34,330 bases of DNA from a virus: IMG/VR virus record IMGVR_UViG_3300044987_000826, positions 1 to 34,330 of that record; one strand, given 5' to 3'. Below the pieces are notes generated by a model. It had not been told where the DNA came from and made no database searches. It worked only from the letters and a program-made list of their open reading frames with translations. A program made the translations under genes and the position numbers. Below, in pieces: positions 1 to 34,330 of this stretch (its first letter is position 1; every line of letters starts with the position of its first letter).

Positions 1-328
1 TGAATACTATGTTAATGCCTCCATCAACCTTAATATCTTGCTCGCCTTTTTCTTTCTGACCGAGTCTTTGCTTACCTAACCAGATAAGCATTGCTCTGTC
101 TTTATCTTTAATAGCTGCATCGAATTGAACCTTTCTTAAAAGGCTTTCTCCTGATGCCTGCTTTTCTTGCTTATATGCCACAAATTCTATACCTAAATCC
201 GACTTACATCGTTGATACAGAGTGTTTTCGTGGATTCCTAACTGAGCTGCTACCTCTACCCCAGAGCAACCTGCCATAAGGTAGTCGGCTACTACATCCC
301 AATCGATATGTGCTGGTGTGGATGACAT
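1..328 (-). CDS. terS: Terminase small subunit, first end copy (cut by window edge)
   Basis: This is the N-terminal 109 codons of a small terminase; the 3' end lies beyond base 1. It is the same gene as 33515-33862, with scattered substitutions (IDWDVVADYL here, IDWDFVGEYL there) and one extra codon near the start. Residues around 15-35 (AGCSGVEVAAQLGIHENTL) form a helix-turn-helix of the type small terminases use to recognise packaging-site DNA, and the rest is a lysine-rich helical stretch. The ATG at 328-326 overlaps the stop of the upstream small gene in a TAATG junction, so the two are probably translated together. The role rests on the HTH and on the position just before TerL in the other copy. 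Confidence 0.8.
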   Translation of the reverse strand, partial: MSSTPAHIDWDVVADYLMAGCSGVEVAAQLGIHENTLYQRCKSDLGIEFVAYKQEKQASGESLLRKVQFDAAIKDKDRAMLIWLGKQRLGQKEKGEQDIKVDGGINIVF

Positions 329-468
329 TATTTTTTTTTCTTGGCTCTCTTTGGGAGTTTTTTGCCTTTAGAGGCTTTATTCCACTCCTCTACGTTGACT
401 CCTTGCTTTTCTAGCTTTTTCTTATTTATGTTAAAAAAAGCTGCTTGAGCTCTACTTTTATATGGCAT
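328..468 (-). CDS. Small basic protein upstream of terS (first copy)
   Basis: A 46-residue protein (MPYKSRAQAAFFNINKKKLE...), lysine-rich with a run of lysines at the C-terminus. It joins its neighbours by TAATG overlaps on both sides: its ATG at 468-466 overlaps the upstream stop and its TAA at 330-328 overlaps the terS ATG. The near-identical copy at 33862-34002 supports it being a real gene. The function is unknown; binding DNA or aiding packaging is only a guess from charge and position. Confidence 0.7.
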   Translation of the reverse strand: MPYKSRAQAAFFNINKKKLEKQGVNVEEWNKASKGKKLPKRAKKKK

Positions 469-746
469 TATTTACCCATTTGTCCGCATTTCCATAAGAC
501 CTTTCTGCTCCAGTAGTTGGCACTTAGTTTGGTATCTGTACCTTTTATGCCACCTGATCTTAGGCAGTAGGACTTTCTGCGGGTCTTTGATTTGTGCTGG
601 GTAAAATCTTTCATAGAGCTATCTCCGAAATGGATTATCTTCTCTTTGCCACCCTCACAAGCCTTAACCACTTTCTTTTTACCCTTTAGCCAACTTTTCA
701 TTGGCTTATTGCAGGGCATCTCGGATTTAGGTACTCTCTTTATCAT
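468..746 (-). CDS. Lysine-rich conserved phage protein (first copy)
   Basis: A 92-residue very basic protein: MPCNKPMKSWL near residue 10, then KKKVVKACEGGKEKIIHFGD, then a KSKTRRKSY tract and an ending SANYWSRKVLWKCG. It resembles short phage proteins with an NKP...VVKA.EGGK.K.I.FG core and a C-terminal YW...W that I associate with the label DUF6321 (not verified). The second copy at 34040-34318 differs by a few substitutions. It is the first gene after the terminator at 748-781, so it heads the packaging operon. The ATG at 746 is only about 3 bases past the T-run; the internal ATG at codon 10 (MPCNKP) is an alternative start that would leave a short leader. Confidence 0.75.
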   Translation of the reverse strand: MIKRVPKSEMPCNKPMKSWLKGKKKVVKACEGGKEKIIHFGDSSMKDFTQHKSKTRRKSYCLRSGGIKGTDTKLSANYWSRKVLWKCGQMGK

Positions 747-747
747 A

Positions 748-781
748 CAAAAAAGCCCTTAGCCCCGAAGGACTAAAGGCT
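748..781 (-). terminator. Strong leftward intrinsic terminator ahead of the packaging operon
   Basis: Read leftward, AGCCTTTAGTCC pairs with GGGCTAAGGGCT through 12 consecutive pairs (two of them G-U) around a UUCG loop closed by C-G, followed by a run of six T. Rightward, the two G-U pairs become C-A mismatches, so the signal is directional. It ends leftward transcripts from the glycan cluster, or attenuates a transcript starting near 833, just before the ATG at 746. Confidence 0.85.
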
Positions 782-837
782 CGTTGATTTTTTACCCTTT
801 ATTCACCCCCTAATATACTAAATATTTACCACTAAAA

Positions 838-845
838 CAAATATA
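838..845 (-). promoter_or_regulatory. Bacteroidota-type -7 box TATATTTG upstream of the packaging operon
   Basis: The minus strand reads TATATTTG, an exact match to the Bacteroidota -7 consensus TAnnTTTG. No clear TTTG lies about 20 bases upstream, so this is a partial promoter. The start site would be near 833, giving a leader of about 85 bases that runs into the terminator at 748-781. Confidence 0.45.
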
Positions 846-860
846 AGTGTAAAAACTTAT
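843..860. promoter_or_regulatory. Inverted repeat overlapping the -7 box (possible operator)
   Basis: ATAAGT, six spacer bases GTAAAA, then ACTTAT: a 6-bp inverted repeat that partly overlaps the TATATTTG box. The 8-mer GTGTAAAA (847-854) recurs in the divergent promoter region at 5524-5531. It could be an operator for a phage regulator such as the ribbon-helix-helix-like protein at 5244-5474, but short repeats in A/T-rich DNA can arise by chance. Confidence 0.25.
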
Positions 861-875
861 TCACATCTTCAGTTG

Positions 876-1313
876 TCAAGGATTACTTGACAGTTGCCAG
901 TTTGATAATATCCGAACTAGCTCTAACATTATACCCTGACCACCGGGAGTTTGTAAGGGATGCACCCCATCTAGGCATTTAACCTCTAGAGAGGCATCAG
1001 CTGGGCAAAATAAGTGTTTTGCCTTAGTTAGCATAGGTATATCCCATGCGGAGTCTCCTATGGCTATTTGGTAGTCAAAAGGGATGGTCTCTTTGTTTCG
1101 TATTATATGTAACTCAGCCCCAGACCTTCTGAGGTATTGTTCTGCACCGGGCCAAGAGGAAGCAGTTACTAAGTGGACCTGATACCCCATGGAAATAAGC
1201 TCTTTTATGGCTCCTATGTCCTTGTTATTAAAGGACTTAATTATATTCCCTTGATGGTCCACCCAGATTTTGCCATCTGTTAGGCAACCATCGATATCAC
1301 AGCAGATTACCAT
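876..1313 (-). CDS. KdsC-like HAD phosphatase
   Basis: A 145-residue cap-less HAD-superfamily phosphatase. Motif I is CDIDGCLTDG (nucleophile D6, D8), motif II is LVTAS near residue 50, the motif III lysine is probably K74, and motif IV is GDSAWD at 86-91. The DxDGxLTDG form is typical of KdsC-type sugar-phosphate phosphatases (8-phospho-KDO and relatives). I chose the ATG at 1313, two bases after the upstream stop, over an earlier in-frame start at 1343 that would overlap the methyltransferase. It is the last gene of the leftward glycan cluster, which suits removing phosphate from a sugar precursor. The exact substrate cannot be read; a nucleotide or polynucleotide phosphatase is possible. 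The stop codon lies inside a 7-bp inverted repeat (TGTCAAG/CTTGACA) with no T-run. Confidence 0.75.
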   Translation of the reverse strand: MVICCDIDGCLTDGKIWVDHQGNIIKSFNNKDIGAIKELISMGYQVHLVTASSWPGAEQYLRRSGAELHIIRNKETIPFDYQIAIGDSAWDIPMLTKAKHLFCPADASLEVKCLDGVHPLQTPGGQGIMLELVRILSNWQLSSNP

Positions 1314-1315
1314 GT

Positions 1316-1936
1316 TTATTTTTTTATTATCCAATAATACCAATCCCGGCCTAATAAATTGACTGTTGCAAACTTATGTGGAGGCCATGCAATAATGGTT
1401 TTTGACTTCTTGCCTAAAATTACCATGCAGCCATGATCATCTAATGAAATATCCCATTGATGAAAGCCTTGCCAGTTCTCATGTGTTGCCTCGTTAAAAA
1501 ACCCTTGCACTATTAGATAGCCTCCCGGTCTTACAGCTTGCAATAGACATTCTAAGGCCTTTCTAGGCTCTTGGGTATGGTCTAGGGCATTTGATATGTG
1601 AACTATGTCAAATTCGTTTTTATATGTCAGTTCCTCAGCTGGGTAAGGTAGTGGGGCTACTAGTTTGTGCCTCTCAAAGTCAAAGACTAGCTTGTAAAGG
1701 TCTCCCAAAGGGTCGCATGGGGTTACATTTACTAATCCATTTAGTATTGAGCAGACTCCTGAGCCTACATCTAATACTTTCTGATTAGGCACAGATAAAA
1801 TAAAGTCTGCCACTTCTTGGTTCAGCTCGGGTGTTTTTACTTTCTTTACCCAACCTTGTAAAAAGCGGTCTGTCTTTACAAATTGCTGCCAGAAAGCTAA
1901 CTCATGATAAATTCCATGTAATTCTAGTGTTGTCAT
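1316..1936 (-). CDS. SAM-dependent methyltransferase (class I)
   Basis: A 206-residue protein with a Rossmann-type methyltransferase core: motif I VLDVGSG at 54-60, an acidic post-I segment (CDPLGD), FDIVHISNALDHTQEP as motif IV, and LLQAVRPGGYLIVQGFF as the motif following the fifth strand. This matches the Methyltransf_11-type small-molecule or sugar methyltransferases rather than DNA methyltransferases, since no target-recognition region or DPPY/SPPY motif is present. Its ATG overlaps the preceding small gene by ATGA. Lying among glycosyltransferases, it may O-methylate a glycan. Confidence 0.75.
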   Translation of the reverse strand: MTTLELHGIYHELAFWQQFVKTDRFLQGWVKKVKTPELNQEVADFILSVPNQKVLDVGSGVCSILNGLVNVTPCDPLGDLYKLVFDFERHKLVAPLPYPAEELTYKNEFDIVHISNALDHTQEPRKALECLLQAVRPGGYLIVQGFFNEATHENWQGFHQWDISLDDHGCMVILGKKSKTIIAWPPHKFATVNLLGRDWYYWIIKK

Positions 1937-2157
1937 TTGTTATAGGTTTCGTTGTAGTATTGTTCTGCTTGGTCATTTGTCCACTGTGTATGGTCGTGCT
2001 TATCAAAAACTCGTTGCCCTTCTATGTGAGCATCTATTATCTGCTCCTTCTCAAGTTCTTTGGCTTTATCAATATGTCCAAGGTTTTCAAGTAACATATA
2101 TTCATCCCATTTACAAATGTGTTTCATTCTTTGTACCAACCATTCTACTGCTGTCAT
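1933..2157 (-). CDS. Small protein of an AVEWL...AEQYYNETY family (copy 1)
   Basis: A 74-residue protein starting MTAVEWLVQRM and ending AEQYYNETYNK, with a central AKELEKEQII helix. It is paralogous to 2413-2616. The start at 2157 follows the upstream stop directly; an earlier in-frame start at 2211 would run into the upstream gene. Its stop overlaps the methyltransferase ATG as ATGA. The family recurs in Bacteroidota phages as hypothetical proteins; no function is known to me. Confidence 0.7.
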   Translation of the reverse strand: MTAVEWLVQRMKHICKWDEYMLLENLGHIDKAKELEKEQIIDAHIEGQRVFDKHDHTQWTNDQAEQYYNETYNK

Positions 2158-2158
2158 A

Positions 2159-2410
2159 TTATTTGTTTTTAATGTTAAGGGAATATTTAATTGTAACAAA
2201 TGAGCCATCAATGGTAAATTCGGTTATTCCATTAGTGCTTACAAAAGTTATATTGTCATCTATATCTCTAATTTCAAGACCTTTTAATTTTGTGTCTTTT
2301 TGCCAATAATATTTATCCAAACAATGATAAACATCATTTGCTGTGTTGTAGCTAACTTCAATAACTTTAGTAAATCCATTTTCTTTGTTTGTTAAAGTAA
2401 TCTTTGCCAT
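2159..2410 (-). CDS. Hypothetical protein, 83 aa
   Basis: Starts MAKITLTNKENGFTKVIEV and is predicted mostly beta-stranded with no motif I recognise. Its composition is markedly A/T-rich (the 60-base line at 2281 has 14 G/C by hand count). It sits between two paralogous small genes with 1-2 base spacings, so it is part of the operon. Confidence 0.55.
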   Translation of the reverse strand: MAKITLTNKENGFTKVIEVSYNTANDVYHCLDKYYWQKDTKLKGLEIRDIDDNITFVSTNGITEFTIDGSFVTIKYSLNIKNK

Positions 2411-2412
2411 AT

Positions 2413-2616
2413 CTATTTGTTTTTATAGGTTTCGTTGTAATATTGTTCTGCTTCAATATCATCATTTATATTTTTCCCAAAATATAATGCTTTCAATATT
2501 TGCTCTTTCTCCATTGCTTTGGCTTGTTGTACTGCATTATATGTTGTTGCATCGTAAGTAAACATTGCTTTTGGTATTAGTTGTTCAACTAACCATTCTA
2601 CTGCTGTTTGTTTCAT
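2413..2616 (-). CDS. Small protein of an AVEWL...AEQYYNETY family (copy 2)
   Basis: A 67-residue paralogue of 1933-2157: QTAVEWLVEQL at the start, AKAMEKEQILKAL in the middle and AEQYYNETYKNK at the end. The helical design with a conserved tail suggests a small intracellular protein, perhaps a protein-binding one, but no activity can be assigned. The surrounding DNA is A/T-rich compared with the flanking glycosyltransferase genes. Confidence 0.65.
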   Translation of the reverse strand: MKQTAVEWLVEQLIPKAMFTYDATTYNAVQQAKAMEKEQILKALYFGKNINDDIEAEQYYNETYKNK

Positions 2617-2623
2617 AGTTTGT

Positions 2624-3238
2624 TTATTTAGGCCATAAATCTTGTTGCCAGTTTTTACCCCATTTTTGAATCATGTGCCTTTGACTAATGGGGGTCCAGT
2701 AGTTTCTAAGTTGCTTTCTTAGCTGACCGATAGGATGCTCTTTTTTGTTTCTTAGATAGGTATGCCCGATGACTTGGCTATGATGCACCCCGACTTTTCT
2801 GGGTTTGACTCGATGACACCAGTCAAGGTCCATGTAGTAGTAAGGCAGCATCTCATCTAAAGGGTTTAAGTTATAGACCTCTGCATTGACCATTGGAGCA
2901 GTCCATTCGATAAAAGGGGTCTCTTTGGGTTCGTGTCCGTTAGGCCACTGGAATCTGTGATCCGAGTTTGGCATAGCTGGATGGATGCCAGCCCAGCCTA
3001 ATGTCTCGCAAGCCATTGCTAACTCATAAGGCATCTGAGGCTTAAAAGTTACATTTGAGACAAACCAATAGTAATCTGCCTCTTTGTTTTTGGTTATGAT
3101 AGTATTGTAAGCCCTAGACATATTGCCTACTCCATCTCTACTGACTATCTCGTAAGGTAAGCCAGTCTCTTGTATGCATTTTAGAGTGTCTAACCACTCT
3201 GGCTCTAAGTATTCTAGAGCTACAATTACAATTCTCAT
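2624..3238 (-). CDS. GT2-like (GT-A fold) glycosyltransferase
   Basis: A 204-residue protein opening with a short beta strand (MRIVIVALEYLEPEWLDTL), followed by the GT2-like features GVGNMSRAYNTII, ADYYWFVSNVTFKP (position of the nucleotide-sugar and metal-binding D-x-D region, but the acidic pair is not clear) and YYMDLDWCHRVK near the C-terminal third, which resembles the acceptor/base motif of family 2 enzymes. It overlaps the downstream end of the 3235-3675 methyltransferase by 4 bases, so expression is coupled. The likely role is transferring one sugar onto a surface or virion glycan; donor and acceptor are unknown. The degenerate DxD leaves open an inactive or divergent enzyme. Confidence 0.65.
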   Translation of the reverse strand: MRIVIVALEYLEPEWLDTLKCIQETGLPYEIVSRDGVGNMSRAYNTIITKNKEADYYWFVSNVTFKPQMPYELAMACETLGWAGIHPAMPNSDHRFQWPNGHEPKETPFIEWTAPMVNAEVYNLNPLDEMLPYYYMDLDWCHRVKPRKVGVHHSQVIGHTYLRNKKEHPIGQLRKQLRNYWTPISQRHMIQKWGKNWQQDLWPK

Positions 3239-3675
3239 TTTATTGGTGTTAGGTGGACAATTAAGTTACCATCTTTAGTTTCTATGTGTAGGATAGCCCA
3301 GTATTTGTCTGTGTAGCCGAACTTAGGAGCCTCAGAGATGGTGAAGTAATTTATAAAAGTATGCTTTCGGTAACATCTTATGTGTGTAGGATCGGCAAAC
3401 TGCAAGTCTGAATTTGCTCCTGCTTCTGGAGTTTCTATGTATAAAGCACCACCCTTTTTTAGTATGCGATGGCTTTCATTCATAAAATCTAGTAAGCTAT
3501 TAAGATGCTCTACTACATGAATAGCTACTATCTCATTCATTGAGTTGTCCTTAAATGGCCAAGGTGTGATGTTTAGGTCATGTACTACATCTACGTTGTC
3601 AAACTTGCGACAATCTAAGAAAATGTCATTCTCTCTTTTAGGCCAGTTAGGACCGCATCCAACTATAAGCTGCAT
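3235..3675 (-). CDS. SAM-dependent methyltransferase (compact)
   Basis: A 146-residue compact class I methyltransferase. The N-terminal glycine loop is short (MQLIVGCGPNWP), followed by IFLDCRKF, VVHDLNITPWPFKDNSMNEI, HVVEHL, and a late HRILKKGGALYIETPE element. The order is typical of Methyltransf_11 enzymes that act on sugars or nucleotide-sugars. It overlaps the GT4 gene by 13 bases upstream and the GT2-like gene by 4 downstream. The short length suggests a minimal catalytic core. Confidence 0.7.
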   Translation of the reverse strand: MQLIVGCGPNWPKRENDIFLDCRKFDNVDVVHDLNITPWPFKDNSMNEIVAIHVVEHLNSLLDFMNESHRILKKGGALYIETPEAGANSDLQFADPTHIRCYRKHTFINYFTISEAPKFGYTDKYWAILHIETKDGNLIVHLTPIK

Positions 3676-4634
3676 AAGATTTGATTAATTTTATCCATCC
3701 AATAATCCCAAGTATAGGTCTCTGTGTGCTTGCGTATGTTATCGCTTTTCTCTTTTAGGTCATTAGGGTTATTTATAGCAAACATTGTCGCATCAAACAA
3801 CTTGTCATAAGAGTAGCCAGTTTTATAACTATTAGTCTCGTTTAAGTCATCGTCTCCCTCAATAATACCTCTTATTGTTACTGTACCTTTTGTGCCAGCT
3901 TCTAAGGGTGCAGTTGACCTAGCATCGTATTTTGTGGCTTTAATCATTATTGTAGCTTCCTCATATAGCCTATTCATTGTATCTAGGCTAGGCTTAACTA
4001 CATATTCTGTGTAGATATTGTCTTTAGCTTGGTGCAAACCAAAACCTTTTATTGTCCATCCTTTCTCTCTTAGGTTTTTGGCCACTTGCACTGCTATCTT
4101 TTCTGTGTCTTTAGCCATGTTAGTAGGCTCTGGCGATTCTAGTAAAGCTATCTTGCCCTCTTTCGTTTTATGGCTTATGGGAAAGTCATTAAGATTAACT
4201 CCGTTACCCACATAGTTTATTGGTCCTTTTCTTTTATAGGTATTTTGTAGCATCCTAATATTCCACTGGCTTATAGATATTAAAGGATACTTAGTAGTGT
4301 ATAAAGTAAAGCAGCTATCAAAGAATGACTTGTTAGTTAAGTTAAATAGATGCTCTAGCATTTGCAAAAAAACTATTTTCTTGACTGGCTTGTCTTTTGC
4401 TAATAAGTTTGCTCCATGCGGGCTCGTTACAATCAATAGGTCTGAGGTAGCTAGTAAAGAGGTTGTATTTACAATCTTGCAAGTAATGGTCATCCAGTCG
4501 CATCTCACTGGACCGGCTTGGTTGTATAGTATAACCTTATGCCCATAAGCACCTAATCTATTTGCCCATTCGTTTATAACTCTTATACCTCCATGCCTAG
4601 AGTTTATGTTTGGGCTTTGTATAAAGATTCTCAT
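3663..4634 (-). CDS. GT4-like (GT-B fold) glycosyltransferase
   Basis: A 323-residue protein with the two-domain layout of family 4 glycosyltransferases. The N-terminal half begins MRIFIQSPNINSRHGGIRV, the glycine pair being typical of the acceptor-side loop, and includes VTSPHGANLL. A linker region carries ISQWNIRML and VGNGVNLNDFP (the usual N-G-V-D/N turn). The C-terminal donor half has YEEATIMIKATKYDARSTAPLEAGTKGT, where the P-L-E-A-G element matches the donor-binding E-x7-E region in part. It is co-transcribed with the Stealth-like gene upstream (overlap of 4 bases). Substrate unknown. Confidence 0.75.
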   Translation of the reverse strand: MRIFIQSPNINSRHGGIRVINEWANRLGAYGHKVILYNQAGPVRCDWMTITCKIVNTTSLLATSDLLIVTSPHGANLLAKDKPVKKIVFLQMLEHLFNLTNKSFFDSCFTLYTTKYPLISISQWNIRMLQNTYKRKGPINYVGNGVNLNDFPISHKTKEGKIALLESPEPTNMAKDTEKIAVQVAKNLREKGWTIKGFGLHQAKDNIYTEYVVKPSLDTMNRLYEEATIMIKATKYDARSTAPLEAGTKGTVTIRGIIEGDDDLNETNSYKTGYSYDKLFDATMFAINNPNDLKEKSDNIRKHTETYTWDYWMDKINQILCSL

Positions 4635-5320
4635 TTTTCGTAGATTGACTTATCTGGATATAGTTTGTGCATTAAGACCTTAAAATCGTTATTGACTGTA
4701 TAAGCTCCAATAGAGAAAAAAGTCTTACCTACTAACTTACCTTGCCATGTGCTTAGATTGTACTGATTGCTTAGCTTAAAGTCTGCCATGTACTCAAAGC
4801 CACCTTCCATGTTTCTAGTGTAGGCTGATTTTATGACATACTCTTGTTTCCAGTCTAAGTCTAATAGCTTACCAAACTCTTTAGCATTGTAAACTATCGG
4901 AACGTGAATGTCTGTGTAAAGATCATTGCATCCCGGTAGCTTGGCTGTATTTGTGATGGCTCTTTTATACAATCCAGTAGCCTTTTCAGCCCATTGACTG
5001 CATAAACCATCATACCAATAGCGGAACTGATCTACCCTAAGGTCTTTAATTAGGAAATGGTCATCATTCCAAAAGATAAAGTCTTCGGTATTGGTCATCT
5101 CACAGCCAGTAAGTATTTTTTGAAAGATGCTAAAGTTCTTGCGGCCCGGCACATCTGGGATGTCATAGTGATCGACATTCTTTATCCATTTAGGCCTTTC
5201 GCCTATTAGTAAGATGCGACCAGTATGGCCTTTGAGATGCTTCTCAATCGACCGTAGGGCATACCTCAGCTCGTTGTCCATCCACCGGCTGCCAGTTCCC
5301 AAAGCTATCACGATATCCAT
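4631..5320 (-). CDS. Stealth-like sugar-phosphate transferase
   Basis: A 229-residue protein resembling the Stealth family of hexose-1-phosphate transferases that build phosphate-linked capsules. DNELRYALRSIEKHL with LLIGERPKWI (residues 15-46) matches conserved region 1; FIFWNDDHFLIKDL (NDD at 85-87) matches the catalytic region 2; and YTDIHVPIVYNAKEF matches region 3. The first 14 residues are needed to complete region 1, so I keep the ATG at 5320 although it lies 77 bases inside the preceding gene. A phage enzyme of this type could alter the host surface polysaccharide or decorate the virion. The family call is good; the chemistry is inferred. Confidence 0.7.
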   Translation of the reverse strand: MDIVIALGTGSRWMDNELRYALRSIEKHLKGHTGRILLIGERPKWIKNVDHYDIPDVPGRKNFSIFQKILTGCEMTNTEDFIFWNDDHFLIKDLRVDQFRYWYDGLCSQWAEKATGLYKRAITNTAKLPGCNDLYTDIHVPIVYNAKEFGKLLDLDWKQEYVIKSAYTRNMEGGFEYMADFKLSNQYNLSTWQGKLVGKTFFSIGAYTVNNDFKVLMHKLYPDKSIYEK

Positions 5321-5474
5321 CGAATTTGCTTAAAATGTGAATTTTTACAGCATTTGTAAGACTACCGAACTCTTTGACAATCAAATCATTCTGCTCTTTA
5401 GTGATATAGACAGACACCATCTGCACTTTAAGATGTGCAGGCTTGGGCTTTCTACCTCTTTTCTGCTTTTCCAT
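5244..5474 (-). CDS. Ribbon-helix-helix-like small regulator
   Basis: A 76-residue protein: a basic N-terminal tail (KRGRKPKP, AT-hook-like), then VQMVSVYITKEQNDLIVKEFGSLTNAVKIHILSKF, which fits a ribbon-helix-helix strand followed by two helices. I use the ATG at 5474 rather than 5492 because the former starts immediately after the -7-like box. Its last 77 bases overlap the Stealth-like gene in another frame. Being first in the leftward cluster and beside a divergent promoter, it may be a DNA-binding regulator of that operon. Confidence 0.55.
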   Translation of the reverse strand: MEKQKRGRKPKPAHLKVQMVSVYITKEQNDLIVKEFGSLTNAVKIHILSKFDGYRDSFGNWQPVDGQRAEVCPTVD

Positions 5475-5478
5475 ACCA

Positions 5479-5486
5479 CAAATATA
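5479..5486 (-). promoter_or_regulatory. TATATTTG -7 box for the leftward glycan cluster
   Basis: The minus strand has an exact TATATTTG whose last base is four bases from the ATG at 5474. With the usual spacing the transcript would begin at or next to that ATG, so the mRNA would be almost leaderless. No TTTG lies about 20 bases upstream, which is mostly A/T. Confidence 0.4.
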
Positions 5487-5513
5487 GGGCAATAAAAATA
5501 AATTAAAAATATT

Positions 5514-5544
5514 TTTGGTTAATGTGTAAAAGTGTATTATCTTG
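5514..5544 (+). promoter_or_regulatory. Candidate rightward promoter for the early genes
   Basis: TTTG at 5514-5517, 20 bases, then TATCTTG at 5538-5544, close to the Bacteroidota -33/-7 pattern with one departure from TAnnTTTG. The first rightward start codon is at 5569, about 20 bases after the expected start site. Confidence 0.45.
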
Positions 5545-5568
5545 CATCCATAACCAAATGATTAAACC

Positions 5569-5652
5569 ATGAAAGCACCAATCAAACTCCTACTTGCTCT
5601 ACTAGCAGTTGCCTATGTTATAGGCCTTTTACAAGACAACATTTGCCAATAA
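5569..5652 (+). CDS. 27-residue single-pass membrane protein
   Basis: Reads MKAPIKLLLALLAVAYVIGL then LQDNICQ and stop: two lysines, then about 15 hydrophobic residues, then a short polar end with one cysteine. This fits a tiny inner-membrane protein or an uncleaved signal anchor. It is first in the rightward transcript and lies 15 bases ahead of the next gene. Early phage membrane peptides are often involved in host takeover or exclusion of other phages, but that is only a suggestion. Confidence 0.5.
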   Translation: MKAPIKLLLALLAVAYVIGLLQDNICQ

Positions 5653-5667
5653 TCAAAACCCTTTACC

Positions 5668-5952
5668 ATGACAATTACCCTAATCACATCAAAAACCAGA
5701 GCCATCCACATCTTTGAATCTGGACAAGGCTATTACCAAGCAGAACTATTTGAACCAACAGAGAAAATGTATTCAGACCAAACTGGAGTGCGTTTAACTT
5801 TCCCCGATTGGATGGATGCAGAGGCTATTGCTTTACTCATGTTTCATACTGGAGTAAGCTATGGCCTTACAGATGGCATCAGACTTTACAACCCTAGCTA
5901 TACACCTACTAAAAAAAAGATTGACGATGTTATGGGCCTCGCCCATGATTAA
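5668..5952 (+). CDS. Hypothetical early protein, 94 aa
   Basis: Begins MTITLITSKTRAIHIFES and contains FPDWMDAEAIALLMFHTGVSYGLTDG. No signal peptide or recognised domain is seen. It is followed by the terminator at 5971-6001, so it may form a short early transcript with the micro membrane protein. Confidence 0.6.
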   Translation: MTITLITSKTRAIHIFESGQGYYQAELFEPTEKMYSDQTGVRLTFPDWMDAEAIALLMFHTGVSYGLTDGIRLYNPSYTPTKKKIDDVMGLAHD

Positions 5953-5970
5953 TGGCAAGCAATAGGTTAA

Positions 5971-6001
5971 CCCCGATGTTTCTACATTGGGGGCATTTTT
6001 T
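5971..6001 (+). terminator. Rightward intrinsic terminator
   Basis: CCCCGATGT pairs with ACATTGGGG over 9 bases (one G-U), loop TTCT, then six T at 5996-6001. It divides the first two early genes from the main replication block, which would need read-through or its own promoter. Confidence 0.8.
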
Positions 6002-6022
6002 AACTACCCTTAAATTCACCAC

Positions 6023-6304
6023 ATGAAAACCACTTACCCCACACACCCAATGCGTGATTTTAACGAATGGATCACAGCAGTACACAATTATTTTAGAATG
6101 ACAGCAGCAGAGTATGTCCGTAACAAGTACATTAGACAGTTTACTCCTTTTCGTATCGAACCAGATGGCCAAGCCTACTACATTGTAGATGATGAGAAAA
6201 TACCAGCTAAGGAGTTTGAACGCAAGTTCCCCCTCCCATTATTTGTAAATAAAAATGATGAGAATCCTAACTCAATGGGAGCAATGTTTGCAGAAACAGT
6301 TTAA
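6023..6304 (+). CDS. Hypothetical early protein, 93 aa
   Basis: Begins MKTTYPTHPMRDFNEWI and is soluble, with an aromatic-rich mixed fold; PDGQAYYIVDDEKIPAKEFERKFPLPLF is its most distinctive stretch (only the beginning and end shown here as markers). It lies directly after the terminator and 19 bases before the recombination-type gene. Function unknown. Confidence 0.6.
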   Translation: MKTTYPTHPMRDFNEWITAVHNYFRMTAAEYVRNKYIRQFTPFRIEPDGQAYYIVDDEKIPAKEFERKFPLPLFVNKNDENPNSMGAMFAETV

Positions 6305-6323
6305 CTTTATAAAAAACCACATC

Positions 6324-7007
6324 ATGTCAAACGATTTAATTACCTATGATTTAGCTAAGCCAGCACAATCGCTGCAACTAGCCTCCGAACTAAAAAGATT
6401 TGTAAAAGAGCAAAAACTTACTGTCAACATTAAGGGCAAAGAGTATCCTTTAGTCGAGTCTTGGCAGTGGGCAGGAGCCCAGTTAGGCTTGTATCCCCAG
6501 CTTAATTACATCTCTAATCACTCTACCGAAACCGAGATTAAATACTTGGCAGAGGTTAGTATTTGCAAATGGGGCACTAATGAGGTCATCTCTAAAGGAG
6601 TGGCTATTTGCTCTAACAAAGAGGGCAATAAGAGGCAATGGGATGAGTATGCTATCCTATCGATGGCTCAGACTAGGGCTACCGGCAAGGCCTTTAGGAA
6701 CTTAATTTCTTGGCTTATGAAGGCTGCTGGTTTTGAGGCTACACCTGCCGAGGAGATGGACTTTAACAAGATAGTCGAGGACACCCCCACCAATGATGAG
6801 AAGTTTATCTTACTTAATTTGATAGGGCATACTGATTTGAGTGATGATGAGGCTGTCTTGGCTCAAGAGGCTATCACTAACTGCCCAGACTACAAGACCT
6901 ACCAAAAGCTCCAGCACCGTTTAGAGGCTCGTAGAAAGCCGATTGACCAGATAGTCAACCCCTCACAAAAAGATATAAATAAACACCTTAAAAAGACAGT
7001 AAAATGA
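6324..7007 (+). CDS. Putative recombination protein (conserved phage type)
   Basis: A 227-residue protein. The core contains SWQWAGAQLGLYPQL, a beta segment, then AILSMAQTRATGKAFRNL and MKAAGFEATPAEEMD. The helix with repeated basic residues after Q-T-R-A resembles the helix of Rad52/ERF-like single-strand annealing proteins, and proteins with this S-M-A-Q-T-R-A pattern occur next to SSB-like genes in phages. The ATG at 6324 is preferred to an upstream in-frame one at 6255 because that would extend into the previous gene. Its end overlaps the next ATG as ATGA. Family assignment is tentative; it could be another nucleic-acid-binding protein. Confidence 0.45.
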   Translation: MSNDLITYDLAKPAQSLQLASELKRFVKEQKLTVNIKGKEYPLVESWQWAGAQLGLYPQLNYISNHSTETEIKYLAEVSICKWGTNEVISKGVAICSNKEGNKRQWDEYAILSMAQTRATGKAFRNLISWLMKAAGFEATPAEEMDFNKIVEDTPTNDEKFILLNLIGHTDLSDDEAVLAQEAITNCPDYKTYQKLQHRLEARRKPIDQIVNPSQKDINKHLKKTVK

Positions 7008-7474
7008 GAATAGTTACCACAACCGATTTAAGCCTATTTGAGACTACCAAAGCCGAAAGGCAGGACTTTGCTCAAAGTGTCATAAATAGCCTAAAAGAGG
7101 GGCTTATAGACCCCTTAAAGGTGCATCTGCAAGTAAAATGCTTAGAGGACATCGTAAAGCAGCTAACTACCCATCCAGAATACAAAGATTTAACCCTAGA
7201 GGAAGCCAATAAGCATGGCAAGTCTTTTGAGTTACACAATGCTAAATTTGAGATTAAAGAAGCTGGGGTTAAGTACGACTACTCTAATTGTGGCGATCCG
7301 GTTTATAATGCTCTGGCTGAAAAGTTAGCAGAATTAGAAAAAGAGATTAAAGAACGCCAAGCCTTTCTAAAGGCTGTAAAGCCCGGCACAGAAATTTTGG
7401 TAGAGGATGAGGTCGTTATCCTTTACCCCCCAGTTAAGACATCCACAACATCTATAACCGTAAATCTAAAGTAA
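7004..7474 (+). CDS. Conserved hypothetical with C-terminal coiled coil
   Basis: A 156-residue protein with a helical N-terminal half, VKYDYSNCGDPVYNAL in the middle, then a charged helix (ALAEKLAELEKEIKERQAFL) and a beta tail EVVILYPPVKTSTTSITV. I recognise this arrangement as a common Bacteroidota-phage gene beside recombination genes. No enzymatic motif is visible. It is coupled to 6324-7007 by an ATGA overlap and is one base from the SSB-like gene, so a role in the same recombination step is reasonable. Confidence 0.6.
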   Translation: MRIVTTTDLSLFETTKAERQDFAQSVINSLKEGLIDPLKVHLQVKCLEDIVKQLTTHPEYKDLTLEEANKHGKSFELHNAKFEIKEAGVKYDYSNCGDPVYNALAEKLAELEKEIKERQAFLKAVKPGTEILVEDEVVILYPPVKTSTTSITVNLK

Positions 7475-7475
7475 A

Positions 7476-7775
7476 ATGAGCTACAAAATGGCAGCCGCAA
7501 TCAGTCAAAAGCAACTTGACAAAAAGTTTCCACAAGGGATTAGGGTATTCGCACCAAGAGAAAATGCCCCCTCGTTTGTAAAAGGTCAAATCATCATCAC
7601 CCCCAATGACTTATTCCAATGGCTTAAAGACAATCCAGACCTCTTAACGGATTATCAAGGTAACAAGCAGCTAAAGATTAGCATCTTGGAACGCAAAGAT
7701 GGTGGCGGTTGGAATACCGTAGTTGACACTTACAAACCCCAAAGCAATGGACCAGATAAGGACCTCCCTTTCTAA
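7476..7775 (+). CDS. SSB-like protein with DLPF tail
   Basis: A 99-residue protein with a beta-rich core (GQIIITPNDLFQWL, LKISILERKDGGGWNTVVDTY), then a proline/serine linker and the C-terminus GPDKDLPF. The last residues copy the acidic tip (DDDIPF in E. coli SSB) through which single-strand DNA binding proteins recruit partners. The core is shorter than an ordinary OB-fold SSB and I do not see the complete family pattern, so it may be a functional analogue. Its neighbours (recombination-type gene, NinG) fit an ssDNA-binding role. Confidence 0.55.
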   Translation: MSYKMAAAISQKQLDKKFPQGIRVFAPRENAPSFVKGQIIITPNDLFQWLKDNPDLLTDYQGNKQLKISILERKDGGGWNTVVDTYKPQSNGPDKDLPF

Positions 7776-7776
7776 A

Positions 7777-8112
7777 ATGCAGGCCTACTTAGAGACCCCT
7801 ATTGGACATGAACCAAATCAGCTTTTAGAACGGATTGAGTATCTACTAATAATGGTTGCTAAGTCAGGTCAGCTACTTGCAGAGGCTAAGTTAGCCCAAG
7901 ACCAGATAATTAACCAAGGATTGCTGCAAGCTATGGAGCAAGGATTGGACAAAAAACTAAGCCCATCCCTTATCACTAAGTTTGTAAATACGAATGCCAA
8001 AGAGGTTAACTATTTAGTCAACTGGGCTGACAGGGTCAATGCATCTGCCACCCATCAATTAGATGCCATCAGAACCATTGTATCGTATCGTAAAGCCGAA
8101 ATGAATCTATGA
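7777..8112 (+). CDS. Hypothetical helical protein, 111 aa
   Basis: Starts MQAYLETPIGHEPNQLLERI and continues as a long all-helical protein. The ATG at 7777 lies one base past the upstream stop; in-frame starts at 7723 and 7747 would overlap the SSB-like gene. Its end overlaps the NinG ATG (ATGA). No function is recognisable. Confidence 0.6.
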   Translation: MQAYLETPIGHEPNQLLERIEYLLIMVAKSGQLLAEAKLAQDQIINQGLLQAMEQGLDKKLSPSLITKFVNTNAKEVNYLVNWADRVNASATHQLDAIRTIVSYRKAEMNL

Positions 8113-8528
8113 GAAAGGTTACCTTACCACGACTGACAGAGAAAGCCCAAAAGGTCTTTAATGCTTATATCAGGCAAAGAGATTCTAAAGACGGATATTT
8201 CACCTGTATCAGTTGCTTTAAGACTTTGCCAGTAGAATCCATGAATGCCGGACACTATGTACCAGTCAAGGGCGGATCATTTCTTAGGTTTCATGAGGAC
8301 AATGTCAACGGAGAATGTCAACGATGCAACGGCTTTGATGAGTTTCACCTTATCGGTTATCGCAAGCACCTACTCTTAAAGATTGGCAAGAAAAGGGTAG
8401 AGTGGCTAGAAAATAACCGAAACAAGGTCCACAAATGGAATCGGGCAGACCTAGAGGATATCATTACTCTTTACACCACACTACTAAAAACCGCAAAAGA
8501 TGGAACTAGTAACCACCTACCGTTTTAA
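8109..8528 (+). CDS. ninG: NinG/Rap-like recombination protein
   Basis: A 139-residue protein with the NinG layout: FTCISC (first cysteine pair), then NAGHYVPVKGGSFLRFHEDN, then VNGECQRCNGFDEFHLIGY (second cysteine pair). NinG (Rap) of lambda is a structure-specific endonuclease that cleaves recombination branch points. The four cysteines probably hold a zinc ion and the AGHYVP...RF.EDN core resembles an HNH-type active site. Its place next to SSB-like and annealing-like genes supports a role in recombination. Confidence 0.85.
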   Translation: MRKVTLPRLTEKAQKVFNAYIRQRDSKDGYFTCISCFKTLPVESMNAGHYVPVKGGSFLRFHEDNVNGECQRCNGFDEFHLIGYRKHLLLKIGKKRVEWLENNRNKVHKWNRADLEDIITLYTTLLKTAKDGTSNHLPF

Positions 8529-8754
8529 GTGGAACGGACAATACATAGGGATATTAAGTAAAAATAACCCAACCATCCGGACCACTTTATTTCCCCAGCA
8601 TGCAATCCACCACACAGAAGATGAGCTTGCTTGGGTATGCGAGAAACTATCGAGACATGGTTTTGATTACACTTACGAAAAACTTACCCATTTTTATTCA
8701 CCCATAAAAAACCACAGACATGACACAAACAGAAAGAATCTTGATTTATCTTAA
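8500..8754 (+). CDS. Hypothetical protein, 84 aa
   Basis: Begins MELVTTYRFKWNGQYIGILS. It overlaps the end of NinG by 29 bases and the start of the HTH gene by 35. The middle part (HAIHHTEDELAWVCEKLSRHGFDYTYEKL) looks like a real small globular protein. The overlaps at both ends lower confidence in its exact limits. Confidence 0.5.
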   Translation: MELVTTYRFKWNGQYIGILSKNNPTIRTTLFPQHAIHHTEDELAWVCEKLSRHGFDYTYEKLTHFYSPIKNHRHDTNRKNLDLS

Positions 8755-8926
8755 ATCAGGCAAGCAGATTACCGCCATTGATGCCTTAAACAAGTTTGGC
8801 TGTTTTAGATTAGCGGCTAGGATTGCTGACCTTAGAAACCAAGGGCACACTATCTGGACCAATTACATTACTAAAGACAATAAAACCTTTGCAGCTTACA
8901 AACTTGGTAGTAATGGAAACAAATAA
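8720..8926 (+). CDS. Helix-turn-helix protein (HTH_39-like)
   Basis: A 68-residue protein: MTQTERILIYLKSGKQITAI, then DALNKFGCFRLAARIADLRNQGHTI and a short beta wing. The F-G-C-x-R-L-x-A-R-I-x-D-L-R pattern matches the small winged-helix domain called HTH_39 that many phages carry. It may regulate phage genes or act in replication. Its last bases overlap the methyltransferase start by 14 bases. Confidence 0.75.
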   Translation: MTQTERILIYLKSGKQITAIDALNKFGCFRLAARIADLRNQGHTIWTNYITKDNKTFAAYKLGSNGNK

Positions 8927-9860
8927 AATTTATCATGAACCATGTCTTGATACATTAAAGAGAATGCCAGATAATTTTATTGATTGTGTAATAACAAGTC
9001 CTCCATATTGGCAATTAAGAGATTATGGCTATCCCGAACAATGGGGTTTAGAACCTACATTTCAAGAATATCTTGACCATTTATGGCAATTAATGGATGA
9101 GATTTATAGAGTATTAAAAAATAATGGGACTGTTTGGGTTAATTTAGGTGATACATACGCAAGGGGTAGTAGAGCAAAAAAAGCTAGTAACAATCAAACC
9201 CTTAGAAGTAATCACGAACATTTAATTGAACCTAATACAAAGCCAGATTATGAAGGATTAGACAAATGTTTATTATTAATACCACATAGATTCGCTATTG
9301 GTTGTATTGATAGAGGCTGGATTATTCGCAATGATATTATTTGGGCAAAAAGAAATGGAATGCCAGAATCTGTAACAGATAGATTTACTAAAAAGCACGA
9401 ATACATATTTTTTATGGTTAAACAAGAAAAATATTATTTTGATTTAGATCCTATTAGAGATAAACATAAATGGGCTAATGACAAAAGAAATGATGGTAAT
9501 AGGCACGAATACTCTAATGATGTTAAATCACAAGATAATAAATGGTTAGCCACTAACGCAGTATCATTCAATGAAAAAGGTAAAAATCCTGGCTCTGTTT
9601 CTGATTTTTGGGATATAACTACAAAAGGAAGCACAAATGAACATTATGCAGCATATAATGATGAGTTAATTAAAAAACCAATATTAGCAGGATGCCCAGA
9701 ACATGGTATTATTTATGATCCGTTTATGGGTACAGGAAGCACAGCCGAAGCAGCATTAAGGGCAAATAGACAATTTATAGGAAGCGAAATGAGTGCTAAA
9801 TATTGTCAGATAGCTAACAATAGACTTGAACCTTATCTAAAACAGAAAACTTTATTTTAA
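8913..9860 (+). CDS. DNA methyltransferase, beta class (N4-cytosine or N6-adenine)
   Basis: A 315-residue enzyme with motif IV TSPPYWQLRDYGY at residues 28-33 and beyond, and the SAM motif DPFMGTGSTAEAAL near 269-282. Motif IV comes before motif I, which defines the beta group; S-P-P-Y is more common in N4-cytosine enzymes. No restriction enzyme is nearby, so it is a solitary methyltransferase, probably protecting the phage DNA. The ATG at 8913 gives the conserved beginning. The gene is clearly more A/T-rich than its neighbours (hand counts: 17 and 14 G/C in the 60-base lines at 9361 and 9421, against 24 in the line at 10021), which suggests recent acquisition. Confidence 0.85.
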   Translation: METNKIYHEPCLDTLKRMPDNFIDCVITSPPYWQLRDYGYPEQWGLEPTFQEYLDHLWQLMDEIYRVLKNNGTVWVNLGDTYARGSRAKKASNNQTLRSNHEHLIEPNTKPDYEGLDKCLLLIPHRFAIGCIDRGWIIRNDIIWAKRNGMPESVTDRFTKKHEYIFFMVKQEKYYFDLDPIRDKHKWANDKRNDGNRHEYSNDVKSQDNKWLATNAVSFNEKGKNPGSVSDFWDITTKGSTNEHYAAYNDELIKKPILAGCPEHGIIYDPFMGTGSTAEAALRANRQFIGSEMSAKYCQIANNRLEPYLKQKTLF

Positions 9861-10285
9861 TGAACACAAGAGAGCAAGCGATTCAGCTAGTCCAAGCAGC
9901 ATGTGATTTTTACGGAATAACCTTACAACAGCTTCAAAGCCTAAGAGGCCGTAATCACTTTAAGATATGTAAGGATCAAAATGGCAATGTTGTTAGGATA
10001 GCTGAGATTAGAATGGCTTTATCTTACTTTATCTATCGTCATTGTCCAATGAAGCTAACCGAGATAGCCCCATTAGTAGGATATAAGGACCATTCGACTA
10101 TGAGCACCTACCGCCAAAGGATTGAGCATTACATAGAAACAGAGGACCCAAAATTTTTTCCTTACTATTTGAAAGTCATTGACTTAGCTAGTGATTTGGA
10201 GATATCTATGCGGTTGACAAGGGTCCGGTCTTATAAGGAAATCATGTTTTTAGACCATTTAGGCAAAATAAATTTGGCAGTTTAA
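9860..10285 (+). CDS. DnaA C-terminal-domain-like DNA-binding protein
   Basis: A 141-residue protein. The segment ALSYFIYRHCPMKLTEIAPL followed by VGYKDHSTMSTYRQRIEHY reproduces the DNA-binding helix-turn-helix of DnaA domain IV, including the D-H-S-T signature that reads the DnaA box. The AAA+ ATPase domain is missing, so it is a DnaA-box-type binder, not a full initiator. It probably acts in phage replication initiation or in regulating the host origin. It overlaps the methyltransferase by TAATG. Confidence 0.75.
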   Translation: MNTREQAIQLVQAACDFYGITLQQLQSLRGRNHFKICKDQNGNVVRIAEIRMALSYFIYRHCPMKLTEIAPLVGYKDHSTMSTYRQRIEHYIETEDPKFFPYYLKVIDLASDLEISMRLTRVRSYKEIMFLDHLGKINLAV

Positions 10286-10304
10286 TTATTTTTTCGTATA
10301 TTTG
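10273..10304 (+). promoter_or_regulatory. Near-consensus Bacteroidota promoter
   Basis: TTTG at 10273-10276, 20 bases, then TATATTTG at 10297-10304; both elements match the Bacteroidota -33/-7 consensus exactly. The start site should be near 10308-10310. This is the best promoter in the window and overlaps the end of the DnaA-C-like gene. Confidence 0.75.
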
Positions 10305-10306
10305 CC

Positions 10307-10438
10307 ATGACAAAGAATCGCCAGAGAAATCTGCTTTGTTTTAATGAGATATTACTAACCTGTTGGGGTGCGGCTGCGATTGCCAATCCTCAGCAGGTTT
10401 TTTATTTAGCAACATTAACGACCATGATGGCCTTGTAG
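10307..10438 (+). CDS. Alternative 43-residue ORF over the small RNA
   Basis: The ORF begins MTKNRQRNLLCFNEILLTCW and continues with a moderately hydrophobic stretch (GAAAIANPQQVFYLATLTTM). Its ATG begins two bases after the -7 box, so its mRNA would be leaderless or start inside the codon, and a strong terminator sits within it. I think the RNA explanation is better; the ORF is listed because it cannot be excluded. Confidence 0.2.
   Translation: MTKNRQRNLLCFNEILLTCWGAAAIANPQQVFYLATLTTMMAL
10309..10403 (+). ncRNA. Candidate phage small RNA, about 95 nt
   Basis: Starting at the predicted start site, the sequence folds into a first hairpin at 10310-10339: ACAAAG with CTTTGT, a 6-base bulge, then CAGA-GAAA-TCTG. 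After an A/T-rich linker comes the terminator hairpin. A promoter, two hairpins and a T-run in 130 bases is the structure of an independent small RNA gene. It matches no RNA family that I know. Alternatives are an attenuated leader for the gene at 10712, or the 43-residue ORF at 10307. Confidence 0.5.
10357..10403 (+). terminator. Rightward intrinsic terminator with 12-bp stem
   Basis: AACCTGTTGGGG at 10357-10368 pairs with CCTCAGCAGGTT at 10388-10399 through 12 pairs (two G-U), followed by T to 10403. The 19-base loop contains a further GGC/GCC pairing. It would stop transcripts from the replication block and the promoter at 10273. Confidence 0.75.
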
Positions 10439-10680
10439 GTAGATAGTGGTCCAGAAGTCGGGTTGGTAGGTTCAAATAGAGCTGAGATTGTCCCCGATAG
10501 TTGCAAAAATAATAGTTCTATAAGGTATTGGCTTAGTGATTAAAGAGAGAGTGTCCGACTGCATCTTGCCTAAGTGGTGCAGATAATACTGGGGGTCCGC
10601 CCGATTGTGGGTTCATTAAGATTGCGATAGGATCGGCATAATCCGAACGACTACAATACTGAAATGAATTATTAAAATAA
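10402..10680 (-). pseudogene. Possible frameshifted coding remnant
   Basis: On the minus strand three frames in turn read like protein. About 10680-10533 encodes SDYADPIAILMNPQSGGPPV then LSAPLRQDAV. About 10560-10472 encodes TLSLITKPIPYRTIIFATIG. About 10500-10402 encodes ISALFEPTNPTSG, then PLSTYKAIMVVNVAK and a stop. Dropping one G from each of two G runs joins all three into one frame. Codons in each piece favour a purine in position one. It has no visible start codon and opposes the surrounding genes. The rightward strand also reads partly open in one frame, so this may be an accident of composition. Confidence 0.25.
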
Positions 10681-10693
10681 AAAAAGGAATAAC

Positions 10694-10706
10694 ACCCTTA
10701 TAGGGT
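10694..10706. promoter_or_regulatory. Small inverted repeat just upstream of the 10712 gene
   Basis: ACCCT-TAT-AGGGT, a 5-bp inverted repeat ending five bases before the ATG. It could be an operator or an RNA hairpin controlling translation. The stretch 10439-10693 otherwise shows only the possible remnant above and an A-rich run at 10674-10685. Confidence 0.3.
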
Positions 10707-10711
10707 ATATT

Positions 10712-11257
10712 ATGTCTTTTCGTTTAAGTAAACAATCTATGAAAAGTATAGAAGCTAGAGCAGCAGACTTTAAGAGAGCAATAGAACCCTTTGCCTTTAC
10801 AGAGCAAATGAAACAAGAGTTTTACGACTATTGGTCAGAGCCTAATAAGTCGAATACCAAGATGAGGTTTGAACAAGAGACAACCTGGGACCTCGGTAGG
10901 AGACTAGCCAGATGGGCTAACAATAACAAGGATAGGCATAACCTACAAAAGACTCCTACTGGTTACAGACCTATACAAGAGGCTAAAGTGCCAGAGACAG
11001 ACTTAGAGAAGCTAGACTATGACTTGATGATGTATAAGTTAAACTTTGAGAAAGTACCCTTTAACCAAATGGATAAGTGGTACGACTATCTAAAGTCAAA
11101 TAAGATGCTTAAACGATTTGGCAAAGATGATATTGATATCCTTAGAGCTGCCTATGGGGATGATAACCAAAAGTGCCGATGTGCCTGTGTGCAATGGACC
11201 TTTGACTGGTTGATCATGCTAGGCAGAAACTTTACATGGCTTAAATCTCAACTATGA
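10712..11257 (+). CDS. Conserved phage protein, possibly replication-related
   Basis: A 181-residue protein starting MSFRLSKQSMKSIEARAADF. The section EFYDYWSEPNKSNTKMRFEQ followed by ETTWDLGRRLARWANN is a pattern I have seen in phage proteins near replication genes, where F-x-x-Y-W-x-E-x-N resembles the DnaT/DnaD-like region of primosome or helicase-loading proteins. The C-terminal part has CRCACVQWTF, and is rich in cysteine and aromatics. The function is unproven; it lies beyond the sRNA region and is coupled to the next micro-ORF by ATGA. Confidence 0.5.
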   Translation: MSFRLSKQSMKSIEARAADFKRAIEPFAFTEQMKQEFYDYWSEPNKSNTKMRFEQETTWDLGRRLARWANNNKDRHNLQKTPTGYRPIQEAKVPETDLEKLDYDLMMYKLNFEKVPFNQMDKWYDYLKSNKMLKRFGKDDIDILRAAYGDDNQKCRCACVQWTFDWLIMLGRNFTWLKSQL

Positions 11258-11355
11258 TAGAATCTGGATTATTAGTACTAACCGCCTTTATCTCAGGCAT
11301 AATCATTGGCTATGCAGTCGCCTATGTACGATATACGGAAGATGATTGCCTTTGA
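11254..11355 (+). CDS. 33-residue single-pass membrane protein
   Basis: Starts MIESGLLVLTAFISGIIIGY and continues AVAYVRYTEDDCL. One strongly hydrophobic helix is followed by a short charged tail. ATG and the upstream TGA overlap (ATGA). Its last 44 bases overlap the next gene in a different frame. The membrane segment is clear and the overlap argues for deliberate coupling, but nothing shows its role. Confidence 0.45.
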   Translation: MIESGLLVLTAFISGIIIGYAVAYVRYTEDDCL

Positions 11356-11641
11356 GGTTCTACAACCAGCCCTAAAAGCTGCTAAAGAATCTGAGACAAC
11401 CTTTGAAGCCTTGATTAATCTAGGCACCACTAGCCGAGTTATTAATGAGTGTCTATTAGACTGCTATTTGGGTCTTACAAGGCTAGAGGACTTGCCTAAG
11501 TCAGAGAAATTAGACCTTTGGAACTATGCAAAAGAAAAGTGGCCTAATGCCACTAAAGAGGAACTAAAGGACAAATGCCTTTATATTTACATTATTGGCA
11601 ACCTATTTCAGCTCCACCAATCTGAACCCCATCTGCCATAA
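11312..11641 (+). CDS. Hypothetical protein, 109 aa
   Basis: Starts MQSPMYDIRKMIAFEVLQPA and is all-helical, with RVINECLLDCYLGLTRLEDL in the middle. The ATG at 11312 is the first ATG in frame (an upstream TTG at 11306 is also possible); later ATGs at 11324 and 11342 would remove the overlap with the membrane peptide. It is the last rightward gene and its stop lies within the opposite gene ending at 11603. Confidence 0.55.
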   Translation: MQSPMYDIRKMIAFEVLQPALKAAKESETTFEALINLGTTSRVINECLLDCYLGLTRLEDLPKSEKLDLWNYAKEKWPNATKEELKDKCLYIYIIGNLFQLHQSEPHLP

Positions 11642-11863
11642 GAATCGGGCAGTCTTAGATGACTCCTTTCGGACTTTGGTCTCTGACCAGTTAGGGTGTT
11701 TTAGGTGAAAGTGCTCATGTAGTAAATAAAGCAGATATCTGTATCCAGTTAAAGTCGGGTCAATGCTAATCTTATTATCGGCCATCCATGCAATCCCCCA
11801 GGCCTGCTCTCTGCCTAACTTACGATGCTCTACTGTATGAGGATTGGTAATCTTAGGAGCCAT
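11603..11863 (-). CDS. Small putative zinc metallopeptidase-like protein
   Basis: An 86-residue protein with SIDPTLTGYRYLLYLLHEHF then HLKHPNWSETKV: HEHFH fits the HExxH zinc-binding motif, with a further histidine three residues on. The C-terminus TARFLWQMGFRL matches a family of short phage proteins with the same HExxH and a final L-W-x-x-G-x-R. These may be metalloproteases or metal-binding proteins; activity is not certain. Its 3' end overlaps the convergent rightward gene by 39 bases. Confidence 0.65.
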   Translation of the reverse strand: MAPKITNPHTVEHRKLGREQAWGIAWMADNKISIDPTLTGYRYLLYLLHEHFHLKHPNWSETKVRKESSKTARFLWQMGFRLVELK

Positions 11864-12086
11864 AGCAGCCCCCTTCGTAAATTTCGTAAAGTGCCTGATG
11901 GGTAATATGTAAAGCCAGCTTACGGATATGCCTAATCATGGTGGCCTCATCATCAGATAATAAGGCTAAGTCAATGTCCTCTATGACACCCATAGCTTGC
12001 GCACAAGCCTGGATATCATCATGAGGGGTCGGATCAAATGTTAGTAGTCCGTCTTGATCCGTGGTATTCCTTTCTTGCGGCTCCAT
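11853..12086 (-). CDS. Hypothetical acidic protein, 77 aa
   Basis: Begins MEPQERNTTDQDGLLTFDPT and has a long helical part, IRKLALHITHQALYEIYEGG. It overlaps 12041-12235 by 46 bases and the metallopeptidase-like gene by 11. Nothing else is recognisable. Confidence 0.45.
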   Translation of the reverse strand: MEPQERNTTDQDGLLTFDPTPHDDIQACAQAMGVIEDIDLALLSDDEATMIRHIRKLALHITHQALYEIYEGGCYGS

Positions 12087-12235
12087 TCGGTTACATCCTT
12101 TTCTATTTCCTTTCTACTCTCAGCCCTGTACTTATCGCATAAAGGCTCTAGTATATTTAACCTCTCAATCGGAGGTAGTTGCTTTAATAACTCTTGGACT
12201 TGCTTTTTGATGATGGGTGCGTTTTTGTGTGTCAT
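12041..12235 (-). CDS. Hypothetical basic protein, 64 aa
   Basis: Begins MTHKNAPIIKKQVQELLKQL and is helical with many charged residues. Its ATG overlaps the end of the metallophosphoesterase by 4 bases. The 46-base overlap with the next gene is unusually long. Confidence 0.5.
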   Translation of the reverse strand: MTHKNAPIIKKQVQELLKQLPPIERLNILEPLCDKYRAESRKEIEKDVTEWSRKKGIPRIKTDY

Positions 12236-13203
12236 AATACTTGTCCTTTCCAGATTCTTTTGTTTCTTACTTCAAAATCTTTAGTACCATGTAAATCTAT
12301 TAAAATAAAGCCATGATTCCAATTATTTATTGGCATATATTGGGGATGCAACTCAGATAAACAACCCACCGACCAAGTTGTTACTATTTTACCCTCTATA
12401 TTTTGCTCCGTATGCTCTGATGATCGGTGATGATGACCGCAAATAGTATTAGCTTTAGCCCTAAGATACAAACCTCTAGCTATATTGACAGGGCTGATAA
12501 TAGAGCTGGCAAATTCGTGGCCATGCACGATATTAAGATCATTGGCCTTTATGATTCTTTTATCAGTAATAAATTTAACCCCAGAGACCCTTTTCTTAAT
12601 TAGGTTCTCTAACTCAAAATCCTCTACCCCTTGCAGCTCCCCTAGCTTTTGCCAGAGGTAATGCTGGTATCTCTCATCGTGATTACCAAACTTAAAATAG
12701 ATCTGGCAGTTAAGAGTCTTTTGAATTACCTCTATAACCTGACAGCCTATTGACAGCTCAGTGGCAAAATTCTTTTTTCTAGGGTCTCTTAGGAATCTAG
12801 ATAAGCCATGAAAATCGAACAAATCACCTCCTAAGATGACTGCATCTGGTTTCTCTTTCTTTGCGTAATCTAAAGCGGCTGTTAATGCCGAAATGGAATG
12901 GTAGGGGGCATGGATGTCGAATAGTCCAAGTATTCGCTTGGCTCTGACATTGTAAGGCTCGAAAGTTGACTCATCAGAGTCAGGTAGTTTATAGGGATTG
13001 AGAGGTCTTGGTCCTTGCTTATGTGTAACTGTGATTCTGCTTCCTTTACCATTTTGACCTTGTATCTGTCTGATGTAACCTCTTATGGCTTCTACTGTTG
13101 TAAATAACTCTTTGTTCTCGGCATAGATAATCCGAGCTAGTTTTAGGTTAGGAAAGTCAGGATATTTATCCCGGTACTGTCTAACCACAGAAATCTTGGT
13201 CAT
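12232..13203 (-). CDS. Calcineurin-like metallophosphoesterase
   Basis: A 323-residue protein with all classical motifs of the family: D96-x-H98 (DIHAPYH), GDLFD at 126-130, GNHDER at 173-178, HGHEF at 228-232 and GHHH at 256-259; these hold the two metal ions. The first 80 or so residues contain a helical region (LKLARIIYAENKELFTTVEA) that may be a DNA-binding or docking domain. Substrates of such phage enzymes include nucleic acids, cyclic nucleotides and phosphoproteins; this one cannot be assigned. It follows the endolysin in the leftward order. Confidence 0.85.
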   Translation of the reverse strand: MTKISVVRQYRDKYPDFPNLKLARIIYAENKELFTTVEAIRGYIRQIQGQNGKGSRITVTHKQGPRPLNPYKLPDSDESTFEPYNVRAKRILGLFDIHAPYHSISALTAALDYAKKEKPDAVILGGDLFDFHGLSRFLRDPRKKNFATELSIGCQVIEVIQKTLNCQIYFKFGNHDERYQHYLWQKLGELQGVEDFELENLIKKRVSGVKFITDKRIIKANDLNIVHGHEFASSIISPVNIARGLYLRAKANTICGHHHRSSEHTEQNIEGKIVTTWSVGCLSELHPQYMPINNWNHGFILIDLHGTKDFEVRNKRIWKGQVL

Positions 13204-13248
13204 GTAAAGGGTTTAACAAAATTAAAACCAATATTCCGAGACTACCAA

Positions 13249-13668
13249 CTAAATCTTCGACAACTCGAAGTGCATACCATCTAACCGCCTCCAAGTACCA
13301 CCCCAGATAAATCCGTTATCTGTAAAACATTTGACAAACTCAGGGCTTAGTTTGGGCTGTTTGCCTAGTCCATTCTCAAAGGCATTGACATCTATGGCTA
13401 TCCCCCAAGAGTGGAGGCTCATAGAACTTAGACCTCTTTTTTTACGGATATTAAAGCACCCATCCCAGGTCTTTAGCTCTGTTACACGACCAGTATCTAT
13501 TAGAGCCTTAAAAGCGGCCTCTAGAGGTTTTACTAGGTCTTTATTGCAGTATATGCGTTTTGGGATTACCCCTATCTCTAAATGAGCAGGCACATCCCAA
13601 AGAATCATGTTAGGGTTAGATGCGGATGGCTCTCCGTACTTTTTTAAGGCTTGGCTAGAGGTTACCAT
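13249..13668 (-). CDS. Endolysin: M15-type peptidoglycan endopeptidase
   Basis: A 139-residue protein with the zinc-peptidase motifs of the VanY/M15 family: SLHSWGIAIDVN (H86, D93) and DGMHFEL (H133). It should cut peptide bonds in peptidoglycan. There is no separate cell-wall-binding domain, which is usual for phages of Gram-negative hosts. It lacks a signal peptide, so it needs the holin for export. It overlaps the lipoprotein gene by 7 bases. Confidence 0.9.
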   Translation of the reverse strand: MVTSSQALKKYGEPSASNPNMILWDVPAHLEIGVIPKRIYCNKDLVKPLEAAFKALIDTGRVTELKTWDGCFNIRKKRGLSSMSLHSWGIAIDVNAFENGLGKQPKLSPEFVKCFTDNGFIWGGTWRRLDGMHFELSKI

Positions 13669-14156
13669 TTTGTATAGTGTGAAATTAAGGCCATGACTGG
13701 CTTTCTAATACTAAACCCAAACACAACACATAAAACCAAAATAAGCCAATTTAAGCGGACTTTAGCCTTATCCCTCCAATCTGCCATCTGAGCCGATAAA
13801 GTCGATTTTTGGGCCTCTAATTGGCTCACAGAGGCACGTAAGCCCTCTATCTTGGCTATGTCCTCAATCCTTTCTACTTTTGTTATGTATTTAGTCTTAT
13901 AAACGACTACGGGTTTATACTTAACCTCAAATAAGGTGTCATTGATTCGGGCTGTATCAAAGATGTACTCCCCAGACAAAAAAGTGTCTATACGCACTAA
14001 GGTGTCTTTGATGTAGGTAGTGTCTTTGATTGGGTATCTTTCGGCACAAATAGCTGGGAGGCGGCCAGCCTGAGCCAGCCTAGCCTCTGCCTTTGATAGT
14101 TGCTTACCCGGATTGCAACCCATAAGCAATAAACCAGCCAACACAAAAACACGCAT
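13662..14156 (-). CDS. Probable unimolecular spanin
   Basis: A 164-residue protein with a lipoprotein signal at the N-terminus (VLAGLLLMGC, cysteine 14) and a membrane helix near the C-terminus (WLILVLCVVFGFSI, about 136-150). Between them is a beta and coiled-coil region (KIEGLRASVSQLEAQKSTLS). Such an arrangement, outer-membrane lipid at one end and inner-membrane helix at the other, is the hallmark of u-spanins, which fuse the membranes in the last step of lysis. Its place directly beside the endolysin and small membrane proteins fits. A lipoprotein of another role remains possible. Confidence 0.65.
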   Translation of the reverse strand: MRVFVLAGLLLMGCNPGKQLSKAEARLAQAGRLPAICAERYPIKDTTYIKDTLVRIDTFLSGEYIFDTARINDTLFEVKYKPVVVYKTKYITKVERIEDIAKIEGLRASVSQLEAQKSTLSAQMADWRDKAKVRLNWLILVLCVVFGFSIRKPVMALISHYTKW

Positions 14157-14380
14157 CAGTCTTTCTTTAAGAGTTGACCCTGAGAATTAGTCAGGATATT
14201 CTTTAACAGATACGACAAACCAGCAGTCAATCCTACAATCCCTGCGGCTTTGATGTCTTCAGAGGTAGGTAGTTGGCTAGTTTCTAAGATAGCTACAATG
14301 CCAGTTAATGCGGCACTCAAAAAGGCTACTACAAAGCCTTTAGTTAGGTCTTGGAAATCCAAGTTTAGAAAGTTACTCAT
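14156..14380 (-). CDS. Two-helix membrane protein, candidate holin
   Basis: A 74-residue protein with membrane segments GFVVAFLSAALTGIVAIL and IKAAGIVGLTAGLSYLL and a charged tail (NILTNSQGQLLKKD). The size and two-helix plan fit a class II holin. It is one base from the spanin start and coupled to the next small membrane gene by ATGA overlap. Confidence 0.65.
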   Translation of the reverse strand: MSNFLNLDFQDLTKGFVVAFLSAALTGIVAILETSQLPTSEDIKAAGIVGLTAGLSYLLKNILTNSQGQLLKKD

Positions 14381-14595
14381 TTGTCTTGTTTTTTAGATAA
14401 ATTAATGGACAACTCAGTTAGTTGGATTGATATGTGGTCGAGCTTTTTGAATAAGATCTCATCCTTATCCTCGGCTACCTTTAGCTTCTCATCCATTCTA
14501 GCCATTTTAACCTCTGTGTCATTCCAGATTTTAATTAGGGCTATTGCAAAGGCGGCTGCTTGCCCGACTATAAATATTATCCAACTCTGTGTCAT
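14377..14595 (-). CDS. Single-pass membrane protein with coiled coil (possible holin partner)
   Basis: A 72-residue protein: membrane helix SWIIFIVGQAAAFAIALIKI at residues 3-22 followed by a charged coiled coil (VKMARMDEKLKVAEDKDEIL). The shape recalls XhlA-type haemolysin or antiholin proteins in lysis cassettes. It is probably a lysis protein; the direction of the coil (inside or outside) is uncertain. Confidence 0.55.
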   Translation of the reverse strand: MTQSWIIFIVGQAAAFAIALIKIWNDTEVKMARMDEKLKVAEDKDEILFKKLDHISIQLTELSINLSKKQDK

Positions 14596-14598
14596 CGT

Positions 14599-14802
14599 TT
14601 ACTTTTTTTCTGGGTTGAGTTGCTTTTGAGCCTCTGTGGCAATCTTGTATCTAAGTTGCTCACTAGCTTTGGCTGGCAGTTCACCCAATCCCATGTAGAT
14701 AAGATTCACCTCATCTACGGTTAATGTTAATGTTACTGTCTTAGGCTCTTGGGTCGTAAAGGACAAAAGAGCAATTGCTGCGATTAGAAGTAGTTTTTTC
14801 AT
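14599..14802 (-). CDS. Small secreted or periplasmic protein
   Basis: A 67-residue protein with a signal-like start (MKKLLLIAAIALLSFTTQEP) and a mature part containing TLTVDEVNLIYMGLGELPAK. It overlaps the next upstream gene by 4 bases. Its position among lysis and fibre genes suggests a late role at the cell envelope, unknown in detail. Confidence 0.55.
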   Translation of the reverse strand: MKKLLLIAAIALLSFTTQEPKTVTLTLTVDEVNLIYMGLGELPAKASEQLRYKIATEAQKQLNPEKK

Positions 14803-15182
14803 TTTTTCTTATTATAGTTTATGGGTACTAAATTAAAGTAATTTATGATATACAAATCAATAATCTCATCGCTAGTTCCCCAGTTTTTAATGATTTCCTT
14901 TGGGATAAAGCAATAAGCTGTGTAGATACCATTCCCTTGGCGATTGTAGAAGGTTACATTGCAAGGGCTACCCTGAGCAGTGTCTCGGCTAATGTTTTGG
15001 ACATTCCACATCACTTGAAAGGCGGTGTCCTTAGTCAAGGCATTGATTAGGATAGGCTGGATTAAGATTGCATAGGGAACTACTACTAAAGTGTCATTAG
15101 TAGAGGTAGCAGTACCAGCAGAGATTTGTGCGTTGCTTGTTAAGCAAGTCGCAATAGCAAGGATTGTCAGTAAGTGTTTCAT
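14799..15182 (-). CDS. Secreted protein, 127 aa
   Basis: Starts with a signal peptide (MKHLLTILAIATCLTSNAQ, probable cut before the Q) and a mature beta-rich region ending in a tyrosine- and lysine-rich tail (NYNKKK). No domain is recognisable. It lies between the fibre and a second small secreted protein, so three neighbouring genes carry export signals. Confidence 0.55.
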   Translation of the reverse strand: MKHLLTILAIATCLTSNAQISAGTATSTNDTLVVVPYAILIQPILINALTKDTAFQVMWNVQNISRDTAQGSPCNVTFYNRQGNGIYTAYCFIPKEIIKNWGTSDEIIDLYIINYFNLVPINYNKKK

Positions 15183-15193
15183 ATTGTGTTTTA

Positions 15194-18100
15194 TTATAAG
15201 CAGTTAAGACCAGAGCCAAAGTCGGCTATAATTCTCCAGTTTGAGCCATCACTTTGTATCATAACACCATACTGGCATTGTAAAGTGTAAGTAGCAAAAC
15301 CATCGATTGTTTGTGCTCCATTAGGATCGATTGTTAAAGCATCTGTATTAGTGGTATTATTAACTTTAATAACATAAATTCTACCAGTACAAGTAGATGC
15401 ACTTGGTAGGTTTGCTGTTGCAGCAGCACTTATATTAAAAACTACTGTATAATCAGTAGAATCTAAAGTATAGGTCGCTGTTTTGCTTACATATTTAGCT
15501 GCTATTGAGCCGTTTGAGTGTAGAGTTGATGTAGGAGCATTTGTAGCTATACCAACCAATCCACCACTTGTTATTCTCATTCGCTCAATATCGGTAGTAA
15601 CTAACAGCAATGGTGTCGATGTGGCACTACCTACAACAATAGTACTATTTGCACCATCCGAATATATATGTCCCCTATTTGCATCTGTGCTATTTCTAAC
15701 AACTAAAGCACCAGTATTATTTGCTGCTGTTGATGCAATTGTTACAGTAGTGTTACCATAGTTATTTGGAGAAGTTGTACCAAAACCAACATTTCCGCTA
15801 ACTAACAACCCGTTCGTTGGTGCTGCAGTACTTGCACTATATCCTATGGCTGCATTGCCATTTACTTGTAGGCGAGAACCGATAGTGGTTGTGCCTATGC
15901 CAAGATTTCCCGAAGCATTTAAGGTCATAGCCTGTGTAAAGGTTATGGCATTACCTGCTGTTCCTGAAGGGGCATTGTACCAAGCGTGTGAGCCAGCTCC
16001 TTGTGTGTAAAATGTTGCTGCACCATTTACTCCATATATCCAATTACCTGATGAGTTTACATAAGCATTTGCTTGAGAACGCATAGATGTTCCATCTGAA
16101 GAAAGACCAGTAGCACCTAAAATTTCAAAAGATTTATTTGTTGATATCCACGCACTTGGTGTTACTCCTAAGCCAAGATTTCCCGATGCGTCTAATTTCA
16201 TTCTGTCTGTAAAGGTAGCTGTATTTCCTGCTGTACCTGATGGCGCAGACCTCCAAATGTGCTCTCCATTTAATTGATAATAATCTGATGCAAAATTTGT
16301 TGTTTGATAAATATTTGATGTACCATTAAAAAAGAAATTATGGCCAAATCCTGCAACTGCACTAGAACCTCTAACACTAGCTTGTAAACCTTGTATAACT
16401 GAAAATCCACTCCATGCACTAGGTATAACACCTACACCAACATTTCCCGCAACCGCCAATCCATTTGTAGGAGCAGCAGTAGAGGCTGAGTAGCCGATAG
16501 CTGCGTTGCCGTTGACTTGTAATTTACTACCAATAGTGGTTGTACCTATGCCTAAATTTGCAGTAGCTCCACCACTTGTTAACCGCATTGCTTCTGCATT
16601 ACTTGTATGAAATCTCAAAGGTATAGCAGCTAAAGTTCCTACTGTTCCACCATTATCATCCCCATATAAAAATGATTTACCAGTAGCAGCACCAACAATC
16701 ACAGAAGCACCAAGAGCGTTAAAAATATCCAAATTTGTAGTTGGGTTAGCAATTCCAATTCCAACAAATCCATTGCTTTTAATTGTCATAGCCACACTTG
16801 AGCTGCTATCTGCTATTGAGCCATTGCCAATAGTTCCCGAAGCTGTGAACTTGGCTAGTCTGTTTATAGTACCAGAGCCACCTATTGATCCACCACCAGC
16901 AGCAGCCCTTACAGCAGCAGCGGTATCAGCTAGTATCTTGCCAGTTACATAACCTAGTAAGTTTGTAGCAGTCAAGCTATCCTTTCTCCTTAAAAAGTAA
17001 GATGCTAGGGTAGCAGAGTCAGCACTTACCACTTGGCTAACCTTAGACAAGCCATAACCTACGTTATTAACGTAATTGCCTAGCATTGTCGAAGTGTCAG
17101 AGATGTTTAACTTAGTGTTAATTCTATTGCTCAAAGAGGCTGTATCTACCTTACGCAGATAAGGGTTTAACATATTAGCAGTGTCGCTAATGTTTACCTT
17201 TAAGTTAATACGATTGCTTAAAGATGCAGTGTCTATCTTCCTTAAATAAGGGTTCAGCATTGAGGCTGTATCCGAGATGTTTACTTTCAAAGCCAGACCA
17301 GCAGTCAGGTTATTTTGTACTGAATCGATACCCTTTTGTCTCCAAGCTCTAGTAGAGATAACTACGGTATCTATTGCTAGAGTACCTGCACCAGTAATGG
17401 TTCCCCCAGTTATACCAGTACCATTGTTAGTTGCTACTGATGTAACCGTACCACCACTAGAAGGAGAACTATTAGTAATTGTAAAACTAGGATAAGTACC
17501 GCCTATTGTTATGCCAGTACCAGCAGTCAAAGCAACGGTTTGATCTGGGGCAGTATTAGTAACCGTAATATTACCCGAACCAGTTACAGGGCTATTAGCG
17601 ACAGAGATACCAGTTCCAGCGGTGATTCCGACTGAGGTTACTGTACCTACCGAAAATGTCCTATTAGCGGATAGGTCTTGACTTGTACCATTGATAGTAA
17701 TTGTGCGTGTCTGGGGAACATACGTTGCAGCAGCCACATTTGACCTTAAGTAAGGAGAAAGCATAGAAGCTGTGTCTGAGATATTAACTTTTAAGGCTAG
17801 CCCAGATGTCAAATTGCTCTGTACTGAATCAATACCTTTTTGCCTCCACCTTCTAGTAGATATTGTAATTGTATCAATAGCTAAAGTACCAGAGGTTGTA
17901 ATAGGCCCTCCAGTTAATCCTGTGCCAGTATTTGAACCAACAGAGGTAACTGTGCCAGTACCAGAGGCGGCCCTTACAGCAGCAGTAGAATCAGCCAAAA
18001 TCTTACGAGTAACATAGCCTAGTAAATTGGTAGAGGTAAGACTGTCCTTCCTCCTTAGAAAATAAGATGCCAAAGTAGCCGAATCTGCACTAACGACCTT

Positions 18101-19327
18101 GCCAACTTTAGATAACCCATACCCTACATTGTTGACATAATTATTCAACATCGTAGCAGTATCCGAAATGTTAAGTTTTAGGTTGATTCTATTTGATAAG
18201 CTAGCAGTATCTACTTTTCGTAAATAAGGACTAAGCATAGATGCAGTATCGGATATATTTAGCTTATTGTTAAACGTAGTCCAATCAGCACTTGATAAAG
18301 CACCCCTATTAGTAGCCGAGGCAGTAGGTAAATTAAAAGTATGAGTAGCAGTAACAGAGTTTATGTTAAAGTCGGTACCAGCGGTTCCTGTAACTAAATA
18401 CTGAGCCGGAGCAGTTAACCCATTTAAGGCTCCAATACCAGTAGTGAAGGTTGTATGAATCTCACCTACATAGCCATTCTGCGTATAAAGGGTTACCGTT
18501 TTACCATTCGTATTTGTGATATAAAATTGCACTACAATCCTGTCTGTTACAGCCAAAGGAGTTGTAGGGATACTTACAGACCAAGTATAAAGATTCGGTG
18601 TACTACCCTCAGTAATTTCCTCAATAGGGGAAGTAGCAATAGTAGTAATAGTTGAACCATCCCACTTTTCTACCTCAATCCAAATTTGAGCACTATTTGA
18701 ACCACCACCAGATTCACTTAACCAAGCATCAATAGTCCAAACCCCAGCAGGGATTTGTAATAGCCCAGGCTTACCGGGATCAGTGATAAAGTTAGCCAAT
18801 CCACCAGTAGTGTTTCTTGTAAAGTTAGCAGCAGCACCAGTATTAGCAGTATCTCCTAATTCATACATCTGTAAGCCGCCAAAAGTTCCCATGTTAACGC
18901 CACCATTAAAGTAGTAGATTTTACCACCACCGCCACCTCCGGCATTGCCAGTGCTATCATTGAAAGCCCAAGTATGGATTCCACCTTTAACATAAAACAC
19001 AGAGTCAGAGCCACTTTTCTTATAGACCTGAGTAATATATTTATTAGTAGTGTCAGATGGGTTAAGTGAACCTCTTAGCTTAATCCACTGCGTACCAGTA
19101 TAGGTATAAACAGTAGAATCGGTCGTGTTATAAAACAACGCACCAGCATTGGTAGAACCGCCAACCCTAAGACTATTGGTCGTACCTTTAGGAATGTGAA
19201 ACGTAGAATCAAACATTCCTGCTATCCAACGGTATCTACCATTGATATTAGTATAGTTTGATGGGGCTTGCCCAAAAGCTACCTGACTAACAATTAAGAG
19301 TAAAACGAGCTTAAATATTCGTATCAT
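15194..19327 (-). CDS. Large repetitive tail-fibre-like protein with signal peptide
   Basis: A 1377-residue protein. The first 20 residues (MIRIFKLVLLLIVSQVAFGQ) form a signal peptide. Next come a beta-sandwich region (about 20-330), then repeated KLNISDTASML and NNVGYGLSKV elements, Gly/Thr-rich GTVTSVG repeats, and a C-terminal part with GNLGIGTTTIGSRLQVNG repeats and a short ending rich in beta structure. Repeated GxG and GIGT patterns resemble phage receptor-binding fibres. Its position after the tail genes supports that. The signal peptide is odd for a virion protein; it could be displayed on the host instead. No peptidase S74 type chaperone motif is clearly seen. Confidence 0.65.
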   Translation of the reverse strand: MIRIFKLVLLLIVSQVAFGQAPSNYTNINGRYRWIAGMFDSTFHIPKGTTNSLRVGGSTNAGALFYNTTDSTVYTYTGTQWIKLRGSLNPSDTTNKYITQVYKKSGSDSVFYVKGGIHTWAFNDSTGNAGGGGGGKIYYFNGGVNMGTFGGLQMYELGDTANTGAAANFTRNTTGGLANFITDPGKPGLLQIPAGVWTIDAWLSESGGGSNSAQIWIEVEKWDGSTITTIATSPIEEITEGSTPNLYTWSVSIPTTPLAVTDRIVVQFYITNTNGKTVTLYTQNGYVGEIHTTFTTGIGALNGLTAPAQYLVTGTAGTDFNINSVTATHTFNLPTASATNRGALSSADWTTFNNKLNISDTASMLSPYLRKVDTASLSNRINLKLNISDTATMLNNYVNNVGYGLSKVGKVVSADSATLASYFLRRKDSLTSTNLLGYVTRKILADSTAAVRAASGTGTVTSVGSNTGTGLTGGPITTSGTLAIDTITISTRRWRQKGIDSVQSNLTSGLALKVNISDTASMLSPYLRSNVAAATYVPQTRTITINGTSQDLSANRTFSVGTVTSVGITAGTGISVANSPVTGSGNITVTNTAPDQTVALTAGTGITIGGTYPSFTITNSSPSSGGTVTSVATNNGTGITGGTITGAGTLAIDTVVISTRAWRQKGIDSVQNNLTAGLALKVNISDTASMLNPYLRKIDTASLSNRINLKVNISDTANMLNPYLRKVDTASLSNRINTKLNISDTSTMLGNYVNNVGYGLSKVSQVVSADSATLASYFLRRKDSLTATNLLGYVTGKILADTAAAVRAAAGGGSIGGSGTINRLAKFTASGTIGNGSIADSSSSVAMTIKSNGFVGIGIANPTTNLDIFNALGASVIVGAATGKSFLYGDDNGGTVGTLAAIPLRFHTSNAEAMRLTSGGATANLGIGTTTIGSKLQVNGNAAIGYSASTAAPTNGLAVAGNVGVGVIPSAWSGFSVIQGLQASVRGSSAVAGFGHNFFFNGTSNIYQTTNFASDYYQLNGEHIWRSAPSGTAGNTATFTDRMKLDASGNLGLGVTPSAWISTNKSFEILGATGLSSDGTSMRSQANAYVNSSGNWIYGVNGAATFYTQGAGSHAWYNAPSGTAGNAITFTQAMTLNASGNLGIGTTTIGSRLQVNGNAAIGYSASTAAPTNGLLVSGNVGFGTTSPNNYGNTTVTIASTAANNTGALVVRNSTDANRGHIYSDGANSTIVVGSATSTPLLLVTTDIERMRITSGGLVGIATNAPTSTLHSNGSIAAKYVSKTATYTLDSTDYTVVFNISAAATANLPSASTCTGRIYVIKVNNTTNTDALTIDPNGAQTIDGFATYTLQCQYGVMIQSDGSNWRIIADFGSGLNCL
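16900..17290 (-). repeat. Internal duplication in the fibre, copy A
   Basis: Encodes KLNISDTSTMLGNYVNNVGY, then GLSKVSQVVSADSATLASYF and LRRKDSLTATNLLGYVTGKI. It is closely related to the section at 17965-18270. Amino acids agree well while many codons differ, pointing to an old duplication kept by selection on the protein. Confidence 0.75.
17965..18270 (-). repeat. Internal duplication in the fibre, copy B
   Basis: Encodes KLNISDTATMLNNYVNNVGY, then GLSKVGKVVSADSATLASYF and LRRKDSLTSTNLLGYVTRKI. It matches copy A with few amino-acid changes. A WRQKGIDSVQ...NISDTASML...PYLR segment also recurs between and beside the two copies. Confidence 0.75.
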
Positions 19328-19562
19328 ATACTATGTTTATTGATTCTTGTTCTTCAAAAGGTATATTAGCATCAAATTGTAACACACCAGTAGAGGGATT
19401 GTAATGGACTTGCCTTGTATTGATTATAATATCATTAGGGCTTGTCAACACATCAAACTCTACACCACTACGAGCTACAAATAGCATTTTGACATAGGCG
19501 ATAGCCCCATCAAGAATGCTGCTATCTCCCGGTATTGGGTAATATGTTTCTCTTAATGTCAT
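19311..19562 (-). CDS. Small tail protein repeating the end of its neighbour
   Basis: An 83-residue protein. Its later half, RQVHYNPSTGVLQFDANIPF with the end ESINIVYDTN, parallels the C-terminus of 19562-20269 (ALFNSALGRITFDSNIPFNP then ETVWAMWKD), so the two share a domain. I use the ATG at 19562, which overlaps the upstream stop as TAATG; an in-frame start at 19574 is less likely. It ends 17 bases inside the fibre gene. It is probably a structural tail or fibre-joining protein. Confidence 0.6.
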   Translation of the reverse strand: MTLRETYYPIPGDSSILDGAIAYVKMLFVARSGVEFDVLTSPNDIIINTRQVHYNPSTGVLQFDANIPFEEQESINIVYDTNI

Positions 19563-20269
19563 TAGTCTTTCCACATTGCCCAGACAGTCTCGCCGGGGTT
19601 AAAAGGTATATTTGAATCAAATGTGATCCTTCCTAATGCACTATTGAATAGCGCAGTCCTATTTGATGGACTTCCCGTAGTGATAGGATCATAGACAGTA
19701 CCCTCTCTAGCTATGGCTAGAATGGTCTTGCCTTGTAATGACTTGCCATAAAATGACAAGCCTTGTATTGCGTTTTGCCCTGCAACCGTTGACCAGTAGT
19801 CCGAATCGACATCCTCATCAAACGATGGGCTAGATGGGCTGACATCCATTAAGAATGCCCCTGTACCGATAATGTTAACCGTACACTGGACAAAGGATTG
19901 CACATCCCCAGAGATAGGTAAGTTCTGTATCAAAGCCTCTCCCTCAATCGTTCTGATATCCCCATCTAAGTTAGTAAACTCAAACTGCCACTCTAAGGTT
20001 GACCTTCTTACTGATTCTTGCATTAAGTAAAAAGGACTATATCTGTCTCCGTTGTTATCTGTAACCAACACCCCAGAGGCAGAGCCAGACCATTCTGTTC
20101 TTCTAATTCTCCTTTTTGTAAAGAGGCCATCGTTAACAGAGGTCCTATTTATAATCTCATTAGTCAGCTCAAAAGAGCATGACTTGGCACAAAATACCGG
20201 ATAAAAATTGCCATTGACCTTTATAGAGGCAATCATATTGGACCCTCTTACTACTTTACCATCGTTCAT
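19562..20269 (-). CDS. Second tail-tube-like protein
   Basis: A 235-residue protein. The N-terminal 150 residues (IKVNGNFYPVFCAKSCSFEL, then RTSVNDGLFTKRRIRRTEWS and GSASGVLVTDNNGD) show the beta-rich pattern of siphophage tail-tube proteins, with a C-terminal domain repeated in the 83-residue gene beside it. The main tail tube protein is at 25621-26046, so this one may lie at the tail tip as an adaptor. It overlaps the tail hub gene by 4 bases. Confidence 0.55.
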   Translation of the reverse strand: MNDGKVVRGSNMIASIKVNGNFYPVFCAKSCSFELTNEIINRTSVNDGLFTKRRIRRTEWSGSASGVLVTDNNGDRYSPFYLMQESVRRSTLEWQFEFTNLDGDIRTIEGEALIQNLPISGDVQSFVQCTVNIIGTGAFLMDVSPSSPSFDEDVDSDYWSTVAGQNAIQGLSFYGKSLQGKTILAIAREGTVYDPITTGSPSNRTALFNSALGRITFDSNIPFNPGETVWAMWKD

Positions 20270-22890
20270 TCTTGGATATATTTGAACGAATGACCATTAT
20301 AAGTCTTGGGTATAGTTGAATCATATACCTCAATCATATAAAGACCCCATTCGCAGTTATCGGTATCTTGTTCGTAGTGCAATAGCTTAAAAACCTTGTT
20401 TGTAGTAGCTGGATGTGTATCTTTTTGCCTATATACATGCCATAAATCTGGCAGGTCAGGCATATTGTCGTATGTTTTCTCTGTATCTAAACCATCAACC
20501 GTAGCCTCGAAAGCAGTAAATACCCTGTTGTATTGATTCCAGACCGCCTGATTCTGATGTTGACCATAGGGTAATTGGTCCTCTTGGGGAGGGTTACCTT
20601 GAAATTCTATTGAGTCGTAGAAGTTGCCAGACAAAGTATAGTCATAGGCTTTTATCTGTGCAGCCCCTACTATTTCGCTTTGTGTAGGCTCGGCAAAGGT
20701 TAAGATGGTCTTATTAGGTATCAACGCATACTCTACCGCTACAATTCTGTACTTGCCATTGTTAAGGCTAGTAAAGCTAACATCTACATAGTCGTTGATG
20801 TTAAAGTAAGGGGTATAAAAGCCATCTAAATTTACACCATAGCCATCAGCAAAAACCGCATTGCCATTGTATAAAGTATCTCCTAACTCTGTGAGTAGTA
20901 ATGCCCCTTTCATTTCAATCCTAGGAGCATCTGACATAAAAACAGTTTCTTCTCTGACAGCCATGTTATCAACCTGCTGCTCAGATATATGCTGTTGGCC
21001 TTTTAGGACTGCATAAGAACCATTTACTCTTGGAGTTAGATTAATCCTTAAATTATTAAAATAAAAAGGAGCAAAAATATTAAAGTTGACAGCTAACCTA
21101 ATCCAAATACGACCATCTGCTGGAACCTCTATTGTTGAATTTACCGTTGTATATTTAGGTAGTTCATCAGTAGGATCTAAAGAACTATCTAAAGTAGTAC
21201 GCCACATTTGCGTAAACGGATTGTCAGCTATTGCAGCAGTTAATGGTTTTGGTTTACTAACCCACTGATTTACTATTGCAGATGGGTTGGTATTATCGTA
21301 CTGCCAAGTATAATAATTGGTATCAGCCTCTAACCAAACGTGAACTGGGTTTACAATGTTCAAATTAACATCTTGCCCTACATCTACTGAAATCTCTAAC
21401 CTATCTCCTTTCTGCACATAAAAAGGGCTAGACTTTACATAGTGTATAAAATCAGTTCCAGCCACATCATTATGCTGTACTACTAAATATTTACTAGTCT
21501 CAAAGCCATAAGAAAATTGTTTTACAATTTCCCCTTTTGCTCCTGCTTGTTGGTATAGGTCTAACCAAACCCCACCAGTGCCATCCCCAGCCCTAGCTAA
21601 AGTCCAACCCTCTGGCCTATAAACACCAGTAGAGGTTGGCTGTGTAGGGTCTGGCTCAGTAGTAGCTGTACCCCTTTCAAAATCTATATTTTGCACTATC
21701 TCTGTTGGATAGTTGTAATCAAAAGTATGTTTAACCGCTTTATAAGGCCTTTGGAGGCTCAATCTGGCATCATCGTTCATAAATGCCATGTCATAGTCGG
21801 CTCCAATATCTTTGACAAGATACGGATAATAATACCCTATAACATCTCCATTAGAAGTAAACTTACAAACCTTTTTTATCGCATAATGTGCCTCATCAGT
21901 TGACCGAATAAACCAAACATTGTTTTGTTGGCTAATATCGCAGAACTCCTTTAGCAACTTTTCTAATACACTAAAGCAATTTTCTAACTCTCCTATGCTA
22001 GTCTCAAAGGTCTGTGCATTTAGGTAGAGCATATTGTAAAAGTGGTCAGTAGCTAAATCATAAGTTGCAGAGACCTCTAACAGATTCATCTCTACCCAAA
22101 TCTCTAATTGTAAGCCAGTTTTCTGTAAACACCATGCAATATATTTAATGAGCTGATGAGGTCCAGTTAGACTTCTGCTTTCGCTATCTGATAAAGTCAA
22201 ATCCCTTAAAAAGGCTATGCCATCACTAGCTATTAACTCTAAAACATTAGGATCAGGCTGAAAGGTCTGCCCTAAATCTGAGATAGATAACCATCCAGAA
22301 TAAATTACAGCATCTTCAGCATTGACCGCTACTTGTACTAAATACTCATTGTCTCCACCATTAGAGAAAGTCATAGCATTCACTAACTTATTAGTAAATA
22401 CCCTTATCCTGCAACTTTTACTTTTTATAGGTGTAAACTTATCCTCTGAGTTATCAACTGTTTGTAGAACTATTGGTGCATCTGCTAATTCTAGAGCTAC
22501 AATGCCCTCAAACTCAATATAGTATGTTTCCGTAGGTCCTGCACTCCTAACAACTTGTATTCTAATATCGTAATCATCAAATGGTACAATCCATTGATAA
22601 AAGGAAGTGGGCAATGGGTCATTTATAGTAATATCCGTATATGAGTTATCACCGGCTATTGAATAGCCTATAATTAAACTTGTAGTGTCTATTGGTAAAC
22701 CTATCCAACTAAGATTCATTAGTTGATCGCCATCCCCTATGCTTGGGTCAGAGTAAAAGTGGAAACCATAGGGTAAAGGGTCTGCTGGGGCTGTATCTGT
22801 AATAGTTACATAGATAGTCTGCTCATTCGGGCTATTGTCCGAATAGTTAACTTGCGTATTAACAAAACTACCTTTGTAAATCTTACCCAT
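20266..22890 (-). CDS. Tail hub / tip protein
   Basis: An 874-residue protein after the tape measure. Its first part has beta-sandwich character (MGKIYKGSFVNTQVNYSDNS), and the middle has SGWLSISDLGQTFQPDPNVL and LELIASDGIAFLRDLTL, a pattern I associate with tail-tip or baseplate hub proteins of Bacteroidota siphophages. Later regions contain carbohydrate-binding-like beta strands (GDRLEISVDVGQDVNLNI). Position and size suit the hub that carries the fibres. I see no clear lysin or peptidase motif. Confidence 0.65.
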   Translation of the reverse strand: MGKIYKGSFVNTQVNYSDNSPNEQTIYVTITDTAPADPLPYGFHFYSDPSIGDGDQLMNLSWIGLPIDTTSLIIGYSIAGDNSYTDITINDPLPTSFYQWIVPFDDYDIRIQVVRSAGPTETYYIEFEGIVALELADAPIVLQTVDNSEDKFTPIKSKSCRIRVFTNKLVNAMTFSNGGDNEYLVQVAVNAEDAVIYSGWLSISDLGQTFQPDPNVLELIASDGIAFLRDLTLSDSESRSLTGPHQLIKYIAWCLQKTGLQLEIWVEMNLLEVSATYDLATDHFYNMLYLNAQTFETSIGELENCFSVLEKLLKEFCDISQQNNVWFIRSTDEAHYAIKKVCKFTSNGDVIGYYYPYLVKDIGADYDMAFMNDDARLSLQRPYKAVKHTFDYNYPTEIVQNIDFERGTATTEPDPTQPTSTGVYRPEGWTLARAGDGTGGVWLDLYQQAGAKGEIVKQFSYGFETSKYLVVQHNDVAGTDFIHYVKSSPFYVQKGDRLEISVDVGQDVNLNIVNPVHVWLEADTNYYTWQYDNTNPSAIVNQWVSKPKPLTAAIADNPFTQMWRTTLDSSLDPTDELPKYTTVNSTIEVPADGRIWIRLAVNFNIFAPFYFNNLRINLTPRVNGSYAVLKGQQHISEQQVDNMAVREETVFMSDAPRIEMKGALLLTELGDTLYNGNAVFADGYGVNLDGFYTPYFNINDYVDVSFTSLNNGKYRIVAVEYALIPNKTILTFAEPTQSEIVGAAQIKAYDYTLSGNFYDSIEFQGNPPQEDQLPYGQHQNQAVWNQYNRVFTAFEATVDGLDTEKTYDNMPDLPDLWHVYRQKDTHPATTNKVFKLLHYEQDTDNCEWGLYMIEVYDSTIPKTYNGHSFKYIQE

Positions 22891-24961
22891 TTACTCTGAG
22901 TTGACTCCTTTGTGTTCTAGCGTATGCTAAAATAATATCTTGTCCTCTAAGTGTTGTACCTCCGCCACCACGACCACCCATCATAGTTGCCAAGCCTTGA
23001 CCAAAGGTAGGCAGCTCATCATTAGGTACGATAGTACCAGCCACATTAGGTACAAATAACTCTGGCCCTCTTTCTCCCACTAAGTAGGTCTTATTTCCAC
23101 TTACTGGTCCACCCTCAGCCCTTGCACCTCCAAAGTTCTTTAATATAGCTGAAGCGGCTATGGCTGCAATACCATAACCAATAGCAACTGATCCCGGTAT
23201 CGTTACACCAGTAGCAGATAGAATCTCATCAATACCTTTCTTTGCTATACCGTAAGCTATCAATGCCTTACCGATGGCATTTAGTAAATTACTCATAACT
23301 TCGACAATACCTTTGCCAAAATCCTCACCACTTACTAAATTACCAAGACTTTCTGCTAATCCTTCTAATCCACCTTGTAAGGCATTAACAAGATTCTGTT
23401 GTAATGCAATACCGGCCTGATTTATCTCTTTACCAGCATCTTTTAAGCCTTTAACAACTGCATTAGCGGCTTCCTTTGTTTGGGGTAATGTAAAATCAAT
23501 CTTGACTTTACTAAAATCAAAATAATCCCTAATCTCTTGCTCTAAAACAGCCTTTTGTGGAGTTAAATCTCCTAATGGTTTCGCTAATGCTAATTGTCTG
23601 CCTTTTAGGTCTTGTTCAATAGTTCTCCCAATATCAAATAAAATATCCCCAGTCTTTATTGGCTGTGGTATTGTTAACTTAATATCTACTGGATATTCTA
23701 CAACCTGTGGCTGCTCTAAAGTAAACTTAAATGCTCCTTGCCTCCATTTATCTAAAAATGCCTTAGCTTTTGCAAACTGCTCTGCTTCTGTATCTAAAGA
23801 TGTGATATTTAATCTTATATCAATAGACTCATCTGTTGCAGCAGCAATTCTACGAGCTTCAGCAATCGTATCTTTAATTACATTGTTTATGCCACCTTTA
23901 TCCTCTACTAGTGGCTTTATGCCTACACTTGTGGTTACAGCTTGGGTTAGCCCTTGCTGTAATCTAGATCTTGCATCGTTTAAGTCACCTAATGTGGTCT
24001 CTTGCTTTTTTAATTCTGCATTAGTAGAGGAGATTCTATTTTGTAGATTACGATAATTTTCTGTCTCTACTTCGACCTGCCCACGAATCTCAAATCTAGG
24101 TGTTCTGGCTAACTCATTCCTTAAAGTAACTAGCTCCTTTTGTAATTGCGTTACTCTATTTTGGACTTTAGTGGCATTGGTTTCAGCCTCATTTAATTTG
24201 CTGATAAAACCACTTTGTGCTTGTTGGTTTTGCAAGGCCTTATTGTACTCATCTTGCCTTGTCTTTAATAATTCTAACCCTTTTGCTGATAATGTAATAT
24301 CACCAAAATAGGCCTTGTTTAGTGCCTGTAATTGTCTTAATGCGTTTTGTCTTTCTGCATCACTAGCAGATAAGTTATTTACGACTGCAACTAAAGCATT
24401 AACCCTAGCTATTTGTGCATTAGCACTTGACCCAAATTCTACGGTTAAATTACCAACAGTTCCACTAAGAGATTTGATTACTTCTTGTAATCTCTTAAAT
24501 TCCTCAGCTTGACTATCTACTGCTCCTTTATTTTTAGATAAAGAGCCAAACCATCTGTCAAACCCAATCTGAGCAAATGTAATGGCTGAGGTAACAGCCG
24601 ATAATGCCAAAGCGATACCGCCTGGACCAGTTAAAGACCCAAGTAATGATTTTAATGCACTACGTGTACCACGACTACTTTTTTGTAATTGTTGAAACGA
24701 TTGTAATAAAGGGTCTAGGTTGTTTGCTATGGCAATAAAACCAAAAGGAGCATCTTGTACTACTCTACCTAAATTGGACATTGCCAAGGTTGCTTGATTT
24801 GCAGATTGAGGTATTTTACCAAATCCTCTCGCTGCATTTTCAGCACCTTTGCCAGCATTGTCAGAAGCTAATCTAGTTCGGTCTAGTTCTTTTTGGATAT
24901 TAGATAATGACCGTAACGCTGCTTCAACATCCGCTGCTATCCTTATTTGTAAATCAGCCAT
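22883..24961 (-). CDS. Tape measure protein
   Basis: A 692-residue protein with the usual tape-measure features: an N-terminal helical region (LQIRIAADVEAALRSLSNIQ), long coiled-coil tracts (RVTQLQKELVTLRNELART), central hydrophobic segments (GGIALALSAVTSAITFAQIG; IAIGYGIAAIAASAIL), and the typical end YLVGERGPELFVP with VPNDELP. At about 0.15 nm per residue this predicts a tail near 100 nm. It overlaps the hub by 8 and the T chaperone by 8 bases. Confidence 0.9.
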   Translation of the reverse strand: MADLQIRIAADVEAALRSLSNIQKELDRTRLASDNAGKGAENAARGFGKIPQSANQATLAMSNLGRVVQDAPFGFIAIANNLDPLLQSFQQLQKSSRGTRSALKSLLGSLTGPGGIALALSAVTSAITFAQIGFDRWFGSLSKNKGAVDSQAEEFKRLQEVIKSLSGTVGNLTVEFGSSANAQIARVNALVAVVNNLSASDAERQNALRQLQALNKAYFGDITLSAKGLELLKTRQDEYNKALQNQQAQSGFISKLNEAETNATKVQNRVTQLQKELVTLRNELARTPRFEIRGQVEVETENYRNLQNRISSTNAELKKQETTLGDLNDARSRLQQGLTQAVTTSVGIKPLVEDKGGINNVIKDTIAEARRIAAATDESIDIRLNITSLDTEAEQFAKAKAFLDKWRQGAFKFTLEQPQVVEYPVDIKLTIPQPIKTGDILFDIGRTIEQDLKGRQLALAKPLGDLTPQKAVLEQEIRDYFDFSKVKIDFTLPQTKEAANAVVKGLKDAGKEINQAGIALQQNLVNALQGGLEGLAESLGNLVSGEDFGKGIVEVMSNLLNAIGKALIAYGIAKKGIDEILSATGVTIPGSVAIGYGIAAIAASAILKNFGGARAEGGPVSGNKTYLVGERGPELFVPNVAGTIVPNDELPTFGQGLATMMGGRGGGGTTLRGQDIILAYARTQRSQLRVNG

Positions 24962-25256
24962 TCTGCTTTATCCTTTTTAGTGCCTCTTTCTCTCTCTTTA
25001 GCTTTAGTAGATTCCGTACTTGATCCCGGTCTAGTTCGGCCTTAGATTCGAGCTGCCAGCTATCCATGACAAACCTCGCCCCATTACCCTTACCTATCAG
25101 AGCCTCGCATATTAAGGCTGTCTGAAACCTTAGACTGATAGCATCATATTTTACCTTATCAAAATACCCCTTTCGTAAAAGTAGGTACTCCTCGACCTCC
25201 AAACCATAAAACTCCACCGGAAGCAGACCAATCTGGCCAAAGGCTTCCGACCTCAT
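24954..25256 (-). CDS. Tail assembly chaperone, T part (frameshift extension)
   Basis: A 100-residue region (MRSEAFGQIGLLPVEFYGLE, then VEEYLLLRKGY). Reading upstream in the same frame, past the ATG, gives SLTWDEMRSEAFG, which continues the conserved T-domain pattern (T-W-x-E ... G-L-x-P-x-E-F). This extension has no start codon and is open only to the TAA at 25308-25310, so the T domain is probably made as a fusion to the previous gene by a -1 frameshift. Independent starts at 25256 remain possible. Confidence 0.75.
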   Translation of the reverse strand: MRSEAFGQIGLLPVEFYGLEVEEYLLLRKGYFDKVKYDAISLRFQTALICEALIGKGNGARFVMDSWQLESKAELDRDQVRNLLKLKREKEALKRIKQNG

Positions 25257-25267
25257 CTCATCCCAAG

Positions 25268-25615
25268 TTAAGGATTTGCCACTTGGGTTAGGGCTTCCCC
25301 CTGGTCTTTAGGTTTATTAGCCTCTACAAACTTATTGATTAAACTAGCGGCATCGGACTCATCCATCGCACCTACCCAGTCTTGGACTTGCTCGATAGAG
25401 ATAAACTCCTTAATGCCATTGACCTTGTTATAGCAGTTTAAGCCACCATAAACGAGACCACAGATAAAATCAAATTGTTTGTCTGGCTTGCTTAGAAGCT
25501 CAGACATCAACAAAGGATCGGAAGATGTAGCCTCTCCGTAGAACTTTGAGAACCACATCTTGCCGACATCCAGTGTTACATCCTTACCTCCGATTGTGTG
25601 TGTGATTTGTTTCAT
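25268..25615 (-). CDS. Tail assembly chaperone, G part
   Basis: A 115-residue protein: TIGGKDVTLDVGKMWFSKF with EATSSDPLLMSELLSKPDKQ and FICGLVYGGLNCYNK. It lies between the major tail protein and the tape measure, the usual place of the G/GT chaperones. It ends DQGEALTQVANP, with a run of five G in its 3' part where a -1 shift enters the T frame. Confidence 0.75.
   Translation of the reverse strand: MKQITHTIGGKDVTLDVGKMWFSKFYGEATSSDPLLMSELLSKPDKQFDFICGLVYGGLNCYNKVNGIKEFISIEQVQDWVGAMDESDAASLINKFVEANKPKDQGEALTQVANP
25297..25301 (-). other. Probable -1 frameshift site for the GT fusion
   Basis: The minus strand reads CAG GGG GAA GCC, so the run of five G lets a tRNA on GGG slip back one base onto another GGG. 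The -1 frame then reads GGA AGC CCT and runs open into the T part. The allowed window is between the frame stop at 25308-25310 and the G stop at 25268-25270, and the G run is its most slippery point. Confidence 0.6.
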
Positions 25616-25620
25616 GTGTT

Positions 25621-26046
25621 TTAGCTTGCTGGTGTTGTATCAATGTCTCCCTCGATCTCGATAGTCATTGTGAACTTAGCAGTCTGACCGCTAACATTCT
25701 GCTGACCAAGAGCTGAAATCCAACCATAACCACCATGATAGATAGTCTCGGCTGAATCTGTCAGATGCCAGTACTTTTTAGTGTTGTTGGCATACAGAGT
25801 TTGGAAATCATTGAACGAAGCCTCATCAGCATCAGGTACAGTGTCAACTACCGCATTCAGAGTGAAACGGTTGTTCTGAGGTCCTAATACTTTCAAAGTT
25901 CCACAGTTAGTCTCATCACTAACTACGTTGCGGCTGCCATCGAATGATCCCTCACTCTGACACACAGCCGACTTTCTTGCACTACTCGGCGTGTCTGAGT
26001 ATTCGATAAACATCACACTGCCGGAGATTGTTGTAGCATCTGCCAT
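25621..26046 (-). CDS. Major tail (tube) protein
   Basis: A 141-residue beta-rich protein: VMFIEYSDTPSSARKSAVCQ, then NRFTLNAVVDTVPDADEASF and AKFTMTIEIEGDIDTTPAS at the end. The size, beta pattern and place just before the G/GT chaperones identify the tube subunit. A beta-hairpin loop around residues 20-40 may contact the neighbouring ring. Confidence 0.8.
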   Translation of the reverse strand: MADATTISGSVMFIEYSDTPSSARKSAVCQSEGSFDGSRNVVSDETNCGTLKVLGPQNNRFTLNAVVDTVPDADEASFNDFQTLYANNTKKYWHLTDSAETIYHGGYGWISALGQQNVSGQTAKFTMTIEIEGDIDTTPAS

Positions 26047-26056
26047 TTGTTTTTAT

Positions 26057-26482
26057 TTAATTTTGATTAAGAATATGCTCGTATCTAAGTAAAAGCCTAA
26101 ATAGTTTCTCAGAGCCATCATCTTCGTAAAGCTCGGTCTCTGATTGAATCGTTATCTGTGTAATCTGGTGGTCTGGTATGGTTATGCCAAAAGAGTTAGG
26201 ACTGAGTATTATCTCATCGTAGATCTCTTGGGCTATATCGTAAGCAATCTTACTGTTTCCTAAAGTAGCGAATTTTGTTAATATATCCACTACAATAACA
26301 GCAGATTGAAAAAATGCAGAGTTGTTGAGGTCTGTCTGGGTACTACCCTCTGACCTGATAAGTACATAGTTGCCATTCTGATTAAGAGGCACTGCATCCT
26401 TATAGACTGGCACAGAGATAACCCCATCGAGGGCTTTGTACCATTCTGTCTTTAGGTCGTATAGTGCAGTCTTAAATGCCAC
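26057..26482 (-). CDS. Tail completion / terminator protein
   Basis: A 141-residue protein (ALYDLKTEWYKALDGVISVP, VLIRSEGSTQTDLN, and RLLLRYEHILNQ at the end) with the alpha/beta arrangement of tail-terminator or DUF3168-like proteins that cap the tail. The start is GTG at 26482; no early ATG is available. It overlaps the next gene upstream by 11 bases. Confidence 0.7.
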   Translation of the reverse strand: MAFKTALYDLKTEWYKALDGVISVPVYKDAVPLNQNGNYVLIRSEGSTQTDLNNSAFFQSAVIVVDILTKFATLGNSKIAYDIAQEIYDEIILSPNSFGITIPDHQITQITIQSETELYEDDGSEKLFRLLLRYEHILNQN

Positions 26483-27053
26483 TTAGTATGCGGTTTATAC
26501 GTTGTGTTAGTGATTTTTGCACAATAGGTATCTGCTTGTAAAAAAATGGCTTTGGACTGATACCATTCTTTAGAATACTCATTGTAATTGCAAAAGCAAT
26601 GCTCAATCGTTGGTCTTTAGTTTGTCTGTTCTTTCTTTTAGTCTTTACATTGTATGTTACCCCTATTCCCTTGCGTTTTACCCAAGAGTAAATAGACATA
26701 AGCATCTCAATCCAATCGCCTTTTTTCTCGCCCCCTTTGAACTGAGCAGCGTACTCCTCAGTACCGGGGTAAGGCTTAAACTTTCTCTTTGTACCAAACT
26801 CAATATAAGGAGCATAAGAGGCATTAGCAGATACCATATAGCTGTATGGTGTTTCTCTTTTGTAAGATATAGACCTAAGCAAAGTACCTCTGTCTCCACC
26901 TTGACCAGCTAAGTCTCTTTTAGCTAAAGCAACAAACTCCATAGCACTAGCCTCGACTTCGGCTTGTACCTCATCTTTCATGGCTTTACTAGCCGAATTT
27001 AATCGACCAGATAATTTGTCAAATCCTATGGTTGTTACCTTAATCAAGCTCAA
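26472..27053 (-). CDS. HK97 gp10-like neck protein
   Basis: A 193-residue protein: TIGFDKLSGRLNSASKAMKD, then YSYMVSANASYAPYIEFGTK. The S-Y-A-P-Y-I-E-F-G-T pattern is the signature of the HK97 gp10 family, a neck component joining head and tail. Its C-terminal region (KTKRKNRQTKDQRLSIAFAI) is an extra basic segment. The start appears to be TTG at 27053, with no nearby ATG; the exact start is uncertain. Confidence 0.8.
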   Translation of the reverse strand: MSLIKVTTIGFDKLSGRLNSASKAMKDEVQAEVEASAMEFVALAKRDLAGQGGDRGTLLRSISYKRETPYSYMVSANASYAPYIEFGTKRKFKPYPGTEEYAAQFKGGEKKGDWIEMLMSIYSWVKRKGIGVTYNVKTKRKNRQTKDQRLSIAFAITMSILKNGISPKPFFYKQIPIVQKSLTQRINRILSGI

Positions 27054-27363
27054 ATATTGCTAATCCAGTTATCTCCCAGTTAAATCGTTTTTCATCAATC
27101 CTACGGACACTACCTATTGAGTAGGTCTGTCCAAAGTACTCTATTCGGTAGTCAGGTGTGATATTGTAACCCCTAAAAGGAATCCTAAAGGTCTTAGTAT
27201 CTGACATCTCTGTTCTACCATCCCCTTGACTCCTAGACCCACCGCCATCCTCTACCTCAGCCCACATCTTATAGGTTGTTGCTACCGTTTCAGTAGCATC
27301 CCCATTAGAGTCAATGGTCTGGGTATATTTCAACAGCTTTATGGGCTTAAGGTTACCTATCAT
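27040..27363 (-). CDS. Head-tail stopper / adaptor
   Basis: A 107-residue beta-rich protein: AEVEDGGGSRSQGDGRTEMS then TFRIPFRGYNITPDYRIEYF and GQTYSIGSVRRIDEKRFNWE. This resembles the head-tail joining stopper proteins (SPP1 gp16 and HK97 gp7-like), which seal the portal. It overlaps both neighbours by 4 and 14 bases. Confidence 0.75.
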   Translation of the reverse strand: MIGNLKPIKLLKYTQTIDSNGDATETVATTYKMWAEVEDGGGSRSQGDGRTEMSDTKTFRIPFRGYNITPDYRIEYFGQTYSIGSVRRIDEKRFNWEITGLAIFELD

Positions 27364-27926
27364 CCTAACCAGTTTGTAGTTTTATATCTACTTGCCAGAT
27401 TCATGGCCTCGCGGCTCATGCCATCGACATTCTCATCCCCTCTATTGATATACCTGTAAGCGACCTCTTTGTACATGGCATCCTTTAAGCCTTTAGGTAA
27501 GCTAACATAACCAGCCTCGTAAAGCATGGTCATATTTTCATACTTAGGCCATTTTAGGATTCTGCCATTTAAGGACACCTCAAAGTCATCTGTACTAATA
27601 CTATCCCCCTCATCATCTTTTACGTTAATGATGGTAGTAACTGGACCAAACGGAATCTCAAAGCCACCAGCCAAGTTAGTGAATTCAATCTCCCATATTT
27701 TAGGGATTAAGCTCAGGCCAGTAAACTCCTCAATCCTCTCTCTAGCAGACCGAATCAATGTTTCTATAATAGCATCATCATCGTTAAAGTCGGATGGTAT
27801 GCTATCTGACTGATCGATAAACCCTTCTAGTCTGAGATAGTTTTTAACCTCCTCGACAGTTAAAGGCTCATTGATGCCAGATTCATTGGTTTGGTCATCC
27901 CAGTCGATAAGTAAGTTGTACAGCAT
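27360..27926 (-). CDS. Head-tail connector (adaptor)
   Basis: A 188-residue protein: EPLTVEEVKNYLRLEGFIDQ then DDDAIIETLIRSARERIEEF and TGLSLIPKIWEIEF, the characteristic helix-rich N-terminal portion of the gp6-like connectors (Phage_connect_1, YqbG). The later part is beta-rich with YRYINRGDENVDGMSREAMN. It forms the ring below the portal. It begins the gene group after the capsid terminator. Confidence 0.8.
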   Translation of the reverse strand: MLYNLLIDWDDQTNESGINEPLTVEEVKNYLRLEGFIDQSDSIPSDFNDDDAIIETLIRSARERIEEFTGLSLIPKIWEIEFTNLAGGFEIPFGPVTTIINVKDDEGDSISTDDFEVSLNGRILKWPKYENMTMLYEAGYVSLPKGLKDAMYKEVAYRYINRGDENVDGMSREAMNLASRYKTTNWLG

Positions 27927-27937
27927 AGAGATTTATT

Positions 27938-27966
27938 AAAAAAAGGGGCCAGCCGAAACCGGCCCC
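27938..27966 (-). terminator. Leftward intrinsic terminator behind the capsid gene
   Basis: Read leftward GGGGCCGG pairs with CTGGCCCC (8 pairs including one G-U) around TTTCGG, followed by seven T. It sits between the capsid gene and the connector, so much of the transcript may stop here, giving more capsid than connector mRNA. Confidence 0.8.
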
Positions 27967-27990
27967 ACCACATCAAACCACAGCACCTAT

Positions 27991-29130
27991 TTAGAATGAT
28001 CCGTAGATCATGGCATCTGTTCTCATGATGTTGATGTCTTCAAAACATTCAACACGAGCAGTTACCAAGTTGCGCTGGAAGTTGTCGCTATCTTCGTAGC
28101 TAAACTCTACACGCAATCCTTCGGTCTCAACACGCTCAAGGTAGTTAGCATCGATGATAAGGGCTTTGTCGTTAGTAACCCATGAAGCACCGATTACAGG
28201 TACACCAGCGATACGGACATTACCATTGGCATCGATTACGAAACCACCAGGAACAGAGTAGTCAGTTGGCTTAGTCTTTAACAAGTCAGCCCACTGAGCA
28301 TAAGATACTAAAGCAAAAGAAGCGTCGAAGTTGGCATCCAATTGGTTGGCAATCCAGTCAACCAGTTGCTCAGCATCAACAGTAGCAGAGGTAGTAGTAG
28401 AACCAGTAGCGGCATTTGACACAGCAGTAAAGAATGTGCTGTTCTCTTTCTTGTAGAAATCACGCAGCAGCATTCTCTGGAGGGTGTTCTGTAAGAAAGG
28501 CAGTTGGAACATCATCTGCTTAGAGAAACGAGCAAAACCAGCGATATAGTCAGATACTACCTTTACCTCAGTCAGGTCGTAGTCAATCTGGCTCTTTGCA
28601 TTGCCCTCAGTCTGAATACCGATTGAACCCTCAGTACCAGTCTCACGATAGGTTACATAAAGTCCGGTTGGAGATACAGCAGTAGGGATAAGGTCGCGGA
28701 AGTTAATCTTCTGAGCAGGAACGAGACCTTGACGTTGATTGTAAGTAGCAACACCATCACCTGACAGGTTGTTACCCAAAGTCATTGTGCCGACAGCTTT
28801 AAGGTCAATAGTCAGCTTGGCATTCTTGTTCTTTTGGAACTCTTTGATTTCAGCTTGCTTAGCTTCAAAAGCCTCAGCCATTTGCTCAGCAAAGGCATCA
28901 CCAAAAGACTTAGTCTTGTTATCGACTTTCTTGGCAGCTTTCTCAGCGATAAGTTGGTCGAGGGCAGCTTGGTTCTTCTTAGCAGACTCATCCATAGTTA
29001 CCACAGCAGCCTTTACTTCGGCTACATCATTTTTTACATCAGCGATAGCAGCCTCATTGGCGGCTTTCATCTTTTCAACAGACTCAGTAGCTGATTTTAC
29101 TGCAGTCTCGATGCTTTTCAATTCTTCCAT
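27991..29130 (-). CDS. Major capsid protein (HK97 fold)
   Basis: A 379-residue protein. Residues 1-105 are a long charged coiled coil (KSATESVEKMKAANEAAIAD, then VAEVKAAVVTMDESAKKNQA), the delta-domain scaffold expected to be cleaved by the neighbouring protease. The rest has the shell domain, with FRDLIPTAVSPTGLYVTYRE, VVSDYIAGFARFSKQMM, LLRDFYKKENSTFF and VSYAQWADLLKTKP. It is the last gene before the terminator at 27938-27966. Confidence 0.9.
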   Translation of the reverse strand: MEELKSIETAVKSATESVEKMKAANEAAIADVKNDVAEVKAAVVTMDESAKKNQAALDQLIAEKAAKKVDNKTKSFGDAFAEQMAEAFEAKQAEIKEFQKNKNAKLTIDLKAVGTMTLGNNLSGDGVATYNQRQGLVPAQKINFRDLIPTAVSPTGLYVTYRETGTEGSIGIQTEGNAKSQIDYDLTEVKVVSDYIAGFARFSKQMMFQLPFLQNTLQRMLLRDFYKKENSTFFTAVSNAATGSTTTSATVDAEQLVDWIANQLDANFDASFALVSYAQWADLLKTKPTDYSVPGGFVIDANGNVRIAGVPVIGASWVTNDKALIIDANYLERVETEGLRVEFSYEDSDNFQRNLVTARVECFEDINIMRTDAMIYGSF

Positions 29131-29132
29131 TG

Positions 29133-29906
29133 TTAGGAATTTAATTTAGTTAATAAGTTATTTAAGTTATGCTTCAATCCGCTTAAATCAACCTCCGGCT
29201 CCTTAGTCTCTGCAACTGCCTCAGCGGGTTGCTCCTCTTTAGGAGTGGTATCTATTGAAATAAGTGATTTAATTGCCTCGTTTATTTGTGCGACCCTGAT
29301 CTCGATAAACTCGAAAGCATCATCAGAGAAGCGGCCATCTTTCAATGACTTTAAGAGCATGCTCAGCTCTTTGCTAAGTTTAGCATGGTTGTCAAGAATA
29401 TCTTGACTAGTCAATGACTTGCCCACCTCTAAAGTAGGTGTGTTCATGTTAGCACCCCAAAGGACTGCCGAACCCTCAAAAAGTAAAATCTCTTTGATAA
29501 GATTGTACTCACCCTCTTGGCTTTTCTGGTTCTCTTGCTTGATAGTTCTAAAGCCTACTGAGTGCTGGTTAATATGCCCAGACTTGTAGAACTCCAGTAC
29601 ATCGTTGCCCCATGTAGTGTTAGGCACATCGGTTATTCCAACCAGATAGTCCTTTTCTACATACAGCTCAGAAAACTTGCCAATAGCCGATTTTAGGCTT
29701 GGGTTGTGGTCTGTCAGATGCCAAATAAGATTAGCACCCTTAGGACCTCTTTCTGTTAATGTCTTAGTGTAGGCATTGTGGTCAATGACATCATTGTCAA
29801 AGTCCTTACTGCCCATCTGGCTGATAGCTACCTTTACCTTTCTGGTAGTAGTGCTAACATCCTGCACTGAGTTGCTTACTGTCTTTTGTTCAAAGTATCT
29901 TTTCAT
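29133..29906 (-). CDS. Prohead protease (HK97 S78 type)
   Basis: A 257-residue protein starting MKRYFEQKTVSNSVQDV. LIWHLTDHNP carries the likely catalytic histidine and INQHSVGF the catalytic serine region; ILLFEGSAVLWGANMNTPT follows. The C-terminal 90 residues form a helical, acidic extension (PKEEQPAEAVAETKEPEVDL), maybe a scaffolding part. I chose the ATG at 29906. An in-frame GTG at 29981, overlapping the upstream stop and preceded by GGGGAGG, would add 25 residues and cannot be excluded. It would cut the capsid delta domain during head maturation. Confidence 0.85.
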   Translation of the reverse strand: MKRYFEQKTVSNSVQDVSTTTRKVKVAISQMGSKDFDNDVIDHNAYTKTLTERGPKGANLIWHLTDHNPSLKSAIGKFSELYVEKDYLVGITDVPNTTWGNDVLEFYKSGHINQHSVGFRTIKQENQKSQEGEYNLIKEILLFEGSAVLWGANMNTPTLEVGKSLTSQDILDNHAKLSKELSMLLKSLKDGRFSDDAFEFIEIRVAQINEAIKSLISIDTTPKEEQPAEAVAETKEPEVDLSGLKHNLNNLLTKLNS

Positions 29907-29973
29907 ATTCAATATTTTGGGAGGGTTGACCCTGGTTATTGTTTCATTATTCCGCAGTATTGACCGTAGTCGA

Positions 29974-30792
29974 TCAAGCACCTCCCCTGTTTATTAGTCT
30001 GCCTCTACTATCTCTTTTAGGTACAACAATATAAGAGCATCTGCAATTTATGACCATCGCTGCTGAGCCACCCGGAGCTAGAGGATATTCTATATTCTCT
30101 CCGCTTCTAGGATCGACAAAGTTGTCATAAAAGTCAACCACCTGACCATCCATGTTAAAATGGTCTTTGGGTTGCTCTGGCTTAAAACCTCTGGTCCTTG
30201 AATCTCTAAAGGCAATCCATTCTTTGACCATTGCGTAGTCAAAAGACTCGGCTGCTGCCTTTATCCCAGTGTTGGCTGCCCGACCTACCTCCGTTCTCAC
30301 AATCCTTTCGGCTTGCATGGCTGTAAACCCTGAGTCTTGTAGAATCTTTACTATCTCATCTACGGTTTGCTCTTTTATGATAGCATTCTGTAAAACGAGT
30401 AGTAAATGGTTTCTAAGTGTCTCTGAGGTCTTGACTACCGCAAACTGGAGCAAGGTCCTTTCTAGCTCATCCATGATAAACCTAGTCCACTGCTCATCTC
30501 TGCCTATCCCTTTCTGGTTAGCTTCCCTACGGATTAGCTTATACATCTGGTTGGCATGGTAGAGACCTACTTGCTTGTAGATGGCCTCTATTGGTTTATA
30601 GAGCTCATCATTCCAAAGCTGTGTCCTTAGTCTTGTCTGAGCTTGTCTGGCTCCAACTTTCTTTATTGTACCTATCAAAGAGCTGACAACCTTATCTAGT
30701 TGTCTTTTGACCTTAGGAAAGTGCGTTTTGGCAAACTTCCGATTGGTTCTCGTGAAGTTCTCCGCATACTCTTTTCTCTCTTTGTCGGTCAT
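29974..30792 (-). CDS. MuF-like head morphogenesis (minor capsid) protein
   Basis: A 272-residue protein: a helical N-terminal part, IVRTEVGRAANTGIKAAAES in the middle, then KEWIAFRDSRTRGFKPEQPK with DHFNMDGQVVDF and PGGSAAMVINCRCSYIV at the end. These are the hallmarks of the Mu gpF / SPP1 gp7 family, minor head proteins that sit near the portal and are packaged in the head. The cysteine pair in the INCRC motif is conserved in the family. It lies after the portal, as usual. Confidence 0.85.
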   Translation of the reverse strand: MTDKERKEYAENFTRTNRKFAKTHFPKVKRQLDKVVSSLIGTIKKVGARQAQTRLRTQLWNDELYKPIEAIYKQVGLYHANQMYKLIRREANQKGIGRDEQWTRFIMDELERTLLQFAVVKTSETLRNHLLLVLQNAIIKEQTVDEIVKILQDSGFTAMQAERIVRTEVGRAANTGIKAAAESFDYAMVKEWIAFRDSRTRGFKPEQPKDHFNMDGQVVDFYDNFVDPRSGENIEYPLAPGGSAAMVINCRCSYIVVPKRDSRGRLINRGGA

Positions 30793-30910
30793 CCATCAAT
30801 CTATTTTTTAGAGCCAATCGCTTGGCATCCATTTTAGCTTTTAATAACGCACAGCACCTCTCCCTTTTTGTTACCGGGTAGGTTGTGCTGACAATCTCAT
30901 CAATCGTCAT
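30713..30910 (-). CDS. Small ORF between portal and MuF gene
   Basis: A 65-residue protein: MTIDEIVSTTYPVTKRERCC then ALLKAKMDAKRLAL. It starts in the final 11 bases of the portal gene and runs 80 bases into the MuF gene, filling what would otherwise be a 107-base gap. I recall similar small ORFs in this position in Bacteroidota phages. The long overlap at its end makes the last 25 residues doubtful. Confidence 0.5.
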   Translation of the reverse strand: MTIDEIVSTTYPVTKRERCCALLKAKMDAKRLALKNRLMDDRQREKRVCGELHENQSEVCQNALS

Positions 30911-32354
30911 TCATCTCCTCATTTTCTACCTCATCTTCGACCTCGTTTACATCGCTGAGGTCCATGTTTGGAGTCTCGTACTCACTAAGTGGCATACCAT
31001 CTTGTGGAGTAATCCAAGGCTCATCAAAGAGAGGATTGTCTATTCTTTCTAGTCCTAAGTGCATCCTTTGCTCATTAGGGCTTAATGCCTTGAGAGTTTT
31101 AATCCAGTTGGACTTTTCGACTACATCTTCTTGGAGTTCGGTAAATACCGTATGGTCAAAGTCGATATAGACATTCTGACCTTTATAACCCCAGTCGGTT
31201 TGTAGCTTTCTGTTAAAGTGATTACGGAACGAAACCAACTGAGGCATGGCACAACGAGTCGTAAGAGCCTTTTCAGCCTCTCTGACATTGTTATAGGTCG
31301 AAGTCTCAGAATCACCCACCAGTTGGCTAGGTACTCCGTAAACAGAGCTAAAACGCTTCAAATCCCATTTTTCAGAGTCTATAATGGATAGCTCTACTGG
31401 ATTCAGCCCAACTGACTGCCATCCCATCTTGTAACCAGAGACACCAATGCGGCCCCAGTTCTCTGAGCCTACCCATTCTCCTTTACCTACTAGTTTACTC
31501 TTAATAGCTTCTACTTGCTTTCTTGTATCGGCTACATCTACCCCTCCACCGATAACCCTAGGATCATCGACATAAAGCACACCCTTAACGCCTTGATTTT
31601 CAAGCATGGCAGCACTAGCTTTGATAGCCGAGTTAGATCTGCTCAATCTTCTAAGGGCAGCCTTTAACGGACTCATTCCGTAAAGATGGGCTCCGTTGAT
31701 ATCCCAGTCATAGTTTTGGTACTTATCGTGCAAAACCTGACTTTTAGGGAATAAGGCATTGGAAAGGACCGGAATCATGTAACCCTCCTCGACAATAGGA
31801 AACATATTACTTGAAGCAATGATGTTTACCTCTTGGTAGGGTAGGTTGTGTAGTTGGTATGGTTTACCCTGATTGGCTCCCATGTCAAGCATCTGAGCCC
31901 AAACACAGCGACCACCAGTTATAAGTTTATATCCAGTTGAGTTAGCTACTAAGTCCTGAAAGGTCTCGTAGTCGTTAGGGTATCGTAAGAGTTCTGTGAG
32001 TCTGTCAACAAAGATAGGCTCTAGGGCTTTTTTCTTATACCCCATTGCCTTTTGGAAATCCTCAGTAGAGATGTCTTTCTTTCTCATCAATCCCTGATAA
32101 GACTTAAAGGCAGCCTCATCGACTACCTTGTAAGTTGACCATTCTGGTAGCTTACACTTATCTGTGATGAGAGTTATAGTGGAATAGAGGATATCGTTAA
32201 CCTGATAGCCATCCCGGATATAATTGGTCCGATTGTCAGTTATACCGACAAAAGTGCCACCAGTTACCTGATAGGAAGCAAAGGGCTGACCTACCGGCAT
32301 CATTGGCACTGCCTTTTTAGTTAACGCATCCCACGCATCTTTGATTCTGCCCAC
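30900..32354 (-). CDS. Portal protein (HK97 type)
   Basis: A 484-residue protein: NDILYSTITLITDKCKLPEW near the start, EVNIIASSNMFPIVEEGY, AHLYGMSPLKAALRRLSRSN in the crown/stem region, KRFSSVYGVPSQLVGDSETS and YNNVREAEKALTTRCAMPQL, all matching HK97-type portals. It ends in an acidic tail (EVEDEVENEEMNDD). The start is GTG at 32354, followed by GGC AGA. It forms the 12-fold channel through which TerL drives DNA. Confidence 0.9.
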   Translation of the reverse strand: MGRIKDAWDALTKKAVPMMPVGQPFASYQVTGGTFVGITDNRTNYIRDGYQVNDILYSTITLITDKCKLPEWSTYKVVDEAAFKSYQGLMRKKDISTEDFQKAMGYKKKALEPIFVDRLTELLRYPNDYETFQDLVANSTGYKLITGGRCVWAQMLDMGANQGKPYQLHNLPYQEVNIIASSNMFPIVEEGYMIPVLSNALFPKSQVLHDKYQNYDWDINGAHLYGMSPLKAALRRLSRSNSAIKASAAMLENQGVKGVLYVDDPRVIGGGVDVADTRKQVEAIKSKLVGKGEWVGSENWGRIGVSGYKMGWQSVGLNPVELSIIDSEKWDLKRFSSVYGVPSQLVGDSETSTYNNVREAEKALTTRCAMPQLVSFRNHFNRKLQTDWGYKGQNVYIDFDHTVFTELQEDVVEKSNWIKTLKALSPNEQRMHLGLERIDNPLFDEPWITPQDGMPLSEYETPNMDLSDVNEVEDEVENEEMNDD

Positions 32355-32364
32355 TTTCTTTATT

Positions 32365-33528
32365 TTACCAAGCCATCACCTCAAACTTAGGCTTGTTTAG
32401 TTTTGTATATATAGCATACCGCATCGCATCGCATAAGTGATCCCACATCTTGACTGGCTGCTCGTCTGGATGTACCTTGCCATCTTTGTCAACCTTCCAC
32501 TTGTAGGACCTAATCTCTTTAATTAGGTTGATAGACTCAGGTGTTACTACCAATGGCTGGCTTTTGACCTTTTGGATGCCAGCATAGACATCTTTCTCGG
32601 CAGGCTTGGCATTGTACCCAGCCCTTACCAGTTCCTCGATAGTCTTAGGCTCAGCAGCATCACAGTAAATCTCATCTGACCTCCTGATGTTTAAGAGCTT
32701 TAACCTTTCTATTAAATCGGTGGTTGTTAGCTTTGTCTCATAAAGCAACTCTTTGACAAATGTCTGGCTTTCGTAAAACCCGACCTTGACTAAGGCTGTT
32801 GGCACTGAGTACCCAAAGTCCAGACCATAAACGGTCTCGCAATCCTCTGGGAACTGACCTTGCCTCCAATGGGTGTAAATAATCTCTGATGACTTACCCC
32901 TCTCTCCCAACCCAAAGACTTTCCAAAGATTCTCATCTGCATCTTTCAGACTTTCAATCTCTGCTATCTGCTCACTTGGCAAGAATGGATTGTCTTTGTA
33001 GGTCGAGTGGATTAGGATATTGCTTTCTCTATCAGAGACATCATAGACCCAGCTCATCTCATCTACTGGGTTAAAGTCCAGAAAGATGGTTTGCTTGGTT
33101 CTAAGGGCTAACTGCTGATAAATCGAATGGGGCAATAAATTAGCCTCATTGATGTATAGTATATCCCTGCCCGGTCCTCTAACCTTACCAGAGTCCTCAG
33201 CCCCAAAAAACTCAATATATGAGCCATTAGGGTAGTGATAGACATTGTCGGTCTTGTTAAAGTTGTCATCAGAGTACAGCCCGGCATCCTCTAATATCTT
33301 TAGGATGTCTCTCCTTGCCCCTCTTTTAAGATGGGGTAGAGATGGGCTTACCACTGAGATAGTAACCTTTTCCTTATGCGGTATGTAAAGAGCTAGTAAT
33401 TGACTTATTGAGTAGGTCTTGCCAGATCGGGTTGAGCCTTGGTTGGCTATTACCCTATACTGTTTGGCCTGATAGGCTTGCAAATTCCTTTCAAAGACAC
33501 TGGTATATCTTATCTCAACTTGTCTCAT
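32365..33528 (-). CDS. terL: Terminase large subunit
   Basis: A 387-residue protein, short but complete. Walker A GSTRSGKT at 31-38 and Walker B ILYINE at 123-128 (glutamate 128) form the ATPase. The RNase H-like nuclease has acidic residues in GLDFGY (D237), IYCDAAEPK (D290) and HLCDAMRY (about D367). The closest type is PBSX-like. It begins 14 bases inside the end of terS. Confidence 0.95.
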   Translation of the reverse strand: MRQVEIRYTSVFERNLQAYQAKQYRVIANQGSTRSGKTYSISQLLALYIPHKEKVTISVVSPSLPHLKRGARRDILKILEDAGLYSDDNFNKTDNVYHYPNGSYIEFFGAEDSGKVRGPGRDILYINEANLLPHSIYQQLALRTKQTIFLDFNPVDEMSWVYDVSDRESNILIHSTYKDNPFLPSEQIAEIESLKDADENLWKVFGLGERGKSSEIIYTHWRQGQFPEDCETVYGLDFGYSVPTALVKVGFYESQTFVKELLYETKLTTTDLIERLKLLNIRRSDEIYCDAAEPKTIEELVRAGYNAKPAEKDVYAGIQKVKSQPLVVTPESINLIKEIRSYKWKVDKDGKVHPDEQPVKMWDHLCDAMRYAIYTKLNKPKFEVMAW

Positions 33529-33862
33529 TGGCTGGCTTGAATACTATGTTAATGCCTCCATCAACCTTAATATCTTGCTCGCCTTTTTCTTTCTGACCGA
33601 GTCTTTGCTTACCTAACCAGATAAGCATTGCTCTGTCTTTATCTTTAATAGCTGCATCGAATTGGACCTTTCTTAAAAGGCTTTCTCCTGATGCCTGCTT
33701 TTCTTGCTTAAATGCCACAAAATCTATACCTAAATCCGACTTACATCGTTGATACAGAGTGTTTTCGTGGATGCCTAACTGAGCTGCAACCTCTACCCCA
33801 GAGCAACCTGCCATGAGGTATTCGCCTACAAAATCCCAGTCTATTGTGGTGAGTGATGACAT
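33515..33862 (-). CDS. terS: Terminase small subunit, complete copy
   Basis: A 115-residue protein with an HTH (AGCSGVEVAAQLGIHENTL) and a C-terminal helical and beta tail ending KPANETS. It recognises the packaging site and activates TerL, with which it overlaps by 14 bases. The other end copy at 1-328 lacks only its end, so this is the complete gene. Its ATG overlaps the small basic gene upstream as TAATG. Confidence 0.85.
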   Translation of the reverse strand: MSSLTTIDWDFVGEYLMAGCSGVEVAAQLGIHENTLYQRCKSDLGIDFVAFKQEKQASGESLLRKVQFDAAIKDKDRAMLIWLGKQRLGQKEKGEQDIKVDGGINIVFKPANETS

Positions 33863-34002
33863 TACTTCTTTTGCTTGGCTCTTTTAGGTAGTTTTTTACC
33901 TTTAGAGGCCTTATTCCATTCCTCTACATTAACTCCTTGCTTTTCGAGCTTTTTCTTGTTAATGTTAAAGAAGGCTGCTTGGGCTCTGCTTTTGTAGGGC
34001 AT
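33862..34002 (-). CDS. Small basic protein upstream of terS (second copy)
   Basis: 46 residues, differing from 328-468 at one visible residue near the end (RAKQKK here, RAKKKK there) despite several silent base changes. Silent changes with an almost constant protein suggest that the sequence is under selection. It is linked to its neighbours by TAATG on both sides. Confidence 0.7.
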   Translation of the reverse strand: MPYKSRAQAAFFNINKKKLEKQGVNVEEWNKASKGKKLPKRAKQKK

Positions 34003-34040
34003 TACTTTCTCTTTTTTCTTTTCTTACAACCGCAAGCCAT
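34002..34040 (-). CDS. 12-residue micro-ORF MACGCKKRKKRK
   Basis: ATG at 34040 to TAA at 34002. Its ATG overlaps the upstream stop and its TAA overlaps the next ATG, both as TAATG. The peptide has a CGC pair followed by a basic run. The left end copy lacks exactly the 38 bases that would hold it and joins the flanking genes directly. It is either a translated micro-peptide or a neutral insertion. Confidence 0.35.
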   Translation of the reverse strand: MACGCKKRKKRK

Positions 34041-34318
34041 TACTTTCCTATTTTACCGCATTTCCAGAGGACCTTTCTGCTCCAGTAGTTGGCACTTAGT
34101 TTGGTATCTGTACCTTTTATGCCACCTGATCTCTCGCAATAAGACTTCCTTCTGGTCTTTGATTTGTGCTGGGTAAAGTCTTTCATAGAGCTGTCTCCGA
34201 AGTGGATTATCTTCTCTACCCCATTCTCACATGCCTTAACCACTTTCTTTTTGCCTGACAACCAACTTTTCATTGGCTTATTACAAGGCATCTCGGATTT
34301 AGGTACTCTCTTTATCAT
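34040..34318 (-). CDS. Lysine-rich conserved phage protein (second copy)
   Basis: 92 residues; differs from 468-746 at a few positions (WLSGKKKVVKACENGVEK here, WLKGKKKVVKACEGGKEK there; SYCERSGG here, SYCLRSGG there). It has the same NKP and YW...W features. It is the first gene of the packaging operon in this copy and starts just past the terminator. Confidence 0.75.
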   Translation of the reverse strand: MIKRVPKSEMPCNKPMKSWLSGKKKVVKACENGVEKIIHFGDSSMKDFTQHKSKTRRKSYCERSGGIKGTDTKLSANYWSRKVLWKCGKIGK

Positions 34319-34330
34319 ACAAAAAAGCCC

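Follow-up and report, generated by a model that had tools for sequence, protein, structure and literature searches.

A candidate glycan-modification cassette built around a short Stealth-family transferase in a freshwater virus of Bacteroidota-type bacteria

Introduction

Stealth enzymes of known function take part in the synthesis of surface polysaccharides or in the modification of glycoproteins in the Golgi. Among phages, glycan clusters in cyanophages and virion glycosylation in mycobacteriophages are already established. Mycobacteriophages glycosylate their capsid and tail-tube proteins with their own enzymes (PMC12619734, PMC12363180). A phage Stealth cassette, or any locus with the gene set described here, was not found in the open-access literature. 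The cassette in question belongs to a small virus from fresh water that infects bacteria of the Bacteroidota type, and the whole stretch of 34,330 nucleotides that was analysed (IMG/VR record IMGVR_UViG_3300044987_000826) is referred to as the window. Our preferred but still tentative reading is that its seven genes serve to assemble, in the cytoplasm of the host, a short oligosaccharide with O-methyl groups and to attach it to the proteins of new virions.

Gene content and transcription of the cassette

The cassette occupies positions 876-5474 of the minus strand, and its core consists of an RHH-like regulator and six enzymes: a short Stealth transferase, a GT-B (GT4) glycosyltransferase, a small methyltransferase, a GT-A (GT2) glycosyltransferase, a second methyltransferase and a KdsC-like HAD phosphatase (Table 1). 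An earlier note on this DNA had proposed a glycan-modification cassette of eight to ten genes, forming a single operon headed by a regulator. The genes it named all exist at their places on the minus strand, profile matches and predicted folds back its enzyme classes, the gene set fits a glycan reading, and a single operon headed by the regulator is supported. The count falls to seven, since the three small ORFs are lacking in most relatives, and the HAD gene is present but most likely starts at 1313 instead of 1343.

Table 1. Features of the cassette and its flanks, in order of position.
Feature	Position	Strand	Length (aa)	Evidence and remarks	dN/dS
Intrinsic terminator	753..782	-		13-pair stem and T run; covaries in relatives	
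Putative late promoter TTTG-N20-TATATTAG	810..841	-		Upstream of terminator; activity predicted	
KdsC-like HAD phosphatase	876..1313	-	145	TIGR01670 4.5e-15 (below cut-off); PDB KdsC 1j8d 1.7e-13	
SAM-dependent methyltransferase MT2	1316..1936	-	206	Methyltransf_23 3.1e-9	0.062
Small variable ORF, non-core	1933..2211	-		Lacking in most relatives; 34-nt repeat shared with 2413-2616	
Small variable ORF, non-core	2159..2410	-		Missing from most relatives	
Small variable ORF, non-core	2413..2616	-		Missing from most relatives; C-terminus in common with 1933-2211	
GT2-like (GT-A fold) glycosyltransferase	2624..3238	-	204	AlphaFold and Foldseek	0.065
Small SAM-dependent methyltransferase MT1	3235..3675	-	146	Methyltransf_11 2.6e-8; PHROG 6636	0.066
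GT4-like (GT-B fold) glycosyltransferase	3663..4634	-	323	AlphaFold and Foldseek	0.068
Short Stealth-family transferase	4631..5320	-	229	PHROG 7999 1.3e-20	0.088
RHH-like putative regulator, first gene	5244..5474	-		ATG at 5474; Pfam RHH_7 E 0.0039, weak, below cut-off	
Promoter element of -7 type, TATATTTG	5479..5486	-		4 nt ahead of regulator ATG; activity predicted	

The gene order is common to about 50 metagenomic relatives, in which the cassette stands upstream of TerS-TerL-portal, a placement scored where the sequence spans the region. The five enzymes tested (Stealth, GT4, MT1, GT2 and MT2) have median dN/dS values of 0.06-0.09, and the cassette is under purifying selection. Taken together with the order kept across dozens of relatives, these medians exclude a chance origin of the ORFs. 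The three small ORFs are variable hitch-hikers between the core enzymes. Across the relatives, divergence of the cassette correlates moderately with that of the terminase; some pairs are discordant, such as L001/L002 (TerL 77%, Stealth 98%), which suggests recombination.

The regulator is the first cassette gene in the relatives as well, and overlaps the Stealth gene by 77 nt. The TATATTTG element, with a T-rich tract upstream of it, occupies the same position in nearly all of them. At the other end, the terminator closes the cassette and also lies within the leader of the late operon, whose putative promoter has kept its -7 element in about 40 distinct relatives. With its own conserved promoter-like element and a covarying terminator at its end, the cassette probably forms a transcription unit of its own, separate from the neighbouring late operon. 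The RHH protein may repress its own promoter, so that the cassette would be switched as one unit. The terminator and the late promoter element lie between the cassette and the late operon, which led us to abandon the reading of the cassette as the mere head of that operon. A strict TTTG-N-TANNTTTG promoter pattern is not enriched in the window.

The encoded enzymes

By its sequence, the Stealth protein is placed in a short family found mostly in phages and prophages. Its match to Pfam Stealth_CR2 is below the cut-off (1.9e-5), and a wide family profile matches the solved structures of GNPTAB (1.4e-15) and CpsY (1.3e-8). Short and classical Stealth proteins align end to end (hhalign 99.2%, 234 columns), sharing a CR1-like start, CR2, the HxP motif of CR3 and a C-terminal FPxKSxxE, whereas the short protein lacks the spacers. 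The metal and pyrophosphate residues (N322 and D324 in CpsY) are kept as an NDD at 85-87 that is invariant in family alignment A1. The GlcNAc-contacting Glu (CpsY E305) corresponds in a profile alignment, not a structural one, to Q67 in the focal lineage and to Ala or Asn in actinophage members. For the essential CR3 arginine, R419 of CpsY, the nearest candidate is K164 in the focal lineage and Arg in several short members, in a stretch where the alignment is unreliable; in CpsY itself the R419K change kills the enzyme (PMC10668966). The CR4 tetrapeptide C[LI]ND is absent from all short members listed, which carry FSIG or LSTxD-like letters there. The phosphate-linked glycan proposed earlier would follow solely from Stealth homology: the kept NDD and HxP favour it, while Gln for Glu, a possible Lys for Arg and the missing C[LI]ND do not. 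From a metal-bound nucleotide-sugar, the protein may transfer either a sugar or its 1-phosphate.

The two glycosyltransferases have no match among INPHARED phages and no significant match in Pfam, and are predicted from structural models to be GT-B and GT-A enzymes. The GT4 model, with a pLDDT of 68, has fold matches to a large number of GT4 structures, led by MshA (9e-9) with BshA and PimA; the E-x7-E-like motif is degenerate. The GT2 model (pLDDT 64) has a GT-A topology, with AvpGT as best match (4.8e-5), besides LH3, GtrB and TarS. Its DLDW is invariant in relatives, and DLD is a candidate DxD-type metal motif. Both enzymes would draw on host nucleotide-sugars.

MT2 carries the motif LDVGSG in 71 of 72 relatives, and MT1 is absent from one clade (L028, L029, L083, L084 and L103). 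The two methyltransferases may methylate, and so cap, sugar hydroxyls or acids. The HAD protein has the full motif set of KdsC/YrbI phosphatases (DxDGxLTDG, S/T, K and GDxxxD, all four in 37 of 37 relatives), and its best solved-structure match is KdsC. It differs in reaching about half of the TIGR01670 cut-off score (55.9 against 107 bits) and in that no Kdo-pathway or nonulosonate synthesis genes adjoin it. A possible role is to strip the phosphate off a sugar-phosphate intermediate.

Possible acceptors of the glycan

The earlier note had left the acceptor as either the phage receptor or the virion; the evidence tilts to the virion without settling the choice. The tilt comes from three features: virion genes are recurrent neighbours, the genome looks virulent, and membrane genes are lacking. 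Cassette enzymes are encoded beside virion genes in the focal lineage and, in a series of individual cases, in several unrelated ones, where the short Stealth gene repeatedly adjoins terminase, tail or lysis genes or lies near other glycosyltransferases. Gp6 of Fionnbharthvirus, a short Stealth gene, lies three genes ahead of the terminase, and gp22 of TurkishDelight adjoins the major tail protein close to a glycosyltransferase. In L111 the gene directly precedes a TerS-like gene, with TerL (5.6e-19) and portal (6e-92), and in L213, L219 and L220 it is about 1-2 kb from TerL. Other glycosyltransferases are nearby in L217, L218, L220, L237, L239 and L137, while in L106 Stealth is retained and a TOD1/MUCI70 enzyme, together with a methyltransferase-GT2 fusion, takes the place of the other enzymes. 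It is conceivable, if doubtful, that short Stealth is the common anchor of exchangeable virion-glycan modules that many unrelated phages carry next to their terminase or tail genes, giving interchangeable coat types of phosphate-linked, methylated glycans.

Several observations count against a virion acceptor. The cassette's own promoter element and the terminator ahead of the late genes leave late co-expression unsupported. The known functions of Stealth enzymes also point elsewhere, as do the Stealth genes that adjoin lysis genes (L113, L114), that of a chromosomal-looking locus (L131) and that of Microbacterium phage Cece, which lies away from virion genes.

A good possibility, though one we would not bet on, is that the cassette remodels the capsule or O-antigen of the infected host, either stopping adsorption by sibling or rival phages or keeping lysis debris from trapping the progeny. 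Surface-polysaccharide loci typically contain Stealth, glycosyltransferase, O-methyltransferase and HAD genes, comparable cyanophage clusters have been interpreted in this way (PMC7824862), and the promoter element is separate from the late operon. Against this, the cassette encodes no membrane protein, lipid-carrier transferase, flippase or polymerase, and its Stealth gene repeatedly adjoins virion genes in unrelated phages. No integrase was found in the phage, hence there would be no long-lived lysogen to protect. Lysogenic serotype conversion of the Gtr type was rejected on the same ground, and the cassette proteins show no transmembrane or hydrophobic segment such as those of the GtrA flippase and GtrB.

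It is improbable that the cassette yields, instead of a polymer coat, a soluble small molecule (methylated sugar or phospho-sugar) that acts on the host or on competitors. The HAD phosphatase and methyltransferases do resemble cyanophage secondary-metabolite clusters (PMC7824862), and the GT4 model resembles MshA and BshA, makers of small thiol glycosides; however, the presence of a Stealth transferase besides two glycosyltransferases points to an oligosaccharide, the cassette has no transporter, and Stealth-family neighbourhoods vary in their other enzymes yet often retain glycosyltransferases. Glycosylation of phage DNA against restriction is very improbable and was rejected: GT-B-fold phage enzymes do modify DNA, and Foldseek pairs the GT4 model, among its weaker matches, with a DNA alpha-glucosyltransferase (1ya6), but the phage has no recognised thymidylate synthase or similar hydroxymethylase, Pfam recognises no other base-hypermodification gene in the early region, and the methyltransferases, Stealth and KdsC-like enzymes have no place in such a pathway.

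If the virion is indeed the acceptor, the coat may alter adsorption, persistence or recognition of the particle. Particle glycosylation would then extend from mycobacteriophages to environmental Bacteroidota-type phages, and the short Stealth gene, whose family PHROG 7999 is currently listed as 'unknown function', would be an annotation handle for such modules in many phages. If the host is the acceptor, the cassette would be a compact means of changing the receptor, carried by a phage that lacks an integrase. On either reading, a function that can be put to the test is assigned to several phage genes now called 'hypothetical'.

Comparison with described systems

The cyanophage 'LPS/capsule' clusters of P-SSM2 and S-SSM6a (PMC7824862) have glycosyltransferase, HAD phosphatase and O-methyltransferase genes in common with this cassette. 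They belong to large phages and include epimerases, sugar kinases and nucleotidyltransferases, whereas none of these is recognised in the present cassette, which adjoins the terminase; no NTP_transf_3 nucleotidyltransferase was found in the phage. The mycobacteriophages Che8, Corndog and Myrna likewise encode their own glycosyltransferases, which act on capsid and tail-tube proteins (Freeman et al. 2023, as cited in PMC12619734 and PMC12363180). The enzymes differ, as the present system, known from its genes alone, combines Stealth with two methyltransferases and a KdsC-like phosphatase. In Fionnbharthvirus mycobacteriophages, a distant Stealth relative occupies the genome end that carries the terminase.

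Organization and enzyme assignments

From an RHH-like regulator, the minus-strand cassette runs through Stealth-like, GT4-like, small methyltransferase (MT1) and GT2-like genes, three small ORFs and a second methyltransferase (MT2) to a HAD phosphatase, all abutting or overlapping. Both methyltransferases exceed their Pfam family cut-off, and the Stealth-like protein has matches to GNPTAB and CpsY. Against the PDB, the HAD protein hits KdsC (1.7e-13) and its HAD motifs are all invariant (n=37 relatives); it reaches only half of the KdsC subfamily cut-off score.

Sequence searches of Pfam, PHROGs and the PDB gave no significant match to either the GT4-like or the GT2-like protein, and there was none among 50,697 phage records. 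Their structures, predicted by AlphaFold from relatives with moderate confidence (pLDDT 68 and 64, respectively), were placed by Foldseek among GT-B family 4 enzymes (MshA 9e-9; also BshA, PimA, PglA) and GT-A enzymes (AvpGT 4.8e-5; also LH3, GtrB, TarS). Together with a DLDW motif invariant among GT2-like relatives, these placements support, at the fold level, the GT4 and GT2-like assignments of the earlier note.

Features of the window
Feature	Position	Remark
HAD phosphatase	876-1313	minus strand
MT2	1316-1936	minus strand
Small variable ORFs	1933-2616	minus strand
GT2-like	2624-3238	minus strand
MT1	3235-3675	minus strand
GT4-like	3663-4634	minus strand
Stealth-like	4631-5320	minus strand; 229 aa
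Regulator	5244-5474	minus strand; start 5474
Terminator	782-753	between HAD and first late gene
Promoter-terminator element	753-841	minus strand
Basic proteins	328-746; 33855-34318	net charge +13 and +19
Tail-fibre-like protein	15194-19327	1377 aa
Its internal repeats	16890-17189; 17955-18254	71%
End repeat	1-300; 33538-33837	97%
End repeat	466-758; 34038-34330	89%
End copies overall	1-758; 33538-34330	agree 85-97%

A short Stealth family

A genome scan recovered 68 relatives, the full-length short members being mostly 220-260 aa. These short proteins align end to end with classical Stealth (hhalign 99.2%, E 1.2e-19), and most of them retain a CR1-like start, ELRYSLRS, NDD, HxP and a C-terminal FPxKSxxE; the spacers and C[LI]ND motif of classical Stealth are missing from them. 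Mutagenesis of CpsY identified N322, D324, E305 and R419 as residues that matter (PMC10668966). Because N322 and D324 are retained while the E305 position is Gln and the R419 equivalent, of uncertain placement, is perhaps a Lys, the protein is a Stealth homologue, with a chemistry that may not be the classical one. Of the sugar-phosphate transferase proposed earlier, the homology thus holds and the transfer chemistry may or may not carry over.

Beyond the focal lineage, short Stealth genes turn up repeatedly near terminase, tail or glycosyltransferase genes, a recurrent pattern rather than a tested statistic. The gene lies three genes ahead of terminase in Fionnbharthvirus, adjoins the major tail protein with a GT4 protein close by in Streptomyces phage TurkishDelight, directly precedes terminase and portal genes in locus L111, and by locus coordinates is ~1-2 kb from TerL in L213, L219 and L220. 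Two GT2 genes lie upstream of it in L217 and L218 and downstream in L220; double-GT4 proteins are nearby in L237 and L239. Among prophage-like loci, it sits between tail and lysis genes in L113 and L114, and follows a reverse transcriptase and a variable tail-like gene in L109. This Bacteroidales locus (L109:2244-8735) encodes a variable-type protein, an Avd-like protein and the reverse transcriptase, then a possible glycosyltransferase and short Stealth, and probably carries a diversity-generating retroelement. Cece and the chromosomal-looking L131 are exceptions to this pattern, and several records show neither terminase nor glycosyltransferase matches.

Conservation and exchange

Relatives of the window were collected with Stealth (31 loci) and TerL (80 loci) queries. 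The order regulator-Stealth-GT4-(MT1)-GT2-MT2-HAD-terminase is kept in nearly every locus covering the region, over TerL identities of ~77 to 100%, with median dN/dS of 0.06-0.09 for five cassette enzymes (Stealth, GT4, MT1, GT2 and MT2). MT1 is missing from one clade and the three small ORFs from most relatives. The exceptions in order are L105, whose examined stretch is without regulator, Stealth, GT4 and GT2, and L106 (terminase 80% identical), where Stealth is retained and the remaining cassette is swapped for an amidase, a TOD1/MUCI70-type glycosyltransferase and a methyltransferase-GT2 fusion; here glycan enzymes were exchanged at the same site.

Other insertions also occur. In L020 (3602-4267), a DNA-methyltransferase-like gene has entered precisely at the MT2-HAD boundary and takes over the initial codons of the longer HAD frame. 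The small variable ORFs (in L103 and L104 at ~3200-5340) form a family with C-terminal AEQYYNETYxxK, arranged in tandem and found in more than one phage. An 83-aa member is 99% identical between L103 and L104 against ~66% for adjoining genes, which suggests recent transfer.

Transcription signals

A TATATTTG element lies 4-5 nt upstream of the regulator ATG in nearly all relatives. The terminator stem after HAD covaries, with 99.4% of cells paired and four pairs changed on both sides, far above slid controls; just upstream, a TATATTAG element is conserved, with TTTG 20 nt before it. In the simplest reading, the cassette is a separate transcription unit, and the late operon is read from a promoter of its own, with this terminator also lying in the leader of the late transcript. 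We infer promoter activity for these elements, as well as the timing of expression.

In the window and ~40 distinct relatives, a conserved Bacteroidota-like promoter precedes the covarying intrinsic terminator by some 30-55 nt, immediately ahead of the first late gene. The two resemble a late promoter and a terminator within its leader, comparable to lambda pR'-tR', and hint at antitermination control of the late genes. In L002, L097, L099 and L104, degenerate ATTTCCACGGGGTA / AAAAATTCCACTGGC-type repeat arrays take the place of this promoter-terminator element just after HAD, between cassette and late genes.

Genome and likely host

The window, an entire virus record of 34,330 bases, has two ends that are imperfect copies of each other. 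The genome is therefore circular or a permuted unit, ~33.5 kb long, and its assembly overran its own start; the differing end copies are strain variants. A relative, L001, matches cassette and TerL at 100% and spans the end junction as a single piece. Because the terminase is closest (~40% identity) to those of Bacteroides, Phocaeicola and Parabacteroides phages and the promoter elements resemble the Bacteroidota type, the host is likely a member of Bacteroidota. Searches of the phage found no integrase, thymidylate synthase or NTP_transf_3 nucleotidyltransferase, and it therefore looks virulent. Two small, strongly basic proteins head the late operon, variably present among relatives. The tail-fibre-like protein, which contains internal repeats, has no match in Pfam or PHROG.

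Proposed function and comparison with known systems

Since no transmembrane segment was found in the cassette proteins and no NTP_transf_3 in the phage, the enzymes look soluble and would probably draw on host nucleotide-sugars. They may assemble an oligosaccharide in the host cytoplasm that would then be placed onto virion proteins, the favoured reading, at somewhat under even odds. Enzyme classes, gene order, conservation, selection and the promoter-like and terminator elements come from the analysis itself; we infer the sugars, linkage, acceptor, timing and benefit. An argument from co-transcription with virion genes was dropped, given the cassette's own promoter-like element and the terminator before the late genes. 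Modification of the host surface, as proposed for cyanophage clusters (PMC7824862), has perhaps one chance in three and remains close to the virion-protein reading.

Virion glycosylation and phage glycan cassettes are already known. No description of this gene set, of the short Stealth member or of the two sequence-orphan glycosyltransferases turned up in searchable open-access literature or collections. Decoration of virion proteins would liken the phage to mycobacteriophages, in which phage enzymes are stated to glycosylate capsid and tail-tube proteins (PMC12619734, PMC12363180).
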